This document shows, piece by piece, positions 1 through 64,000 of a DNA stretch of 64,000 bases; within the stretch, counting starts at the first letter, position 1; the number at the start of each line of letters is the position of its first letter. The notes beneath the pieces were generated by a model that saw only the letters and a list, made by a program, of their open reading frames with translations, was not told the origin of the DNA and did no database searches. Source of the DNA: Fibrobacter sp. (GTDB taxonomy: Bacteria > Fibrobacterota > Fibrobacteria > Fibrobacterales > Fibrobacteraceae); assembly GCA_024398875.1 (NCBI GenBank), contig JAKSIJ010000002.1, positions 124,001 through 188,000 on the forward strand. The letters are read 5' to 3'. The position numbers and the translations under genes are program-made.

Positions 1-692
1 CTGTAGAGGATGTTGCTTTTGAAGCCCCTGCTGTGGAAGAACCAGTTGCAGAAGAGCCTGTTGCAGAAGAGTCTTTGACGCTGGAGGAGGAAACGCCCAA
101 GGCTGAAGAATCTACCAGCGAACTGGACGGAGCTTTTGGTAGTCTCTTTGGAAGTGAATCTGATGACGAACTCAAGTCTGAGGAAGATACGGGTGCCGCT
201 GTTGAAGAAACTGTAGTGCCAGAAGTTGAAGAAAAATCCGATTTGGATAAGTCCTTTGACTCTCTCTTTGGGGATGACGATGCTCCCGTAGAAATTCCTG
301 CGGCAAAGCCTGTTGCAGACGTTGAATCTGTTGAAGACGAAGTGTCTGGCGCTTTCAAGGGATTGTTTGCTGATGACGACGATCTTCCTGAAGAATCTGC
401 ACCGTCCAACAAGGGTGTTGATTTCCTCATGTCTGGCGACAGTGATGATCAGGTTTCTGAAGGACTCCTCAAAGATCCTACCGCTTCCCTTGGTGGTGAT
501 GATTCTTTGGATGATAGCCTGAATACTAGAACCCTGGCAGAAATCTATTTCGAACAGGGGCTGTACGGCAAGGCTTTGGAAATCTATCAGGACCTGGCTC
601 GTAAGGAACCGGAGAATGAGGATATTACGAATCGTTTGGCCGAAGTGAAGCGCATTGCGGAAGAAAAGTTCGGAGGCAATTTAGATGGCTGA
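1..692 (+). CDS. Acidic repeat protein with C-terminal TPR-like segment (5' partial)
   Basis: The reading frame is already open at base 3, so the true start lies before the window; 229 residues are visible. Most of the protein is very acidic and probably disordered. It carries three spaced copies of a short motif (GAFGSLFGSESDDE, KSFDSLFGDDD, GAFKGLFADDDD) that could be docking peptides. The last 50 residues form a TPR-like helical pair (LAEIYFEQGLYGKALEIYQ). The stop overlaps the pilT start by 8 bases, so the two are probably translationally coupled, which suggests a role with the pilus or secretion motor. No catalytic motif is visible and the function is unknown. Confidence 0.75.
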   Translation, partial: VEDVAFEAPAVEEPVAEEPVAEESLTLEEETPKAEESTSELDGAFGSLFGSESDDELKSEEDTGAAVEETVVPEVEEKSDLDKSFDSLFGDDDAPVEIPAAKPVADVESVEDEVSGAFKGLFADDDDLPEESAPSNKGVDFLMSGDSDDQVSEGLLKDPTASLGGDDSLDDSLNTRTLAEIYFEQGLYGKALEIYQDLARKEPENEDITNRLAEVKRIAEEKFGGNLDG

Positions 693-1785
693 TATTCGCA
701 TTGAACAGCTCCTTCGTGAAATGGTGAACCGCAAGGCCTCCGACTTGCATCTTCGTGTGGGCGTGCCTCCTGTATATCGTATTAATGGTCAATTGACAAA
801 GCCTTTTGATATTCGTCTTGATCCGGTGATGATGGATTCCTTTCTGGATGATATCATGAATCGTGATCAGCGTCAGCGTTTCGAACAAAATAAGGAATGC
901 GACTTTGCTATTTCTGGCCGTGACATGGGCCGATTCCGTGTGAACGTGTTCCGCCAGCGCGGCACTGTGGCTATCGTTATTCGTCACATTAAGGCGAAGA
1001 TTCCTGCTTTTGAAGAACTCCATTTGCCGGAAGTGATTCGTAAGCTTGCTCTTACCCGTCGTGGTCTTATTCTTGTAACGGGTACTACGGGTTCCGGTAA
1101 ATCTACGACGCTAGCTTCCATGTTGGACTACATCAACCAGCAGGAATCGGTGAACATTATTACGGTAGAAGACCCTATTGAATATTTGTATAAAGACAAC
1201 AAGTCCATTATTTCTCAGCGTGAGTTGGGAACGGATACCATGTCTTATGCAAATGCACTCCGTGCAGCTCTCCGTCAGGATCCGGATGTGCTCCTGGTGG
1301 GTGAAGTCCGTGATTTGGAAACCATGCAGATTGCTATGACTGCGGCTGATACGGGTCATATGGTGTTTGCCACAATCCATACGACGAATGCTACCGAAAC
1401 TATTCAGCGTGTGCTTTCCATGTATCCGCCGCACCAGCATGATGAAATTCGTTTGCTGTTGGGTGAAGTCTTGGCAGGTATTATTTCCCTCCGTCTTTTG
1501 CCTACAAAGGATGGAAAGGGCCGTGTTCCTGCGGCAGAAGTGCTGGTGAATACTGGTGCTGTGAAGGAATACATCCAGGATAAGAACAAGATGGAAATGA
1601 TTGAGACAGCAATTGCAGAAGGCCACATGCAGTATGGCACGCAGACCTTTGACCAGGCATTGCTGGAGCTCTATCAGACTGATCAGATTACTTTGGATGT
1701 TGCAATGGATGCTGCTACCAATAAGGATGACTTCGATCTTAAGATTCGCGGTATTAGCGGTACTTCTGAACGTGGCTGGATGTAA
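685..1785 (+). CDS. pilT: Type IV pilus retraction ATPase PilT
   Basis: A hexameric ATPase of the PilT/VirB11 family that powers pilus retraction (twitching) at the inner membrane. At 366 aa it has the usual length. Visible motifs are Walker A GTTGSGKST (about 133-141), the Asp box ITVEDPIEY (about 159-167), Walker B VLLVGEVRD (about 202-210) and the His box HMVFATIHT (about 225-233). The canonical AIRNLIRE motif of PilT is poorly preserved near residue 295 and the end (DFDLKIRGI) resembles PilU-like branches, so the PilT versus PilU subtype is not certain. It overlaps the acidic TPR gene upstream and is followed by a strong terminator; the secretin gene lies 171 bases downstream. Confidence 0.93.
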   Translation: MADIRIEQLLREMVNRKASDLHLRVGVPPVYRINGQLTKPFDIRLDPVMMDSFLDDIMNRDQRQRFEQNKECDFAISGRDMGRFRVNVFRQRGTVAIVIRHIKAKIPAFEELHLPEVIRKLALTRRGLILVTGTTGSGKSTTLASMLDYINQQESVNIITVEDPIEYLYKDNKSIISQRELGTDTMSYANALRAALRQDPDVLLVGEVRDLETMQIAMTAADTGHMVFATIHTTNATETIQRVLSMYPPHQHDEIRLLLGEVLAGIISLRLLPTKDGKGRVPAAEVLVNTGAVKEYIQDKNKMEMIETAIAEGHMQYGTQTFDQALLELYQTDQITLDVAMDAATNKDDFDLKIRGISGTSERGWM

Positions 1786-1808
1786 TCAGACTGAAATAAA
1801 TTTCATAA

Positions 1809-1842
1809 AACGCTTGCTTTTGCAGCAGGCGTTTTTTATTTT
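1809..1842 (+). terminator. Rho-independent terminator after pilT
   Basis: Nine-base-pair stem AACGCTTGC / GCAGGCGTT (one G-U pair) with a 7-nt loop, followed by TTTTATTTT. It lies 23 bases after the pilT stop. Confidence 0.85.
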
Positions 1843-1956
1843 GCGGTGGCAATTATTGCTGGCAAGTGCATCATGTACTTTTGATAGATCCCACTCGGGT
1901 GAAAATATCGCCTAAGCATGGGCCCCAAGGGGAAATGCTTTCTGCGGTAGGTAATT

Positions 1957-3705
1957 TTGCCTTTAATCCATATCTGGAAAACACTCCAAAGACTACTTTG
2001 GATTTCGCTATTATTAATCCTTCAAAACTGCTCGAAACCTGCTTACGCTGATGTTCGGGACACTACATTAATATCGCTGGATTTTGTGGATTCCCCCATT
2101 CAGGACGTAGCCCGTAGTGTATCTCTCGCTTACGACATCCCTATTTTAGTGGATGGAAATGCAGAGAATCGCATAACATTCCATTTAGATGGCGTAGGCT
2201 TGTTTGAAGGCCTTGCTGCCATGTGCTCTGCCTCCAACCTGGACATTGTTCAGGAGGGAAAAATCTTTCATATCCGGGAACGAAAAAAACGAGGAACCAG
2301 TTCCATATCCATTCAGGACTCCTTGGTGAGTTTCTCGTTGCAAGATAAAGATGTGGGAGAATTTATTCAGGAATATGGACTGAATACGGGTTTGAATGTC
2401 TCTGCGGCTCCTGCTGTGAAGGGCGTATTGACGGGAAGCATTCAAGGCTTACCGCCAGAGAAGGCTTTCCGCTTGTTTATGGAATCCAAGGGTTTTCGCG
2501 TGGGTCGACGCGATGATTTACTGGTGGTGGAAGTGACGGAAACAAAAGAAAATCCTCAGAGGGCAATGGAGGTTTTTGTAGATGATTCTTTGCTAACGGT
2601 AAATTTGGAGGGAGTTTCCCTTTCTGAATTTTTGCGAAATCTGTCAAGCCAAATGAACCTTAATTTAGCCCTGTACGGAGAACTTCAAGAGAAATTGTGG
2701 TTAAAGTTTGAAAAGGTGAAATTGCGCCCGCTTTTGGAGGCTGTTTTCAAGGGAAGTCGTTATGCCTATACACTGGATTCTACGGGGCTTTATGTGGCGG
2801 AGCGGGGTGCTAAAAATGCTCTTTCTTCATCAAAACTGTACCCTCTAAAGCATGTCCATTCTGAAAAAGTGCTGCCTCAGTTGGGGAAACTTTTGCCGGG
2901 AGGGAATTTTGTGGCTTCGGAAGTGAAGGAGCAGAATGCCATATTGTTGGGTGGCTCTGTTGCAGAGATTGTGGCGGCGGAATCATTGCTCGCTCAAATT
3001 GATGTGCCCGCTTTGCAGGTGACGCTTTCATGCATAATTGTGGAAATCAAACGGGGTAAGGGTTTTGAAATAGGTCTCCATACGGGTTCTGCACGAAAAA
3101 CGGGAGAATATGATTTGGGCGTTAGGGGCTTTTATGACTTTTTAGGAAAGGATGTTTCTCGTTCGGGAGCTTTTGGGAAAATCGGCATTTTGCCTGACCG
3201 GTTTGAAATGGAACTTGCCAGTTTGGAGGAGAACAATCGGGCCGAGGTTCTTGCCCGCCCAAAACTCACCACATTGAACGGAAACAAGGCGGAACTGAAT
3301 GTGACCAATACGGTTTACTATTTGGTGAGTCAGGTTTCTGCAGATGGCTACCCGATTACGGATTACCGGAGCTTTAATGACGGCATTTCTCTGGAACTTA
3401 CGCCATCGGTGACGCAGGAGGGGCGCATTACGCTGGAAGTCTCGCCGGAGATAAAGACGGCTGGCCGTAGCAGTGGCGATGGTCCCCGGGATATTAGCAC
3501 GCGGAACTTGAAAACGACTGTGGTTTTGAAAAACGGGGAGACGCTTTGCCTAGGGGGCCTTATCCGGAAGAATACTTCGGAGGTGCGGTCGGCAATCCCG
3601 TTTTTAGGAAGTATTCCTCTGCTAGGGAGAATTTTTAGTTATACCAGTGAAGAAGAGGAGGAGAGCGAACTTGCCATCTTCATTACGCCGGAGGTAACTC
3701 CATGA
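1957..3705 (+). CDS. Secretin family outer-membrane channel (PilQ/GspD-like)
   Basis: 582 aa. A short signal peptide ending near KPAYA-DV is followed by an STN/N0-like domain (about 40-110), a second N-type domain (about 200-280) and a C-terminal secretin domain (about 350-582). The secretin domain has the typical blocks NRAEVLARPKLTTLNG, ISLELTPSV and IPFLGSIPLLGRIF. It would form the ring through which a type IV pilus or type II secretion substrate passes. The start is TTG: an in-frame TAG lies 9 bases upstream and there is no ATG before the mature domain, so TTG 1957 is the only reasonable start. Its stop overlaps the next gene as ATGA. PilQ versus GspD cannot be decided from this window. 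Confidence 0.88.
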   Translation: MPLIHIWKTLQRLLWISLLLILQNCSKPAYADVRDTTLISLDFVDSPIQDVARSVSLAYDIPILVDGNAENRITFHLDGVGLFEGLAAMCSASNLDIVQEGKIFHIRERKKRGTSSISIQDSLVSFSLQDKDVGEFIQEYGLNTGLNVSAAPAVKGVLTGSIQGLPPEKAFRLFMESKGFRVGRRDDLLVVEVTETKENPQRAMEVFVDDSLLTVNLEGVSLSEFLRNLSSQMNLNLALYGELQEKLWLKFEKVKLRPLLEAVFKGSRYAYTLDSTGLYVAERGAKNALSSSKLYPLKHVHSEKVLPQLGKLLPGGNFVASEVKEQNAILLGGSVAEIVAAESLLAQIDVPALQVTLSCIIVEIKRGKGFEIGLHTGSARKTGEYDLGVRGFYDFLGKDVSRSGAFGKIGILPDRFEMELASLEENNRAEVLARPKLTTLNGNKAELNVTNTVYYLVSQVSADGYPITDYRSFNDGISLELTPSVTQEGRITLEVSPEIKTAGRSSGDGPRDISTRNLKTTVVLKNGETLCLGGLIRKNTSEVRSAIPFLGSIPLLGRIFSYTSEEEEESELAIFITPEVTP

Positions 3706-4721
3706 AGGTGAAGGGCGTTTATGGATGTAAAGCCCGCATGTACACGTGGGAGTGTGTATCTCCTTTTGAGGGTGAACTCCCTCCAGAAAAGCGGGAGGCG
3801 TTATTTCGGGCAGAGTTTCCTGATGTGGAGGAAAAAGTTTATTTCCAAGAGATGGTTGCCTTTAATGATGCAGAGGGTCGTAGACATCGCTATCTGATAA
3901 TTTTTCCAGAAGAATCCTTGCCGGAAAGATGCTCTCGAATACTCCCTGTTGCAGCTTCATTGTATGGGTGGGCCGACAAGTTCATGCGGGAAAGAGAGAA
4001 CTATGGTAATTTTCGGGCGGCTTTTTTGTGCGGTTCCACGCTCTACATTCTCGTTTTCTGGGAAGGTCGGCTCTGCCATTGGGCGGAGGAAGTCCTGGAT
4101 GCAGATGTTCAGTGCCGATTAGACCTCTTTGACGAATTCTTAAAGCAGGATGGTTTGTTTTCTAGAACAAAGGAATTTAAAAAGGAATTGGTTCGAATAA
4201 ATTCGTTTGATGGGGTGAAGGAATGGGAAACTTATTTTTGGCGTGCAGCAAAAGACCCGTTTTGGAAGAAACTGCGTCTCGGCGGTGAGGGGATTTTATC
4301 GGATTACCGAAAAAGCCTCTGTTATGGGGCTCTTATTATGGTCCTCGGATTGGCCGCATTGTTGAATTTTGTTGCGTGGAGAGAAAACGAACTGGAAATT
4401 GAGGGTGCTGTTCCCCCAGAATTATCGCCGGTTCCGGCGGCTATGGCGAATGTCGAGGCACTTGGGGCTCCTGAAATAGAACCCATCATTCCAACCCATT
4501 TTAATAAGCAGGTTTTGCAGCCAGATTGTGGCGAATTTCATTTTAAGGTACGGGGAATTGTGGCCGGGAAAATTTTCCAGGCGTGTGGGGAAGGTGGCGA
4601 AAATCGGTGGTTTCGTTTGGGGGATTCTCTGGAGAATTATCGGGTGATGGAGATTGGTCGGGATCGGGTAATCCTCGGGTGTGGAGGCGACCGCTATGAA
4701 ATTCGCGCAGAAAGAATTTAG
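3702..4721 (+). CDS. GspL/GspC-like bitopic membrane protein of the secretin cluster
   Basis: 339 aa. Residues 1-200 look cytoplasmic, with a segment (STLYILVFWEGRLCHW) reminiscent of GspL/PilM-type domains. One membrane span follows at about 207-225, then a Pro/Ala-rich linker, then a C-terminal domain (about 275-339) with the pattern VRGIVAGKIF...RLGDSLENYRVMEI...VILGCGG. That pattern matches the homology-region fold of GspC and PilP, which contacts the secretin. A ribosome site GGAGG (3690-3694) precedes the ATG, which overlaps the secretin stop. Inference: a single protein doing the jobs of the inner-membrane platform and the secretin clamp. Assignment rests on motif reading only. Confidence 0.6.
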   Translation: MKVKGVYGCKARMYTWECVSPFEGELPPEKREALFRAEFPDVEEKVYFQEMVAFNDAEGRRHRYLIIFPEESLPERCSRILPVAASLYGWADKFMRERENYGNFRAAFLCGSTLYILVFWEGRLCHWAEEVLDADVQCRLDLFDEFLKQDGLFSRTKEFKKELVRINSFDGVKEWETYFWRAAKDPFWKKLRLGGEGILSDYRKSLCYGALIMVLGLAALLNFVAWRENELEIEGAVPPELSPVPAAMANVEALGAPEIEPIIPTHFNKQVLQPDCGEFHFKVRGIVAGKIFQACGEGGENRWFRLGDSLENYRVMEIGRDRVILGCGGDRYEIRAERI

Positions 4722-5676
4722 GGCGGGCTATATTCTTCCGCTGGTTCTTGGAATCATTCTTGCCATTTCGGTGTTGTTCGGAAGTTTGCTGCTTTTGCCG
4801 GGGGCTTTGGGGCGTTATGGGCGGGCCGTGTACGAGGAGGCTCGTGCCATTTATGAGGCGGAATCTGCTATACTGGCGGATTTGAATCAGTTCCCGTCGG
4901 GCTACTTTGGAGGTTTGCCTTTGGTGAAGCGTCTTGTTGCAGGACCGTGGGAAAGACGATGTGCGCAGTTGCCGCAAGAGGAAAATAGAGTGGCACCTCT
5001 TGTGTGCGTTGTGATAGGCTCTTCTTATGGAGAAAAGTCTTTTCGGGATTGGCAGCAGCCGGCGGAGCGTTATAAAGCGGAATTGCGGCAGAGACTGCTT
5101 GAAGAAACAGCGGATTTTCAAGTCTCGGGAAACAAACGGATTTTCGGGGCTTTGGAGCAGAGGGTGCTGCATGTTCGAGATGGAGATTTGCGACTGGATT
5201 CCGGGGATTCCATTCCTGTGGCGAATTTTTATGTGGAAGGGAATGTGCTTTTGCGGGGGAATGCCGTATTTGACACATTGCGGGTGTACGCCTCCGGGCA
5301 AATCCAAGTGGAAGAAAATGTCCATATCGGTTTTGGGGAATTGGCTAGCGAAGACCAGGTGGAGTTTTCGGGAGAGTCGCTTTTTCGGGGTGTTGTAGTG
5401 GCGGCGAAGCATTTTAGGATGGCGGATAAGGCGAAGTCGCAGTTCCCAAGTTTTGCGATTTCTTTCGGGCTAGGATTGCAGGGCGTAGAGCTCTTGGACA
5501 AGGCTTCTTTTGAGGGCGTTGTGGGCGCCCCGGCAGGGAAGGTGAATGTGGAAGAGCCTCAGGTGCGGGGCGCCTATTGCGCGGGTGCGATAACAGATTC
5601 TGCGATGGCGGTTCTGCCGCGATTTTATGAGGGAATGCCTGTAGTCTTGGCGCGGGAGGTGTTGCGTGAAAAGTGA
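4696..5676 (+). CDS. PilX/GspK-like protein with beta-helix-like C-terminal part
   Basis: 326 aa. A hydrophobic N-terminal helix (about 11-33, GYILPLVLGIILAISVLFGS) is followed by EEARAIYEAESAILADL. That resembles the mature N-terminus of PilX/GspK minor pilins, although the usual G-FTLxE site is absent. Residues 175-310 contain regularly spaced hydrophobic-glycine strands (FYVEGNVLLRGNAVFDTLRV) typical of a bactofilin or beta-helix fold. The start at ATG 4696 is chosen over GTG 4681 because GGAGGCGA sits at good spacing before it. It overlaps both neighbours, so it is part of the secretin operon. Confidence 0.55.
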   Translation: MKFAQKEFRAGYILPLVLGIILAISVLFGSLLLLPGALGRYGRAVYEEARAIYEAESAILADLNQFPSGYFGGLPLVKRLVAGPWERRCAQLPQEENRVAPLVCVVIGSSYGEKSFRDWQQPAERYKAELRQRLLEETADFQVSGNKRIFGALEQRVLHVRDGDLRLDSGDSIPVANFYVEGNVLLRGNAVFDTLRVYASGQIQVEENVHIGFGELASEDQVEFSGESLFRGVVVAAKHFRMADKAKSQFPSFAISFGLGLQGVELLDKASFEGVVGAPAGKVNVEEPQVRGAYCAGAITDSAMAVLPRFYEGMPVVLAREVLREK

Positions 5677-6070
5677 TGCTAAAGACCGTCGAGGCTTTAC
5701 CTTGATGGAAGTCTGCGTAGCACTTGTGGTTTTGATGATTGGAGGAACGGTGTGCCGCTATTATGTGAATACGTTCCTGCGGCTTTGGGAGCGGGAGAGG
5801 CTTAGTGTTTTTATGGTAGAGACTGCTGTGGAGGCGATGGAAGCCCGCTTGGATTCGGTTGGCGTTTGCCGTGATACTCTTTGGGAGGAAATGTTCGCTC
5901 GCAATGCCGTGAAATTACGGGTGACGGAGAAATCCATAGGCGAGGTCTACCTGTTGGAATGGGTTAACGTTTGCGTGGGTTCATTGAGGGAGTCGAAGAT
6001 GGTGTCGCCTAAGGAGGATTTATGCTTGAGAAGGATTGTAAAATGCAAACGAAAAGAGGATTTACTTTAA
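5666..6070 (+). CDS. Type IV pilin-like (pseudopilin) protein
   Basis: 134 aa. The N-terminus KDRRGFTLMEVCVALVVLMI is a class III signal peptide: prepilin peptidase would cut after Gly and methylate Phe, and Glu+5 is present. A hydrophobic helix and a small Cys-containing domain follow. The start is GTG 5666, preceded by GGAGG at 5655-5659, and it overlaps the stop of the upstream gene. It is likely a minor pseudopilin of the same machine as the secretin. No prepilin peptidase is encoded in this window. Confidence 0.82.
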   Translation: MKSDAKDRRGFTLMEVCVALVVLMIGGTVCRYYVNTFLRLWERERLSVFMVETAVEAMEARLDSVGVCRDTLWEEMFARNAVKLRVTEKSIGEVYLLEWVNVCVGSLRESKMVSPKEDLCLRRIVKCKRKEDLL

Positions 6071-6267
6071 TGGAATTGATGGTGGCCATTTGCGCGGCGG
6101 CTATCTTATCTATGACGGCCTGGAATGTCTATGGTGGGTGTCATCGGACTTTTCTCCATTTGCAAAAGACGTATAATGAAGAAACTGCTAAATACTTTAG
6201 CCGTTTGGTGCAAATAAAAAAGGATGTCCGTGATCATCACAAACATCCTCTGAAAATTCTGTTCTAA
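6022..6267 (+). CDS. Short pseudopilin-like protein, possibly truncated
   Basis: 81 aa with a clear prepilin signal (KRGFTLMELMVAICAAAIL), but only about 60 residues follow the cleavage site, against roughly 120 or more in normal pseudopilins. A perfect AAGGAGG precedes ATG 6022, and the gene overlaps the previous pseudopilin by 49 bases in another frame. Its last codons run through a hairpin that acts as the terminator of the convergent glycosyltransferase gene. This suggests that the 3' part was lost or replaced. It may be a real mini-pilin or a decayed gene. Confidence 0.6.
   Translation: MLEKDCKMQTKRGFTLMELMVAICAAAILSMTAWNVYGGCHRTFLHLQKTYNEETAKYFSRLVQIKKDVRDHHKHPLKILF
6213..6249 (-). terminator. 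Terminator of the glycosyltransferase gene, inside the pseudopilin 3' end
   Basis: On the minus strand, a long stem (AGGATGT plus GTGATGATCAC-type inner arms, closing with ACATCCT) is followed by TTTTTTATTTG. It lies inside the coding end of the convergent pseudopilin gene. Confidence 0.75.
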
Positions 6268-6279
6268 AGCTATTGCTTA

Positions 6280-7839
6280 TTAAGCGGCCTTGCTGGCGGC
6301 AGCCTTGGCGGCAAGCTTTGCCTCTCTGTGGGCACGGTGCATTTCAGCCAGGTTGCCGAAGTAGTGCATGAAGCTCAGCACGCTTACGGAGAGGAAGCCG
6401 ATGGCATAGAGGGCGAGGAACGGCCCGATGATGAACTTCTGGGCGCCAATGTATTCCAGAAGACCGAAGATGCAGTACACGCCAACGATGAGTTCCATCA
6501 AGGCCATCCAGGGGAACTTCTGAGCGTAGTGACTGATGCCTTTGTGACCACCCATCTTGGGGGTGCGGACAAAGCTTCCCTTGCGGCCAGTGACCGCAGC
6601 AAAAACTGCTTTGGAATTGCTGACTGCAATACCCACACCGAGGGCCATGAGCACCGGAAGGGAGAGCATGCGAACCTTCCAGCCGGTATAGCCGGAGCAG
6701 CGTTGGGCTACGAAGTAGAGGAAGGAGGGTGCAACCGCAGCCAATAGAATAAAGGAGAATCCTACCGTGTAAATCCAAGTGGGAAGGTGGGCCACAGGTT
6801 CAAAGAAGGCGAGGAGCGGCCAAGCACAGAGGGCTGTAAACAACATGCAGGGATGGATGGAATAGTGCGTCGTGTGGAGAATGGCGCCAATCTTCACGCG
6901 GAGAGGCACCTTGGCACGAAGCACCTTCGGGAGTACCTTGATGGCAGTCTGGATGGAGCCTTTGGCCCAGCGGAATTGCTGTGCCTTGAATGCATTGATG
7001 TCGTTGGGAAGTTCCGCAGGAACGATGACATCGAAGACGAACTTCATGCGCCAGCCGGCCAGCTGACTGCGGTAGGAGAGGTCCATGTCTTCGGTCAGGG
7101 TGTCGCCTTCCCAGCCGCCAGCATCGAGAATAGCCTGCTTGCGCCAGATGCCTGCGGTACCATTGAAGTTCATGAAGAGCTTGCCCCAGCTACGGGCGGA
7201 CTGCTCGATGACGAAGTGACCGTCGATACCGATGGACTGAGCAAGAGTAAGACCGGATTCCGTACGGTTCAAGTGGCCCCAACGGCCTTGGACGAGACCT
7301 ACGTTCTTGTCCATAACCATATAGGGAACGGTCTTCAGGAGGAAGTCCTTCTCCGGTACGAAGTCCGCGTCAAAGATGGCGATGAATTCGCCCTTGCAAA
7401 CTTCCATGCCTTCCTTGAGGGCGCCTGCCTTGAAATCCTTACGGTTGGTGCGGTGGATGAGCTTGATGTCAAAACCGCGGGCAGCCATTTCTGCCACCTT
7501 CTTCTTGGTGACTTCATAACATTCGTCGGTGGAATCGTCCAAAACCTGAATTTCGTGCTTGTCGCGAGGGTAGTCAATAGCGCAGACCGCCTCCAGTAGT
7601 CGTTCCACGCAGTTGGCTTCATTAAATACGGGAAGTTGGGTGGTTACAATAGGGAGCTCATTGACGGAGTGTTCACGATAGAAGTTCAGGATGTTCTTGC
7701 GGTCTGCGAGACGAGTCTTGCGGCTGGTCTTGAGGAAGAGGTAGACGCTGTAATAACAGGAAAATCCGTAAATCACCAAACCGACACCGGCGATGACATA
7801 GACCACGAACATTGCGTTCAGAAGTATGTTGCTTATCAC
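6280..7839 (-). CDS. Family 2 glycosyltransferase, cellulose/glucomannan synthase-like
   Basis: 519 aa membrane-bound processive GT2 enzyme. It has an N-terminal membrane span (about 8-35), then the catalytic motifs DDSTD (about 101-105), DAD (157-159), TED (249-251) and QQFRW (287-291). These are the D, DxD, ED and QxxRW set of inverting beta-glycan synthases. Four or five further spans follow (about 315-480), with a Lys/Ala-rich tail. It should use a nucleotide sugar at the cytoplasmic face and move the beta-linked product through the membrane. Plant-type glucomannan synthases and bacterial exopolysaccharide enzymes look alike at this level, so the product is unknown. It is a single gene with its own terminator. 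Confidence 0.85.
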   Translation of the reverse strand: MISNILLNAMFVVYVIAGVGLVIYGFSCYYSVYLFLKTSRKTRLADRKNILNFYREHSVNELPIVTTQLPVFNEANCVERLLEAVCAIDYPRDKHEIQVLDDSTDECYEVTKKKVAEMAARGFDIKLIHRTNRKDFKAGALKEGMEVCKGEFIAIFDADFVPEKDFLLKTVPYMVMDKNVGLVQGRWGHLNRTESGLTLAQSIGIDGHFVIEQSARSWGKLFMNFNGTAGIWRKQAILDAGGWEGDTLTEDMDLSYRSQLAGWRMKFVFDVIVPAELPNDINAFKAQQFRWAKGSIQTAIKVLPKVLRAKVPLRVKIGAILHTTHYSIHPCMLFTALCAWPLLAFFEPVAHLPTWIYTVGFSFILLAAVAPSFLYFVAQRCSGYTGWKVRMLSLPVLMALGVGIAVSNSKAVFAAVTGRKGSFVRTPKMGGHKGISHYAQKFPWMALMELIVGVYCIFGLLEYIGAQKFIIGPFLALYAIGFLSVSVLSFMHYFGNLAEMHRAHREAKLAAKAAASKAA

Positions 7840-8007
7840 GATAAAACCTTTTGCATAATAGAATGCTTGGTTAAAATATAGAAACGTGCTGTTTAGTTTG
7901 CTATAAATGGGACTTTTTTTTGAAGAAAATTTAAGGAATGTTGTGAATTAACCGAAAAAAAGCGAAATTTCTGTCTATTTTTACCCTTGACAAAGTAGAG
8001 AAAGTTT
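7840..8007. other. Intergenic region between divergent genes
   Basis: AT-rich. A minus-strand TATATTTT at 7874-7881 may be the -7 box of the glycosyltransferase gene, 34 bases before its start. No gene is visible. Confidence 0.4.
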
Positions 8008-8526
8008 ATGATGAAAACGCCAATATCGTGCTGGATTGAAGCCAATTATGGTGCCGTGGACTTTGAGCAATCGCTTGTGCGATTGTTGTCCTTTGCCTGC
8101 GCGGAATGGATTCGGCGTGCAAATGGGGTGAAGATGAGGTCGGATGAGGCTCTCGCCCTCTTTCTTGGGTCGGCGGTGGAGGCTGGATTCCCCATGGGAC
8201 TGTGGCTTCAGGACCCGATAAAATTTGCGGATGACATTGGCGTGTTTTGTGAGAAATCCAGAGCGGCTCCCTTGCCCGCGTCGTTGAAACGGGAGTTCCC
8301 TACGGTTCTCGATTTACGGGGTGTGAAGTGCCCGAACAATTCCGCCCAGTCCAGGCTCTTCCTTGCAGGGGCCCCTGCCGGGCAGGAATACCGGATTTTT
8401 TTGGATGATGGTGCTCCCATTGAAAATGTGCCGGGAAGCCTTGTGGCGGATGGTCATGAAATTACGGGACGAGAGAAAAAAGAAAATTTTTGGATTTTAA
8501 AGGTGGTCAAGAAGTCCAACAAGTAG
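8008..8526 (+). CDS. Protein with C-terminal TusA/SirA-like sulfur-carrier domain
   Basis: 172 aa. Residues 1-95 form a helical domain that I do not recognise. Residues 100-165 read as a TusA/SirA/YeeD domain: LDLRGVKCPNNSAQSRLFL, then IFLDDGAP...VPGSLVADGHEI. The Cys of the CP motif (about 110), which carries the persulfide in TusA, is kept, although the usual CPxP is CPNN. The likely role is sulfur relay or sulfur-related regulation. It starts with two consecutive ATG codons, with only a weak purine stretch upstream. It is followed after 12 bases by the SGNH-like gene. Confidence 0.6.
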   Translation: MMKTPISCWIEANYGAVDFEQSLVRLLSFACAEWIRRANGVKMRSDEALALFLGSAVEAGFPMGLWLQDPIKFADDIGVFCEKSRAAPLPASLKREFPTVLDLRGVKCPNNSAQSRLFLAGAPAGQEYRIFLDDGAPIENVPGSLVADGHEITGREKKENFWILKVVKKSNK

Positions 8527-8538
8527 TAGATTAAGGGT

Positions 8539-9126
8539 ATGGAAAACAGGATTCTTGTCATAGGCGATGAAATGCTAGGCGGTGCGGGTGAGGCTGCATC
8601 CCGTTTTGCGGAGTCGCTCCTTTGCCGCTTGCCCAACCGGCCCATGCAGTTTTCCATCAATGCTCCCACAATGCTTTCGCTTTCGCAACTTTTGGCCCGG
8701 TCTTCGGCGGACATCATTGGGAAGCGGGCGGGGCGCATCATCTTTGCCTTGGGGCTTCATGAGTTGCGGAGGGAGCGGGGCAATGGGGAAAAAGTTTTTG
8801 AGGGCTTGCAGTCTCTGGTTTTTGAAATGCTTCGCAAAACTCAGGCGGAGTTGTTCGTTCTCACGCTCCCGCCTGAAATGTTCCCAGACGATTCTATGGT
8901 GGTTGGGGAGATGAATGAAGCGATTCGGGGAATGGCTGCGAAGGATTCGGAACGGCTGAAAATTCTGGATTTTGCGGCTCAAGTGGAAATTTTTAAGGAA
9001 AAACAGGCAGAAAGGGGCAAATTTGCAAGAAGTCTCTTTGCGGAGGACGGAAATCCCACTTCTCTTTGCATAACGTTTTTGTCAATGTTCCTGGAAGATT
9101 GTATATTGAAAGAGTTAAAAATATAA
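8539..9126 (+). CDS. SGNH-hydrolase-like protein, probably inactive
   Basis: 195 aa. The pattern of a GDSL/SGNH esterase is visible but worn. The first block reads ILVIGDEML, with no Ser where GDSL enzymes have it. A middle block is IIFALGLHELR, in place of the GxND block. The end is EDGNPTSLCITFLSMFL, where a catalytic Asp-x-x-His would be expected and the His is missing. The fold assignment is therefore tentative and catalysis doubtful. It sits between the TusA-like gene and a zinc-ribbon gene in a probable operon. Confidence 0.45.
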   Translation: MENRILVIGDEMLGGAGEAASRFAESLLCRLPNRPMQFSINAPTMLSLSQLLARSSADIIGKRAGRIIFALGLHELRRERGNGEKVFEGLQSLVFEMLRKTQAELFVLTLPPEMFPDDSMVVGEMNEAIRGMAAKDSERLKILDFAAQVEIFKEKQAERGKFARSLFAEDGNPTSLCITFLSMFLEDCILKELKI

Positions 9127-9135
9127 GGAGATGAT

Positions 9136-9474
9136 ATGAGCTTGTTTGATGATCATTTTGCTGCGAAAATTGCGGCTCAAAGCCGTGCCTGGTCCATGGA
9201 TAAGGAAGAGGCCAAAGGGAAGAAGAATCGTGAACCTGCCGCCCCCAAGGAAGGCGTTTGCGACAAGTGCCACAAGGAAACTTTGGTGAAGTCCTATCGC
9301 GTGCGCCAGACGGATGTGAGCGATGGAGCTGCCAGCTATGGCACTGTGACGAAGTACTTCTGTGAGGATTGCGCTCCCAAGTCTCGCCGCATGCAGGATG
9401 CTGAAGTTCCGCCCATGAGCAATAAGCAGGTGAAGAACCTGATGCGTTTTGCAAAGAAGGGACTACTGAAGTAG
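9136..9474 (+). CDS. Small zinc-ribbon protein
   Basis: 112 aa. Two CxxC pairs (CDKCHKE at about 42-45 and CEDC at about 76-79) form a likely zinc ribbon, flanked by basic, charged ends. AAGGAG lies 5 bases before ATG 9136. It is downstream of the SGNH-like gene by 9 bases. The protein could bind nucleic acid or act as a metal-dependent adaptor; I do not recognise the family. Confidence 0.65.
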   Translation: MSLFDDHFAAKIAAQSRAWSMDKEEAKGKKNREPAAPKEGVCDKCHKETLVKSYRVRQTDVSDGAASYGTVTKYFCEDCAPKSRRMQDAEVPPMSNKQVKNLMRFAKKGLLK

Positions 9475-9479
9475 CCGTT

Positions 9480-10478
9480 TTAGATGACTTCGTGAAGCAC
9501 CTGCAAAAGCCTCTTTTTGGCAGGTGAATCGGGAAGGGCCTGGAAGAGCTCACTGGCGAAAGCGCTGGTGAGCATTTTCTTTGCCAGGTTTTCTGGAATG
9601 CCACGGCTTACTAGATAGAACATCTGGTCTGCGTCAAGTTCCCCGCAAGTGTTCCCGTGGGTGCATTCCACGTCGTCGTGGTAGATTTTCAGGATGGGCT
9701 TTACAGAGACGGAGCTATCCTCGGAGAGGAGGATGGTGTTCACCAACTGGCTGGAATTCACTTTGGAGCAGTTTTCGCCGACGATGACGCTGCCGTCATA
9801 GCTGGCGTAAGAATGCCCGCTGAGGAGGTTCCTGGCAAACTGGGTGCTGGTAGTTTCTGGCGCCTCGTGATGGATGGTGAGCCTGTGGTGGCTGCTGGAG
9901 GTCCCGTCCAGAAGGTTCAGGGTCCGGATTTCGAAGGTGGCTCCGGGGGCTTTAAGAAAGTCGTCGATGCTCACGCGGGTGATGCCGTTCCCGCGTTCAA
10001 TGTTTGAAAAGCGGAGGGAAGAGCCTGCAGCCTGCTGGATGTTGAAGTGCCGGAAACGAAGGGGGAGGTCGTTTGCCGGATTGGCGAAGAAGACTTCCAC
10101 CTGGGCGCCCTCGGCGAGGTTTAGGTCGAAGCGCTCCGCGGCTATTTCGTGAAGGACCTTGTTGTCAAGAATTTCGAGGGAGACTTTTGCGTTTTTCCCG
10201 ATGTTGAAAATGGTGTGGCCGAAATCGTCGTTACACTTGATGAGGGCCATTTCGCTTTCGCCATCGTCGATGTTGCGGACCATGGTGTGGGCGTTTTTGG
10301 CGAGAGGGAGGAGGGCTGCGAAGTCCGTTTCGGTTGCAACGTCAATAGCGGTGTAGGGAGCGTCGCCGCGGTCGTCTGAAAATTCTTGTTGGGGTATTTT
10401 GGCCACAGGGAAGAACGTCCAGAGCTCGTTATTCCGCTTGGGCATTCCCAGTTGTTGAATGCGAGAAAGTGCGTCCAT
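9480..10478 (-). CDS. sufD: Fe-S cluster assembly protein SufD
   Basis: 332 aa, SufB/SufD family. The C-terminal half has the family signature CTHGNTCGELDADQMFYLVSRGI, including the conserved His used in cluster assembly. SufD pairs with SufB on the SufC ATPase to build Fe-S clusters. It is shorter than E. coli SufD (about 420 aa), mainly in the N-terminal part. The ATG overlaps the sufC stop by one base (TAATG on the minus strand). No sufB, sufS or sufE is present in the window, so a scaffold partner must lie elsewhere. Confidence 0.85.
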   Translation of the reverse strand: MDALSRIQQLGMPKRNNELWTFFPVAKIPQQEFSDDRGDAPYTAIDVATETDFAALLPLAKNAHTMVRNIDDGESEMALIKCNDDFGHTIFNIGKNAKVSLEILDNKVLHEIAAERFDLNLAEGAQVEVFFANPANDLPLRFRHFNIQQAAGSSLRFSNIERGNGITRVSIDDFLKAPGATFEIRTLNLLDGTSSSHHRLTIHHEAPETTSTQFARNLLSGHSYASYDGSVIVGENCSKVNSSQLVNTILLSEDSSVSVKPILKIYHDDVECTHGNTCGELDADQMFYLVSRGIPENLAKKMLTSAFASELFQALPDSPAKKRLLQVLHEVI

Positions 10479-11224
10479 TACTTTTCCTCGATCCAGTCGT
10501 AGCCTTGTTCTTCCAGCTTCAGAGCCAGTTCCGGCCCACCACTCAAAATAATCTTTCCGTGCCGGAGCACATGGACATAGGTGGGCTTGATGTAATCTAG
10601 AAGCCTCTGGTAGTGGGTCACGAGAATGACTGCCTTTTCGGGGCTCATGATGTGGTTGATGCCGTTAGCCACAATGCGGAGGGCGTCAATATCCAGGCCG
10701 GAGTCCGTTTCGTCAAGGAAACTCACCTTTGGGTCGAGAATGGCCATTTGGAGGATTTCGTTACGCTTCTTTTCGCCGCCGGAGTAGCCTTCGTTCACGC
10801 CTCTTTCGCGGTAGCGGGCGTCCATTTCCAAAAGTTCCATCTTCTCTTCGCAGAGTTTGTGGAAGTCTGCGTCGTTTATTTCGGGGAGGCCGAGGTAGGC
10901 GCGTTTGCTGTTCAAGGCCATCTTCAAAAATTCCACATTGTTTACGCCGGGAATTTCTGTGGGATACTGGGTGCTGATGAAAAGCCCAGAGTTGGCCCGT
11001 TCGCTGATTTCCATTTCGAGCAAGTTCTTGCCATCGAGTTCCACGGAACCTCCATCCACCTTGTAGGCGGGGTGACCAGCGATGACTTTGGAAAGGGTGC
11101 TTTTGCCGCTGCCGTTGGGGCCCATGATGGCGTGGACTTCCCCTGGACGCACTTCCAGGTTGATGCCCTTCAAAATTTGGGTTCCGTCTTCAATGCTTGC
11201 TTTTAGATTCTGAATGGATAACAT
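10478..11224 (-). CDS. sufC: Fe-S cluster assembly ATPase SufC
   Basis: 248 aa ABC-type ATPase. Walker A GPNGSGKST (about 35-43), signature YSGGEKKRNEILQ (about 147) and the SufC-specific Walker B/D-loop FLDETDSGLDIDAL (about 170) are all visible. It drives conformational change in the SufB-SufD scaffold. It lies 41 bases after dnaG on the same strand and overlaps sufD. GAGGAATT lies just before its ATG as a ribosome site. Confidence 0.95.
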   Translation of the reverse strand: MLSIQNLKASIEDGTQILKGINLEVRPGEVHAIMGPNGSGKSTLSKVIAGHPAYKVDGGSVELDGKNLLEMEISERANSGLFISTQYPTEIPGVNNVEFLKMALNSKRAYLGLPEINDADFHKLCEEKMELLEMDARYRERGVNEGYSGGEKKRNEILQMAILDPKVSFLDETDSGLDIDALRIVANGINHIMSPEKAVILVTHYQRLLDYIKPTYVHVLRHGKIILSGGPELALKLEEQGYDWIEEK

Positions 11225-11265
11225 AATTCCTCGTGCGATTTCGTGTTACCGTACCTTTCTGTGTT

Positions 11266-13254
11266 TTAGGCTCCGGCTAAAATTCCTAAAAAAACTTTCT
11301 TGCTTTTGATGATTTGATCTGCCAGGTAATCGATGGAGAGCGTCCCTTTTTTGTACAACGCATCCAACTTCTGCATGTCTTGGGTGAACTTATTGAGGGC
11401 CATGCGCTGCCTAGTGCCTTCTTCTGTTTCGAGAGAGATGGATTTCTTGTAGCGGTCGCACAGTTTGAAAGTGAGCACCATCAGGGTCTCGTAGAATTCC
11501 AGAATTTCCTTGGGCGGGGTCCAGCTTTCTTCGGGGAGGCCTTCCATAAAGAGTTGGAGGGTTGGAGAAAGTGAGCCGTATAGTGCCTGGGGAGAGAAAC
11601 AGCCCGTTTCCGCATAGCTCGCGATAATGGTGTTGACGAATTCATCAATGAGGCTGGAGGCGAAAAACTGGATTCCGCTGGCGGCGAAGTCCATGTCGAA
11701 ATATTCGCAAGCCCGGTCCAAAAGGGTGGGGTTGTGGAGCAGTAGGGTTGCAAACCGGATTTCGATGGGGGAGAGAATTTCCCAAGGGACATGAGGTGCT
11801 TCTTCGGGGAGAGTTGGCTCGCCCATGAAACCATCGGCATCAAAATTCGGGACACCGGAATCTCCATCCACGGGAATACCGTCGGCGGAAACCGGGGTTA
11901 CGTTTGCCGCGATTGCGGCGGAACCTGCGGGTGTCGGCCGCGGTGGCAGCTTCTTCTGGGGCTTCAAGCTCTTGATGCCGTTCAGAGAGCGGCTGGTGTC
12001 AAATCTTTCCGCAATGAGTTTCAGGTATTGATTCCGCAACTCCGGATTTTCGATGCTTTTGATGAGGGACTTGGCGAAGGTGACGAACTCCGCCTTCGCT
12101 TCGATGCTCTGGAGGTTCTTCTTGTTGGCGAGGTAGTTCAGCCAGTCGTCGGCCTGAGACAGTTCCGCCCGGAAGGTGTCTCCACCACGTTCGTTGACGA
12201 AATTGTCCGGGTCAATTTTTGTGCCGTCCGGGCGGGACAGCGCAAAAATCCGCGGGTTAATGCCCTTGGGAAGAACGATTTCCAGAGACCGCTGGGTAGC
12301 TTTTTGGCCCGCGGCATCGCCATCAAAAACCAGATAAGCAGTTTTTGCGTAGCGGGAGAGGATGCTGGCGTGAGTCTCGGTGAGGGCAGTGCCGGAGGCG
12401 GCCACCACATTCTGAACTCCTGCTTGATAAAGGCTGATGAGGTCGAAGTAGCCTTCCACAATGATGACGGCATTCTCTTTAGTGATGGCACCGCGGCTGT
12501 GGTTCAGCCCGAAAAGGATGTCGCTCTTGTTATAGAGGGCGGTATCGGGGCTGTTCATGTACTTGGGTCGTTCAAAACCCTCTTTCTTGGGAGCCAAATC
12601 GCGACCGCCAAACCCAACCACTACACCAGACAGGTTCTGAATGGCAATCATGAGCCTGTCGCGGAACTTGTCCGCAATTCCGCCGTTAGTCTTTTCGGTG
12701 GCAAGGCCCGCCTTTACGCAATCTTTTGGAGAAAATCCGTTTTTGGCGGCGTAGCTGATGAAACCTTCCCTGGTATCGGGAGCATAACCGAAGTGGAACT
12801 GTTTTCGGGTGGCTTCGGAAATGTTTCTTTTGCGGAGGTAATCTAGGGCCTTTGGGCTCAGGGTCAGCTGTTGCTCGAACCATTCACAGGCCAGTTCGTT
12901 CAGCTTCCGGACCATGGTCCGTTCCTCGGTAATTTCCGCATTTTCTTTGGTCGTGTACTTCGGGAGGTCAAAGCCTACAAAGTTCGCCACCCATTCCACA
13001 GCACCATTAAAATCAATCTTCTCGTGTTCCTGAACGAACTTGAAAACATCTCCGCCGGCACCACAGGCAAAGCATTTGTAAATCCCGAGCATCGGGTTTA
13101 CGCTCATAGAGGGGGAGTGGTCGTCATGGAAAGGGCATACCCCAGCATAGCGATTGTTGCCAGTCCTTTTCAGGGGCAAGAACTGCTGAATCACAAGGGA
13201 AATGTCCGCTTGCGCTTTCAGCTGCTGAATCACGTCGTTGGGGTAAAAAGGCAT
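11266..13254 (-). CDS. dnaG: DNA primase
   Basis: 662 aa. An N-terminal CHC2 zinc-binding domain has C40, H43, C61 and C64 (CPFHDD...CFACGAGG), followed by the catalytic core. The TOPRIM part includes IIVEGYFDLISLYQAG and YLVFDGDAAGQKA, with the metal-binding acidic residues. The last 200 residues correspond to the helicase-binding domain. It synthesises RNA primers at the replication fork. A low-complexity Pro/Ala/Asp linker (about 435-490) separates the core from the C-terminal domain. It is not next to rpoD here; instead sufC-sufD follow. Upstream is TACATTGT, a near match to the -7 box, with no clear ribosome site. Confidence 0.95.
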   Translation of the reverse strand: MPFYPNDVIQQLKAQADISLVIQQFLPLKRTGNNRYAGVCPFHDDHSPSMSVNPMLGIYKCFACGAGGDVFKFVQEHEKIDFNGAVEWVANFVGFDLPKYTTKENAEITEERTMVRKLNELACEWFEQQLTLSPKALDYLRKRNISEATRKQFHFGYAPDTREGFISYAAKNGFSPKDCVKAGLATEKTNGGIADKFRDRLMIAIQNLSGVVVGFGGRDLAPKKEGFERPKYMNSPDTALYNKSDILFGLNHSRGAITKENAVIIVEGYFDLISLYQAGVQNVVAASGTALTETHASILSRYAKTAYLVFDGDAAGQKATQRSLEIVLPKGINPRIFALSRPDGTKIDPDNFVNERGGDTFRAELSQADDWLNYLANKKNLQSIEAKAEFVTFAKSLIKSIENPELRNQYLKLIAERFDTSRSLNGIKSLKPQKKLPPRPTPAGSAAIAANVTPVSADGIPVDGDSGVPNFDADGFMGEPTLPEEAPHVPWEILSPIEIRFATLLLHNPTLLDRACEYFDMDFAASGIQFFASSLIDEFVNTIIASYAETGCFSPQALYGSLSPTLQLFMEGLPEESWTPPKEILEFYETLMVLTFKLCDRYKKSISLETEEGTRQRMALNKFTQDMQKLDALYKKGTLSIDYLADQIIKSKKVFLGILAGA

Positions 13255-13271
13255 GCCAACAATGTAGCAAT

Positions 13272-14612
13272 TTACACTACAGCTTTGGTCTGCCAGCGGC
13301 CGCTACGCCACCGCCAAAGGTTCGCGATGGAGCGGTAGAATTCGTCGCTTGCCATGCCGAGCCAAAGCCCCACAAGTCCCAGGTCCAGGACGAAGGCGAG
13401 AATGAGGGCGGTGGCGAGGCCGAGGGTCCACATCATGCCGCTTCCCACAAAGGCTGGAAATTTGGAATCGCCCGCGGCACGGAGGGAAGTGGTGATGATG
13501 AAGTTCACCGCTTTAAAGGGCTGTACTGCCACATCGCACCAGAGGCAGAGACACCCGAGGTGGATGACTTCCGGATTGTTGGTGAAGAAGCGGATGAGAA
13601 ATTCTCCATTGAGGGCTACGAGGATGGAGAGAATGAGGCCGCTGGTGCAGCCGATGGCAATGGTTTGATACGCCCGCTTGCTCGCTTTTTTGAAATCGTG
13701 GGCGCCTACCAGGTGACCGATGAGAATCTGGTTCCCACTTCCAAATCCAACACCTAGAATGACGGAGAGGGCTGCAAAATTTCCGGCAAAAACGCGGGCG
13801 GTCATGGCCGTTGTGCCTACGTAAACCACCATGGCGGTAATGAACACCTGGAAAAGTTGGAAACTAATGGGCTCGGCTGCGGCAGGGAGCCCGATGCGGA
13901 GCCAGTCGGGAAGGATGATGCGGGAGCGCTTCAAATCGCGACGGTGAGACTTATGCTGGGCTTTAAAACGGAGCGCAAGCCAAAGAATGATGGAGGAAAT
14001 CAGCCAAGAAAGCGCGGTGGCGAGACCGACGCCGTAAACACCCATCTTCGGGAGACCGAAAAGCCCTTCCAGAAAGATGTAGTTCATTACGGCGTTGCTA
14101 GCGATGGTGAGCACGTTCCCGATAAGGTTCCAGATGGTGATGCCATGGGTGGCGATAAGTGCGGTCAGGGTGGATTGAAGCGCCCTGAAGGCAAATCCGA
14201 AGGCTACCACGCAGAGAAATTGCCGGGCGTATTCCGCGGGAGTTCCTTCCAGCCCCATCCAGCGGGGAATGTAGCCCGCAATGGGGAAGATGATGAGGGT
14301 CAAAGCCACACCCAGCAGGAAACTTCCAAAAATCACTAAAGTCTGTGTGGAGCGAGCATGGGCCTTCTGGTTTGCCCCGATGTATTGGGAGGTGATGCTT
14401 GCTCCCGACTGGCTGAAGGCGTGGATTGCTGTAAAAAGTGCCGCCAGGATGGGCATCATGGCTCCCACGCCAGCCGCCGCAGTTTCGGACGTGCGGGAGA
14501 GAAACCAGCTGTCCATCATGGGCTGAATCATTCCCACGGCAAAGGTGAGAATCAGTGGCCAGGAAAGCCCTAGAAGGGAACGATCCTTGACTTCTTTTTG
14601 CACATGTTTCAT
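13272..14612 (-). CDS. MATE family efflux transporter
   Basis: 446 aa and about 12 predicted membrane spans, in two halves as usual for MATE. It is an ion-driven exporter of small molecules. ATG 14612 (MKHVQKEVKDRSLLGLSWPL) is chosen because the longer frame adds a basic, non-membrane extension that reaches into the divergent ahb gene. The mature start then lines up with the family. It is 17 bases upstream of dnaG on the same strand. Substrate unknown. Confidence 0.85.
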   Translation of the reverse strand: MKHVQKEVKDRSLLGLSWPLILTFAVGMIQPMMDSWFLSRTSETAAAGVGAMMPILAALFTAIHAFSQSGASITSQYIGANQKAHARSTQTLVIFGSFLLGVALTLIIFPIAGYIPRWMGLEGTPAEYARQFLCVVAFGFAFRALQSTLTALIATHGITIWNLIGNVLTIASNAVMNYIFLEGLFGLPKMGVYGVGLATALSWLISSIILWLALRFKAQHKSHRRDLKRSRIILPDWLRIGLPAAAEPISFQLFQVFITAMVVYVGTTAMTARVFAGNFAALSVILGVGFGSGNQILIGHLVGAHDFKKASKRAYQTIAIGCTSGLILSILVALNGEFLIRFFTNNPEVIHLGCLCLWCDVAVQPFKAVNFIITTSLRAAGDSKFPAFVGSGMMWTLGLATALILAFVLDLGLVGLWLGMASDEFYRSIANLWRWRSGRWQTKAVV

Positions 14613-14735
14613 GCGGCTTTTTCTCTCGGTGCCAATTTTAGCAAATCTTTGAGGTGGTGGATAGGGTGTTTTTACAAGTGTTGTTTGCAAGCGTATACAA
14701 ATGAGGGTTGATTTTGCGCTTTTGAAATAAAGTGC

Positions 14736-14743
14736 TATTTTTC
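14736..14743 (+). promoter_or_regulatory. Putative -7 box of ahbAB
   Basis: TATTTTTC, a TAnnTTT-type box, ends 5 bases before ATG 14749. There is no ribosome-binding site between them, so the mRNA may be leaderless. Confidence 0.4.
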
Positions 14744-14748
14744 CTTTC

Positions 14749-15768
14749 ATGACATCCCCTCTGGAGCAAAATCTGCTGAACATTATTCAGGATGAATTCC
14801 CGCTGGAAACCCGCCCGTATCAGGTGCTGGCGGAACAGCTCCAGCAGGCAAATCCCGTAGATTTTTGTGCCATAGGGGAGACTGAGGTTTTTCAGGCAGT
14901 GGAACGCCTTCGGGAGTCTGGAGTTGTTCGTCGCATTGGGGCGGTGTACGACTCTCGAAAGTTGGGCTTCACCTCCAGACTTTGCTGCGGAAAAGTTTCG
15001 GAAACGGCATTGGATGCCTTTGCTGCCGCGGTTTTAGACGAGCCTTCTATCACTCACAATTACGTGCGGAATCATGCCTTCAATGTGTGGTTTACGGTAA
15101 TCGGAAAATCTGCCGAGGATATTGCCGCCGTAGCCCAGAAGTTGCAACAGCGGACGGCGCTTACGGATGTCCATATTCTGGATTCCAAGCGGATGTTTAA
15201 AATCAATACGGTGATGGGAAAAATTGCTGCTCGTGAACAAAAATTGGATTTCACGATGTCCGAAGCGATCCCTGCCTCGCTGCTCTCGCAACCGGCATTG
15301 CGAAAATGTCGGGCGCTGTTCGCTGGTGACTTTCCCCATTCGTTGACTCCCTTTGCAACAATCGCTTCCCAGATTTCGTCCGAAACTTCTGTGGAAGTCT
15401 CGGAATCCCAAGTGATTGCTCAAATCCGTTGCGACTTGAATTCTAAAATCGCCCGCCGTTTTGGAGCCGTACTCCGCCATCAAAAAGCGGGCTTTGCAGA
15501 AAATGCCATGGTCGTTTTTAAAGTAGACGAAAATGCGGTGGAACAGGCGGGACAACTCCTTTCGGCGGAAACGCAGGTGTCCCATTGCTATGAGCGGACT
15601 AGTTTTGATGGCTTTCCATACAATCTCTACGCCATGATTCATGAAACTGATGCAGAACAACTCCATTCTACTATTATGAAAATTGTAGATAAATTAAATA
15701 ATCCTGCGTATTGCGTTCTTCGTTCCGTAAAGGAATTGAAGAAAACCAGTTTTAACTATTTTGTATAG
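14749..15768 (+). CDS. Fused siroheme decarboxylase AhbA-AhbB (NirDL-type)
   Basis: 339 aa with two Lrp/AsnC-like halves. Half 1 (about 1-160) has RRIGAVYDSRKLGF (61-74) and THNYVRNHAFNVWFTV (102-117). Half 2 (about 180-339) has RRFGAVLRHQKAGFAENAM (237-253) and VSHCYERTSFDGFPYNLYAM (277-296). These are the AhbA and AhbB signatures, including the paired histidines near residues 103 and 279. The enzyme removes the C12 and C18 acetate carboxyls of siroheme, the first step of the siroheme route to heme (or d1 heme). In most anaerobes AhbA and AhbB are separate; fused forms are known as NirDL. No other ahb or nir gene is in the window. Lrp-type transcription regulator is the less likely alternative. 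Confidence 0.82.
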   Translation: MTSPLEQNLLNIIQDEFPLETRPYQVLAEQLQQANPVDFCAIGETEVFQAVERLRESGVVRRIGAVYDSRKLGFTSRLCCGKVSETALDAFAAAVLDEPSITHNYVRNHAFNVWFTVIGKSAEDIAAVAQKLQQRTALTDVHILDSKRMFKINTVMGKIAAREQKLDFTMSEAIPASLLSQPALRKCRALFAGDFPHSLTPFATIASQISSETSVEVSESQVIAQIRCDLNSKIARRFGAVLRHQKAGFAENAMVVFKVDENAVEQAGQLLSAETQVSHCYERTSFDGFPYNLYAMIHETDAEQLHSTIMKIVDKLNNPAYCVLRSVKELKKTSFNYFV

Positions 15769-15778
15769 GGGAGTTGAG

Positions 15779-16279
15779 ATGGATTTTGCCTCTTTACAGA
15801 ATTTTATTTTTTCAGAACGGCCTTATGAATCGGAAATTCATGGGCTGGAACACTGGCGTCAGGTGGAGTTTAATGGTCTACTTCTCGCTCCGGAAACGGG
15901 GGCGGATATTACTGTCGTTCGGCTGTTTTCGCTGTTTCATGATTCCAAGCGTTTTGAAGATGGTCATGATGCAGAACATGGTCCCCGCGGTGCAGAATTT
16001 GCAAAATGGTGCCTAGAAAATAAATTGCTTGAATTGGATAATGAACAGTTTGAAAAACTATATCACGCCTGTGCAAATCACACTCGGGAAAGTTCCAGTG
16101 GGGATGCAACCATTGATACTTGCTATGACGCTGACCGATTGGATTTAGGCCGAGTAGCAATTCCTCCGGACCCTCGTAAAATGGCTACAGAGGCGGGTAA
16201 GAAAATTGCCCGCAGGCTAAGTGCTGCGGGCATTTCCGTCTTCCACCATCGGGAGTGGATTCGCAATTTCCGATTTTAA
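15779..16279 (+). CDS. HD-domain hydrolase
   Basis: 166 aa. The metal-binding pattern of HD hydrolases is present: H25, H54-D55 (SLFHDSKR) and an Asp near 117-119 (CYDADRLDLG). Such enzymes are usually nucleotide phosphohydrolases or phosphodiesterases. AGGGGAG (15767-15773) is a good ribosome site for ATG 15779. It follows ahbAB after 10 bases, so it is probably cotranscribed. The 3' end overlaps the convergent ridA-like gene by 4 bases. Substrate unknown. Confidence 0.72.
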   Translation: MDFASLQNFIFSERPYESEIHGLEHWRQVEFNGLLLAPETGADITVVRLFSLFHDSKRFEDGHDAEHGPRGAEFAKWCLENKLLELDNEQFEKLYHACANHTRESSSGDATIDTCYDADRLDLGRVAIPPDPRKMATEAGKKIARRLSAAGISVFHHREWIRNFRF

Positions 16280-16782
16280 ATCGTTTCAATCCAGCTATAG
16301 CGCCCCGTGAAACTTGCCGGTTCAGGAATGACTCTGAATGTGCAGCTTATTTCTACGGCGGCGTTTTTGGGCAAAGCAGAAACGCCAACGGCAGTGCGGG
16401 CGTGCTTTCCGTTCTCGCCAAGAATCTGCACGGCAAGCTCGCTGGCTCCGTTCAGCACAGATGGCTGTTCGTGAAAATCGGGAGCGGATTGCACAAATCC
16501 CTGCATCTGAATCATCATCAGAGTCTCGCCAGATTCTACAAGGGAAAGCGCTGCGGCTAGGTTATTCATGAAGCAGATGCGAGCCGCTTCTGCAGCCTTT
16601 TCCGCGGAGATTTGAGTGGGAACTGCACCGCAGAATTGAGAAAAATCTCCCTTGACGGAGGGCAACTGGCCAGAAACCGTAATGGTGTTGCCGGAGCGCA
16701 CAGCAGGAATATATGCCGCAAGTGGTGCGGGGCATTCAGGAAGGGTGATTCCCAATTCTTCAAGACGATTCTTAATGCTCAT
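16276..16782 (-). CDS. RidA/YjgF family protein
   Basis: 168 aa. The C-terminal part has the RidA core (GKHARTAVGVSALPKNAAVEI), and the conserved Arg that binds the carboxylate of 2-aminoacrylate is present. The N-terminal KNRLEELGITLPECPAPLAA is typical of the longer subgroup. RidA hydrolyses reactive enamine/imine intermediates. The start is ATG 16782, after AGAGGACA; a longer frame has no support. It is 32 bases downstream of the phosphatase gene on the same strand and may be the last gene of the partner-switch operon. That would fit an imine or dehydro-amino-acid side product, but this is speculative. Confidence 0.8.
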   Translation of the reverse strand: MSIKNRLEELGITLPECPAPLAAYIPAVRSGNTITVSGQLPSVKGDFSQFCGAVPTQISAEKAAEAARICFMNNLAAALSLVESGETLMMIQMQGFVQSAPDFHEQPSVLNGASELAVQILGENGKHARTAVGVSALPKNAAVEISCTFRVIPEPASFTGRYSWIETI

Positions 16783-16814
16783 GTTTGTCCTCTCTTGGGC
16801 AAAAAATAGAAAAA

Positions 16815-18281
16815 TTAGGATGCTTTGGGGGCATTGTAGCGGACGAGCATCATGGTAATATCGTCTGCCTGAGGGCATTTGTCGGCAAATTTGTCGATGT
16901 TGGCTTTCAAACCATGCAAAAATCCATGGAGATCATTTTGGGAATTTGCGTCTGCAAACTGTTGCAGACGATTTTCGCCATAGAATTCGTAAGCGGTATT
17001 GGTTGCTTCTGTAACGCCATCAGTGTAGAGGAACAACTGGTCCCCTGTATTTAACGAAATGCTTTCTTGAGTGTATTTCAGGGAACTCATGGCGGCTAGC
17101 GGAAGGCGCTTTTTTGTGGACACGAGGTATTCGAATTTCCCACCCTTTCTGCATAGAAGTGGCGGATTGTGACCTGCGTTAACATAGTCGAGTTGACCGG
17201 TTGTGGTATCCAGAATTCCAAACCAGGCGGTAACGAACATGTCATCTTCTTCGCTTTCACAGAGTTTCTGGTTTACATTGTTGAATACATCTACCGGAGA
17301 AAGTCCCAATTGAGCGTGGTCCTTAATGAGTGTCTTTGCAATGACCATAAAGAGTGCGGCCGGAACGCCCTTTCCAGAAACGTCCGCCATGACTACGCCC
17401 AAATGGGTTTCATCGATGAAGAAAAAGTCGTAGAAGTCTCCACCTACCTCTTTAGCGGGGGTCATCGTGGCAAACAACGAAACATTTTCGTTAGCGGGGA
17501 AATTGTGAGGGAGCATGTTGATTTGAATGGATGTCCCCATCTTGAGTTCGGATTCCACGGCAGCTTTCTTACTGGAAATGTCAGCTTGCGTATGCACCAT
17601 CTCTTGCATGCGTTTTGTCATGATGAAACTTGCAAGAATGATTACCAGCAAGAAGAAAATGTTTGTGTCAAGGCAGTAGAAGAAATTGTCCCGGTTATAC
17701 AGATACAAGAACTGAGAGAAGTCTTGTTCGCTGAGGGCGCTAATGGCGGAGTCGATTGCGGTATAGGGGGTTGCATCTACACTGGGGTCAATGTTCAGCA
17801 CTGTGGGCGACGTGAAGTTAATCATGTTCAAATCCCAAATTCCGTAGATAGATGAGAGCAGTTTCGCAATAACATAGATGGCAAGAGTAATGACGGAAAT
17901 ATTCCGAGTCACTCGCTTGGAATAGTAACGGCAACTTAAAACAATGGGAATGGCGAACATCAACTCCACGCCGTAGGAATAGAGCGAGGTGTAGGCTCCG
18001 ATAGCAATCAATAAAGAAATAATGGCGATGTATTTTGTGTAGGATTTGTCGGCCTTGTTTTTTATAAAGAAGGAAAGCAGAACAAATATCAGGGTCTGGC
18101 CACCGAAGAAATAGAGGCCTTCATCAAAAGTCATAGCGAAGACTTCTGTGATGGTGCAGATGGCGATAATCAGATAGATGGCGGCAAGAATTAGAAAGGA
18201 TTTGGAGATGAGTCTGTTTGCTCGGTTCTCGTTTTCCTTAAATAGCAGTTTTGTTGATTCGCTAAAGTAATGATCAGCCAT
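16815..18281 (-). CDS. Membrane-bound SpoIIE/RsbU-type PP2C phosphatase
   Basis: 488 aa. About six membrane spans (about 28-145 and 205-222) form the N-terminal half. A short coiled segment follows, then a SpoIIE-type PP2C domain (about 255-485). The metal-binding residues are present: EVGGDFYDFF (D282), VMADVSGKGVP (D300), FLYTDGVTEA and QADDITMML. Such phosphatases remove phosphate from a STAS anti-anti-sigma protein. A loop between spans (about 150-200) may sense a signal outside the membrane. It lies 9 bases after the STAS gene, which should be its substrate. Confidence 0.9.
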   Translation of the reverse strand: MADHYFSESTKLLFKENENRANRLISKSFLILAAIYLIIAICTITEVFAMTFDEGLYFFGGQTLIFVLLSFFIKNKADKSYTKYIAIISLLIAIGAYTSLYSYGVELMFAIPIVLSCRYYSKRVTRNISVITLAIYVIAKLLSSIYGIWDLNMINFTSPTVLNIDPSVDATPYTAIDSAISALSEQDFSQFLYLYNRDNFFYCLDTNIFFLLVIILASFIMTKRMQEMVHTQADISSKKAAVESELKMGTSIQINMLPHNFPANENVSLFATMTPAKEVGGDFYDFFFIDETHLGVVMADVSGKGVPAALFMVIAKTLIKDHAQLGLSPVDVFNNVNQKLCESEEDDMFVTAWFGILDTTTGQLDYVNAGHNPPLLCRKGGKFEYLVSTKKRLPLAAMSSLKYTQESISLNTGDQLFLYTDGVTEATNTAYEFYGENRLQQFADANSQNDLHGFLHGLKANIDKFADKCPQADDITMMLVRYNAPKAS

Positions 18282-18290
18282 TTTTCCCCT

Positions 18291-18596
18291 TTATTGATTC
18301 TGAATATTCAGTATGCCGTCAAATCCAACAATACGGATTGTTTCCATAATCATGTTGGATACATTCAGAATGGTGAATTGGATGTTCTTTTCACTAAGCA
18401 TTTTCTGGGTGTGGAGCAGCGCTCGCAAACCCGCCGAAGAAATGTGCTTCAATTCTTTCAGGTCTAGTTCTAGAACTTTTATGGAATCAAGATGTTTTTC
18501 CACTTCTTCTGTAAAACGAGGAGCGGAATTGGCATCTAGAATATCATCTATTGCCAGATTGAGGTTTGAACCCGATTTGTTTATTTCAATTTTCAT
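18291..18596 (-). CDS. STAS-domain protein (anti-anti-sigma factor type)
   Basis: 101 aa, a single STAS domain of SpoIIAA/RsbV type. The phosphorylation site is clear in LKHISSAGLRALL (about residues 50-62). When unphosphorylated it should bind a GHKL anti-sigma-type ATPase domain; phosphorylation releases it. Here the only GHKL domain nearby is the C-terminus of the MATE fusion encoded 10 bases upstream, and the only phosphatase is encoded 9 bases downstream. No sigma factor gene is in the window. Confidence 0.9.
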   Translation of the reverse strand: MKIEINKSGSNLNLAIDDILDANSAPRFTEEVEKHLDSIKVLELDLKELKHISSAGLRALLHTQKMLSEKNIQFTILNVSNMIMETIRIVGFDGILNIQNQ

Positions 18597-18606
18597 GAAG
18601 CCTACT

Positions 18607-20316
18607 TTACAGTGGTAATATAAAAAAATTCCGATTGTAGCTTGTGGTTGTGAGATTCATTTTGTCTTCTTGGTGCTGCATCATGTTCTTGACAAAGTAG
18701 CCTCGGAAGGAATCCATGGCGCTGTTTTCGCTGGTAATGTCGAAAATGACGCCGTTGTCCCGAATGATTAGCTTTACATCTTTGTCTATAAAAACGGAAA
18801 TTTCGGAGAGAATTTCCTGGTTTCCATTTTTTTCCATGATGAGCATGCAGAGTTCTTCAATGAGCAGTGAAAGTTGGATACGGGTTTTTAGAGATGCGTT
18901 ACTCTGTTCCAAAATTTCTTCAATCTTTCTCTGGACGGTGATGATGTTCTCTGGATTTAGGATAATGTCGAAGGAGTGGATGATTGCTTCGTTATTTTCT
19001 AAAAGAAGAGGGAATTGTTTTTTGGGGAAAACCAGTTTTGTTGATATGAATCCTACGATGATGGTGAAAACGGGAGCTATGGCAAGGCCGATCCATAAGC
19101 CATTAAAACCCCAGATGTCGCGGCATACCATCGCACAGGTGATGGGGGCGGCTAGGTCTTTGATGAAGCAGAGGAACATGGTGTGCTTGAACAACTGTTT
19201 TACAAGATAGTACGAGGAGAAGAGGAAAAGGAGCGATGTGCAGAAGAGGGTGGGACATATAATGCGGAGTGCCGTGGTGGAACATTGTTGCAGTTCGCTA
19301 GATGTGATGTCAAAGGCGTGAGGAATGAGACCTGCAAAAGCAAACAGAATCATGGTTGCGATAAGGCCTTCTGCAATGGCCGTCTTGGTGGAGATTCCCA
19401 TCGCCTTTTTTATGCCAGGGTTATTCTTTTCGCCGAGGTAGACATTGACAAGCGGCGTCATGGCTTGCCCGATGCCATCGAAGATGATGGTAATCTGAAT
19501 GACATTGATGACGAGGGTGAGAACGGGAAGGTAGAAATCTCCGAACTCCTGAATGACGAACTTATCTAGAATGAATGTCTGGATGCCGATGTAGAGATAG
19601 AGGCCTGCGTCAATGATGCTGAACTTGACGAGCTCTGCGACACTTTTTAGAGAAAAGAAAAGTTCTGGCCGGAGAGAGTTTGATTTCTTGAAGAAGTGAA
19701 TCCCCAGGGCAAGGGTGGCTCCTGCTGTTCCGATAAAAGCCCCAAGGCCAACGCCTGCGATTCCCATTTTGCAACATGCAATAATGGATATACCGATGTT
19801 TCCGATGAGAAGAATGATGTTGGAAAGGTAGGTGCAGAATTCATCGCCATCGGTGAGGACCAGGTCAGAAAGAAGGAAATAGACGGGATAAAGAGCGATG
19901 ACATACTGGTAGTAGCGGAAGCATTCTAATGTGTACTGCGTGATTTCTGGGCTGGTTCCCAAAAAGCTTAAGTAGGTATTGATGGATAAGTTGGAAAGAA
20001 TGTAGGCAAAGACGCTTAGGAAGAGGGAAATAATTAAGCCCTCCCCAAAAATCTGGTTGGCTTCCTGCTTTTTTGCTTGACCTATTTTGAAGGAGTAGAT
20101 GTAGCAGGCACCAATGCTTACGATGTCGCTTAGCCCTATGAAAAAAGTGAGGAGGGGCGTGAAGACATTCATTGCAGAAAGAGCTTTTTCGCCAAGAATG
20201 TTTCCCACAATGACGGCATTGGCTATCATTGTGAGGATAGGAATGACCATTCCCACGGTGGAGGCTCCCAGCATGGTCTTGAATTTTTCTTCGCAGAATA
20301 TCTTGTTTACGGCCAT
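18607..20316 (-). CDS. MATE transporter fused to a C-terminal GHKL (RsbW-like) ATPase domain
   Basis: 569 aa. Residues 1-430 form a MATE exporter with about 12 spans and two-fold repeat. Residues about 440-569 form a cytoplasmic domain that reads as HATPase_c/RsbW: QLSLLIEELCMLIMEKNG (N-box region, 481-498), LIIRDNGVIFDI (G1-like DNG at 520-522) and RGYFVKNMMQ with a final Tyr-Asn strand. The N-box Asn that coordinates Mg is replaced (IEELCMLIM), so kinase activity may be weak or lost. Gene order with STAS and PP2C genes points to partner switching acting directly on a transporter. The 5' end is 52 bases from the divergent NRPS-like gene. Confidence 0.85.
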   Translation of the reverse strand: MAVNKIFCEEKFKTMLGASTVGMVIPILTMIANAVIVGNILGEKALSAMNVFTPLLTFFIGLSDIVSIGACYIYSFKIGQAKKQEANQIFGEGLIISLFLSVFAYILSNLSINTYLSFLGTSPEITQYTLECFRYYQYVIALYPVYFLLSDLVLTDGDEFCTYLSNIILLIGNIGISIIACCKMGIAGVGLGAFIGTAGATLALGIHFFKKSNSLRPELFFSLKSVAELVKFSIIDAGLYLYIGIQTFILDKFVIQEFGDFYLPVLTLVINVIQITIIFDGIGQAMTPLVNVYLGEKNNPGIKKAMGISTKTAIAEGLIATMILFAFAGLIPHAFDITSSELQQCSTTALRIICPTLFCTSLLFLFSSYYLVKQLFKHTMFLCFIKDLAAPITCAMVCRDIWGFNGLWIGLAIAPVFTIIVGFISTKLVFPKKQFPLLLENNEAIIHSFDIILNPENIITVQRKIEEILEQSNASLKTRIQLSLLIEELCMLIMEKNGNQEILSEISVFIDKDVKLIIRDNGVIFDITSENSAMDSFRGYFVKNMMQHQEDKMNLTTTSYNRNFFILPL

Positions 20317-20368
20317 TGCAAAATACTTTTCTTAGCGGTATGCCCAAAATTATTATTTTTAGAGGGTA
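20317..20368. promoter_or_regulatory. Divergent promoter region between MATE-ATPase and NRPS-like genes
   Basis: Only 52 bases separate the two start codons. On the plus strand TATTTTTA (20353-20360) is a weak -7 box, followed by AGAGGG as ribosome site. On the minus strand TATTTTG (20319-20325) lies 2 bases before ATG. Both promoters must overlap, so shared control is likely. Confidence 0.45.
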
Positions 20369-23191
20369 ATGTTTTCGGTTCTTGAAAATATATTGCGAAA
20401 AGCGTCTGTAAATCCTGATCAGGTGGCGATTTATGGCGATCCAGACAGTTTGACCTATGGTCAGCTGGAAGCGTTGTCTGGACGTGTTTACGGTTTTTTG
20501 AAAGCTCATCGCGTGGGACGTGAAGATGTGGTCTTTGTTAGGTTGCATCGACGTATTGAGTTCTATGCCTGCATGGTGGGCATTTGGCGGGCAGGGGCCG
20601 TCCTTGCCGGTTTGGAAGACGAGGAACCTCAAGAAAGAGAATCATTTATCCGCAGGAATTGTTCTCCAAAGATTGTGATTCATGAGGGAAATCTAAAGGA
20701 AGTTTTTGATAGTGATTATCGCGAAGGTTACGAACCGCGAGACTTGCATGACGGGGCTTTCGTCGTCTACACATCTGGATCTACGGGCAACCCTAAGGGG
20801 GCCCTTCACGAGTACGGAACTTTGGAATACATGGCCCAGAGTAATGTGAAGAACGAAAAGGGTGAGGCTATCATCAAAACTTTGGATAATGTGGCTATTA
20901 CCTGCCCCATGAACTATCTGCCTTCCTATTTTCTTTTTGTTTGGAGTATGAGCGTTGGCGCGACTTGCTCGCTTGTTCCGTATGAGAAGACAAAGAATTT
21001 GAAGGAAATGCAGCTTTATGTGGATGCAAAAAAGATTTCCGTTCTTTTCATTACACCTACCTATGCTGCCCTGTTTGAAAAATTCCCCCCATCCATCCGC
21101 TGCGTCATTTTAGCCGCGGAAATTGTGAAGAATATTTGGTTCAATGGCGTGGAACTTTTGAATATGTATGGCTCCACCGAATTTGGAACCATGGTGACGA
21201 CCTTTGCCATGAAAGACTCGATGGAAAATACTCCCATCGGGAAGGACTTTGGACCCGTAAAGGTGGAAACGCTGGAAGATGGAGAGGTACGAGTTTATAA
21301 TCCATACGCTCGCGGATATATCAATAATGAAGCAGAAAATGCCATCGTTTTTAAGGAAGGTTGGATTTATCCAGGGGATATAGCCCAAAGAACATTGGAT
21401 GGTGATTTAACCATTGTTGGTCGAAAAAATGAGATGGTGAAAATTGACGGAAACCGCGTTGAACCTGGAGAAATTGAGTCGGCTGTCAAAAAAGTTTTAG
21501 GGGTTTCTTGGGCGTGTGTTCGGGTGGTCAAGAATGAGCGAAATGCCGTTTCCATCTGTGTTTATTATGTGGATGACATCAGCTTTTCTCAAGAGTCTGT
21601 GCAAAAAAAGATAAGCCTTCTCTTGCCTTACTACATGGTTCCAACCCATTACATCCACATTGATTCCATTCCCAAAAATGCTAATGGCAAGTTGAATAAA
21701 TTGGCGTTGCCATTGCCCTCGCTGGAGGAGGAAAATGCGTCCTTCGTTCCTCCGAAAACAGAAGAAGAAAGGACTCTGTGCAAGACGATGGGCGAAGTCT
21801 TGAATGTAGAGAATGTGGGACTTACCACGGATTTCTTCCAATTGGGAGGAACCTCTGTTTCCGCCATGAGAGTGGTTGCTCAGTGTGATTTAGAGGGCCT
21901 TGGCATCCATCACATATATCAAGGGCATACTCCGGAAAAAATCTTAAAGCTGCTACATCATGCTCTGTTGGAGGAAACTCCACGCCATCATCAAACGAGT
22001 TATCCGTTACTTCCGACGCAGCGCTATATTTGGAATTTTCAGATGCGTAAACCGCAATCAACGATGTACAACATCTACAGTTTTTTTGAGTTGCGGAAAG
22101 AAGTTGATTTGAAACGTCTTGCTGTGGCCATCAAAAGCGCAGTTCGGAAACATCGGGCGTTGCTCACGACTTTTGAAGAAAATGCAAAGGGCCAAATAGT
22201 GCAGCGAATTTCTGAGGATGAAGTCTCGGTAGCGATAGAATCCTGCGATTTGAACGCATTTAGTGAAATTAGGAACCAACTCGTCCAACCCTTTGATTTA
22301 CTGAACGATCCCTTGTATAGGATTCGCATTTTTAAGGTTGACGAGCAGGCTTTCCTGTTTATGGATGTCCATCACATTGTGTTTGACGGGTCGTCGCTCC
22401 AGATTCTCTATAGGGATATTGAGGCCCTGTATCGGGGTGAGGAATGTTTTGATGAAGATTACGAGTCTGTGCTTTTGAAAAAGTTGGAACAGGTAAATGA
22501 TGGCTCGTTTAGGGATTCTCTTGCGTATTTTGAGCGTGTAATTGGTAATAAAACTTGGAATATGTGCCCCAGGGTGGATTCGGATTCTGCAGAACTGGAC
22601 GAAGGCGAATTGATGTCTCCGGCTGAGCTAGACGATGCTGCGCTAGATCGATGGTTAAAGACTAATGGTGTTAGCCGGAATGAATTTTTTACAGCGGTGA
22701 CGCTGAAGGCCATTGCTCTATATAATGGAACGGAGAATGTACTTATCAATTGGGTGTATAAAAATCGTGATACCGTGCAAGAGGATTGCACTGTTGGGCC
22801 GTTTTATGCTTGCTTGCCTGTTGTTCTAGAAGGAAAAATCGAACCGCATTCTTTGGTAAAAAGTGTGGCAGCGCAGATTGAAAAGGGCATCGCTCATGCA
22901 AATTGCCAGTATGTTTTGTACAAGAATGATTATCAGCCTTGCGATTGCGTTTGTTTGCTGTATCAGGGGACGATTCGCAGCAGTCACGCGCTAGAGAGTT
23001 TGGTTTGTGGACGAGTGGATGCTCGAAAAAATGCTGCAAAAAACCAGAATATTTTGGATGTAGAAGTTCTTGAAACTGCGAATGGATGTATAGTATATTT
23101 GGATTATGACAGCAGCAAGTATGAGAAATCCAGTATGGAACGATTCCTTGCGATATGGAAGAAAACCGCTAAGGAATTCCTAGCGGCTTAG
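20369..23191 (+). CDS. One-module NRPS-like enzyme (adenylation, carrier, condensation)
   Basis: 940 aa, order A-PCP-C. Adenylation domain (about 1-450): A3 YTSGSTGNPKG (134-144), A5 NMYGSTEFG (265-273), A7 YPGD (334-337), A8 GRKNEMVKIDGNRVEPGEIE (351-370) and A10 PKNANGKLNK with Lys 441. Carrier domain: LGGTSVSAM with phosphopantetheine Ser 496. Condensation domain (about 545-940): VHHIVFDGSS (667-676), the active HHxxxDG motif. The A4 region (YLPSYFLFVWSMSVGA) lacks the Asp that binds the alpha-amino group of amino-acid substrates, so the acid loaded may not be an ordinary alpha-amino acid. No thioesterase or second module is present; the C domain must join the loaded acid to a free acceptor. 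No phosphopantetheinyl transferase is in the window. Confidence 0.88.
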   Translation: MFSVLENILRKASVNPDQVAIYGDPDSLTYGQLEALSGRVYGFLKAHRVGREDVVFVRLHRRIEFYACMVGIWRAGAVLAGLEDEEPQERESFIRRNCSPKIVIHEGNLKEVFDSDYREGYEPRDLHDGAFVVYTSGSTGNPKGALHEYGTLEYMAQSNVKNEKGEAIIKTLDNVAITCPMNYLPSYFLFVWSMSVGATCSLVPYEKTKNLKEMQLYVDAKKISVLFITPTYAALFEKFPPSIRCVILAAEIVKNIWFNGVELLNMYGSTEFGTMVTTFAMKDSMENTPIGKDFGPVKVETLEDGEVRVYNPYARGYINNEAENAIVFKEGWIYPGDIAQRTLDGDLTIVGRKNEMVKIDGNRVEPGEIESAVKKVLGVSWACVRVVKNERNAVSICVYYVDDISFSQESVQKKISLLLPYYMVPTHYIHIDSIPKNANGKLNKLALPLPSLEEENASFVPPKTEEERTLCKTMGEVLNVENVGLTTDFFQLGGTSVSAMRVVAQCDLEGLGIHHIYQGHTPEKILKLLHHALLEETPRHHQTSYPLLPTQRYIWNFQMRKPQSTMYNIYSFFELRKEVDLKRLAVAIKSAVRKHRALLTTFEENAKGQIVQRISEDEVSVAIESCDLNAFSEIRNQLVQPFDLLNDPLYRIRIFKVDEQAFLFMDVHHIVFDGSSLQILYRDIEALYRGEECFDEDYESVLLKKLEQVNDGSFRDSLAYFERVIGNKTWNMCPRVDSDSAELDEGELMSPAELDDAALDRWLKTNGVSRNEFFTAVTLKAIALYNGTENVLINWVYKNRDTVQEDCTVGPFYACLPVVLEGKIEPHSLVKSVAAQIEKGIAHANCQYVLYKNDYQPCDCVCLLYQGTIRSSHALESLVCGRVDARKNAAKNQNILDVEVLETANGCIVYLDYDSSKYEKSSMERFLAIWKKTAKEFLAA

Positions 23192-23257
23192 AAAAACGTT
23201 GGTGTCGTCGGACAAGCACCTCGTCGGTATCGGGGTCAGAGAGCCGAGTTTCGCAAT

Positions 23258-23902
23258 TTAACGATCTTTTACGCAACGGATGGGGAGAGCATTCCCTTTG
23301 AAGTTTTCGAAAACCTCAATACGCATGCCGGTGTAGGTGATGCCCCAGCGGTCAGCATAGACTGCGTCTTTTTCGGTGGAAGTCCAAAAATGACCGCCCT
23401 TATTGAGGTAGAGAAACTGATCGCCTTGCCTGCGGCCTGCAGGAAGAATGCAAAAGCCAAATTTGTCAGTGCCGGCAGGGCAACCCTCGGGGTCTTCCTT
23501 CCAACCTTCCTTGGATTTTAATGCTGTTCCGGAATCCATATCGGAATGCTGGTGGACGAACTTGATCATTTCCTTCCATTCTTCATCGCTCGGGATGTGC
23601 CAGCCTTCGGGTGCGATACCGCGGTGAACCGCATCTTTTTCCTGCCGAGTTTCGAAGGCTACTTTGTTCGAAAATGCATAGGGAAGATCCATGGCTGCCG
23701 CCCAAGTGTAGAGCCGTCCGAATTTGGCCTCGTTTTCGGGCTTGTTCTCGTAGACATAGCTTCCCTTGCCGTCGTCAGCATTTCCGCCTACGGTTTTATA
23801 GCAGAGATTCTCGGCAAACCATTCCTGTTTGCCGATTTTTACGGTGCGATATTGGTGTCCATCGCGAGGGTCTGTAAAGGTACCGAACTTGATGTCTTCC
23901 AT
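23258..23902 (-). CDS. FISUMP-domain protein without signal peptide
   Basis: 214 aa, almost entirely one Fibrobacter succinogenes major paralogous domain. It shows the family landmarks: YRTVKIGKQEWFAENLCY, YTWAAAMD, GWHIPSDEEW, FCILPAGRR, FWTSTE and a final RCVKDR. Most family members are secreted or lipid-anchored, but this one starts directly at the domain with no signal peptide. It lies 22 bases after aconitase on the same strand and may be cotranscribed. The domain is distantly related to the lectin-like sulfatase-modifying (FGE) fold; its function is unknown. Confidence 0.8.
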   Translation of the reverse strand: MEDIKFGTFTDPRDGHQYRTVKIGKQEWFAENLCYKTVGGNADDGKGSYVYENKPENEAKFGRLYTWAAAMDLPYAFSNKVAFETRQEKDAVHRGIAPEGWHIPSDEEWKEMIKFVHQHSDMDSGTALKSKEGWKEDPEGCPAGTDKFGFCILPAGRRQGDQFLYLNKGGHFWTSTEKDAVYADRWGITYTGMRIEVFENFKGNALPIRCVKDR

Positions 23903-23924
23903 AGGTATTTCGCTCCGTTCTCGA

Positions 23925-26198
23925 TTAAGCTTGGGCGGTCTTAATCAAGTTGAGGGCAGAACCTGCCTTGAACCATGCCCATTGCTGTTCGTTGTAGGTG
24001 TGGTTCAGCTGGATCTTTTCTTCAGAGCCGTCCTTGTGGTGGGCGACGAGCGTGAACGGCTTGCCGGTCGCAAATTCCGTGAGACCGAGAATGTCGAACA
24101 CATCCTGTTCCTGAATCTTGTCGTAGTCGGCAGGATTTGCGAAGGTGAGGGCCAGCATGCCCTGCTTCTTCAGGTTGGTTTCGTGAATGCGGGCGAAGCT
24201 CTTCACGATCACGGCCTTGACGCCCAGGAAGCGGGGTTCCATAGCGGCGTGTTCGCGGCTGGAACCTTCACCGTAGTTTTCGTCACCGATGACGATGGAG
24301 CCCGTGCCCTTTTCCTTGTAAATCTTGGCGAGGGCGGGGACTTCCTGCATGCTTCCGCACTGGCACATGACCTTGTTCGTTTCGCCGTTGAATGCGTTCA
24401 CGGCGCCGATGAGCATGTTGTTCGAAATGTTTTCCAGATGACCGCGGTAGTTGAGCCACGGACCAGCCATGGAGATGTGGTCGGTGGTGCACTTGCCCTT
24501 GGCCTTGATGAGGATCGGGGCACCCATGATGTCCTTGCCGTCCCATGCGGCGAAGGGAGCCAGAACCTGGAGGCGCTTGCTTTCGGGGTTGATGAAAACG
24601 GTGATGGAGGAACCGTCAGCGGCAGGAGCCTGGTAGCCGGCGTCCTTCACTTCGAAGCCCTTAGGCGGCAGTTCGCACTGTTCAGGAGGATCCAGCTTTA
24701 CGGCCTTGCCTTCCATGTTCACGAGGGAGTCGGTCATGGGGTTGAAGCGGATGTCGCCGGAGAGGGCGGCAATCACAGCCATCAGAGGAGAAGCGACGAA
24801 GGCGTGGGTGTTGGGGTTGCCATCGGCGCGCTTTGCAAAGTTACGGTTGAAGGAGTGAACGATGGTGTTCAGTTCCTTCTTGTCGGCGCCGGCACGGTCC
24901 CAACGGCCAATGCAAGGACCGCAGGCGTTGGTCATGATGGTTGCGCCAAACTGCTTGAACAAGTCAATGAGGCCGTCGCGTTCAGCGGTGTAGCGGACCT
25001 GTTCGGAACCCGGGTTGATGATGAGCGGGCACTTGGGGGTAAGACCCTTGGCCAGAGCCTGCTTGATCATGCTTGCTGCCATGAACAAATCTTCGTAGCT
25101 GGAGTTGGTGCAGGAACCGATGAGGGCTGCGGAAACCACCGGAGTTGATTCCGGCTTGGCTTCAGTTGCCTTGATGGATTCGGCCATGTCGGTAATAGCG
25201 AATGCGCGGTCCGGGCTGAAGGGGCCGTTGTAGTGGGGAACCAGTTCGGAGAGGTTGATTTCCACGACGCGGTCGAAGTACTTTTCCGGTTCGGCTTCTA
25301 CTTCCGGGTCGGCCTTGAGGCTGTTGGCAATCTTGTCGGCGGCGGCGGCGACATCTGCGCGGCCGGTAATCTTCAGGTAGCGGCTCATGGAGTCGTCGTA
25401 GCTGAAGGTAGAGCAGGTTGCGCCCACTTCTGCACCCATGTTGGCGATGGTTGCCTTGCCAGTAGCAGAAAGGCTGCGAGCGCCTTCGCCGAAGTATTCA
25501 ATAATAGCGTTGGTGCCACCCTTAACAGTGAGGATGCCTGCGAGCTTAAGAATGATATCCTTGGCAGTTGCGAAGCCCTGGAGCTTGCCGGTGAGCTTCA
25601 CGCCGATCATCTTCGGGTACTTCAATTCCCAGGGGAGGCCAACCATGGCGTCCACAGCGTCAGCACCGCCAACGCCGATAGCCAGCATGCCGAGACCGCC
25701 TGCGTTCACAGTGTGGGAGTCGGTACCAATCATCATTCCGCCCGGGAAGGCGTAGTTTTCGAGCACCACCTGGTGGATGATGCCTGCACCCGGGAGCCAG
25801 CAGTCAATGCCGTACTTCGCGGAAACGGACTGCAAAAAGTCGTACACTTCCTTGCTTTCTTCCTTTGCTCGCGGAAGATCCTTTTCGACACCTTCGCGGG
25901 CGATAATCAAGTGGTCGCAATGCACGGAACTCGGCACTGCCACGCGGGACTTGCCTGCCGTGGTGAACTGGAGGAGTGCCATCTGGGCGGTAGCGTCCTG
26001 CATGGCGACTCTGTCCGGGTGGAATTCCGCGAAATCCTTTCCGCGGGTGTATGTTTTTCCTTCGGCGCCATCGATAAGGTGGCTGTAGATAATCTTTTCG
26101 GCCAAGGTGAGCGGGCGGCCAAGCTGTTTACGTGCGGCTTCGATGCGACTAGGCATGCGCGCATAGACCTTTTGAATCATGTCGAAATTAAAAAGCAT
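23925..26198 (-). CDS. Aconitate hydratase (mitochondrial-type)
   Basis: 757 aa. It converts citrate to isocitrate through cis-aconitate in the cytoplasm. The 4Fe-4S ligands are seen in [12 protein letters not shown] and [12 protein letters not shown]. Substrate motifs include [23 protein letters not shown] at the start of the core and [15 protein letters not shown] in the swivel domain. The layout and length match the mitochondrial aconitase branch, not AcnA (about 890 aa) or AcnB. ATG 26198 with AGAGGT upstream is preferred over the longer frame, which adds 12 unrelated residues. Confidence 0.93.
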
Positions 26199-26325
26199 AA
26201 ATACCTCTTTGAGTAGGCTGCCAGAAGTAGGCAATCCACAGACTGAATTCTAATGAGCACAATTTAGAAAATCACAATTAAATGTTTTGTAAAATGGCAC
26301 CGAGTTTCTGCTAAAGCTGAATTTC

Positions 26326-26334
26326 TATCTTTTG
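26326..26334 (+). promoter_or_regulatory. Putative -7 box of the RND exporter gene
   Basis: TATCTTTTG (TAnnTTTG with one extra T) ends 6 bases before ATG 26341; no ribosome-binding site lies between. Confidence 0.45.
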
Positions 26335-26340
26335 AGCTCC

Positions 26341-28449
26341 ATGAAAATCCTCCGGATTAACAAGTTTTTCAATAAGCTCGGTCGTGTGCAAACTGCACAC
26401 CGTTCTGGGATTCTCATCGTAGTTATTCTCTTTACGTTGTTGGCTGCCGCCGGAATATTGCGGTTTGAATTTACGTACACCAACGAAGGCTGGTTTTTGG
26501 AAGGGGATGCGGCCAAAGTCAATGCCGAAAAATTTCGCCAGAATTTTGGCAATGATGCAAGCGTTGTGGTTCTTGTGACTGCGAATGGTGCTGCTGCTTC
26601 AGAGAATGGTGCGAATGCTACTCCGAGTGTTCGCGATTCTGTCATCATGAATATGCGGGATGCTCTTTCTCGCTATATGTTGGCAAACATTCCCCTAGCC
26701 AAGGAAATTCATACCATTGAAAATTCCAAAGGCACCGAAGCTTTGATTCATTTGAGCCTGGATTCGTATGAGAATCCAGCGGAGGATGCCGAGAAAGTTG
26801 GTCGCGCAGTTGCGGACATGCTTGAACGTCCGGAGTTTATTTCGGAGCGGTGGAATTTGAACGCTGCTGGCGAACCATATCTTGATGTTTCGAAGAATGA
26901 TTCTACCATGCCTCAAGCAGCAAAATCAGTAGCTATTGGCGTTCTCATCATGATTCTCTGCCTCGCATTTTTTACCCGAAGCATATTTGGCGTGTCAGTT
27001 CCTTTTATGGCAACGGCCTTTGCAATGGCTTCCGTGTTTGGAATCTGTGGCTGGCTAGGTGTAAAGCCGGATTTCACTCTGTTTACGCTGCCTATGATGC
27101 TTGGTATGGCGCTCAGCGTGGGTTATTCCATCCACTACATCAATAGCTTTAAGGCGGCTTTTGCTCGATTGAACAACCGCAAAGATGCCCTTGTGGAAGC
27201 GGTGACGGAAACGGGCTGGCCCATCTTTTTCACGGTGGTGACTACGGTCGCTTCCATGCTGTCCTTCCTCTTTGTGGAAATGCCAGTATTAAGAGTTATC
27301 GGCACTATTTGTGGTGCTATGGTTTTCGGCGTATACCTCTATGTGATTATTTTGGTGCCCATTCTTTTTAGTTATGGCAGCGATGATGTCGCAACCATCA
27401 TTGGCGAAAAGACATTTGGTCGTGTAGAAAATCATTTTGTGAGGCTAGGCGAAAAAGTCCTTAATTTCAAACTTCCCGTTGTGCTGGTGACTGTTGTGAT
27501 TGCGATTGCAAGTGCTTTGGGATGCCTGGGACTCAAGGTCAACGTGGATTACATCGAAATGTTTGGTACAAAACTTCCTTTTGTGGAAAATCTGGTCAAG
27601 TTAATGGATTCGGAACTAGCCAATATCTACTCCTACAACGTGATTGTTGATTCCGATTCTGTGGGCACTTTCAAGAATCCGATGATGCTTGCGACTCTGG
27701 ATAGCGCGGTGAAGAATCTTTCCCAATTGCCTTTGACAAAGGTTACGGAAGGTAAAGCCCGAGTAATGGTTGGCGGTGTCAATGATGATTTCAGCATGGC
27801 ATTCATCCATGTAGAATTGAGGGAGTGGAATTCTAAACAGGTTAATGAGGACATGGATAGTGCCATGGCTATGGTGCGGAAGTATTTCCCTAATGCGGAT
27901 GTCGGTGTGGAAGGCTATGCGGCAGAACAGGCTTCCATGAACGATAAGTTGGTGAAGGGAGAAATAGAGTCCATTGGAATTTCTTTTGCGGTAATTGCCT
28001 TTCTCCTCATCATTTCTTTCATGAGCATCAAAACTGGGCTTATCGGCATGATTCCAAATATCGCCCCTATCCTTGTGATTGGCGGAGTTATGGGTGCTTG
28101 TGGCTTCAGCATGGATATGATGACCATGATGGTGATGCCCATGGCCCTTGGCATAGCAGTTGACGATACCATCCATTTTGTAAATCATGCAAAGTTGAAT
28201 TTTGAGAGGTGCGGTAATTATCGGGATTCTGTTCTTGCATCTTTTGGTGAAGTGGGGAAGAGCATGGTTTCCACCACCATCATTCTCTGCATGATGTTTG
28301 TTGCCTACATGGTGAGTCCTGTTACCATATTCTTTAGGGTTGGCTTTATGGCAAGTGTTGGCCTCTCTGCTGCTCTGCTTGCTGATTTTACCATTACGCC
28401 TGTGCTGATTATGCTGACAAAACCTTTTGGAAAAGAAGCTGCGAAGTAG
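26341..28449 (+). CDS. RND/MMPL-type hydrophobe exporter
   Basis: 702 aa with the 1+5+1+5 span pattern of small RND proteins. Span 1 is at about 20-40, followed by a periplasmic domain and a five-span bundle (about 195-355). Span 7 is near 385-410, followed by a second periplasmic domain and the last five spans (about 535-695). The sterol-sensing-like segments (MLGMALSVGYSIHYINS and MPMALGIAVDDTIHFVNHA) carry the acidic residues expected for proton coupling. The family (COG1033) exports lipids or other hydrophobic compounds; hopanoid and lipid exporters belong here. It is a single gene; ATG 26341 is preferred over TTG 26332. Confidence 0.85.
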   Translation: MKILRINKFFNKLGRVQTAHRSGILIVVILFTLLAAAGILRFEFTYTNEGWFLEGDAAKVNAEKFRQNFGNDASVVVLVTANGAAASENGANATPSVRDSVIMNMRDALSRYMLANIPLAKEIHTIENSKGTEALIHLSLDSYENPAEDAEKVGRAVADMLERPEFISERWNLNAAGEPYLDVSKNDSTMPQAAKSVAIGVLIMILCLAFFTRSIFGVSVPFMATAFAMASVFGICGWLGVKPDFTLFTLPMMLGMALSVGYSIHYINSFKAAFARLNNRKDALVEAVTETGWPIFFTVVTTVASMLSFLFVEMPVLRVIGTICGAMVFGVYLYVIILVPILFSYGSDDVATIIGEKTFGRVENHFVRLGEKVLNFKLPVVLVTVVIAIASALGCLGLKVNVDYIEMFGTKLPFVENLVKLMDSELANIYSYNVIVDSDSVGTFKNPMMLATLDSAVKNLSQLPLTKVTEGKARVMVGGVNDDFSMAFIHVELREWNSKQVNEDMDSAMAMVRKYFPNADVGVEGYAAEQASMNDKLVKGEIESIGISFAVIAFLLIISFMSIKTGLIGMIPNIAPILVIGGVMGACGFSMDMMTMMVMPMALGIAVDDTIHFVNHAKLNFERCGNYRDSVLASFGEVGKSMVSTTIILCMMFVAYMVSPVTIFFRVGFMASVGLSAALLADFTITPVLIMLTKPFGKEAAK

Positions 28450-28468
28450 CCTGAATTTACCGGGTATG

Positions 28469-28499
28469 AAAAACGCCCCGCGTTCAGCGAGGCGTTTTG
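28469..28499. terminator. Bidirectional terminator between RND exporter and COG0523 genes
   Basis: Stem AAAACGCC / GGCGTTTT extended by CGC/GCG, with T-rich ends on both strands. It lies between two convergent genes. Confidence 0.85.
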
Positions 28500-28523
28500 A
28501 ATTTTGTCTACAGGCGTGAAGCG

Positions 28524-29873
28524 TTAATCGTCCAGGCAGTCATTCATCACTGCGATGATTTTCTTCTTCTCCATGTGCTGGCCGATGAATACGAGGCGTA
28601 CAATGCGGTCGCCATACTTTTCGTCCCACACTTTCTGGAGTTGTGGATTTTCGGCGAGAATCTGCCGCTGTGTGCGTTCATCTTCTGCTGCAAACCAGCG
28701 GCCGAAATTCTGGGCGCTGGCCTGTTTTCCGGCCTGTTCAAACAGATAACTTTCGCTGCGTTCATCGCTGAACCACAGGAGTCCTTTAGTGCGGATGATG
28801 CTGTTGGGATAGTCGTCCAAAAAGCGTTCGAACTTCATGCGGTTCAGCGGGCGATGGGTCTCATACACAAAAGTGCTGATCCCGTATTCGTCACCATGAG
28901 GATGATCCTTGTCGTGGTGATGACCGCAGTGGCAAATGCCATGCTCATGGTCGCAGTGGCTGTGATCTTCATGATCATCGTCGTCATCATCATCGTGATG
29001 GTGGTGATGCTCGTGTTCCTCATGCTCGTCTTCGTCATGATGGTGATGATGCTCGTGTTCCTCATGCTCGTCTTCGTCATGATGGTGATGATGCTCGTGT
29101 TCGTCCTCGTCATCATCGTCATCATCGTGGTTGTCATGACCCTCTTCATTCAATTTTACAGCCCAGGTGGCCGATTCGGCTACGCTATCAAAATCGAACT
29201 GTTTGGTATCGAGAATGTCCTTCATCTCCACCTTGCCAAAATTGGTCTCAATCATCTTGGCCTTGGGCTGCAAAGCGCGAACCACCGCCTTCACGTGCTC
29301 CAAATCGCCCGGTTTCAGGCAATCTACCTTGTTCATGATGATGGTGTTGCAGAATTCAATCTGCTGAATGAGAAGGTTTGCAATATCCTCTTCCTTCAAA
29401 TCCTTCTTCAAAAGGTGCTCGCCACCGGCAAATTCGTCTGCCAGGCGAAGCACGTCCACCACAGCCACGATGTTATCCAAATGACAGGCTAGGCGTTGCC
29501 CCTTCTTGCCCTGCAATTGACTTCCGGCCATGCAGATGGTTTGCGCGATAGGCACAGGCTCGCAAATGCCGCTGGCTTCAATCAAGATGTAATCAAACTT
29601 TCCGAGTTCCAGAATTTCGGCGATCTGCTCTAGCAAATCGGCCTTCAGGGAGCAGCAGATGCAACCGTTGGAGAGGGGAACCACCTTTCCGGAATCTTCC
29701 TTCGTGATGTTTCCGCCTTTTTCAATCAAGGTCTGGTCGATGTTCACTTCGCCGATGTCATTGACGATGACTGCCACATGGTAGCCTTGCTGGTTGTTCA
29801 ATACATAATTCAGAAGGGTGGTCTTTCCGGCTCCAAGGTAACCGGTGAGCAGCGTAATAGGTACAGATTTCAT
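28524..29873 (-). CDS. COG0523 (CobW/ZNG1-type) metal-chaperone GTPase with long His-rich insert
   Basis: 449 aa G3E GTPase. P-loop GYLGAGKTT (11-19), metal-binding CICC (71-74), guanine motif NKVD (181-184) and a C-terminal CobW_C domain (about 330-449). Between the GTPase and C-terminal domains, residues about 246-328 are almost only His, Asp and Glu, with three near-perfect 14-residue repeats (DEDEHEEHEHHHHH) followed by HCDHEHGICHCGHHH. This should bind several zinc (or nickel/cobalt) ions. Members deliver metal to client enzymes under zinc shortage. It is upstream of the bidirectional terminator and 12 bases downstream of the FtsB-like gene. Confidence 0.9.
   Translation of the reverse strand: MKSVPITLLTGYLGAGKTTLLNYVLNNQQGYHVAVIVNDIGEVNIDQTLIEKGGNITKEDSGKVVPLSNGCICCSLKADLLEQIAEILELGKFDYILIEASGICEPVPIAQTICMAGSQLQGKKGQRLACHLDNIVAVVDVLRLADEFAGGEHLLKKDLKEEDIANLLIQQIEFCNTIIMNKVDCLKPGDLEHVKAVVRALQPKAKMIETNFGKVEMKDILDTKQFDFDSVAESATWAVKLNEEGHDNHDDDDDDEDEHEHHHHHDEDEHEEHEHHHHHDEDEHEEHEHHHHHDDDDDDDHEDHSHCDHEHGICHCGHHHDKDHPHGDEYGISTFVYETHRPLNRMKFERFLDDYPNSIIRTKGLLWFSDERSESYLFEQAGKQASAQNFGRWFAAEDERTQRQILAENPQLQKVWDEKYGDRIVRLVFIGQHMEKKKIIAVMNDCLDD
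28994..29110. repeat. 42-bp tandem repeat coding for His-rich segment
   Basis: Units begin at 28994, 29036 and 29078 (last one partial). Each encodes 14 residues of the acidic/His-rich metal-binding region. Copies 2 and 3 are nearly identical, so length variation between strains is likely. Confidence 0.85.
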
Positions 29874-29885
29874 AGTGATACTTCT

Positions 29886-30167
29886 TTATTTGACTTGTTG
29901 AAAGACTTTTTCCCCTTTGCGGCTCATGCCGTAGCGGGTGCGGAGAATTTGCTCCTTGTACAGGGAGTCGTGCTTCAAACGTTCGATTTCCAATTTGTGG
30001 TTGTCGATGACCTGCTCCAAGGAATCAATCTGTTTTTGGTAGATGACAATCTGATTTGCAATTTGTTTTTGACGGGGGAGGCTGTTATCCCCAAAAAGCA
30101 ATTGGGAACCCATCACAATCATCAAGAATAACACGACGGCTAAGGCGATGTAGATTCTTTTGTGCAA
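29886..30167 (-). CDS. FtsB/DivIC-like septum protein
   Basis: About 93 aa. A membrane span at the N-terminus (IYIALAVVLFLMIVMGSQLL) is followed by a coiled coil (KQIANQIVIYQKQIDSLEQVIDNH...) and the short ending RTRYGMSRKGEKVF, the pattern of FtsB/DivIC. These proteins bridge FtsL and FtsQ in the divisome. The start is uncertain. TTG 30167 directly follows the dprA stop and has GGAG upstream; another TTG at 30227 would add 20 residues and overlap dprA by 59 bases. Confidence 0.68.
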   Translation of the reverse strand: MHKRIYIALAVVLFLMIVMGSQLLFGDNSLPRQKQIANQIVIYQKQIDSLEQVIDNHKLEIERLKHDSLYKEQILRTRYGMSRKGEKVFQQVK

Positions 30168-30168
30168 T

Positions 30169-31056
30169 TCAGATGGCTCCGTTGAAATAGAATTGGAAGT
30201 TGTCCTGGGTCTCGACAAAACCTGCAAGTTCCAGCTCTGTTAATATAGCTAAAATGACTTGTGGGCTCAACTTGGTTTCGGATTCCAGTTCGGAAAAAGT
30301 TTTCTTGAAACCGTTGTTTTTGCGGAGCATTTTTTCGGCGGCCTCGGAAAGTCCGATTCCTATTTGGAGCATGTTCTTGAAACGGGGTGCCGAGTCCTTG
30401 GTCAACCCTAAAATCTGATGAAGATTTTCAGGAATGAAAACAGGTTTGGCGAGGCCTCCGTCCAGTAAAATGTTGGGCCCCTGAGCCACCTCGTTGTCGA
30501 AATCTCCAGGAACAGCCACCAGCATTCGACCCTCTTTTCTGCAGAAATCGGCAGTGAGCAAAGCGCCACCTTTTTCCTTGCTTTGCACTACAATGGTGGC
30601 TTGAGACAAACCAGCGATAATGCGGTTTCGGGCCGGAAAATGGCTTTTGTAGGCAGGTTCGTCTGGTTCAAATTCCGACACCACCGCACCGCCCGCTTTT
30701 AGAATCCGTGCTGCCAGCTCGCCGCGGCTTCCCTCTATATGCGTGTCTAGCCCTTGGGCGAGTACTGCGATGGTGGGGATGCCTGCTTCCAGCGCCGCCT
30801 CATGGCATAAGCTGTCGATGCCTTGGGCCAGTCCCGACACGACAACAGCCTTAGTCCCACGCAAAGAATTCACTAGCCTCCGGCAAAGTTCGCGGGCGGA
30901 ATTAGAAGGCCTCCGGGTTCCCACCATTGCAATGCCGATTGCGTCTATTGGTGGAAGCCGCCCTGCCACATAGAGTTGCGGCGGCATAAATTTGGACTCC
31001 TTCAGTAAAAGGGGAAAATCGGGTGGCAAAAGTCGGGTGTATTTTCTATCGTTCAT
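30169..31056 (-). CDS. dprA: DNA-processing protein DprA
   Basis: 295 aa. The Rossmann-like DprA/Smf domain includes FPLLLKESKFMPPQLYVAG, MVGTRRPS, VVVSGLAQGIDSLCHEAAL, AVLAQGLD and FPARNRIIAGLS. The last 60 residues look like the winged-helix DML1 domain (SPQVILAILTELELAGFVE). DprA protects incoming single-stranded DNA and loads RecA during transformation. It lacks the N-terminal SAM-like domain of longer homologues. Start ATG 31056 faces the mazG ATG at 31060 with three bases between; the longer upstream frame runs antisense through mazG and is rejected. Confidence 0.9.
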   Translation of the reverse strand: MNDRKYTRLLPPDFPLLLKESKFMPPQLYVAGRLPPIDAIGIAMVGTRRPSNSARELCRRLVNSLRGTKAVVVSGLAQGIDSLCHEAALEAGIPTIAVLAQGLDTHIEGSRGELAARILKAGGAVVSEFEPDEPAYKSHFPARNRIIAGLSQATIVVQSKEKGGALLTADFCRKEGRMLVAVPGDFDNEVAQGPNILLDGGLAKPVFIPENLHQILGLTKDSAPRFKNMLQIGIGLSEAAEKMLRKNNGFKKTFSELESETKLSPQVILAILTELELAGFVETQDNFQFYFNGAI

Positions 31057-31059
31057 TTT

Positions 31060-31857
31060 ATGAAATATTCCTTTGATGATTTGGTAAAGATATTGGAAAG
31101 GCTTCGCGCCCCAAACGGCTGCCCTTGGGACAGAGCCCAGGACACCCGTTCTCTTCTCCCATATTTGGTGGAGGAAAGCAGCGAATTCATCGATGCCGCC
31201 CAGGATGGGGACAAGGACCACATGTGCGAAGAACTTGGGGACGTTCTTCTTCAGGTGGTGTTCCACGCCCAGGTTTGCAAGGAACAGGGCGATTTCAACA
31301 TCGACGATGTGGTGCAGGGCATCTGCGAGAAGATGATTCGCCGCCACCCTCATGTATTCGGGGATGCAAAAGCGGACACCGCAGCAGATGTAAGCCGTCG
31401 TTGGGAGCGGATAAAAGCCTCAGAGAAGAATAATCAAAAAACTGCGGGCTGCTCTGTTATGGACAAAGTAAGCAAGAGCATGCCGACGCTCGCCCGGGCC
31501 CAAGACATCATCCGTCGTGCCGAAAAGGTAGGCTTCAACTGGAGTGACTCGGAACCTGTATTTGAAAAGGCTCAGGAAGAATTTACAGAATTTCGCACCG
31601 AAATGCAAGCAATCACGAAAGAAAATCCAAACTATGACCGCCTGGAAGATGAACTCGGTGACATTCTGTTCTCCCTCGTGAATGTGGCGCGGCATGTGGG
31701 CATCAACGCCAATACCGCCTTGCAGCGGGCCAACTCTAAGTTCGAAAAACGCTTCCGGATTGTGGAGGCCAAGGTGAAAGAGCAGGGCAAAACCATGCCC
31801 GAGGTGGGTTTGGAAGGTCTGCAAAAGCTTTGGAAAGAGGCTAAAAAAGAGGGGTAG
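31060..31857 (+). CDS. mazG: Nucleoside triphosphate pyrophosphohydrolase MazG
   Basis: 265 aa with two MazG repeats. The first has APNGCPWDRAQDTRSLLPYLVEE and EELGDVLLQVVFHA; the second has FNWSDSEPVFEKAQEEFTEF and EDELGDILFSLVNVARH. The EExxE and ExxD metal sites are present in both. It hydrolyses noncanonical or excess NTPs to NMP and pyrophosphate. It starts 3 bases from the divergent dprA start and has no ribosome-binding site, only TATCGTTC 5 bases upstream, so it may be translated from a leaderless mRNA. Confidence 0.93.
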   Translation: MKYSFDDLVKILERLRAPNGCPWDRAQDTRSLLPYLVEESSEFIDAAQDGDKDHMCEELGDVLLQVVFHAQVCKEQGDFNIDDVVQGICEKMIRRHPHVFGDAKADTAADVSRRWERIKASEKNNQKTAGCSVMDKVSKSMPTLARAQDIIRRAEKVGFNWSDSEPVFEKAQEEFTEFRTEMQAITKENPNYDRLEDELGDILFSLVNVARHVGINANTALQRANSKFEKRFRIVEAKVKEQGKTMPEVGLEGLQKLWKEAKKEG

Positions 31858-31966
31858 CGGCACGGCCTCGGCGCAGTTTATTGCCAGCATCAAGGTTTGT
31901 TGTCGAATTTGACATCATCCCTTTTGGCATATTTTCGTTTGGAATATGAAATTTCTGATGCCGTTG

Positions 31967-31974
31967 TACATTTG
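31967..31974 (+). promoter_or_regulatory. Putative -7 box upstream of the small RNA
   Basis: TACATTTG, exact match to TAnnTTTG. A second, sigma70-like TATATTAT (31989-31996) follows, so either could drive the RNA. Confidence 0.4.
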
Positions 31975-31997
31975 TCTGCAAAGAGCGTTATATTATA

Positions 31998-32108
31998 GAT
32001 GTGCTTCCAGTAAGTTCTTGTTCTAGAGAAGGGATGCCGGATCGAACCGCAGGGTAGGACATACTTGGAGTACATACCGCAGGTCTTCGGGCCTGCGGTT
32101 TTTCTTTT
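31998..32108 (+). ncRNA. Candidate structured small RNA with terminator
   Basis: About 110 nt in a gene-free region. CTTCCAGTA near the 5' end pairs (with two bulges) with TACTTGGAG, and GTTCT with AGGAC inside it, giving a long imperfect hairpin. It ends in a strong terminator (ACCGCAGGTC, UUCG loop, GGCCTGCGGT, then T-rich). The octamer ACCGCAGG also occurs at 32046-32053, so the 3' arm of the terminator could pair with either copy. The size and rod shape are compatible with a 6S-type RNA, but I cannot confirm a family. A leader of a lost gene is another option. Ends are approximate. Confidence 0.5.
32076..32107 (+). terminator. Rho-independent terminator of the small RNA
   Basis: Ten-base-pair stem ACCGCAGGTC / GGCCTGCGGT closed by a TTCG tetraloop, followed by TTTTCTTTT. 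Confidence 0.85.
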
Positions 32109-32159
32109 GAAAAGAGGCTCGATGCTCGATGATGTCGCAACTTGATGTTGCGATTCCAT

Positions 32160-32191
32160 CAAAAAAGGGACTCGCTTTCGCGAGTCCCTTT
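32160..32191 (-). terminator. Rho-independent terminator of fusA
   Basis: Perfect 12-bp stem AAAGGGACTCGC / GCGAGTCCCTTT with a 4-nt loop. On the minus strand it is followed by a run of T. Confidence 0.9.
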
Positions 32192-32211
32192 GTAATTTTC
32201 AAGAGAAAATC

Positions 32212-34341
32212 TTAGGCGCGGGCCTTGGCCTTGTCGCCGTACTTCTTGATGAGTTCTTCCTGGATGTTGCGCGGTACCGGAGAGTACTTGCAGAATTCCA
32301 TGGTGAACTCAGCCTTACCCTGGGTCATGGAGCGGAGGTCCGTAGCATAACCGAACATTTCGGAAAGCGGAACTTCAGCGAGAATGGTGGTCATGCCCTG
32401 TTCTTCGTTAGTACCAGTGATGGCACCACGACGCTGAGACACGTTACCCACAACGTTACCCTGGAATTCGGTCGGAGTCTGGATTTCAACCTTCATGATA
32501 GGTTCGAGAATCTGGGCGCCAGCCTTTTCGAAGGCTTCACGGAAGGCCATGCGAGCGCAAATCTGGAAGGCCATGTCAGAGGAGTCCACCGGGTGGAAAG
32601 CACCATCCTGAACTTCCATTTCGATACCCACCACCGGGAAGCCGATGAGGGAACCGGATTCCATGCAGCTCTGGAAGCCCTTGTCGCAAGACGGGATGTA
32701 TTCCTTAGGAATACGGCCGCCGACCACAGAGTTCACAAAGTTGTAAACCTTTTCGGAATCGCCTTCCACAGCCATGGGGCGCATAATGCCAGACATCTTA
32801 GCGAACTGGCCAGAACCACCGGTCTGCTTCTTGTGGGTGTATTCGAACTTGGCTTCGCGAGTAATGGTTTCGCGGTATGCCACCTGAGGAGCACCCGTCT
32901 GGACGTCCACGTGGTATTCACGACGCATACGTTCAATGTACACGTCAAGGTGAAGTTCACCCATACCCTTGATGATGGTTTCGCCGGATTCCTTGTCCAC
33001 TTCCACCTGGAATGTGGGGTCTTCCTTCGTAAAGCGGTTCAGAGCCTTGGAGAGGTTGGCCAGGTCATCGCGGTTCTTGGCTTCGATCACGAGCTCGATC
33101 ACCGGGTTAGGAACGTGCATGGAGGTCATGTTGTAGTGGTTCGTACCGTCGGTGAAGGTCGTACCAGAGGCGCAGTCGATACCGAACAGAGCCACAATGT
33201 CGCCAGCGCCGGCTTCGGTAATATCCACCATTTCATCGGCGTGCATACGGACGAGACGGCCAACGGAAACCTTCTTACCGGTTGCCATGTTGGTGATCAT
33301 GTCGCCCTTCTTGAGTTTACCCTGATAAACGCGGACGTAGGTGAGCTGGCCATAGCGGTCGTTCACCAGCTTAAATGCGTAGCAAACGAGAGGAGCATTG
33401 TCTTCGGACTTGAGAACCACTTCGGCTTCGTTGTCGTCGAGGTCAAGGCACTTGTTTTCCACGTCGGTTGGGCAGGGGAGGTAGTCAATGACACCGTCCA
33501 AGAGCTTCTGCACACCCACGTTCTTGTGAGCGGAACCCATGAACACCGGAGTGATATCCAGGCGGATGGTAGCTTCGCGGATGGTCTTCTTGATGAGAGC
33601 CTTGTCGATTTCGTCGACGCCATACTGGCCTTCCATGGCCTTTTCCATGATTTCGTCAGAGTAGTCGGCGCAGCAGTCAATGAGCTTTTCGCGGTATTCC
33701 TGGGCCTGGTCAGCGAGTTCAGCCGGGATTTCCTTCTCGATCATGTCGTCGCCGTTAGCGCCTTCAAAGTAGTAGGCCTTCATTTCGACGAGGTCGACCA
33801 CACCCTTCAGTTGGTCTTCCAAACCTATAGGAATCTGCATCACGCAGGGCTTATGGTTCAGCTTTTCCTTGAGCATGACAGCCACGCGGAGCGGGTTTGC
33901 ACCAGAACGGTCGCACTTGTTCACGAACACGACGCGCGGTACATGATAGCGCTTCATCTGGCGGTCAACGGTAATAGACTGAGACTGAACGCCTTCCACG
34001 CCGGTGAGCACCAGGATGGCACCGTCCAGCACACGGAGAGAACGTTCCACTTCGATAGTGAAGTCCACGTGCCCCGGGGTATCGATGATGTTGATGGAGT
34101 CGGCTTCGCCGCTCTTGGTGTGGGTCCAGTTTGCGAAGGTGGCAGCGGACTGAATCGTGATGCCGCGTTCGCGTTCAAGTTCCATGGAGTCCATCGTGGC
34201 ACCGACGCCGTCCTTGCCACGGACTTCGTGAATGGCGTGAATACGCTTTGTGAAGTAAAGGATACGTTCGGTAAGGGTTGTCTTACCGGAGTCGATGTGG
34301 GCAGAAATACCAATATTTCTGTGCTTTTCAATGTTATTCAT
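32212..34341 (-). CDS. fusA: Translation elongation factor G
   Basis: 709 aa, full length. GTPase motifs [19 protein letters not shown] and NKCDRSGA are present, followed by domains II-V ([18 protein letters not shown] and the closing [15 protein letters not shown]). It drives tRNA-mRNA translocation on the ribosome. It is not in a str operon here (no rpsL, rpsG or tuf beside it). This is common in genomes with more than one EF-G, but a second copy cannot be judged from this window. A TACATTTG box lies 46 bases upstream of the start. Confidence 0.96.
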
Positions 34342-34387
34342 ATGTTTATTCCACGATTGGAGTTGATGTTAATTGTTTTGTTGGGCG

Positions 34388-34395
34388 CAAATGTA
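34388..34395 (-). promoter_or_regulatory. Putative -7 box of fusA
   Basis: TACATTTG on the minus strand, an exact TAnnTTTG match, 46 bases before the fusA ATG. Confidence 0.5.
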
Positions 34396-34444
34396 GAAAA
34401 ATTTTATGCCCATTCAAGTATGTAGGAATGGAGTTTCGCCGTTT

Positions 34445-35095
34445 TTATGGCTTGTCTTCAACAATTTCCGCGTCTGTAACAGTCGTGTCTTTGGTGTCTG
34501 CCAGAGCCTTGAAATAGTTCGTGGCGGTTTTCCCCACCTCGTTTGTGTCGTAGTAGGTGTAAGCGCCGTTGCCGAGGGCTCCCAAAGCGGGAATTGCCTT
34601 CAGGATGGTTTTCCCTAAAAATTTGGAGGAAACCTTCATCCCGATTTTCTGGAGAATCTTGCTGAGGGTAGCGAAGGAGACCTTTTGAATGACAATTCTA
34701 CTTCCGGTTCGTACCGCAATGTCACGCAGAAGCTGCCCTGCGCTATGGCGGAACAAGCACCAAATCATGGCCTCTCGGCTGAGAAGCGCCAGTTTTCCGT
34801 AGGTGGCTGCAATGTCTGCCACAAGCTGAGCCTGCACTTTCCAGATGGCTGCAATGTCGGGCACGGCTGTGAGAATCCCGGTAAGTCCTGCGGGAATGGA
34901 GAGCGTAGCGCTGATGGTGGCAGCCTTTAACGCGGCCCGTTGCGTCAACAGCTGGGCCTTAGCCTCGGGCGTCTGGTCTTTGGCATGGATGGATTCCGGA
35001 ATGTCGGTAATCAAGTCAAAGAGAATGCTGGCTGCTTTTTCCCTTAAAAATTTGGAAGCCTTTTCTTTTTTGGTTTCCTTCTTGCTCTCTTCCAT
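34445..35095 (-). CDS. EcsC-like protein
   Basis: 216 aa. The N-terminus is highly charged (MEESKKETKKEKASKFLREK). The centre SATLSIPAGLTGILTAVPDI followed by WKVQAQLVADIAATYG resembles EcsC-family proteins, with several amphipathic or weakly hydrophobic helices. A second hydrophobic stretch (GKTILKAIPALGALGNGAY) follows. Membrane association is likely; biochemical role unknown. It is encoded 103 bases upstream of fusA on the same strand. Confidence 0.5.
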   Translation of the reverse strand: MEESKKETKKEKASKFLREKAASILFDLITDIPESIHAKDQTPEAKAQLLTQRAALKAATISATLSIPAGLTGILTAVPDIAAIWKVQAQLVADIAATYGKLALLSREAMIWCLFRHSAGQLLRDIAVRTGSRIVIQKVSFATLSKILQKIGMKVSSKFLGKTILKAIPALGALGNGAYTYYDTNEVGKTATNYFKALADTKDTTVTDAEIVEDKP

Positions 35096-35192
35096 GTTTC
35101 TACCATTGAAATGAAATTTTTCGGCTCATTCTTTGAATAGTCTTATTTCTTGCTCAAATATACTTAAAAGTGGGTGGGAGAAAGCTATTATT

Positions 35193-35855
35193 GTGCCAGT
35201 GCTTAAAAATGCGGCGAATAAAATCTGGCTTTTTGATTACGACCTCACGCTTTACGGCGAAGAGGAACGCTATGTTCTGAATTCTTTGGACAAGCGCATC
35301 GCCCTCTATGTCCAGAAAACGGTGGGCGGAACTTTTGAACAGGCCAGCGAAATTCGTCGTGACTATCTTCTTCGCTTCGGAACCACTCTCGCGGGTTTGC
35401 AGGCCATGCATGGGGTCAATCCCGAGGACTTCTTCGATTTCATCCATGAACCGGAGTTCTTGATATACCCGAAGGAATCGCCTCAAAAGCGTGAGCTTCT
35501 TCTCTCCTTAAATGGCCGCCGAATTGTTTTTACCAACGGCCGCCACGACTGGAGCGAGGCGGGTATGAGGTCTATGGGTTTTCTGGATGTGATGGACGCG
35601 GTATTTGATTTGAAGCAGATGGACTGGGTAGGGAAGCCTCACGAAAGTGCCTATGAGAAAATGGAAACTTTTTTGGGGAGAACCGTCTCGCAAAATAGTG
35701 ACATCGTTCTCTTGGAAGATTCCCTCCGAAATCTGGAACCGGCGCACAAGCGGGGCTGGACAACAATTTTTGTGAATCCCCTAGCGAAAGCACCGGAATG
35801 GGTGAACTATCAAATACCCCATCTGATGAATTTGTCTGAAATTCTGGAAGGCTAG
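35193..35855 (+). CDS. HAD-family phosphatase, pyrimidine 5'-nucleotidase-like
   Basis: About 220 aa. HAD motif I is WLFDYDLTLYG (nucleophile Asp and DxDxT), motif II VFTNG, motif III the Lys of GKPHESAY, and motif IV VLLEDSLRNLEPA. The LTLY form and a cap after motif I fit the SDT1/YjjG-type nucleotidases. The start is unclear: GTG 35193 and GTG 35199 both begin just before the domain, and GGGAG lies about 12 bases upstream. The longer frame from TTG 35133 is possible but adds nothing family-like. The 3' end overlaps the convergent lipoprotein gene by 4 bases. Confidence 0.75.
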   Translation: MPVLKNAANKIWLFDYDLTLYGEEERYVLNSLDKRIALYVQKTVGGTFEQASEIRRDYLLRFGTTLAGLQAMHGVNPEDFFDFIHEPEFLIYPKESPQKRELLLSLNGRRIVFTNGRHDWSEAGMRSMGFLDVMDAVFDLKQMDWVGKPHESAYEKMETFLGRTVSQNSDIVLLEDSLRNLEPAHKRGWTTIFVNPLAKAPEWVNYQIPHLMNLSEILEG

Positions 35856-36430
35856 TAGAGGGTGTAGTCCTGGACGCTGTTCAGGTCGGCAGGGCGTTCC
35901 TGCTTCACTTCAAAAGAAAGCCTTTGGGTCAGCTTTCGGTGAATTTCTTCCATAGCCTGGTTCGCCAAATCGCTCCGCAACCTACCATAAATCGTTGCGT
36001 GTACCCGCTCCTCTTCTTCAAACTGAACGTGGCTTACCAGAGTATTCTCGCAAAAAACACTCGCCTCGAAAGAAACCTGCCAGGCCTCGTCAACCGGCAT
36101 GATTGGCCAGAAGGGGATGAAGGCGAGGGGCAGTGTCCATGCGCTTTTGGCGGAATTCTCCACAACATTTATGCGGATTTTGGCTTCCCCGCGGCATTGG
36201 CCGCCGTTTGCAAAAGCGTCTCCCAATGCGTTCCCGTATGCATTTTGCAGTTTCTTGTCTAAATATAAGGTGTCCCCACCATAAAATACAGGGATTGCGT
36301 CAAAGGCAGTGATGGGTGTGGCTTGGCTGTCCTGGTCTGAAATTTGGGCTGTTGTCAACCGAGTACTGCACCCTGTAAAGCACAGTGCGATACTAAAAGT
36401 CGCGAATAAAAGCCCTTTTCGGAAATCCAT
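35852..36430 (-). CDS. Putative lipoprotein
   Basis: 192 aa. A lipoprotein signal peptide with lipobox CFTGC (Cys at about 21) is followed by an unrecognised domain with an aromatic, Pro-rich hydrophobic stretch (WTLPLAFIPFWPIMPVDEAW). Near the end the helical segment LANQAMEEIHRKLTQRLSF resembles the end of LPS-assembly or transport-related lipoproteins, but this is weak. TACATTTA lies 4 bases before its ATG, without a ribosome-binding site. Confidence 0.6.
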   Translation of the reverse strand: MDFRKGLLFATFSIALCFTGCSTRLTTAQISDQDSQATPITAFDAIPVFYGGDTLYLDKKLQNAYGNALGDAFANGGQCRGEAKIRINVVENSAKSAWTLPLAFIPFWPIMPVDEAWQVSFEASVFCENTLVSHVQFEEEERVHATIYGRLRSDLANQAMEEIHRKLTQRLSFEVKQERPADLNSVQDYTLY

Positions 36431-36434
36431 GGTC

Positions 36435-36442
36435 TAAATGTA
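36435..36442 (-). promoter_or_regulatory. Putative -7 box of the lipoprotein gene
   Basis: TACATTTA (TAnnTTTG with final A), 4 bases before the ATG at 36430. Confidence 0.35.
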
Positions 36443-36491
36443 GAAGAAATTCGGGCTCTTTTACGCCCTTTTTTCTATTTTCCGGGGTGAG

Positions 36492-37217
36492 ATGCAACAA
36501 GTCGCCTATTTTATATCAGATGCCCACCTTGGCATTGATCCTGCCGGTTCGATTCCCGATAGGGAAGCGAAGCTGGTGGAATTGTTGAACCAGTGGTGCG
36601 GTAAGGCTTCCCATGTAGTCATCGTGGGCGATCTTTTTGAATTCTGGTATGAATATCGCTATTATGTTGCAAAAAGTCATTTTCCTCTGCTGAAAGCCTT
36701 GTGGAATCTTCGCCAAAGTGGTACGGAAGTCCACCTCCTGTGTGGAAATCATGATTTTGCCTATGGGAATTTTTTCCCGGAGATGTTGGGAATTCAGGTC
36801 CACAAGTCGCTGGTGTTGGAAATCCAGGGCAAGAGGGTTTACTTCAAGCATGGGGACGGAGTCGCCCACTCGGATTCGGGGTACCGCTTCCTTCGTAAAA
36901 TTCTGGATTTCCCGTTAAACCGCTTCCTGTTTCGCCAATTACATCCGGATTGGGGCATGGCTCTGGCTCGGTTCGTCGGCCGTAATAGCAGAAAAATAGG
37001 CGAATCTCGAGAGATTCGCCTTGAAGAGTATCTTGAATGGGGAAATCAAGCTCTGGCCCAAGAAAAATGCCAATACTGCATTCATGGCCATCACCATCTC
37101 CCTGGTATCTGGAAGGTAGATAACGGAGTGGTGGCTTCTCCTGGGGAATGGATCTGGAAGCCCTCCTATCTCCAAATGGAGAACGGAGAACTTTCGCTGA
37201 AATCCCTGGAGGATTAG
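36492..37217 (+). CDS. UDP-2,3-diacylglucosamine pyrophosphatase-like metallophosphoesterase
   Basis: 241 aa calcineurin-like phosphoesterase. Metal motifs in order: SDAHLG (DxH, about 10), GDLFEFW (about 48), GNHD (about 87) and HGHHHLPG (about 200). The DLFEFW block and overall length fit LpxH, which splits UDP-diacylglucosamine to lipid X in lipid A synthesis at the inner membrane. LpxH is the best guess, but related phosphoesterases exist. The ribosome site GGGGTGAG is close to ATG 36492. Confidence 0.75.
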   Translation: MQQVAYFISDAHLGIDPAGSIPDREAKLVELLNQWCGKASHVVIVGDLFEFWYEYRYYVAKSHFPLLKALWNLRQSGTEVHLLCGNHDFAYGNFFPEMLGIQVHKSLVLEIQGKRVYFKHGDGVAHSDSGYRFLRKILDFPLNRFLFRQLHPDWGMALARFVGRNSRKIGESREIRLEEYLEWGNQALAQEKCQYCIHGHHHLPGIWKVDNGVVASPGEWIWKPSYLQMENGELSLKSLED

Positions 37218-37645
37218 AAGGATCCGTGGCCTTCAGAGGCCTTGATCATCTTCTTGCTGCTGTTTTCACCCCAGATCTTTGCCACCAAGTCCATGCTGGC
37301 AAATTCCGCCCACTTCTGGTCCATCCAGCACCAGTGATGGATGGTGTCCCCTCCCATGATGATGCCCTTGTCGTTTACCCAGTTGGTGTCGGCAGAGAAG
37401 GTCATGGATTCGGGAGTGTGGATGATGCCATATTCATCCTTGGTTTCTTCTTGGGTAAGCGTCCAGGACTTGCCATCGGTACGCTTGAAGAGGGCGACGT
37501 TGAACACCACCAAGATGGCGAGCACAACGATGCCAAATTTGACATTCTTCTTGGAGAGAAGAACGATAAGCAACAACAAGAGCAGAATGCTGACTGCTGC
37601 AAAGTTGTAATGGATGGTGTAGAAAGCTTTTAAAACATCAATCAT
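37214..37645 (-). CDS. Small membrane protein of unknown function
   Basis: 143 aa. Two adjacent N-terminal membrane spans (about 15-30 and 36-52) are followed by a hydrophilic C-terminal part (about 55-143) with several Trp and His residues (HHWCWMDQKWAEF). No family recognised. It is 3 bases downstream of the 233-aa gene on the same strand, so the two form an operon. The end overlaps the convergent lpxH-like gene by 4 bases. Confidence 0.6.
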   Translation of the reverse strand: MIDVLKAFYTIHYNFAAVSILLLLLLIVLLSKKNVKFGIVVLAILVVFNVALFKRTDGKSWTLTQEETKDEYGIIHTPESMTFSADTNWVNDKGIIMGGDTIHHWCWMDQKWAEFASMDLVAKIWGENSSKKMIKASEGHGSF

Positions 37646-37648
37646 TGT

Positions 37649-38350
37649 TTAGCCTTTCTTGCTTTTTTTTGTGGTTTTTGCACCGGCCTTCTGAGCGGAG
37701 AGGAGCGATGCGACGTTGAAGGTCAAGGATTTTCCGTCTACCTTGCAATCGGTGCGGAAGCTTTGTTTGGGAAGGGCGATTCCGTTAGAGGAAAGCGTCC
37801 CCATGAAAGAAGCGTTGGCGTGGCTAGCGATGGTGCGCACGTTAATGAAACCCTTCTTGCCAAAGGTCAACTTAAAGGTTTTCTTGGCGGCATCGAATTC
37901 TGCGGTCATGGTGTTGTTCTTCACGGTTTCCATGGCAGTGCAGGTGCGCTTGTCAAAAATAATGGTTCCACGAGAGTCAATGGAAAGCATGGTGAGGCCA
38001 GCGGAATTACGGCAGGGGAGAATTTCCCAAGCGCCCTTCTTCTTGGCGGGAGTCTTTCCTGTAAACACGAACTTTGTGCCTTCCTTTGTCATTGTGTAAG
38101 CGCCGGTCTCAATCTTAGAGCCGACAGCATTCAGGGCACCCTTGAAATAAAGAATATAACCAGCACCATTGGCCATAAAGCGATAGGAAGTGGTTTTCAA
38201 AACCTTAGATGGAGTCACTGCAATGCGCTTACCTGCCTTGTCCACCTCGATATCGGCATAAGGCATCTTTTCAAGTTTGAGTTCCTTAGAAGTTTCTTCA
38301 TTAAAACGAATGAAACCACGAATGTCCATCTTTACAACAAATTTATCCAT
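37649..38350 (-). CDS. Conserved hypothetical soluble protein
   Basis: 233 aa. Two similar halves can be seen: MDIRGFIRFNEETSKELKLE...RIAVTPSK in the first and LSIDSRGTIIFDK...TFKLTFGKKG in the second. This suggests an internal duplication of a small beta-rich domain. The tail is Lys-rich (KTTKKSKKG). There is no signal peptide or membrane span. AGAGGTG precedes the ATG. First gene of a two-gene operon. Function unknown. Confidence 0.6.
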   Translation of the reverse strand: MDKFVVKMDIRGFIRFNEETSKELKLEKMPYADIEVDKAGKRIAVTPSKVLKTTSYRFMANGAGYILYFKGALNAVGSKIETGAYTMTKEGTKFVFTGKTPAKKKGAWEILPCRNSAGLTMLSIDSRGTIIFDKRTCTAMETVKNNTMTAEFDAAKKTFKLTFGKKGFINVRTIASHANASFMGTLSSNGIALPKQSFRTDCKVDGKSLTFNVASLLSAQKAGAKTTKKSKKG

Positions 38351-38460
38351 TTGAATTACACCTCTTTTTTAGTTTGGATAGAATCCCAGTGCCGACAAAT
38401 TAGAAAATTTATGGATTTGTGGCAACGCAAAAAGAATTGTAGCTCTGTTTTGTATACAGG

Positions 38461-39252
38461 CTAATCGTTTGTATGGGATTTTTGGATGACCTTTGTCAAT
38501 GTTTGCTGCAGGCTGTTCCCGTTTCGGGCTTCTACTTGGGCGGTCGAAAGTTTTTGAACAACTTGCTGAGCCCGTTCCTCAACAAATTTACGATCTAGAA
38601 TGATGTGTACATTGCTGCGATACTTGTTCAGTGTTTCTAAAGGGAGCTGTTCGGGAGCTCGAATTAAAAATTTGGGATAGAGAATCCTGTATTTGGCAGA
38701 TATGGCTTGGGCGATACTTAGAACGGGGTCAATGAGGATGAATTTTGTTTTTGCATCACCCTGCTCTGCAGCAAGAATTGCTCCCGTTCCACGTCCGACG
38801 GCGAATGCCGGTTGGGCCCCACTAATCTGTGTCGCGCATTCCCAAATCTCCTTAGCGTCGGGTTCGAAAGTCTTGTGCTCGGGAGTCCCTTTGTTATCTG
38901 CACTTCCGCGGTAATTGAAGGTGACTAGAGCAACATCTGGAATGTTTTGCACCTCGGCGATAAACTGTGCTCCATCTTCGTCGGCATCAGGATAATAGAG
39001 TAGTAATGGGGCTGTTTTATCGCCGGCGATAAAACCATTGAGGATGGTTCCGTCTCCAAGAGTACAAGAAATACTTTTGGCGAAATCCTGGATGGCCGCT
39101 CTGGCTTCGTTGTGGCTGATGGCTCTCGGGTAGGCGTTTCTCCGTTCTGTGAGGGCGAGGTAGAACACCATGCTCACATAGAGTAATGCGATGATTCCCA
39201 AAAAGCGTAAAATCCGGGAAAAGAAGCCTAGGATGGTTTTCTTGAATTCCAT
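38461..39252 (-). CDS. Membrane-anchored alpha/beta-hydrolase-like protein, possibly inactive
   Basis: 263 aa. An N-terminal span (about 12-32) anchors a domain with alpha/beta-hydrolase features: LLLYYPDADEDG, ALVTFNYRGSADNKG and AFAVGRGTGAIL. At the nucleophile elbow (GxSxG) the sequence is GRGTG, so Ser is replaced by Thr, and a clear catalytic His is not visible. It may be a non-enzymatic relative. TAAATTCT lies 4 bases before the ATG. It is a single gene; a minus-strand terminator lies just upstream, so it has its own promoter. Confidence 0.6.
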   Translation of the reverse strand: MEFKKTILGFFSRILRFLGIIALLYVSMVFYLALTERRNAYPRAISHNEARAAIQDFAKSISCTLGDGTILNGFIAGDKTAPLLLYYPDADEDGAQFIAEVQNIPDVALVTFNYRGSADNKGTPEHKTFEPDAKEIWECATQISGAQPAFAVGRGTGAILAAEQGDAKTKFILIDPVLSIAQAISAKYRILYPKFLIRAPEQLPLETLNKYRSNVHIILDRKFVEERAQQVVQKLSTAQVEARNGNSLQQTLTKVIQKSHTND

Positions 39253-39287
39253 ACCCAGAATTTAGAAAGTTGCGGGCAAAATGGGGA

Positions 39288-39323
39288 CAAAAAAGAACCT
39301 CCGCTGATTTACAACGGAGGTTC
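39288..39323 (-). terminator. Minus-strand terminator with no gene upstream of it
   Basis: Stem GAACCTCCG / CGGAGGTTC with an 11-nt loop, followed by TTTTTTG on the minus strand. The only minus-strand DNA it could serve is 39324-39500, where no protein is encoded. Confidence 0.7.
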
Positions 39324-39395
39324 GAGGGATGGGATTGGGTGTTCCCTAAAATTAGACAAAATTTTTGCGGAATGGCAGGGGTGAAAGAACTAAAA

Positions 39396-39475
39396 GTGTT
39401 CTCAATGTGTTCTTTTTTTGTAAAAATAGGAAAATATTGAAATTTTAGGCTCGTTTTTACTGAATGAAGTGTTCT
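39396..39475. promoter_or_regulatory. Three GTGTTCT direct repeats upstream of the TIGR02147 gene
   Basis: GTGTTCT occurs at 39396-39402, 39407-39413 and 39469-39475. The first also forms an inverted pair with AGAAC at 39385-39390. They sit before the regulator gene and could be operator sites. Confidence 0.35.
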
Positions 39476-39491
39476 CGTAATCAAATAAAAT

Positions 39492-39499
39492 TATCTTTT
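39492..39499 (+). promoter_or_regulatory. Putative -7 box of the TIGR02147 gene
   Basis: TATCTTTT ends 6 bases before ATG 39506. No ribosome-binding site is present between. Confidence 0.4.
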
Positions 39500-39505
39500 A
39501 TATCG

Positions 39506-40351
39506 ATGAACGTATACGCCTATTATAACTATCGAAAGTATCTGCAGGACTACTACGAGTACCGCAAGTCTGTACAGCGGTATTTCTCCTACAGGTCTTT
39601 TGCCCGCAAGGCCGGATACTCCTCTTCGGGCTTCTACCTGGATTTGATTCGGGGCCGAAAGTCTTTGACGCCCCAAATGCTTCCCAAGTTCATTGCAGCC
39701 TTGGGCTTGAACGAGAAGGAAGCCCGCTATTTCACCTTGATGGTGGATTTCACGCACGCTACAACGCCTGTGTCCAAGCAGCAGATTTTTGACCAGATGT
39801 CTGCGCTCCTTCCTCGGGCAGTGAAGACTCTTACAAAAAATCAGCAGGAATACTACAGCAAGTGGTATTACGTGGCGGCTCGCGAGGCGCTGTCTGTCCT
39901 GAATGTAAACGAGGGAAACATTCAGGAGTTGGCGCTGTTCCTCAGTCCAAAAATCTCTCTGCCTCAGGCAAAACAGGCCATACAGCTGCTTTTGGACCTA
40001 GGCCTTATAGAAAAAACGGATGGCTTCTACAAGTCTGTGAATAAGACCGTTACCAGCGGTCGCGAAGTTGCGCCTCTTTTTGTGCACCAGTTTCAGAAGC
40101 AGATGATTGATTTGGCAAAGGATGCCTTGGACCATTACACAACGGCAAGGCGAAACATCTCAACTACCACCATGAGCGTTTCTGCCGATGGGCTGGAGCG
40201 GATTATCCGAAAAATCGATATGTTCCAGAAGGAAATTTTGGATATTGTTCATTCCGATAATGGCGAGACGATGTTGTGTGAGTTGAATGTGCAGTTTTTC
40301 CCCTTGAGCAAGGAAAAGTGTGCAGAAGATAAGGGGGAGGATGGGAAATGA
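39506..40351 (+). CDS. TIGR02147 family regulator-like protein
   Basis: 281 aa. The N-terminus NVYAYYNYRKYLQDYYEYRK followed by YFSYRSFARKAGYSSSGFYL, then GLNEKEARYFTLMVDFTHA, is characteristic of TIGR02147 proteins, which are numerous in Fibrobacter. Residues 30-70 look like a helix-turn-helix (SFARKAGYSSSGFYLDLIRG). A second winged-helix-like region (LPQAKQAIQLLLDLGLIEKTD) is at about 150-180. It probably acts as a DNA-binding regulator of the adjoining lipoprotein gene. ATG 39506 is chosen because the family starts there. The stop overlaps the next ATG (ATGA). Confidence 0.85.
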   Translation: MNVYAYYNYRKYLQDYYEYRKSVQRYFSYRSFARKAGYSSSGFYLDLIRGRKSLTPQMLPKFIAALGLNEKEARYFTLMVDFTHATTPVSKQQIFDQMSALLPRAVKTLTKNQQEYYSKWYYVAAREALSVLNVNEGNIQELALFLSPKISLPQAKQAIQLLLDLGLIEKTDGFYKSVNKTVTSGREVAPLFVHQFQKQMIDLAKDALDHYTTARRNISTTTMSVSADGLERIIRKIDMFQKEILDIVHSDNGETMLCELNVQFFPLSKEKCAEDKGEDGK

Positions 40352-41718
40352 GAAAATTTGGCGTAACACCAATATATTTGAGGGTGGTTATTGCCTCTTT
40401 GCTTGCTGTACTTTTTGCGTGCAGTGAAAGTGAAGATGTAGCAGGGACTGCCACCCAGACGGAAAACACGGTTGCCGGCCTTGTGACTCATGCCGATGGA
40501 TCTGTGGCGATGATGGCTCGCGTGCGCATGGCAAAGGTTTTGGATGAGACGGATTCTCTTCGCATGCCTGAATATGTTGAGACGAATACTGACGAGGAGG
40601 GTAGGTTCTCCTTTGGTTCTGCAATTGCAGATACCTTCCAGTTGGCTGTCATCGATGAGGAAACGCGGGAATTGTCCTATCTACCTAGGGTTACAGCGGA
40701 GTCTAGCGAATATGAACTCATCCAGTTGGAGCCTGCAGCTGTATTTGAGGGTGTTCTTTACTACGACAAGAATGCTGAACTTGAGGTGGCGGTTGGTTCC
40801 CATTTCAAAGTCTTTGTTCCTGGGACGCCGTTCTTCCAGAATGTCTTTGCCGGGGATAGTTTCGCGGTTCTCATTCCTTCTGGAACCTGGTGGTTTACCT
40901 TCTGCCCTGGAGATCCCCATATCGTCGCAAAATTGGAGGAATCCGGTTTAGAAAAAGGCCACATCTATCGTTCTTGGGAAATGACGGAACCTGTTGAAAA
41001 AGGTGATACTGTAACTGCTGGTCCGTTCCTCTGGAGCCCAGAAAAGGAAATCGACACCCTGATGAAAAAAATAGAGGAAATCTCTTGGATTACGGGTGTC
41101 GCCATGTGTGATTCGGGCCCATGCAATGGGGCGGAGGTCATGGTGATAACGGATCTTTACGGCTTCGACTTTGTGGAGGGAGATTCTACAACATTTACGC
41201 CTTACACCCGGACGGACAGTCTTGGTCGCTGGTGGTTGCCTGCTCCTACCAACCTCCCGAACGATACATTTAGGGTGGAAATCCGCATGGAAACCGATGG
41301 CGGGGTGACGGCAATGGGCCTTTCCAAGTATTGGGAGGCGGCTGCGTTGAGGGATCGGGACACCCTTCAATTGGATTCCGTGGTATTGACTGCTCCATCC
41401 GGTTTGCTGAGTGTGGTAAGCCTGGTTGTTCCTGAAGAGAACGAGGGCTCAAACTGCATGGTTAATAGTGTGGTGATTGGAGTTAAGGGAACAGCTCATT
41501 TCGTTAGGGAAGTGACTTGCAACCCTCTGGCGCTCCAAAACATCCCCGCCGGAGGTGCGGAACTGGTGCTTTACACAGGTGATTCAAAGGTGGTTTCTAC
41601 CCTAAAACAGCAGAAAACGCCAATGGATTGGTACGTTACCCTTATTAACGTGGATTTACCCAAGGGTGGGGCTTTGGAATATCAGGGGATCACCTATACC
41701 CCTCCAACCCTAAAATAA
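40348..41718 (+). CDS. Lipoprotein with carboxypeptidase-regulatory-like domains, partner of TIGR02147
   Basis: 456 aa. Lipobox VLFAC (Cys about 26) after a signal peptide. The first mature domain (VAGLVTHADGSVAMMARVRMA...DEEGRFSFGSAIADTFQLAV) resembles a carboxypeptidase-regulatory or CNA-B-like beta-sandwich, and a second similar unit is at about 245-340. It should sit on the cell surface or in the periplasm. Translation is coupled to the TIGR02147 gene by a 4-base overlap. The regulator-lipoprotein pairing is typical of Fibrobacter. Role unknown. Confidence 0.7.
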   Translation: MRKFGVTPIYLRVVIASLLAVLFACSESEDVAGTATQTENTVAGLVTHADGSVAMMARVRMAKVLDETDSLRMPEYVETNTDEEGRFSFGSAIADTFQLAVIDEETRELSYLPRVTAESSEYELIQLEPAAVFEGVLYYDKNAELEVAVGSHFKVFVPGTPFFQNVFAGDSFAVLIPSGTWWFTFCPGDPHIVAKLEESGLEKGHIYRSWEMTEPVEKGDTVTAGPFLWSPEKEIDTLMKKIEEISWITGVAMCDSGPCNGAEVMVITDLYGFDFVEGDSTTFTPYTRTDSLGRWWLPAPTNLPNDTFRVEIRMETDGGVTAMGLSKYWEAAALRDRDTLQLDSVVLTAPSGLLSVVSLVVPEENEGSNCMVNSVVIGVKGTAHFVREVTCNPLALQNIPAGGAELVLYTGDSKVVSTLKQQKTPMDWYVTLINVDLPKGGALEYQGITYTPPTLK

Positions 41719-41723
41719 TGGCA

Positions 41724-41751
41724 AAAACCCCTTGCCGAATTAAGGAGTTTT
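41724..41751 (+). terminator. Weak hairpin after the lipoprotein gene
   Basis: AAAACCCCTT / AAGGAGTTTT with one mismatch and an 8-nt loop; no long T run beyond the stem. It also contains the CTTG (41731-41734) that lies about 19 bases before the tRNA -7 box. Confidence 0.4.
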
Positions 41752-41753
41752 GC

Positions 41754-41761
41754 TACATTTG
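41754..41761 (+). promoter_or_regulatory. Putative -7 box of tRNA-Gln
   Basis: TACATTTG, with CTTG 19 bases upstream as a possible -33 element. A hairpin TTTGAG / CTCAAA (41772-41789) lies between the box and the tRNA. Confidence 0.5.
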
Positions 41762-41801
41762 GCAACGCTTATTTGAGTTTTGGCTCAAATTTGTGGATTA
41801 T

Positions 41802-41872
41802 TGAGCTATGGTGTAATGGTAGCACAACAGATTCTGACTCTGTTTGTCTAGGTTCGAATCCTGGTAGCTCAA
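41802..41872 (+). tRNA. tRNA-Gln (anticodon CTG)
   Basis: Acceptor arms TGAGCTA / TAGCTCA pair fully. Anticodon stem ACAGA / TCTGT encloses loop TTCTGAC, giving anticodon CTG (Gln, codon CAG). The T-arm has GGTTCGAATCC. The 3' CCA is not encoded. A terminator follows within a few bases. Confidence 0.95.
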
Positions 41873-41874
41873 CG

Positions 41875-41900
41875 AAGCCTCTCTAAGAGAGGCTTTTCTT
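41875..41900 (+). terminator. Rho-independent terminator of tRNA-Gln
   Basis: Perfect 9-bp stem AAGCCTCTC / GAGAGGCTT with loop TAA, followed by TTCTTTTTTT. Confidence 0.9.
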
Positions 41901-41947
41901 TTTTTGAAGATTCCAAAGCGCTTTTTCTTTTTATTTTCGATGTAGTT

Positions 41948-42712
41948 ATGGAGTTTTTTGATTATTTCGAAGGAATTTATGGCGACCGCTGGCCGGCTTT
42001 ACTGGAGGCGTTGAAGGGTGAAGGCTGTGCAGCAGAACTTCGCTTTGGAGAAAATCTGGAACCCTATTTTTTAGATGAAGCTTCTATTTTCGCGGCGGAA
42101 TGCTTGCAGGTTGAGCCGGGAATGGAAGTCCTAGACATGTGTGCTGCTCCTGGAGGTAAAACCCTGGTGCTCGCCTCGAAATTACAGAGGGAGGGTTCCT
42201 TACAAAGTAACGACCGCTCTCCCGATCGCAGACTGCGACTCCAGCATGTTATCGAGAATTCCTTGCCGGAATCTTGGCGCAACATCATCCGTGTGACGGG
42301 TTATGATGGAATGAAGTTTGGCCTCCACAAGAAGGAATCTTATGACCGGATTCTTTTGGATGCCCCCTGTTCTTCTGACCGCCATGTGTTGAATGCTCCG
42401 CAGTATTTGAAGGAATGGTCTAGCAAACGAGTGAAGCGACTTTCTGTAGAGCAGGGCGCATTACTTGCTTCTGCGGTGGATGCACTGCGCCCAGGGGGAG
42501 TTCTTGTGTATGGCACCTGTGCTCTTTCTCCGTTGGAAAATGATGCTGTTGTTTCGAAGATTTTAAAGAAGCGTCCTTCGATGGAACTTGACTTTATCAA
42601 GGATATTCCTGAGGGTGCGGATAGAACAGAGTGTGGCGTTCACATATTGCCTGATAAGGCTAAAGGCTCTGGTCCTATTTATTGTGCTCGATTGCGGAAG
42701 AAATCGGCTTAA
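41948..42712 (+). CDS. RsmB/NSUN-type RNA (cytosine-5) methyltransferase
   Basis: 254 aa. SAM-binding motif VLDMCAAPGGKTLVLA (about 60-75), DAPCSSD with one catalytic Cys (about 138-144), and YGTCALSPLEND with the other Cys (about 180-191). These are the two Cys motifs of the m5C methyltransferase family. It lacks the N-terminal NusB-like domain and the C-terminal PUA part of RsmB/RsmF, so it resembles the short NSUN4-like branch. The target is probably rRNA. It is a single gene between the tRNA and the PEGA protein gene. Confidence 0.85.
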   Translation: MEFFDYFEGIYGDRWPALLEALKGEGCAAELRFGENLEPYFLDEASIFAAECLQVEPGMEVLDMCAAPGGKTLVLASKLQREGSLQSNDRSPDRRLRLQHVIENSLPESWRNIIRVTGYDGMKFGLHKKESYDRILLDAPCSSDRHVLNAPQYLKEWSSKRVKRLSVEQGALLASAVDALRPGGVLVYGTCALSPLENDAVVSKILKKRPSMELDFIKDIPEGADRTECGVHILPDKAKGSGPIYCARLRKKSA

Positions 42713-42748
42713 TTTTTGAATTTTTGCGGTTTTCCTCGTAAATTTATT

Positions 42749-42756
42749 TATCTTTG
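42749..42756 (+). promoter_or_regulatory. Putative -7 box of the PEGA protein gene
   Basis: TATCTTTG, exact TAnnTTTG match, ending 4 bases before ATG 42761 without a ribosome-binding site. Confidence 0.5.
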
Positions 42757-42760
42757 AAGT

Positions 42761-44383
42761 ATGTTCAAACGCGTGTTTGCATTGATGCTAGCTCTTTCTG
42801 CGGGGACCACTTTATGGGCTCAGGAGGATGATTGGGATGTGGAGGAACCCACACCCGCAGTTGTCCAGGAACCGGCACCTGTTGTAGAGCAAAATTCGGC
42901 ACCTGCACCGTCTGAAATTCCAGCGGCTTCAACGAGTTCGGCGGCTCCTACTGCGTCCGCAACTCCTGTTGCTTCCGCGGAGCCTGCTTCCACGGAACCT
43001 GCTCCTGCAGAAAGTCGTGAGGTCCCTGTTCGCTATTGGGTTGCTGGGGAACCGGAGGAACAAGAGGCTATTTTCGTAAAGATTGAAAAAGACACGGTGT
43101 ATCTAAAACGTCCGAATGAGGCGGAACAAAAGAAACTTGAAAAGATTGCAGACGAACAAAATGCAACGCTGCAAGAAACCAATGGCCAGCAGGTCGAGGA
43201 AGATGCCGAGGATACCGAAGAAACTCCCGCACCAGTAGCGGAAGTCATCATGACGGACGAAGTGAAAAAAGCCGCCGAAGCTTCACAAGAGTCTCCCGCA
43301 GAGCCTGCCGTTGAAACGCCTCCAGAGGATGATGGTGCAGATGACGATTTTGAAACGGCTTTGGCAAAAGAAGATACTCGCCTGAAGTTGGAAGAGATTG
43401 CCAAGGTGGAAGAGGAAATCCGCCAACGCGAAATTCAGGATAGTATTGCCGCTGATTCCGCTAATCCCTTCATGAAGTATTTCCGACTGGATTTGAAGCG
43501 CCTGTACAATTTGGAAGATGAGGAGATGATAGATCTGTCTCTTTCCAACTATGTAGTCCCTGTGGAAGTCGAGGAAGAAGAGGAAGAACTTTATCCTCCA
43601 GGAAATGCGAATCTTCTTGTGCGTTCGTCTCCGGCGGCATGCTCGCTTTATGTGAATGGCATCCCCATACATCAGTTGGCTCCCGATACCATCAAGAATA
43701 TCAAGCCTGGAAAGTACACGATTTCTGTAATGCAGGTTTTGAAGGATGTGGAATGGTGGGGCTCTGCCGTGGTGAAAATTAATGCAGATAGCTTGAATAA
43801 GGTGGAAATACCGGTATTGCGGCCCGCAACGCGATTGACTTTGAACACCGATCCTGAAGCTGTAGAAGTGTACATTGATGAAGAACCGAATGTGGATGAA
43901 ATGCCCCATTACATGACCGATATTATTGTGGATGATATTCGTCCACAACCCCAGGTGAGCATCTATTTACGCAAAATCGGCTACAGAGATACCACGATTG
44001 TGACAGAAATTAAATCCTTTATGCCGAATTTGATTAATGTGGAAATGGAACCTGTTCTGGATGATTTGGATTTCATTGAAGAGCAAAACGCATTCAATGA
44101 AGAACGTTCAAAGCGCCGTGTGGGGCGCGGACTTTTATGGAGTTCTATAGCGCCCTTTGTAGCCGCTGGTGTTATGTGGTACTTGGCCGAACGGGATTGG
44201 AGCGATGCCGCCGATAAGAAGAAGGCATACGGATTGTCCGCCTTTGAAAGCAAGGATACGCAAAAGATGGTTCGGGACAATCATGATTTGAACCACAGCG
44301 GTGATATCAAGTGTGGCGTTGCCATTGGGCTTGGTGCTTTGGGTGCAGGCCTTTTAGTGACGGGCTTTGTATTGGCTTTTTAG
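42761..44383 (+). CDS. Secreted PEGA-domain protein with C-terminal membrane helix region
   Basis: 540 aa. Signal peptide (FKRVFALMLALSAGTTLWA-QE), then a Pro/Ala/Glu-rich low-complexity stretch (about 25-220). Next come two PEGA-like domains: NANLLVRSSPAACSLYVNGI...IKPGKYTISV (about 287-345) and TRLTLNTDPEAVEVYIDEEP (about 353-415). Hydrophobic stretches near 455 and 520 (GRGLLWSSIAPFVAAGVMW and GLGALGAGLLVTGFVLAF) could be membrane helices or an outer-membrane anchor. PEGA domains are structural surface modules. The next gene starts 9 bases after the stop. Confidence 0.75.
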   Translation: MFKRVFALMLALSAGTTLWAQEDDWDVEEPTPAVVQEPAPVVEQNSAPAPSEIPAASTSSAAPTASATPVASAEPASTEPAPAESREVPVRYWVAGEPEEQEAIFVKIEKDTVYLKRPNEAEQKKLEKIADEQNATLQETNGQQVEEDAEDTEETPAPVAEVIMTDEVKKAAEASQESPAEPAVETPPEDDGADDDFETALAKEDTRLKLEEIAKVEEEIRQREIQDSIAADSANPFMKYFRLDLKRLYNLEDEEMIDLSLSNYVVPVEVEEEEEELYPPGNANLLVRSSPAACSLYVNGIPIHQLAPDTIKNIKPGKYTISVMQVLKDVEWWGSAVVKINADSLNKVEIPVLRPATRLTLNTDPEAVEVYIDEEPNVDEMPHYMTDIIVDDIRPQPQVSIYLRKIGYRDTTIVTEIKSFMPNLINVEMEPVLDDLDFIEEQNAFNEERSKRRVGRGLLWSSIAPFVAAGVMWYLAERDWSDAADKKKAYGLSAFESKDTQKMVRDNHDLNHSGDIKCGVAIGLGALGAGLLVTGFVLAF

Positions 44384-44391
44384 CATTCATT

Positions 44392-45000
44392 ATGAAACCG
44401 AGAATTTGGAGAGGGATAAGTAAAGCCGTATTCGCTTTATTTCTGTTTTTTCCCTCATTTGCTATGGCTCATGCTGAAGTTTTTGCCGATGTAAAGGTAA
44501 ATGCTTCTTTTGACAAATACGGCTTTATCGGTGTTCAGAACATCTGGTCTTTTGATGAGGTGTACTCTCGTGAAGTTGTTTCTGAAATTGATAGAGATGG
44601 AAATGGTATTTTTTCGAAGAAAGAACTAGCAGATCTTGAAAAAATGGTTCTCGGAACTTTTGAATCCGAGGCATGCTTTAACCTTGTTTTATGGGGATCA
44701 AAATTTTTAGGGGCAGAGGGAATCAAAAATTTTTCGGCAAGGGTTGAGAATCATCGTCTGGTTTTAGATTTTTTGGTGGCGTATCCTGTAATTCCGGCCA
44801 CCACTGAATATTCCATGCTTGTGATTACCGTTTGGGATCCCTTGAACAACATCCTTATGACGGTCAATATGGATGATTCCGGTGTGAAAAATGACTCGTT
44901 GGATGTGGAATTCTTTTCGGATAAATTGGAGGGGTTGACTCTTTTTAGAGGCTTCTCTGCAGGTGCGGAAGGCCTATATGTCCGATTTAAGAAAAAATAG
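44392..45000 (+). CDS. DUF1007-like periplasmic protein
   Basis: 202 aa. A signal peptide ending near SFAMA is followed by HAEVFADVKVNASFDKYGF, then NIWSFDEVYSREV, the beginning typical of DUF1007 proteins, which sit next to transporters for nickel, cobalt or zinc in other bacteria. An EF-hand-like DRDGNGIFSKKEL loop (about 63-75) may bind calcium. The upstream frame that overlaps the PEGA gene is rejected; ATG 44392 begins the signal peptide. No RcnA/NiCoT transporter gene is beside it. Confidence 0.65.
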   Translation: MKPRIWRGISKAVFALFLFFPSFAMAHAEVFADVKVNASFDKYGFIGVQNIWSFDEVYSREVVSEIDRDGNGIFSKKELADLEKMVLGTFESEACFNLVLWGSKFLGAEGIKNFSARVENHRLVLDFLVAYPVIPATTEYSMLVITVWDPLNNILMTVNMDDSGVKNDSLDVEFFSDKLEGLTLFRGFSAGAEGLYVRFKKK

Positions 45001-45079
45001 GCCGGATTAAGCGGTAATATAGCGTGATATAGCGCAATTATGGACGATAAAGGGCTTCCTTATTGGGCGGTTCATTTTC

Positions 45080-45087
45080 TATCTTTG
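45080..45087 (+). promoter_or_regulatory. Putative -7 box of the serine-rich outer-membrane-like protein gene
   Basis: TATCTTTG, exact TAnnTTTG match, ending 5 bases before ATG 45093. Confidence 0.5.
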
Positions 45088-45092
45088 GCGGT

Positions 45093-46007
45093 ATGAAGAA
45101 GGTAGTTTTCTCTTTATTTTTTTGTTTTATTTCTGTTTTTGCACAAGAACCTATTGTTGAGTCTTCCTCTTCGTTCGTAGAAGAAAATTTCGTTGCCGAA
45201 GAAACAATGTCTTCTAGTTCTGAGGAGCCCGTTTCGTCTAGTCAAGAGGAAATATCCTCTTCGAGTTCAAAAGAAGAGTATTCCTCTTCGTCACAAAGCG
45301 AAACTGCATTAGAGATGCCTTCTGAAAGCAAGGGTGGCCTTCTGGATGCTTTGTATCCCGTTGCCCCCGATGAAGCCATTGCCAAGGGACGTTTTTTGGG
45401 TGGCACGACCCTTTCTCTTATTCAGGGAAATACCGACGACGATGCACTAAACATTCTTTTTGGCGACATCTATGAAGGCTACGGCTATATGTTTACCGTA
45501 GAGGCTTTTGGGGGCTATTTTATTAAAGACGCCATGGCCTTGGGCTTGCGGGGAGGCTACTCGCGTACATGGCTTGATATCGATTTCGCCCTGATGGAGG
45601 ATTTACTGGATGTGGCAGAACACCGTAAATATGTGAGCAACGGCTTCTTTGTCCAACCCTTCCTCAAAAATTATCTGAAGGTCTTTGATAGCCGTAATTT
45701 CTACTTCTTTAATGAGACCTCCATTTCTGTTGAGTATTCATACGGAATTTCTCAGGCGGATGATGGAGAAGACATGAATAAATCAAGGACGAAAGGCTGG
45801 TCTATAGATGTGGGTATCAATCCGGGTATCTGCATCATGGTGTTGAACAGCTTTGCCTTTGAAACTTCCGTGGGCCTTTTGGGGCTTAGTTCCAGCGTGA
45901 TGGAAGTGGAAGAAAATGGCGAGACTCACAGTGAATTCTTGTATAATATTGTGAACTTTACCATTAATTTGTTGGCTTTGGACTTCTCTTTGGTGTACTT
46001 CTTCTAG
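45093..46007 (+). CDS. Putative outer-membrane protein with serine-rich N-terminal linker
   Basis: 304 aa. Signal peptide (KKVVFSLFFCFISVFA-QE), a Ser/Glu-rich linker (about 25-85), then a domain of alternating polar/hydrophobic strands with aromatic ends (MFTVEAFGGYFIKDAMALGL...LALDFSLVYFF) that ends in Phe-Phe, as in beta-barrel proteins. It is likely anchored in the outer membrane. The poly-Ser linker is a Fibrobacter trademark. No named family recognised. It is 12 bases upstream of the next lipoprotein gene. Confidence 0.65.
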   Translation: MKKVVFSLFFCFISVFAQEPIVESSSSFVEENFVAEETMSSSSEEPVSSSQEEISSSSSKEEYSSSSQSETALEMPSESKGGLLDALYPVAPDEAIAKGRFLGGTTLSLIQGNTDDDALNILFGDIYEGYGYMFTVEAFGGYFIKDAMALGLRGGYSRTWLDIDFALMEDLLDVAEHRKYVSNGFFVQPFLKNYLKVFDSRNFYFFNETSISVEYSYGISQADDGEDMNKSRTKGWSIDVGINPGICIMVLNSFAFETSVGLLGLSSSVMEVEENGETHSEFLYNIVNFTINLLALDFSLVYFF

Positions 46008-46019
46008 GGAGGCGTTGCG

Positions 46020-48011
46020 ATGAAGTTCCTAAAAAAATGGAGTTTGCTTTTCGCTTTTGCGGCTGTGATGTCGCTTGCGTTCGTTGCCTGTGGTGATGAT
46101 AGTAGTTCTGCAACGATGCCTGTATTGCCAAAATTGACGGCAAGTGATGTTGTTTTTGAAGGTTTTATTGTTGATTCCATTGACTCCGATAATCATAAAA
46201 TCGTGACTTCTGTTCAGCAGACTTACCCGGATTCGATAAAGTTGGATTGTATTGAGGCAATCTTAGAATCTTCTGGCGGAAAAACTGCGTACTTGGCAAC
46301 CTCTATGGACGGAAATGACCCTGATGTGGTTGATTGGGATTTCCCTTTGCAAAATGGAAGCGTTGTGTCGTTGAAGGACACTAATATAGTTTCCATTGTT
46401 GTCTTGGATGAAAAAAATCGAGTCGCGGCGATTTGGCAGATTGTGACTCCCAAGAAGGAAGTGAAATCGTCTTTGAGTACGGAATCTTCGTCTGCGACAT
46501 CCTCATCTGATGAAATTTTGTCTAGTGAAACAGAAACGTCTTCTAGCGCGGATTCCTTATCTTCTGCTGGAGAATCGGATGAAGAGTCTTCTTCTAGCGA
46601 TTCACTGTTACTTTCTAGTGAGGCTGCGGTTTCTAGTTCTTCTAATTTGACTTCGTCTTCAGGTGAAGAAATCTCCAGCGCCGCCATGCTGACGTCTTCT
46701 TCTAACAAGGCAACATCCGGTTCTTCTGAGTCCACTTCTTCTTCTAGCATGGCAATATCCAACTCTTCAGAGTCCGCATCATCCTCTAGCAAGGATGCAT
46801 CAAGTTCCTCTGTTGCATTGTCTTCATCCAGTAAGACGGCTTCCAGTTCCTCTATTTTGACACAATCTTCCTCAAGTGAGAAACCTTCTAGCAGTTCGGC
46901 AAGGGTTTCTTCTAGTAGCTACAGCTCATCCTCCGAAGTAGTAGTGTCGAGTAGTTCACAAAATGTTTCTTCCAGTAGCGAGGAAGTCCTTCCTTCTAGC
47001 AGTTCTGAGGAATTGTATTCCAGCAGTGAGGAATCCTCGTCTTCGGAAGAAGTGCCTTTGGGTGTGCTGCTAAGTGATTTTGGTGTGGCGACAAGGGATA
47101 GTTCCATTACTATTACGGGAACAAAGATATATGTGGAAGTTCCCTATGGAACGGATCTTACCGCTATAAAGGTTTTACCTATGAATACTGTAGCCGATTT
47201 GACCCGACCTGTCGAGATGGAGTTTGTGGATGCTTCTGGAACCCTGCAAACTTATTCCGTTGTTGCCGGAATGCAGTTGCCTGGCTCAGATTTCAATGCG
47301 AGAGTGGATAGTATCTGGGCGACCACTAGCGATGCTATGGAGACTGTATCCGATGATATTTATAAAATTGGAATGGTTGTGGATAAAGTTGAATCGAAAA
47401 AAAATATGTTCCTATCCAATGGGGAAATGACTGTTTCATCAGAGTTGGTTAAGGCAAGCTTTATTGGAATTGCGGGCGGCAAAAAACTGGCTGGAGGCTT
47501 CTATTATACGGGGACATATCCGAAGGATAATAGTGCTGTACATATTTATGAGCGGGGTTACACTAGTGGAACTCCGGGAACTGATGATTCCGACATTTCT
47601 TTAGATATGACATTCGGCAAAAAATTTGCCGCTCGCCCGTCATCATTCCATGTGAAATATGATTACGTTCATAAGAAGAATAAAAATGATACACAAATGG
47701 GGCTAATTTATGTAGTGCTTTTGGCAGAAGACAATAAGACAATTGTTGCATCTGGTGCCGTAAAAATGACCGCGGATGAATCTGAAGAGATAGATGTGGA
47801 CCTTACCTACGGGAGTGACTCTGGCTTAATGTCTTCGGGATATGTGGGGACTAGCGACTTATTGACTGTTGATGAGACTAAAGAGGTCGCTTATATTTGT
47901 GTGATGTTTGCTTCATCTGCGCTTGCCCATGAGGTGGCTAGTGGTGAGTCGAATTATCGTGGTGGGGAAGGTTCTTCCTTGACCATCTCTCAATTCCGGT
48001 TGAACTATTAA
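46020..48011 (+). CDS. Lipoprotein with long poly-serine linker and C-terminal PCMD-like domain
   Basis: 663 aa. Lipobox AFVAC (Cys about 24). Residues about 150-345 are mostly Ser with Ala, Glu and Thr, a flexible stalk. Residues about 345-410 are a small beta-domain. The C-terminal 250 residues (SDFNARVDSIWATTSDA...GGFYYTGTYP...DMTFGKKFAARPSSFHVKYDY...LTISQFRLNY) match the layout of the Bacteroidota PCMD carbohydrate-associated domain. It is probably surface-exposed and polysaccharide-related. GGAGG precedes ATG 46020. It is followed, with a one-base overlap of frames, by a larger relative. Confidence 0.72.
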   Translation: MKFLKKWSLLFAFAAVMSLAFVACGDDSSSATMPVLPKLTASDVVFEGFIVDSIDSDNHKIVTSVQQTYPDSIKLDCIEAILESSGGKTAYLATSMDGNDPDVVDWDFPLQNGSVVSLKDTNIVSIVVLDEKNRVAAIWQIVTPKKEVKSSLSTESSSATSSSDEILSSETETSSSADSLSSAGESDEESSSSDSLLLSSEAAVSSSSNLTSSSGEEISSAAMLTSSSNKATSGSSESTSSSSMAISNSSESASSSSKDASSSSVALSSSSKTASSSSILTQSSSSEKPSSSSARVSSSSYSSSSEVVVSSSSQNVSSSSEEVLPSSSSEELYSSSEESSSSEEVPLGVLLSDFGVATRDSSITITGTKIYVEVPYGTDLTAIKVLPMNTVADLTRPVEMEFVDASGTLQTYSVVAGMQLPGSDFNARVDSIWATTSDAMETVSDDIYKIGMVVDKVESKKNMFLSNGEMTVSSELVKASFIGIAGGKKLAGGFYYTGTYPKDNSAVHIYERGYTSGTPGTDDSDISLDMTFGKKFAARPSSFHVKYDYVHKKNKNDTQMGLIYVVLLAEDNKTIVASGAVKMTADESEEIDVDLTYGSDSGLMSSGYVGTSDLLTVDETKEVAYICVMFASSALAHEVASGESNYRGGEGSSLTISQFRLNY

Positions 48012-48022
48012 TGGGGAATAAT

Positions 48023-51000
48023 ATGATAAAGCGTTTGATTTCGTTAATAGTCTTTGCCCTATGTCTTTATGGTTGTACCGCCGACTACGAAACTTTTGGC
48101 ACGTCGGATTACAATGATTTCAACGAGATTGCATTTGATAATCAGGATGGTGATGTGGCTGTCTATGCTGAAGAGCATAAAATCGTCATCACCATGGAAG
48201 AACCTCCTGAATCGCTGTCAACTTGGAAATCAGTAACTATTACGTCTATTTCAACGAGCCATTTCGCTGAAATCCATTTGGTGGAAAGCAAGTTCAGGGA
48301 GTTTCCCTCCGATTCTGCGGCCTTGGATTCTTTAGCACGTGTGCTGGCATATAGTGAAAAGGCAATTGGAGTAGGGGATAAAATTGAAATTCCCGCAAGT
48401 CTTGCCGTTTATGTGATGGTGGTTTCCGAAAGTGGAGAACCCTCACTTTGGAAATTGGAGTTCAATATTCCTGGGGTAGAACCTGTTTCTAGCGTTTCTG
48501 AGTCGGAGACTACTTCTAGCTCTTCTTTAGCTGTAGGCAGTTCTGCGGATGGTGTGAGCTCTTCGGGTGTGATTGAATCCAGCGGTGCGGAAAGTTCCTC
48601 TTCCATTGATATTTTTGATATTTCGTCAAGTAGTGTAGAGGTTGTTCTAGATTCTAATGTGTCCTTCAACATTTATTTTGAAAATGCTCTTGAAACAGAA
48701 ACAAGCAATGATACTGTTTATGTCACTTTTGCAAAAGGTACGGATTTAAAGAATATCGCACTGGACACCACGAAAGAATTTGTATACCGTAAATCGAGCG
48801 TCAGCCCGAATCCTAGGGAACGAAAGGATTGGACCCAACCGGTTTCATTTGACGTTACTGCAGAATGCGGGATTACTAAGACATGGGTTGTTGTTGTGAA
48901 TCGTCTATTGGATGATGAAAAACATTTGCAGGTCCGTTTTGAAAACCAATTCAGTGTAGGATATTCTGATTCTCAAGATACAATATATGTTAAATTGAAT
49001 GCGGACCAGTCTTATGAAACGGCAAAGTTGAATGCCTATTCTGGTGGAGTAACGGTGAATCCGCTTCCGGATACGGTAAAGAAATGGCAGGAATATCAAA
49101 CATTTACGGTTACAGCAGAAGATGGAACCATGCAGAAATGGGTGGTGGCTATAAGTTTTGCTGATCCGGACGAAAAACCAGCCTCTACAGAACATTCTCT
49201 TGTGGAAATTGGTGCCAAGGATGAGGTTTTGCCAGCTTCTGTTGATTCTGTTGAGAGAGAGGTTGTTCTTCATATGGCTTCTGATTCTGCTCGTGGAAGT
49301 ATTGAATTGTCGAAGTTCATCATATCGGGCAATGCCTCAAGTACTCTGAAATCCAGTTTGGATTTGCGAACGCCTCAAAAGTTTACAATAACTGCGGAGG
49401 ATGGCGTGTCTTTTGCTGAATGGACAATTTCTGCGGATTATGTGAAATCTAGTGCCGCTGAAGTGTTGTCCTATGAGCTGGATGCCAATGCAAATGGTTT
49501 TAGTGCCGAGGTAAAAATCGATGCCTCCGCTCACAAAATTTCTTTTGATGTCCCTTATAAGAATCGGACATCTTTATCGGCATTAGCTTTTGATGCTGAG
49601 TATTCTGCGAAGGCTACGGCCTCAGTAAAGGTGTCTATGGCATTGAGCGGAACAGAATCCGTAAACGGATATGTTGCTGCAGGCGTTATTACTGTGACTG
49701 CTGAGGACGGGACCGATATTGAATGGACTGTCCAGGCGAATGTCTTGGCGGCTTCTAGCGAGGCGAATATCATATTTGGTCTTGACAATTCCAAGAATTC
49801 TTTTACTGGTTCTGTGGTTATGGATACGGTAAACCATAAAATCACTATAAGCGTGTCGGAAGGGACTGATTTAAGCAATGTTGCCTTTAGATACATCTGT
49901 TCTGATGGTGCTGCCGTGACGAGTCCTGAGGGATCTGTTTTGAATTTGAGTAGTAAGAGTGGAAGCATTGTTGTGACTGCAGAAAATGGGACCGCTGTGA
50001 CATGGAATGTTGTTGTGGAGGAGAAGCCAGACCCGAAGTTGAATTCTATCAAACTAGCTGGTTTAGACGCCATTATTGACAATGAGAAGATGACCGTTAC
50101 CGTTAACAATTTGCCTTTTAATAAGACCAGCACGTATTCCCAAAATTCATCGGATTTGACGGATTTAACGCAGGTGGAAATCACTGAACTTGATGTTGTG
50201 GGGATTGCAAATAAAAAGGTTACGGACAAGATAGACGTGAGTTTCGGTACAGAACTGACGATTACTAGCAATGGAAAAACTTTGAGTTACAGGGTAAAGG
50301 GTGGTTATCAGTATCCGAATAGTGATTTTAATGAGTGGACTGTAGATGATTGGAATAAAGATGGTTATGCCACTGTTAAGGGATGGGACAATGGGAATAA
50401 TTCTGCTGCCAAGAGTCTTGCATCTAAAATGACTGATGGGTCCGCGACTGTTTTGAAGATGCAATCAGATAATGTTGTTATTAAGTTTGCTAGCGGGAAT
50501 ATGTTTACTGGGACGTTCAACCCTAATGGATACGATGCAGTATCGCTTAGTAAAACATCTCTTGCTTCTTTTACTGATGATGGCAATGAGCTGATAGACT
50601 TTGGGAAGCCTTTTGCTGGACGCCCTGAATATATTGAATTTGATGCGAAATATAATGGTTCTGGTGATAGTTGCGACATGTACATATTGTTAGAAAATCG
50701 GAGTGGTGGTCCTGATGTGACGAATAAGAATCGTGGCTCGAGTGTCAATACCTTGGTGGCCAGCGCATGGTATCGCGCAACAACGATTACGGAGGGCGCT
50801 ACATCAACTTCCCTGAATAGGAGTGTCCCGGACTTGGTTTCTATAACAGAGGCTGCAGTGTCAGGATATTTCACGGTTCGCCTTAAATTGAATTACGGGG
50901 TACCATTATCAGGATCTCCAATAGAAAAATCGGAAGCTTATAGTACTAGTGTCCAGATTTCTGGCAAAAGCATAGACAATCATGTGGTAACGACGACAGC

Positions 51001-51127
51001 GACTGAAGCTGCGACTATGCCGGTTACCCATATTCGTATAGTGATGGCGTCGAGCGCAAATGGAAATCATTATAAGGGTACGGATGGAGCCAGCCTTTAT
51101 GTAGATGAAATTCGCTTGATTTACTAA
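48023..51127 (+). CDS. Large lipoprotein with repeated immunoglobulin-like units and PCMD-like domain
   Basis: 1034 aa. Lipobox CLYGC (Cys about 18). A short Ser-rich linker (about 160-210) is followed by about six beta-sandwich units of 85-95 residues, each ending in a pattern such as VTAEDGTMQKWVVAI or VTAENGTAVTWNVVV, as in DUF5018-like surface proteins. The C-terminal part (FNEWTVDDWNKDGYATVKGW...FAGRPEYIEFDAKYNGSGDS...LYVDEIRLIY) is a PCMD-like domain matching the preceding gene. ATG 48023 is preferred over 48011 because GGGGA precedes it. The repeats likely hold the terminal domain away from the cell. Confidence 0.75.
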   Translation: MIKRLISLIVFALCLYGCTADYETFGTSDYNDFNEIAFDNQDGDVAVYAEEHKIVITMEEPPESLSTWKSVTITSISTSHFAEIHLVESKFREFPSDSAALDSLARVLAYSEKAIGVGDKIEIPASLAVYVMVVSESGEPSLWKLEFNIPGVEPVSSVSESETTSSSSLAVGSSADGVSSSGVIESSGAESSSSIDIFDISSSSVEVVLDSNVSFNIYFENALETETSNDTVYVTFAKGTDLKNIALDTTKEFVYRKSSVSPNPRERKDWTQPVSFDVTAECGITKTWVVVVNRLLDDEKHLQVRFENQFSVGYSDSQDTIYVKLNADQSYETAKLNAYSGGVTVNPLPDTVKKWQEYQTFTVTAEDGTMQKWVVAISFADPDEKPASTEHSLVEIGAKDEVLPASVDSVEREVVLHMASDSARGSIELSKFIISGNASSTLKSSLDLRTPQKFTITAEDGVSFAEWTISADYVKSSAAEVLSYELDANANGFSAEVKIDASAHKISFDVPYKNRTSLSALAFDAEYSAKATASVKVSMALSGTESVNGYVAAGVITVTAEDGTDIEWTVQANVLAASSEANIIFGLDNSKNSFTGSVVMDTVNHKITISVSEGTDLSNVAFRYICSDGAAVTSPEGSVLNLSSKSGSIVVTAENGTAVTWNVVVEEKPDPKLNSIKLAGLDAIIDNEKMTVTVNNLPFNKTSTYSQNSSDLTDLTQVEITELDVVGIANKKVTDKIDVSFGTELTITSNGKTLSYRVKGGYQYPNSDFNEWTVDDWNKDGYATVKGWDNGNNSAAKSLASKMTDGSATVLKMQSDNVVIKFASGNMFTGTFNPNGYDAVSLSKTSLASFTDDGNELIDFGKPFAGRPEYIEFDAKYNGSGDSCDMYILLENRSGGPDVTNKNRGSSVNTLVASAWYRATTITEGATSTSLNRSVPDLVSITEAAVSGYFTVRLKLNYGVPLSGSPIEKSEAYSTSVQISGKSIDNHVVTTTATEAATMPVTHIRIVMASSANGNHYKGTDGASLYVDEIRLIY

Positions 51128-51149
51128 CTCCAGAACTTTGATTTGGATT

Positions 51150-51180
51150 ACCGCTGGCTTTAGGCTGGCGGTATTTTTTT
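51150..51180 (+). terminator. Rho-independent terminator after the PCMD lipoprotein pair
   Basis: Stem ACCGCTGGC / GCTGGCGGT (two G-U pairs) with loop TTTAG, followed by ATTTTTTTT. The T tract runs into the next gene's -7 box. Confidence 0.85.
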
Positions 51181-51187
51181 ATATTTG
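51180..51187 (+). promoter_or_regulatory. Putative -7 box of the 239-aa outer-membrane-like protein gene
   Basis: TATATTTG, overlapping the T tract of the preceding terminator; ATG 51206 follows with AGGAGA as ribosome site. Confidence 0.5.
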
Positions 51188-51205
51188 ATAGCGATAGGAG
51201 AGTTT

Positions 51206-51925
51206 ATGATTAAAAAGATTGCTGTTGTTCTTGCGGTTGCGGTGAGTGCTCTGTTTGCTCAGGATGTGGCTGCACCAGCCCCTACGGAAACTCAATACGA
51301 GGATGTGTCTGCCTACACTTCTGGTGCCCCTGCTCCAGAAACGCCCGTTGTGAATATTAATGAGGTGAGGAGTTCGGACCCTATATTCTACCTGTCTCTC
51401 CATCCTATTACTTTGTTTGTGTTCTCCCTGATTGATGCCCCGATGGTTTACTTGACTTTTGAAGGGTGCATTTCCAACCATTTTTCTGTGATTACTCGAC
51501 CCATGTTCTTCTATTTTGATGAAGATGCGGATAATTCATCTGATGGGGCTTCCACCGCGGTCGACCTTTACGTTTTTGGATTGACGGAGGGACTCCGCTT
51601 CTACTTCAACGACCACCCCTGGGGCCTCTATGTAGAGCCGGAGTTTGATTACAGGCACTACGGCCTTGATTATGAGCATCATTACGCCAGCGACTGGCCG
51701 TCAGATGATCGCGAAGACGATTATTCCGCCAGTGCAGAAGCCTTTGGATTCACTCTGGTGGTGGGGCATAAGTACGTGAAGAACCACTTTACCACTTCCT
51801 TTGATGTGGGCTATGGTTATTTGTACACTACAGCAACGGATGATGAGGAGGATGATGTGGATACAGGCTTTTCGTCCGTCGGTTTTGGCTGGGATATGAA
51901 TTTTACTATGGGCTATGCCTTCTAG
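51206..51925 (+). CDS. Putative outer-membrane protein
   Basis: 239 aa. Signal peptide (IKKIAVVLAVAVSALFA-QD), then an Ala/Pro-rich linker and a C-terminal domain of alternating strands ending FGWDMNFTMGYAF with a terminal Phe, typical of outer-membrane beta-barrels. Aromatic residues flank the strands (RFYFNDHPWGLYVEPEFDYR). An acidic, Asp-rich loop near the end could bind cations. ATG 51206 is preceded by AGGAGAG. Function unknown. Confidence 0.65.
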   Translation: MIKKIAVVLAVAVSALFAQDVAAPAPTETQYEDVSAYTSGAPAPETPVVNINEVRSSDPIFYLSLHPITLFVFSLIDAPMVYLTFEGCISNHFSVITRPMFFYFDEDADNSSDGASTAVDLYVFGLTEGLRFYFNDHPWGLYVEPEFDYRHYGLDYEHHYASDWPSDDREDDYSASAEAFGFTLVVGHKYVKNHFTTSFDVGYGYLYTTATDDEEDDVDTGFSSVGFGWDMNFTMGYAF

Positions 51926-51932
51926 TTGTTGC

Positions 51933-51940
51933 TATATTTG
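51933..51940 (+). promoter_or_regulatory. Putative -7 box of the thioredoxin gene
   Basis: TATATTTG, exact match, 19 bases before ATG 51959, with ribosome site GGAGG between. Confidence 0.5.
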
Positions 51941-51958
51941 GGATGGATTGGAGGAATT

Positions 51959-52282
51959 ATGGCTGCAAGACATTTGACTGCTGCGGAATTTGATAAGGTA
52001 ATCAGCTGTGGACAGCTGGTATTTGTTGATTTTTGGGCTACATGGTGCCGCCCGTGCCAGATGATGGGCCCCATTGTGGACGAACTGGCCGATGAATACG
52101 AAGGCCGTGCCATCATTGCCAAGATGGATGTGGACGAGGAGGGCGTGAAGGATATTTGCCGCCGCTTCGGCATCACCAACATCCCCAACATGAAGTTCTT
52201 CAAGAACGGTGTGGAAGTGCGCAATGTGGTGGGTGCCGTGCCAAAGACGACCCTGAAGGGTGTTCTGGACAACAACCTGTAA
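51959..52282 (+). CDS. Thioredoxin
   Basis: 107 aa, a single thioredoxin fold. The active site is VDFWATWCRPCQMMGP: WCRPC in place of the common WCGPC, which may shift its redox potential. The cis-Pro motif TNIPNMKFFKNG is present. It should reduce disulfides in the cytoplasm (no signal peptide). GGAGG lies 4 bases before ATG 51959. Single gene with its own promoter box and terminator. Confidence 0.92.
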   Translation: MAARHLTAAEFDKVISCGQLVFVDFWATWCRPCQMMGPIVDELADEYEGRAIIAKMDVDEEGVKDICRRFGITNIPNMKFFKNGVEVRNVVGAVPKTTLKGVLDNNL

Positions 52283-52315
52283 GTGCGTTGTTTTATCGCA
52301 ATCTTTAATGAAACT

Positions 52316-52337
52316 GCCCGCCGTTGGTGGGCTTTTT
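52316..52337 (+). terminator. Rho-independent terminator after thioredoxin
   Basis: Stem GCCCGCC / GGTGGGC with loop GTT, followed by TTTTT. It directly abuts the -7 box of hisF. Confidence 0.75.
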
Positions 52338-52338
52338 C

Positions 52339-52347
52339 TATCTTTTG
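52339..52347 (+). promoter_or_regulatory. Putative -7 box of hisF
   Basis: TATCTTTTG (one extra T) ends 3 bases before ATG 52351, with no ribosome-binding site. Confidence 0.45.
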
Positions 52348-52350
52348 AAT

Positions 52351-53142
52351 ATGCTCACGAAACGTTTGATTGTATGCTTGGATGTTCGTAACCGGAAGGT
52401 GACGAAGGGTGTGAAGTTTAAAGGCAATATCGATATTGGCGACCCGGTGGAAATGGGCGCCCAGTATAGTGCCGATGGCGTGGATGAGCTTGTTTTTTAT
52501 GACATTACCGCCAGTGCGGAGAATCGCCCCTGCGATATGGAGATGATCCGCCAGATTGCAAAGCGGGTGTTTATTCCGTTTGCTGTTGGTGGCGGAATTC
52601 GGAACCTGGACGACATGCATCAGGCTTTGCTGGCCGGTGCAGAAAAGGTTAGCGTGAACAGCCTTGCGGTACTCCATCCAGAAATCATTGCGGAAGGGGC
52701 CAAGGCTTTTGGCCGCCAGTGCATTGTGCTTGGCATGGATGCGAAGTTCGTGGGGGTTTCTGAAAAGATTCCCAGCGGTTATGAAGTCTTTATTCGCGGT
52801 GGTCGCACGCCGATGGGCATTGATGCGGTGCAGTGGGCGAAAAAGGCGGAAGAGCTCGGTGTTGGTGAAATCTGCCTGAATTCCATTGATGCGGATGGCG
52901 TGAAGGGCGGCTACGAACTGAATATTACGGACATGATTGCAAAAGCGGTGCAGGTGCCCGTGATTGCAAGCGGTGGCGCAGGAACTCCTGACCACATTAT
53001 TGATTTGTTCCATAAGACAAGCGCCGATGCTGCTTTGGTGGCTTCCATGGTCCACTTTGGGGATTACACTGTTCCCGGCATTAAGAAGGCCATGCTGGAT
53101 GCGGGAATCCCTGTGCGCAAGAAGCTTGGCGGGGATGTGTAG
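52351..53142 (+). CDS. hisF: Imidazole glycerol phosphate synthase cyclase subunit
   Basis: 263 aa (beta/alpha)8 barrel. Catalytic Asp residues are in VCLDVRNRKV (about 10) and VLGMDAKFV (about 130). Phosphate-binding loops are FAVGGGIRN and VIASGGAGTPD, and LNSIDADGVKGGYE is the second-half signature. It forms imidazole glycerol phosphate and AICAR in histidine synthesis, together with HisH. There is no hisH next to it. The longer frame from TTG 52324 only adds translated promoter sequence, so ATG 52351 is used. The tldD gene starts immediately after the stop. Confidence 0.92.
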   Translation: MLTKRLIVCLDVRNRKVTKGVKFKGNIDIGDPVEMGAQYSADGVDELVFYDITASAENRPCDMEMIRQIAKRVFIPFAVGGGIRNLDDMHQALLAGAEKVSVNSLAVLHPEIIAEGAKAFGRQCIVLGMDAKFVGVSEKIPSGYEVFIRGGRTPMGIDAVQWAKKAEELGVGEICLNSIDADGVKGGYELNITDMIAKAVQVPVIASGGAGTPDHIIDLFHKTSADAALVASMVHFGDYTVPGIKKAMLDAGIPVRKKLGGDV

Positions 53143-54597
53143 ATGAATCCGGAAGTTGCGTTCAAGGTGTTTGAGGCGGGGTACCGCGCCGGAGCCGACT
53201 TTGTAGAAATTTTTGAAGAAGAAACCCGCAGTTCTTGCCTGGGGCTTCGCAGTGGCCAGATTGATACGGCTACCGCAGGGACGGAATACGGCATTGGTGT
53301 GCGGTTGCTGTACGGGACTGAGGTTTTGTACGGCTTTACTAGCGACGATAGGGAGGAATCCCTCATCAAGTTGGTGAAGACCCTAGCTTTTGGAAGAATC
53401 GCCGGAATGAATGACGCTAGTGGCGTCGCGGCTGCTGGCGCTGCAACAGCTGGCTCCGCTGTGGCTGCTGTGGCTGGCGCAAAAGTCGTGCCAGTGGAAT
53501 TTGCGCCAGAAAAACGGGTTTGCGATTTCAATGCCTCGGCCTATAAGGACCCCAGAGTTTTGGGCCAGGCGGTAAAGCAGGACTTTCTGTTCCGTGCGGA
53601 CAAGGCGGCTCGTGCGCTTTCGTCAAAGATTGTCCAGGTGGGCGCCAGCGTGACGGACAGCTGTTCTGCAATTACCCTCATGAACAGCGAGGGTCTGCAT
53701 TTGGAAATGACCCGCGGTCGCCTGCGTGTGAATGTCGCCGTCACGGCTACTGACGGAACCGAGCGCTTATCTACTCATGAGGCTCCTGGCGCCTTGGGCG
53801 GTTATGAACTGTTGGAAAATTATTCTCCAGAAAAGCTTGCGACTATTGGTGGCGAACGTGTGCTGCGGATGCTTGATGCGGGCTACATTGCCGGCGGGCA
53901 GATGCCTGTGGTGATGGGCAACGGCTTTGGCGGAGTGATTTTCCATGAGGCCTGCGGACATCCGCTGGAAACGGAATCCATTCGCCGTAATGCGAGTCCC
54001 TTCTGCGGAAAAATCGGCGAAGCGATTGGCCAGCCATGTTTGACTGCGATTGATGATGGAACTTTGGATGGTGTGTGGGGGAGTCTCAAGTACGATGACG
54101 AGGGAACTCCGACGGAGCGCACCACTTTGATTGAAAATGGGATTCTGAAGACCTATATGAGCGACCGTGTTGGTGCCGCTGAGGTTGGGATTGCCCGCAC
54201 GGGAAGTGCCCGCCGTGAAAGCTACAAGTACGCTCCTGTAAGCCGCATGCGGAACACCTTTATTGCCCCTGGCAAGGATACGCTCGATTCCATGATTGCA
54301 AGTGTGGATAACGGGCTTTATGCAGCCCGGATGGCAGGCGGTTCTGTAAACCCCGCAACGGGTGAGTTCAACTTTGCGGTGGATGAGGGTTACGTTATTC
54401 GTAATGGTAAGATTTGCGAGCCTGTGCGTGGAGCAACTTTGATTGGCAAAGGTCACGAAATCATGCCGCGCATCAGTATGGTGGGGAATGATTTTGAAAT
54501 GGCTGCAGGCATGTGTGGTGCAGGCTCTGGTTCTGTACCTGTGACTGTTGGGCAGCCCTCCATCAAGGTGGATCAGATTCTCGTAGGTGGACGGTAG
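53143..54597 (+). CDS. tldD: Metalloprotease TldD
   Basis: 484 aa. The TldD zinc motif HExxxH is seen as FHEACGHPLE (about 268-273), followed by the conserved region GTPTERTTLIENGILKTYMS and the C-terminal barrel. TldD works with TldE to degrade or process peptides. TldE is not encoded in the window. An Ala/Gly-rich stretch (about 93-113, SGVAAAGAATAGSAVAAVAG) interrupts the N-terminal domain and is unusual for the family. The start codon follows the hisF stop directly (TAGATG), so expression is coupled. Confidence 0.9.
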   Translation: MNPEVAFKVFEAGYRAGADFVEIFEEETRSSCLGLRSGQIDTATAGTEYGIGVRLLYGTEVLYGFTSDDREESLIKLVKTLAFGRIAGMNDASGVAAAGAATAGSAVAAVAGAKVVPVEFAPEKRVCDFNASAYKDPRVLGQAVKQDFLFRADKAARALSSKIVQVGASVTDSCSAITLMNSEGLHLEMTRGRLRVNVAVTATDGTERLSTHEAPGALGGYELLENYSPEKLATIGGERVLRMLDAGYIAGGQMPVVMGNGFGGVIFHEACGHPLETESIRRNASPFCGKIGEAIGQPCLTAIDDGTLDGVWGSLKYDDEGTPTERTTLIENGILKTYMSDRVGAAEVGIARTGSARRESYKYAPVSRMRNTFIAPGKDTLDSMIASVDNGLYAARMAGGSVNPATGEFNFAVDEGYVIRNGKICEPVRGATLIGKGHEIMPRISMVGNDFEMAAGMCGAGSGSVPVTVGQPSIKVDQILVGGR

Positions 54598-54599
54598 CG

Positions 54600-54710
54600 C
54601 TCCTGCGTCATCCCCGACTTTCCCCTCCTGCGTCATCTCCGACTTTCCCCTCCTGCGTCATCCCCGATTCCTGTCCTCCTGCGTCATCCCCGACCTGATC
54701 GGGGATCTAG
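54600..54710. repeat. Four tandem CTCCTGCGTCATCYCCGA units ending in a palindrome
   Basis: Units start at 54600, 54625, 54650 and 54676. The last one ends in a perfect inverted repeat ATCCCCGA / TCGGGGAT (54686-54706). The core CGTCATCCCCGACCTGATCG is of the type seen in dispersed intergenic palindromes. It could end tldD transcription or be a REP-like element. Confidence 0.75.
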
Positions 54711-54757
54711 CATTTTTGCTACATTCTCTTACAGAAATCATACAAAGGAATTGCCTC

Positions 54758-56548
54758 ATGAAAAAGTTCCTCCTTTCTACAACTTTTGTTGCGACTTTTG
54801 CACTTCTCGCCGCCTGCGGTGACGACGTTACCGAGGTGACTGAAGTCAACGAAATCCACCAGGACGGTATCGCAATGCTTGATGCTGGTCTGGAACTCTC
54901 GAAGCAGAAATGCGATTCAGCGAATGTGGGCGAGATGCTTTATGTGATGGATTCTGCGATGGTCTTCATGTGTGATGGCGGAATCTGGGTCTCGCTGAAG
55001 GGTACCGACGGTGAGAACGGCAGCGATGGTGAAAATGGAGAGAGCTGCACGGCGAAGCCAGTGAAGAATGAGGCTGGCGTTGATGGCCTTGAAGTGACCT
55101 GCGGCAAAACAGTCGTCGGTACGATTTGGAACGGTGAAAAGGGTGAACCGGGTGCGGATGGCGAAGATGGTGACGACGGCAACGATGGTGAAAGTTGTAC
55201 GGCAGAGCCTGTGAAGAACTCCGCAGGCCTCGAAGGTCTTGAAGTGACTTGCGGCAAAACAGTCGTCGGTACGATTTGGAACGGTGAAAAGGGTGAACCG
55301 GGTGCGGATGGCGAAGATGGTGACGACGGCAACGATGGTGAAAGTTGTACGGCAGAGCCTGTGAAGAACTCCGCAGGCCTCGAAGGTCTTGAAGTGACTT
55401 GCGGCAAAACAGTCGTCGGTACGATTTGGAACGGTGAAAAGGGTGAACCGGGTGCGGATGGCGAAGATGGTGACAACGGCAACGATGGTGAAAGTTGTAC
55501 GGCAGAGCCGGTGAACAACGAAGCTGGCCTCGAAGGTCTTGAAGTGACTTGTGGCAAAACTGTTGTTGGTACGATTTGGAATGGTGAAAAGGGCGAGCCT
55601 GGTAAGGATGGCGAAGATGGTGACGACGGCGTTGGCTGCTCTGTTAAGGACGAGGGCGACGGCACGGTGACCGTCACCTGTGGCGACGCCGACCCTGTGA
55701 TTTTGATCAAGGCCGTGTGTGACATGGAACCTTACGACCCTGCAAAGTCGTTCTGCTCTGGTGGCGAAGTCTATGAATTGTGTGATGGAAAAACTTACGA
55801 CCCCACAAAATCATTCTGTTCAGAAGGCGAAGTCTATGAATTGTGTGATGGAAAAACTTACGACCCTGCAAAGTCGTTCTGCTCTGGTGGCGAAGTCTAT
55901 GAATTGTGCGATGAAAAAACTTACGACCCCAAAGAACAGTATTGCTTAAAGGTAACCAGGGGCGAAACTGACATATACAGCGTGGAAGCGCTTTTGACGG
56001 ACGCCCGCGACGAACAGCACATACAGGTTTACAAAACCGTAAAAATTTGCAACGACGACAAGTCCTCTTGCCAGACCTGGATGGCTCAGAACTTGAACTA
56101 CAACTATAATGAGGGTACCGCGAAGAGTTATTGCTACGGTGATGTCCCGGGCAACTGCGATACGTATGGTCGCATGTACGTCTGGGAAGCGGCCGTGAAT
56201 GCTTGTCCCAAAGATTGGCACCTGCCCAGCACGGCGGAATGGAACACCTTGTTCACGTACGTTGGAAAGAGAGAAGTTGCTGGTAGTAAGTTGAAGTCGA
56301 AGTATGGATGGAATGGTAGTGGTAACGGTGAAGACTCCTATGGCTTTGCAGTGCTCCCTGCAGGCTTCCGGAACCGCAGTGGCAAATACGAAAATGCCGG
56401 CAACGACGCCAGCTTCTGGTCGTCTACTGAGGACAATAGCGACTACGCCTACTACGAGTACTTCCGCCTCGACTCCTCGAGCGTGTTCGAGGTCAACTAT
56501 TACAACACTAAGTACAGCGCGTTCTCTGTTCGGTGTCTCCGCGACTGA
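54758..56548 (+). CDS. Collagen-like FISUMP lipoprotein with internal repeats
   Basis: 596 aa. Lipobox LLAAC (Cys about 20). After an N-terminal domain come Gly-x-x runs (TDGENGSDGENG, EKGEPGADGEDGDDGNDG) alternating with a Cys-containing unit (ESCTAEPVKN...LEVTCGKTVVGTIWN), four times. Next are four short repeats of YDPxKSFCxxGEVYELCDxKT (about 327-393). The C-terminal 190 residues are a FISUMP domain (WMAQNLNYNY, GRMYVWEAAV, WHLPSTAEW, FAVLPAGFR, FWSSTE, VRCLRD). It probably forms a rod on the cell surface. ATG 54758 with AAAGGAA upstream is used; the longer frame only translates the upstream repeats. Confidence 0.85.
   Translation: MKKFLLSTTFVATFALLAACGDDVTEVTEVNEIHQDGIAMLDAGLELSKQKCDSANVGEMLYVMDSAMVFMCDGGIWVSLKGTDGENGSDGENGESCTAKPVKNEAGVDGLEVTCGKTVVGTIWNGEKGEPGADGEDGDDGNDGESCTAEPVKNSAGLEGLEVTCGKTVVGTIWNGEKGEPGADGEDGDDGNDGESCTAEPVKNSAGLEGLEVTCGKTVVGTIWNGEKGEPGADGEDGDNGNDGESCTAEPVNNEAGLEGLEVTCGKTVVGTIWNGEKGEPGKDGEDGDDGVGCSVKDEGDGTVTVTCGDADPVILIKAVCDMEPYDPAKSFCSGGEVYELCDGKTYDPTKSFCSEGEVYELCDGKTYDPAKSFCSGGEVYELCDEKTYDPKEQYCLKVTRGETDIYSVEALLTDARDEQHIQVYKTVKICNDDKSSCQTWMAQNLNYNYNEGTAKSYCYGDVPGNCDTYGRMYVWEAAVNACPKDWHLPSTAEWNTLFTYVGKREVAGSKLKSKYGWNGSGNGEDSYGFAVLPAGFRNRSGKYENAGNDASFWSSTEDNSDYAYYEYFRLDSSSVFEVNYYNTKYSAFSVRCLRD
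55040..55630. repeat. 150-bp tandem repeat inside the collagen-like gene
   Basis: Units begin near 55040, 55190, 55340 and 55490. Units 2 and 3 are almost identical in DNA; units 1 and 4 are diverged. This suggests recent expansion by recombination. Confidence 0.9.
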
Positions 56549-56608
56549 AGTTAGGCGAGTGTAGCAAGAACATGCTTGCATGTTATTATTACCGAGCCAC
56601 AGCGCAGT

Positions 56609-56620
56609 GCACTATAGTGC
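56609..56620. repeat. Perfect 12-bp palindrome GCACTATAGTGC
   Basis: Lies in the 113-bp gap between the FISUMP gene and the convergent ATPase gene. No T run follows, so it is not a clear terminator. Meaning unknown. Confidence 0.4.
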
Positions 56621-56661
56621 CACTCCAACTAGCCCTCTATTTTAAACAAATTATTCCCTCT

Positions 56662-58005
56662 CTACAGCAACCCGGCCATATAAATCGGAATGTAGGTAAA
56701 TCCGTCTTTTACTTCGAGGTTCTTGTTGTAAATGACGTACTTGTCCCTAATTTTAATATGGGGGTGTTTTTGCTTTAGGTAGTCTATGGACTTGTGCTGC
56801 CTATAGTCGGAGGATTTCACTTCCACAGGGATTATCCGCTTGTCTTTGGCCATCAAGAAATCGATTTCGTATTTCTTTTCCTGTTCCTGATTTTCGGGAT
56901 GAAACTTGAACTCGTGAAAATACAGTTCGTGTCCGTTGCATGCAAGCATTTGTGCGACCATATTCTCGTAGAGAATGCCGAGATTTGTAGAGGTCTTGTC
57001 AAAAATGATGCTCTTGTAAAGATTATCCTTGTTTTCCAGTTTCATCATCTGCGTTACAAAAAGTCCCGTATCCCCTTGGTATAGTTTAAAGTTGCTGCGG
57101 TCTGCATAAAGTTCCAAGGCTATGTCGGGTTCTGTCACGTTCACGCAAATGTTGCCAATCATGGATTCGGCGACAAAATCTACGGCATCTACAAAATTGC
57201 GGTAACGGGCGTTTTTATCAATCAGTGAAAATTTGAAAATAGCGTTGCGCTTAGCGAGTTGTTCCGGAATAACCTTAAACACAACGGACGATTTTTCACG
57301 ATTTTCATTATCGTATTTTCGCAAATCGTTTTCATAGAGGTCCAGAATATCCTGCTTAATGGAATCTATTTCCGAATAGGATTTTCCTTCAATGTAAGCA
57401 ACAACTGCTTGGGGCATGCCACCGACGGCCATGTATGTTCTGAAGAGTTCCATCATGCGCCGGTGAATGATTTCTTGAAGGGGCTGCTTCTTTGTGAACG
57501 CCTCTCGGATGGTTTTGTAGGCAAAAGAATTTCCCGTCGCATTCAAAAATTCTTCAAAGTCAAGAGGGTACATTTTTATGCGGCGCTCTTCCGAGGGAAT
57601 CAAAATGTCCTTGACATTTTTTTTGATGGAAATGAGCGACCCCGTCTCGATATAGTCGTACCGTCCGTCTTTTACGAGTTTTTTTATGGCTTGCCGCGCC
57701 CTGGGGTAAAGCTGCACTTCGTCAAAAATGATGACGGACTTTCGGGGAGTCAGAGTTTTTCCCTTGAGCAGGAATAGATTCTGGAAGAAACGATCCAGAT
57801 TTCCGATGTGCTTGAAGTTTTCCAGAACGGAATCGTCCTCTTCAGAGAAATCCAGTAGAATGTAATCGTCGTATTCATTTTGAGCAAATGTTTCGGCTAA
57901 GGTGCTTTTACCTATGCGGCGAGCGCCTTCTATAAGGAGGGCTGTTTTCCCTCCCGTTTTTTTCCAGTTCAACATTTTCTCATAAAATTTTCTTTGTATC
58001 GTCAT
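56662..58005 (-). CDS. AAA-type ATPase with DUF4143-like C-terminal domain
   Basis: 447 aa. Walker A GARRIGKST (about 27-35), Walker B VIIFDEVQLYP (about 90-100) and sensor-1 ETGSLIS are seen. The C-terminal part has the DUF4143/nuclease-like pattern GILYENMVAQMLACNGHELY ... EIDFLMAKDKRIIPVEVKSS, where the Asp and E-x-K of a PD-(D/E)xK fold can be recognised. Members are widespread, often in variable numbers, and of unknown role. TATATTTC lies 5 bases before its ATG. Four repeats upstream overlap the promoter. Confidence 0.85.
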   Translation of the reverse strand: MTIQRKFYEKMLNWKKTGGKTALLIEGARRIGKSTLAETFAQNEYDDYILLDFSEEDDSVLENFKHIGNLDRFFQNLFLLKGKTLTPRKSVIIFDEVQLYPRARQAIKKLVKDGRYDYIETGSLISIKKNVKDILIPSEERRIKMYPLDFEEFLNATGNSFAYKTIREAFTKKQPLQEIIHRRMMELFRTYMAVGGMPQAVVAYIEGKSYSEIDSIKQDILDLYENDLRKYDNENREKSSVVFKVIPEQLAKRNAIFKFSLIDKNARYRNFVDAVDFVAESMIGNICVNVTEPDIALELYADRSNFKLYQGDTGLFVTQMMKLENKDNLYKSIIFDKTSTNLGILYENMVAQMLACNGHELYFHEFKFHPENQEQEKKYEIDFLMAKDKRIIPVEVKSSDYRQHKSIDYLKQKHPHIKIRDKYVIYNKNLEVKDGFTYIPIYMAGLL

Positions 58006-58009
58006 ATAC

Positions 58010-58123
58010 CGAAATATAAAAATCTTTTCATTTGTTTTTACACGAAAAATGAAAATCTTTTGAAAATATACCGAAAAATGAAAATCTTTTTAGATGCTTT
58101 TGCACGAAAAATAAAAATCTTTG
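58010..58123. repeat. Four CGAAAAATGAAAATCTTTT-type direct repeats upstream of the ATPase gene
   Basis: Copies start at 58010, 58043, 58072 and 58105 (spacing 33, 29, 33). The first overlaps the -7 box of the ATPase gene. They may be operator sites or sequence duplicated with the gene. Confidence 0.75.
58011..58018 (-). promoter_or_regulatory. Putative -7 box of the DUF4143 ATPase gene
   Basis: TATATTTC on the minus strand, 5 bases before ATG at 58005; lies inside the first of the four upstream repeats. Confidence 0.35.
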
Positions 58124-58232
58124 AATGTTTTTGCTCAAAATCGGCGGGGCGGTGTTGCCTAGGATTGTTTTGCGTTCATTCCGTAAAGTTTCAAAATGAC
58201 CGTTTGTTTTGATTCTTTTTGGAATTTGGGTA

Positions 58233-58262
58233 TTGCAAAATAACGCGTGATTCCGATATAAT
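58233..58262 (+). promoter_or_regulatory. Sigma70-like promoter upstream of clpB
   Basis: TTGCAA (58233-58238), an 18-base spacer, then TATAAT (58257-58262). It would give a leader of about 125 nt before the clpB ATG. No CIRCE inverted repeat is visible. Confidence 0.4.
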
Positions 58263-58394
58263 TAGGGGGTAAAAAGGCCGAATCAGGGGTGTTTGGCTGA
58301 ATTGCTGCGAAATTTGTGCCAATTTTGGTGTTTTGGCATGGTTTTCGCAATAGTTGAGCAGAAAAAACGCGTTCTCGACGCAAATGAGGTAAAT

Positions 58395-61010
58395 ATGTCT
58401 GATTATTCTTTTGATGCAGAAAAAGTGCTTGCTAAGGCCCAGAGCTTGATGGACCGGAATTCCAACATTTACCTGGGGGCGGCGCATTTGGCGGTTGGCC
58501 TCGTGGAAGCCCCTGATGCGACTCTCAAGAAGCTTTTCAAGAGCAAGAATGCGAAGGCTACCGATATTCGCGGGCGCCTGGAGCCGTTCGTGCAGAAGGT
58601 GCCGCGCAGTACGGGCGTGAATCCGGATGCGCAGCCGGACAGCGATTTGAGCCGTATTTTGCGTGCGGCGTTGCAGGCGGCAAGGCAGGTGAACCGCATG
58701 GCTTCACCGGGCGACATGCTGGTTGCGCTCATGAAGTTTACGGGCGACCGTGCGCTTGCGAAGATTTTCGAGGATGCGCTTGGTTCTGCCGAGGTGGTGG
58801 AAACGTGGCTTTCGGACCCGTTTGCGGGTGCCGCGAATGCCGAGGAGCAGTCGCCATTGAAGCAGTTCGGTCGCGAACTCGTGGAAATGGCCGCCGACGG
58901 AAAACTTTCACCGGTGATTGGCCGCGAGGAAGAAATCCGCCGCGTGATTCTGATTTTAAGCCGCAAGACGAAGAACAATCCGTGCCTGGTGGGCGAGCCG
59001 GGCGTGGGGAAGACCGCCATTGTGGAGGGCCTTGCTGAACGTATTTACCGCGGCGATGTGCCCGATGCCCTGAAGGGGAAAAAACTGTTCGCCTTGGATT
59101 TGTCCGCCCTGATGGCGGGCGCGAAGTATCGTGGCGATTTCGAGGAACGCCTCAAGTCCGTGATTGACGCGATTGAAGAAGACGGCAACACGATCATGTT
59201 CATCGACGAATTGCACAATATTGTGGGGGCTGGCAAAACGGAAGGCTCCATGGACTTGGGCAATATGCTCAAGCCGAAGCTTGCGCGTGGTGAACTGCAT
59301 TGCATTGGTGCGACGACGACCCAGGAATACCGCAAGTACATCGAGAAGGATTCCGCGCTTGAACGTAGGTTTCAGCCGGTGCTGGTGACGGAACCTTCGG
59401 AAGACGAGGCAATTTCCATTTTGCGCGGCATCAAGGATGGTTTTGACGCCCACCACGGTGTGCGCTTGCATGACAATGCGCTTGTGGCTGCGGTGAAGCT
59501 TTCGAACCGCTATATCAGCGACCGTTTTTTGCCGGACAAGGCGATTGACCTGATTGACGAGGCGGCGAGCCTTGTGAAAACGCAGATGGACACTGTGCCG
59601 GAAGCTTTGGATACTTTGCAACGTAAGGAACTCCAGATGAAAATCGAGGAGCAGGCGCTTTCGAAGGAAACGGACGAAGTTTCTGTACGCCGCCTGAAGG
59701 AACTGCGCGAGGACCTTGCGCTGACGAGTGCCGCCGTGAAGGCGATGCAGGCCCGCTGGCAGGATCGCCGTGCCGCATTTGCCGAAGTCCAGGACTTGAA
59801 AAAATCCTTGAAGGCGGCGAAGGACGAGATGGAACAGGCCGAAGCCCGCTACGACTTGAATCGCGCCGCCGAACTCAAGTACAACAAGATTGTGAAAATC
59901 GAAAAGGAAATTGCCGAAAAGACGGCGGCGCTTTCGAAGTCCGCCGACGCAAACGACTTGAGCGAAGAGGTGACCGAAGAGACGATTGCCCTTGTGGTAA
60001 GCCGTTGGACGGGAGTCCCTGTGACTAAGCTTTGCGAAGGCGAAAAGGCGAAACTTTTGAAACTCGACGAACGCCTGCATGCCCGCGTGATTGGCCAGGA
60101 CGAAGCCGTGGAAGCCGTCGCCGAAGCGATTCTACGGAACCGCAGCGGCTTAAGCCGCGAAAACGCTCCGATTGGAAGTTTCCTGTTCCTTGGGCCGACG
60201 GGGGTGGGGAAGACTGAACTCGCGAAGGCCTTGGCCGTTGAACTTTTTGATAGCGAAAATGCGCTTGTGCGAATCGACATGAGCGAATACATGGAAAAGC
60301 ATAGCGTGAGCCGCCTGATAGGTGCTCCTCCGGGATACGTGGGCTACGAGGAAGGCGGGCAACTCACCGAAGCCGTGCGTACGCATCCGTACTGCGTGAT
60401 TCTTTTGGACGAAATCGAGAAGGCGCATCCGGACGTGTTCAATACTTTGTTGCAAGTACTCGATGACGGGCGCCTGACCGATGGCAAGGGCCGCACGGTG
60501 AACTTCAAGAACACCCTCGTTTTGATGACGTCGAATTTGGGTGCCGAAAAGTTCCGCGAACGCGCTGCTCGCGCCGCATCCGATTCTACTGCGGATGGCG
60601 CAGCAGGTAATGTCGCGGGCTCTTCTGGCGGGAACGTCGCGCCAGTGACGCTTGCGGATGTGGAGGCTGATTTGCGGCACTTCTTCCGTCCGGAATTCTT
60701 GAACCGCCTGGACGAAACGCTTGTGTTCCAGAGCCTCACGAAGCCGCAGATTAAGGATATCGTGAAACTCAAGTTTGCGGGCCTTGCAAAGCGTGCCGCC
60801 CGCCAGAATTTGCAACTGACCCTGTCCGACGCTGCTTTGAATGCGATTGCCGATGGAGCCTACCAGCCGGAATTCGGCGCGCGCCCCATCCAGCGCTACC
60901 TGGAACGCAATGTGGAACGCGTGCTTGCCCATGCCATATTGGCGGGCGAAGTCAGCAGCGCGAAACCCGCGGTCATCGATTACGACGGAAGCGGATTTGT
61001 GATAAAGTAA
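58395..61010 (+). CDS. clpB: ATP-dependent disaggregase ClpB
   Basis: 871 aa hexameric Hsp100 chaperone that works with DnaK to dissolve aggregates. An N-terminal Clp domain (1-145) is followed by AAA module 1 (Walker A GEPGVGKT, 200-207; Walker B MFIDELHN) and the coiled-coil middle domain (about 400-525). AAA module 2 has Walker A GPTGVGKT near 605 and [12 protein letters not shown], with a final D2-small domain ([14 protein letters not shown]). An Ala/Gly/Ser-rich insert ([20 protein letters not shown]) is found near 735-755 before the [13 protein letters not shown] block. ATG 58395 is preceded by GAGGT. No ClpP-binding loop is visible, as expected for ClpB. Confidence 0.95.
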
Positions 61011-61026
61011 TTGGGGCGCGCGAGGC

Positions 61027-61722
61027 TTACAGCGCAGTCATGAGGTAAAGAGCGACGGTCTTCTGATCGTTGTTCTTTTCCTGCATGGTGCCGATATCAA
61101 AGTCAAGCCTGATGCGGGCGGGCCCAACATCCAGTTCCATTTTCGGAATGATGTCAATCATAAAGTCGTCTGTCAAGTGGCCGGCACTAGCAGACGTGAT
61201 GATTTCAATGCGCAATTGAAATACTTTTCCGAAGTGGAGCGTGGGTGTCATGCCTGCGGCAAACTTGGCGTATCCATCTTCACCGGTGGCACCGTCCAAG
61301 AAACCGGCTCGAAGTTCATACAAGTTGGAAAAACATTTTGCGATGAACTGCTCATGCCCATAGGTAAAAATCACAGCGCTGGCATTGTTTCGGTTGAGTC
61401 CAAAATAACCATCCAATTCAATATACATGGTCGGATTGAACCTATAACGCCCACCCAAATCCGCCGATGCTCGGATGTGGTCCATTTCGTCATAGGAATT
61501 CAAGTCTAATTTTGCGCCAATATCAAAATCCCGGGTTATGGAACTGACGATATTTACGGGAAAGAGCATATCATCGCCAAAATCGGACCGGGCTCCAATG
61601 CCAAAACCAAGTTTCGGGGAAGGTCTGCTGTCGGGACCGAAGGTGTAGCGCATGTCCCACATGGGGTCCAAAGCGAAAACGTTAATCGCTAATAGCAACA
61701 GGAGGAGGGAGAGGCGCTTCAT
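61027..61722 (-). CDS. Putative outer-membrane protein
   Basis: 231 aa. Signal peptide (KRLSLLLLLLAINVFA-LD), then alternating strands with Gly and aromatic residues (PKLGFGIGARSDFGDD, ASADLGGRYRFNPTMYIELDG), suggesting a beta-barrel. The protein ends KTVALYLMTAL. ATG 61722 is chosen over TTG 61731, since TTG belongs to the TAAATTTG box. Convergent with clpB (16 bases between stops). Function unknown. Confidence 0.65.
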   Translation of the reverse strand: MKRLSLLLLLLAINVFALDPMWDMRYTFGPDSRPSPKLGFGIGARSDFGDDMLFPVNIVSSITRDFDIGAKLDLNSYDEMDHIRASADLGGRYRFNPTMYIELDGYFGLNRNNASAVIFTYGHEQFIAKCFSNLYELRAGFLDGATGEDGYAKFAAGMTPTLHFGKVFQLRIEIITSASAGHLTDDFMIDIIPKMELDVGPARIRLDFDIGTMQEKNNDQKTVALYLMTAL

Positions 61723-61728
61723 ACGAAT

Positions 61729-61736
61729 CAAATTTA
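61729..61736 (-). promoter_or_regulatory. Putative -7 box of the outer-membrane protein gene
   Basis: TAAATTTG on the minus strand, exact match, ending 6 bases before the ATG at 61722. No ribosome-binding site between. Confidence 0.5.
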
Positions 61737-61757
61737 AATTATTGCTATTGAATATGC

Positions 61758-61765
61758 TAAATTTG
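61758..61765 (+). promoter_or_regulatory. Putative -7 box of hisC
   Basis: TAAATTTG, exact match, 19 bases before ATG 61785, with AGAGGT as ribosome site. Confidence 0.5.
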
Positions 61766-61784
61766 GATGTGAAAAGAGGTAATT

Positions 61785-62873
61785 ATGGTCGAACCCCGTC
61801 CAGAACTTTCAAAACTTAGCGATTATGTTCCCGGAAAATCCATCGAGGAAATCCGCGAACGCTTTGGGCTTGACAAGGTCGTGAAATTGGCAAGTAATGA
61901 GAACCCGCTGGGGGCTTCCCCGAAGGCGGTGGCTGCATTCCACGAGATTGCAGACAGTTTGCACTTGTACCCGCGCGGCGATGCCCCGAAGCTCATTGAT
62001 GCGATTGCTAAAAAGTTTGGCGTGAAGACTTCGCAGATTATCATCGGAAATGGTTCCGACGAAATCATCGATATGGTGGGTAAGGCCTTCATTCGCCAGG
62101 GTGACAACTGTGTAGGCATTACGCCTACATTCTCGGTCTACAAGTTCACGACGCTCTCAAATGGTGCGGACTTTGTGGGCGTTGGTGCAGGAGACGCCAA
62201 GACGAGTTTGGATGACCTTGTCAGTGCCATCAACGACAAGACTCGCGTGGCTTTTGTTTGCAACCCGAACAACCCGACGGGCCTTTACTACAGCGAGGCG
62301 GAACTCCGCGCATTTTTGAAGAAGGTTCCGTCAAATGTGCTCGTGTTCCTGGACGAGGCGTATGCGGAATTTGCGACGGCGCCCGATTATCCTGATTCCA
62401 CGAAGCTCCTTGCTGAATTTCCGAACTTGTTTGTGAATCGTACCTTCAGTAAGGTTTATGGGTTGGCCGGATTACGTGTGGGTTATGCCATGGCGAGCGA
62501 AGATGTCGTGAAAGCCATGTGGAAAATCAAGCCACCCTTTGACGTGAATCAGGCGGCTCAAGTGGCGGCCATTGCTGCTCTCGGCGATGCGGAACACGTT
62601 GAGTCGACTCGCGCGATGAACGCTGCAGGTATCAAGGTCTTGACGGCTGCATTTGAAGGCTTTGGCTTTAAGGTGCTCTCGACACAGGGCAACTTTATTT
62701 GCGTGCATGTTGGCTCGCGTGTTAAGGAACTGGTGAACTTCCTTGAATCCAAGGGCATGATTGTGCGCGGTCTTGCAAGTTTTGGTCTTCCGGAGCACAT
62801 CCGCGTGACGATTGGCAAGCCCGAAGAAAATGAACTGCTGGTGGCTTTGGCAAAACAGTGGGTTAAAGGCTAG
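61785..62873 (+). CDS. hisC: Histidinol-phosphate aminotransferase
   Basis: 362 aa fold-type I PLP enzyme. LASNENPLGASPKA (substrate-binding N-terminus), CNPNNPTG, FLDEAYAEF and TFSKVYGLAGLRVGY with the PLP Lys (about 219) are present. It converts imidazole acetol phosphate to histidinol phosphate with glutamate. The hisN-like gene follows 29 bases later, giving the next step of the pathway. AGAGGT precedes the ATG. Confidence 0.92.
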   Translation: MVEPRPELSKLSDYVPGKSIEEIRERFGLDKVVKLASNENPLGASPKAVAAFHEIADSLHLYPRGDAPKLIDAIAKKFGVKTSQIIIGNGSDEIIDMVGKAFIRQGDNCVGITPTFSVYKFTTLSNGADFVGVGAGDAKTSLDDLVSAINDKTRVAFVCNPNNPTGLYYSEAELRAFLKKVPSNVLVFLDEAYAEFATAPDYPDSTKLLAEFPNLFVNRTFSKVYGLAGLRVGYAMASEDVVKAMWKIKPPFDVNQAAQVAAIAALGDAEHVESTRAMNAAGIKVLTAAFEGFGFKVLSTQGNFICVHVGSRVKELVNFLESKGMIVRGLASFGLPEHIRVTIGKPEENELLVALAKQWVKG

Positions 62874-62902
62874 TTCAAACGAAAAGTGAAAGGCGATATA
62901 CG

Positions 62903-63703
62903 ATGATGGAAAATCAGGAACTTTTGAAGATTGCCTTAAAGACGGCGGAACTTGCCCAGGAGAATATCCTCAAGTACTTCCAGACCGATGTGGGCGTGGA
63001 ATGGAAGGCCGATAAAACGCCGGTAACCATCGCCGACAAGAGCTCCGAAGAAATCGCCCGTAACTTTTGGGCCAAGGAAACGCCTGGCTTTGGCGTGATT
63101 GGCGAAGAGTTCGGGATTGAAAGTCCGGATGCCGAGTACCAGTGGGTCATTGACCCTATTGATGGTACCAAGTCCTTTGTACATGGAGTTCCTCTGTTCG
63201 GGACGCTTATCGCGCTTTACAAGCGTAACATTCCAATCTGTTCCGTGATTCGCATTCCCGCAATGAATACTGCTGTGTGGGCGGTGAACGGCGGTGGCGC
63301 CTTCTTGGATGGCCGCCCGACGCACTGCTCCAAGGTTGGCCAGATGAAGGATGCCCTTGTGCTTTCCGGCACGGTTAACACGATGGAAACTGCGGGCTAT
63401 GGCGAAGGTTTTAACCGCCTGCGCCGCAGCGCAAAACTCTACCGCGGCTGGGGCGACTGCTATGGTTATTTCTTGATTGCTGCCGGTCGGGCTGAAGTGA
63501 TGCTTGACCCGGTGGTGAGTCTCTGGGATATTGCGGCATACCCGCTCTTGATGCGCGAGGCTGGGGGAGCGTTCTCTACCCTCGACGGAAAGACTGAATT
63601 GTTTGATGCTGATGGCAAACCGGTCGCTCCGATTTATGAAGGCTTTTCCAGCATCGCTACCAATGGACTTTTGCATGACGAGGCAATGTCTCTCTTGAAA
63701 TAG
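62903..63703 (+). CDS. hisN: Histidinol-phosphatase, inositol monophosphatase family
   Basis: 266 aa. IMPase-family metal motifs GEEFG (about 72-76), WVIDPIDGTKSFVHG (about 85-99) and VSLWDIAAYPLLMREAGG (about 205-222). Short loop length and the SFVHG form fit the HisN branch, and the position after hisC supports histidinol-phosphatase. Inositol or fructose-bisphosphate phosphatase is the alternative. Two ATG codons (62903 and 62906) are possible starts. Confidence 0.85.
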   Translation: MMENQELLKIALKTAELAQENILKYFQTDVGVEWKADKTPVTIADKSSEEIARNFWAKETPGFGVIGEEFGIESPDAEYQWVIDPIDGTKSFVHGVPLFGTLIALYKRNIPICSVIRIPAMNTAVWAVNGGGAFLDGRPTHCSKVGQMKDALVLSGTVNTMETAGYGEGFNRLRRSAKLYRGWGDCYGYFLIAAGRAEVMLDPVVSLWDIAAYPLLMREAGGAFSTLDGKTELFDADGKPVAPIYEGFSSIATNGLLHDEAMSLLK

Positions 63704-63759
63704 GTGTTGGCATTTCCGCTGATGTTGCGTGCAGTGGATTAATCCCGGAAAAATCATTG

Positions 63760-63790
63760 AAAAAAAGAAGGCTCCTCAATGAGGAGCCTT
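63760..63790 (-). terminator. Rho-independent terminator of the Lys-rich protein gene
   Basis: Perfect 10-bp stem AAGGCTCCTC / GAGGAGCCTT with loop AAT, followed by TTTTTTT on the minus strand. Confidence 0.9.
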
Positions 63791-63814
63791 GCTTATATCC
63801 GTTAGAAGGGAAGA

Positions 63815-64000
63815 CTATTCGTCGTCATCGTCATAGGCGGCTTTCTTTTTTTTCTTTTTCTTCTTCTTCTTAGGCATAGCATCGTCTGCTACCTTAGAAT
63901 CCTTCTTCTTCTTTTCTACGATCACTTCAGCAGCCTTTTCACCACGCTTGGTAAATCCGTATGCACGAGGTTCGAAACCGCCGGGGAACTTGGTCTTGTT
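63815..64000 (-). CDS. C-terminal end of a protein with Lys-rich and acidic tail (5' partial)
   Basis: Only the last 61 residues are in the window. They read FPGGFEPRAYGFTKRGEKAA, then mixed charge, ten consecutive Lys (two near-adjacent KKKK blocks in total), and the acidic end AAYDDDDE. The frame is open to the window edge and the terminator lies 25 bases after the stop, so the gene is real. The basic, disordered tail fits an RNA- or ribosome-binding protein; no family can be named. Confidence 0.7.
   Translation of the reverse strand, partial: NKTKFPGGFEPRAYGFTKRGEKAAEVIVEKKKKDSKVADDAMPKKKKKKKKKKAAYDDDDE

Follow-up and report, generated by a model that had tools for sequence, protein, structure and literature searches.

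MATE pumps often serve NRPS products, and their genes can stand beside NRPS genes, as with SolL for solanimycin in NCBIfam and with ClbM, the MATE exporter for colibactin. Partner switching is mainly known as sigma-factor control, with the RsbU-RsbV-RsbW and SpoIIE-SpoIIAA-SpoIIAB systems of Bacillus as examples; control of a secondary transporter would extend it to a new kind of output. In Pseudomonas aeruginosa, the SiaABCD circuit of phosphatase, kinase and SiaC has an enzyme as its output (PMC8457831, PMC7647112), while MlaB, a STAS protein, has an ABC transporter, MlaFEDB, as its target (PMC7367683). Here, we describe a locus from a gut-dwelling Fibrobacter relative, contained in a window of 64,000 nucleotides (the whole stretch of DNA that was analyzed), in which a MATE exporter with a predicted GHKL-fold extension is encoded together with a STAS protein, a SpoIIE-type phosphatase and an NRPS-like enzyme.

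Layout of the locus and its biosynthetic enzyme

All five genes listed in Table 1 are present, and the gaps of 32, 9 and 10 bases, as well as the 52 bases between the divergent starts, are those given by an earlier reading of the DNA made without database searches (the sequence-only reading). According to Pfam and NCBIfam, the A-PCP-C enzyme has AMP-binding, PP-binding and Condensation matches and the RidA protein a Ribonuc_L-PSP match. The exporter matches MatE (PF01554) and the phosphatase SpoIIE (PF07228, 169 bits) in Pfam, while the STAS protein scores 58.2 bits against the NCBIfam family TIGR00377 (anti-sigma factor antagonist), the cut-off of which is 53.45.

Table 1. Features of the divergent locus (positions within the window)
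Feature	Positions	Strand	Basis
A-PCP-C single-module NRPS-like enzyme, 940 aa	20369..23191	+	ORF and domain search
Divergent intergenic region of 52 bases separating the A-PCP-C gene from the exporter operon	20317..20368	.	
MATE transporter with fused C-terminal GHKL-fold domain, 12 TM, 569 aa	18607..20316	-	Domain search, model
C-terminal RsbW/SpoIIAB-fold domain of the exporter, predicted pseudokinase; N-box Asn and G2 glycines gone	18607..18999	-	Profile comparison, predicted fold
STAS-only protein, 101 aa; conserved SSAG with phosphorylatable Ser	18291..18596	-	Domain search, alignment
SpoIIE/PPM phosphatase, 488 aa; N-terminal hydrophobic membrane region, catalytic Asp residues intact	16815..18281	-	
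RidA-family protein, 168 aa; linkage only in the window's clade	16276..16782	-	

The A-PCP-C enzyme keeps the catalytic Lys, the PCP Ser and the HHxxxDG motif of its C domain, and the catalytic residues are intact in all 44 aligned homologues. The enzyme has no thioesterase. At the position equivalent to Asp235, which serves alpha-amino acid recognition, the A domain has Leu; Asp occupies this position in only 3 of the 44 homologues. The RidA gene was also considered as a general part of the module and was dropped, since it is linked only in the window, in the near-identical loci L069 and L074 and in the clade of L036 to L042, and is thus retained solely as a feature of the window's own clade.

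Recurrence of the gene set across phyla

MATE exporters with this C-terminal domain were found in Fibrobacter, Spirochaetota, Bacillota, Synergistota and the Lentisphaerota/Kiritimatiellota group, and searches of viral contigs returned no relative. Among the 48 non-redundant loci with enough flanking sequence, the SpoIIE phosphatase is the commonest partner of the fused MATE (31 loci), followed by the STAS protein (28), the A-PCP-C enzyme (19) and a separate GHKL kinase (15), while about a fifth of the loci (9/48) have no partner at all. Given the 4 SpoIIE domains in the 2.78 Mb of the window's own genome, about 0.014 would be expected by chance within 5 kb of one gene, so that the association observed in 31 of 48 loci is beyond chance. 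The order of the partner genes varies, with many arrangements in Fibrobacterota, Spirochaetota and Bacillota. In two Spirochaetia loci (L122 and L124), the complete set APC-STAS-MATE-PP2C-GHKL fits into about 7 kb of a single strand. The set of genes for phosphatase, kinase, switch protein and putative non-sigma output is also complete in the Clostridia locus L106 and others; the window's module is without the kinase gene. Treponema ruminis, with a complete genome, likewise has A-PCP-C and MATE, and a STAS-containing neighbour of 396 aa is a candidate partner there. The sequence-only reading had proposed that these genes belong together, and their co-occurrence in other genomes, across phyla, bears this out.

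In the MATE tree, the loci with an A-PCP-C gene group together, with 7 changes where shuffling gives 20.3, and members from Fibrobacter, Spirochaetota and Lachnospiraceae are intermingled in one supported clade of 11. In the nearest relatives of the window's locus (L036 to L042), as in L043 to L045, no STAS gene was found within about 9 kb, while STAS and GHKL genes are present elsewhere in these genomes.

The exporter's C-terminal domain and its putative partners

The model of the window's MATE protein (pLDDT 87) has MATE structures as its best PDB matches. At the position of the TM1 coupling Asp (D36 in NorM), the window's protein and its sister clade have Asn33, and Asp is found in 59 of 66 family members; this Asp is not universal among MATE pumps. 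Pfam calls no GHKL domain in the window's protein, and a search of solved structures with the profile of the C-terminal domain alone gave no match by sequence; the GHKL assignment therefore rests on profile-profile and fold comparison. The hhalign comparison with true GHKL kinases gave 95.8% with an E value of 7.6e-9. The best PDB matches of the predicted fold are RsbW, SpoIIAB and UsfX (Foldseek probability 1.00), with a Z score of 11.7 and an rmsd of 2.2 over 94 aligned residues for 6m37. Several of the matched RsbW/SpoIIAB structures are complexes with their own STAS partner, and SiaB is also in the list of matches (Z score of 8.8).

The N-box Asn, which serves Mg-ATP binding, is present in all 25 sequences of the GHKL set and in none of the 66 MATE domains, and the GGLG of the G2 box is replaced in most of them, which leads us to deem the fused domain probably a pseudokinase and not a kinase. 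The N-box Asn does occur in two distant MATE fusions (L065 and L066). The adenine-contacting Asp of the G1 box is retained in 64 of the 66 domains, so that some nucleotide binding is possible.

The phosphorylatable Ser of the STAS protein is conserved in 50 of 50 aligned sequences, and the metal-binding Asp residues of the PP2C phosphatase in 59 of 59, with one gap at one position. Complete modules encode an intact RsbW-like kinase as a separate gene, and these separate GHKL proteins have RsbW and SpoIIAB matches in the PDB. The window's module has no kinase gene, and the idea of one hidden near the window was rejected after a GHKL profile and a genome search placed the nearest true GHKL proteins on contigs C7 and C8; a kinase would have to act in trans, with these as candidates. 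A specific co-variation between the STAS protein and the exporter's C-terminal domain, which could have pointed to binding, was looked for and not found, since the STAS distances track the membrane part of the MATE protein equally well (partial correlation about -0.09 for the C-terminal domain, given the membrane part).

A putative sigma-free switch on an exporter

Starting from the observed gene set and its recurrence, the predicted fold of the fused domain with its lost ATP-site residues, and the intact STAS Ser and phosphatase, we propose with moderate confidence that the module is a horizontally spread one, in which the A-PCP-C enzyme produces a small molecule, acylated or aminoacylated, and the MATE pump exports it under sigma-free partner switching. 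The membrane PPM phosphatase would sense a signal and dephosphorylate the STAS protein, which would be phosphorylated in turn by an intact RsbW-like GHKL kinase, whose gene is part of the module at many loci and in the window's organism would lie in another part of the genome. Unphosphorylated STAS might then dock on the pump at its GHKL-fold pseudokinase domain, which would stand in for the anti-sigma kinase, and this docking would open or close the pump; the docking, the direction of its effect, the signal and the A-PCP-C product as the pump's cargo are what we infer. Somewhat more tentatively, we suggest that a dead RsbW-like domain on a MATE pump may be a docking site through which STAS switching gates metabolite export post-translationally, and that the whole module may have been transferred among herbivore-gut bacteria of three phyla or more.

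Sigma factors were not found near the modules except in L034/L084 and L127, where they lie 2.9 to 4.2 kb away, and apart from these three distant cases the loci do not have the form of an RsbV/SpoIIAA-type operon with its own sigma factor. The lack of a linked sigma factor had already been pointed out from the sequence alone, and an effect on the exporter without a change in transcription, proposed on the same occasion, continues to be the best reading. The alternative that survives best, albeit an unlikely one, makes the exporter a sensor whose transport state would shift how strongly its GHKL-fold domain binds STAS, thereby freeing or trapping STAS and, by way of the separate GHKL kinase, altering some other output, such as a sigma factor encoded far away. 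STAS proteins and intact GHKL kinases are indeed the usual parts of sigma control, and the window's own genome has sigma factors as well as intact kinases elsewhere; however, linkage to a sigma factor is confined to the three loci above, and the commonest partner, the PP2C phosphatase, is already an input device.

The sequence-only reading had instead assigned the kinase role to the transporter's own GHKL domain, so that one protein would be both pump and active STAS kinase. Its fold, the largely conserved EE of the N-box helix and DxG of G1, and the missing separate kinase in the window's module are compatible with this, but we consider it improbable, since the ATP site is degenerate across the family and complete modules carry a separate, intact GHKL kinase. 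There is an equally small chance that the functional link joins only the A-PCP-C enzyme and the MATE pump, as maker and exporter, with the STAS and phosphatase genes as a separate cassette travelling along by chance. Plain MATE genes beside NRPS genes are common, for instance on contig C77 of the window's genome, and several loci (L034, a paralog in that genome, L085, L090, L099 and L108) combine A-PCP-C with MATE but lack switch genes in their neighbourhood. Nevertheless, fused MATE genes are accompanied by PP2C and STAS genes in many loci where A-PCP-C is absent, which indicates that it is the fused MATE itself that the switch accompanies, and STAS proteins bind the fold that is predicted for the fused domain. 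Least probable of all is that the pump serves cell protection or uptake with another substrate, since, although 29 of the 48 loci have no A-PCP-C gene and, in Bacillota, another plain MATE gene or one for an EamA-like transporter lies directly upstream, A-PCP-C is the sole recurrent biosynthetic neighbour of the fused MATE across phyla, often abutting it, and MATE pumps are frequent partners of NRPS products.

Returning to sigma-free switching of the exporter, the occurrence of the same set in several herbivore-gut phyla suggests a direct switching of a metabolite pump, not acting through expression, that is probably undescribed so far; our literature search on MATE with STAS, SpoIIE, GHKL or NRPS, which covered papers outside subscription, did not retrieve a description of the module. 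If this reading is true, the fused domain would exemplify a kinase domain turned into a docking domain, the module would point, in bacteria of the rumen and other herbivore guts, to a family of small biosynthetic clusters with unusual A domains, and the switch would offer a handle for turning on export in such clusters.

With respect to known systems, NRPS-linked MATE exporters of the ClbM/SolL type are not known to carry a GHKL-fold extension or to be accompanied by partner-switch genes. The RsbU-RsbV-RsbW and SpoIIE-SpoIIAA-SpoIIAB systems share with this module the PPM phosphatase, the STAS protein with its conserved Ser, the GHKL-fold partner and, in complete modules, the separate RsbW-like kinase, whereas here the sigma factor is not linked and a degenerate GHKL-fold domain is carried by a transporter. 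The STAS-only protein MlaB binds its transporter and is required by it, and a phospho-mimetic at the conserved site weakens the binding (PMC7367683); its target, however, is an ABC ATPase, and a phosphatase/kinase partner was not shown in that system (PMC7367683). In SiaABCD, as proposed here, a phosphatase, a GHKL-fold kinase and a switch protein, SiaC, steer a protein output with no involvement of a sigma factor (PMC8457831, PMC7647112), but what they control is the diguanylate cyclase SiaD, a role that in the present module would fall to a MATE exporter that has a docking domain built in.

Composition and recurrence of the locus

According to our analysis, the five genes of the locus lie at the positions and with the gaps given by an earlier sequence-only reading. 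Its domain assignments were likewise reproduced, apart from the GHKL domain of the MATE protein, which is invisible to Pfam. A domain search also identified a Fib_succ_major protein encoded in the neighbourhood; together with the relatives recovered, it assigns the genome to Fibrobacter or its close vicinity. A plain MATE transporter without the fused domain is encoded at 13272-14783, separated by about 1.5 kb from RidA, and adjoins a DNA primase-like gene.

Genes of the locus in the window
Feature	Position	Strand	Remark
RidA	16276-16782	minus	
Membrane SpoIIE-type phosphatase (PP2C)	16815-18281	minus	
STAS-only protein	18291-18596	minus	
MATE transporter with C-terminal extension (MATE fusion)	18607-20316	minus	
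A-PCP-C enzyme (APC)	20369-23191	plus	start 52 bases from MATE fusion gene

The MATE protein was searched against 101 genomes of the Fibrobacter family, and the resulting alignment against GTDB contigs, which yielded about 100 full-length MATE fusion homologues, whose loci are numbered here with the prefix L. The loci were mapped with iterated profiles built from the window's own proteins and from a GHKL protein. In 48 non-redundant loci that have 3.5 kb or more of flank on either side, the phosphatase was found within 5 kb of the MATE fusion in 31, STAS in 28, A-PCP-C in 19 and a GHKL kinase in 15, while nine carried no partner; the co-occurrence that the sequence-only reading proposed to check thus extends to other genomes. 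The window's own genome contains only four SpoIIE domains in 2.78 Mb, so that chance would place about 0.014 of them within 5 kb of a given gene. The set is kept although its order changes, which argues for a joint function. No description of it was found in the open-access literature searched.

Gene orders around the MATE fusion
Loci	Order
Window	MATE-STAS-PP2C-RidA, APC divergent
L043-L045	PP2C-APC-MATE
L046-L048	APC-MATE-PP2C, STAS upstream
L049, L050, L052, L053, L071, L072	APC-STAS-MATE-PP2C
L122, L124 (Spirochaetia)	APC-STAS-MATE-PP2C-GHKL
L093, L096 (Lachnospiraceae)	MATE-PP2C-STAS-APC
L091, L095, L106, L109, L110 (Clostridia)	MATE-PP2C-STAS-GHKL

In the closest sister clade (L036-L042), which has no local STAS, a 553-aa protein of the sodium:neurotransmitter symporter family is inserted between phosphatase and RidA, and L042 has a split phosphatase frame. 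EamA-like membrane proteins of one family are encoded in the MATE fusion loci L106 (8900-9889), L087, L088, L092, L109, L110, L112 and L139, in several of them directly upstream of the MATE fusion.

To judge by the record titles, the MATE fusion homologues come from hosts such as Fibrobacter, Treponema, other Spirochaetia, Synergistaceae, Lentisphaerae, Kiritimatiellae and Lachnospiraceae (Butyrivibrio, Pseudobutyrivibrio and others). Many records name herbivore rumen, other forestomach or faeces as their source, a pattern to be read knowing that herbivore-gut genomes are heavily sampled and that the scan patterns came from Fibrobacter proteins. The window's MATE protein is 98% identical to those of L069 and L074 (Fibrobacter sp., horse faeces). 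A maximum-likelihood tree built from 66 MATE fusions groups it with L036 and L042 (support 100/100), and A-PCP-C loci cluster there, with 7 label changes versus 20.3 in shuffles. One clade (support 99/96) brings together 11 A-PCP-C loci from Fibrobacter, Spirochaetota and Lachnospiraceae, which is best explained by movement of the module between phyla.

Exporter, switch proteins and kinase

The predicted model of the exporter has the MATE fold. An Asp in TM1 couples transport in NorM-type pumps; it is present in 59 of the 66 MATE fusions and is Asn in the window clade, where coupling may differ.

Profile-profile comparison relates the C-terminal domain to the separate GHKL kinases (95.8%, E 7.6e-9). 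Its predicted structure (pLDDT 79.6) has UsfX, SpoIIAB and RsbW as top PDB matches, several of them solved with a STAS partner (6m37: Z 11.7, rmsd 2.2, 94 residues aligned). The G1 Asp is retained in 64 of 66 such domains and the G2 glycines are replaced in most, while the N-box Asn is found in 0/66 versus 25/25 sequences of the GHKL set; two more distant MATE fusions, L065 and L066, retain it. Since GHKL proteins that have lost this Asn can normally no longer use Mg-ATP, the domain is probably a docking pseudokinase. The fused GHKL part had earlier been taken for the kinase; the transporter instead holds a target-like copy, with a different protein as the kinase. Complete modules encode a separate GHKL protein with N-box, G1 and GGLG motifs, which matches RsbW both in NCBIfam (below cut-off) and in the PDB. 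The SSAG serine of STAS is kept in 50/50 sequences and, one gap aside, the metal-binding Asp residues of the phosphatase in 59/59.

With the own genome's sigma factors as queries, none was detected near any locus except L034/L084 (4.2 kb; in L034 a sigma-70 family gene on the same strand) and L127 (2.9 kb), in line with the original remark that no sigma factor lies near.

We found no kinase gene in the window, and intact GHKL proteins are encoded elsewhere in its genome, so the window module may depend on parts in trans. For the window itself, this is where the model is weakest. One of the intact GHKL proteins lies on contig C7 in L035 (8167-10586), the genome's third MATE fusion, with STAS and without A-PCP-C, and is a possible source of a kinase acting in trans. 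Another lies on contig C8 in L174 (5063-8993), where STAS, a PP2C-GHKL fusion, a second PP2C and a second STAS form an independent partner-switching cluster. Each of the ten other Fibrobacter-family genomes tested has at least one true GHKL protein. No STAS was found within about 9 kb of the MATE gene in L036-L045, and all five genomes tested from this group encode STAS proteins elsewhere.

The A-PCP-C enzyme and its neighbours

The catalytic Lys of the A domain, the PCP Ser, and the second His and the Asp of the C motif are invariant in 44 A-PCP-C homologues. Asp235 of A domains holds the alpha-amino group; its equivalent is Leu in the window and Asp in only 3 of the 44. The enzyme probably takes something other than an ordinary alpha-amino acid as substrate. 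A thioesterase is lacking, and the C domain therefore probably passes the acyl group to an amine. In 19 loci (Fibrobacter, Treponema, Spirochaetia) a PLP enzyme is encoded that is divergent, about 377 aa long and has GntC as a weak best NCBIfam match; its usual place is directly upstream of A-PCP-C. It is often preceded by a carboxynorspermidine decarboxylase relative (344 bits, cut-off 409), and some loci add an aminotransferase and a flavodoxin-like protein. Given these neighbours, the product may join an acid to an amine that they make.

The PLP enzyme (e.g., L046 4416-5549, L108 5921-7060) is of fold-type I and received no Pfam call in the members tested. The own genome carries a second A-PCP-C and MATE fusion pair without STAS or phosphatase (L034, contig C1, 5353-9889) and, on contig C77 (L176), two large NRPS genes, both with a plain MATE gene as neighbour; one encodes 2412 aa and the other, truncated at the boundary of the stretch, 2278 aa. 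In Butyrivibrio sp. MC2021 (L089, 3676-9831) a 2051-aa NRPS-like protein adjoins a MATE fusion, followed by a plain MATE.

Proposed mechanism and precedents

The best-supported explanation is that the partner switch acts on the exporter, with the separate GHKL protein, rather than the transporter's own domain, serving as the putative kinase. STAS would dock physically on the exporter's C-terminal pseudokinase domain. The sequence distances of every partner parallel those of the MATE protein; those of STAS track the C-terminal domain no more closely than the membrane part, and docking there therefore stays putative. Parts of the proposed switch have separate precedents: the STAS protein MlaB acts on an ABC transporter (PMC7367683), and SiaABCD is a partner-switch system with a non-sigma output.
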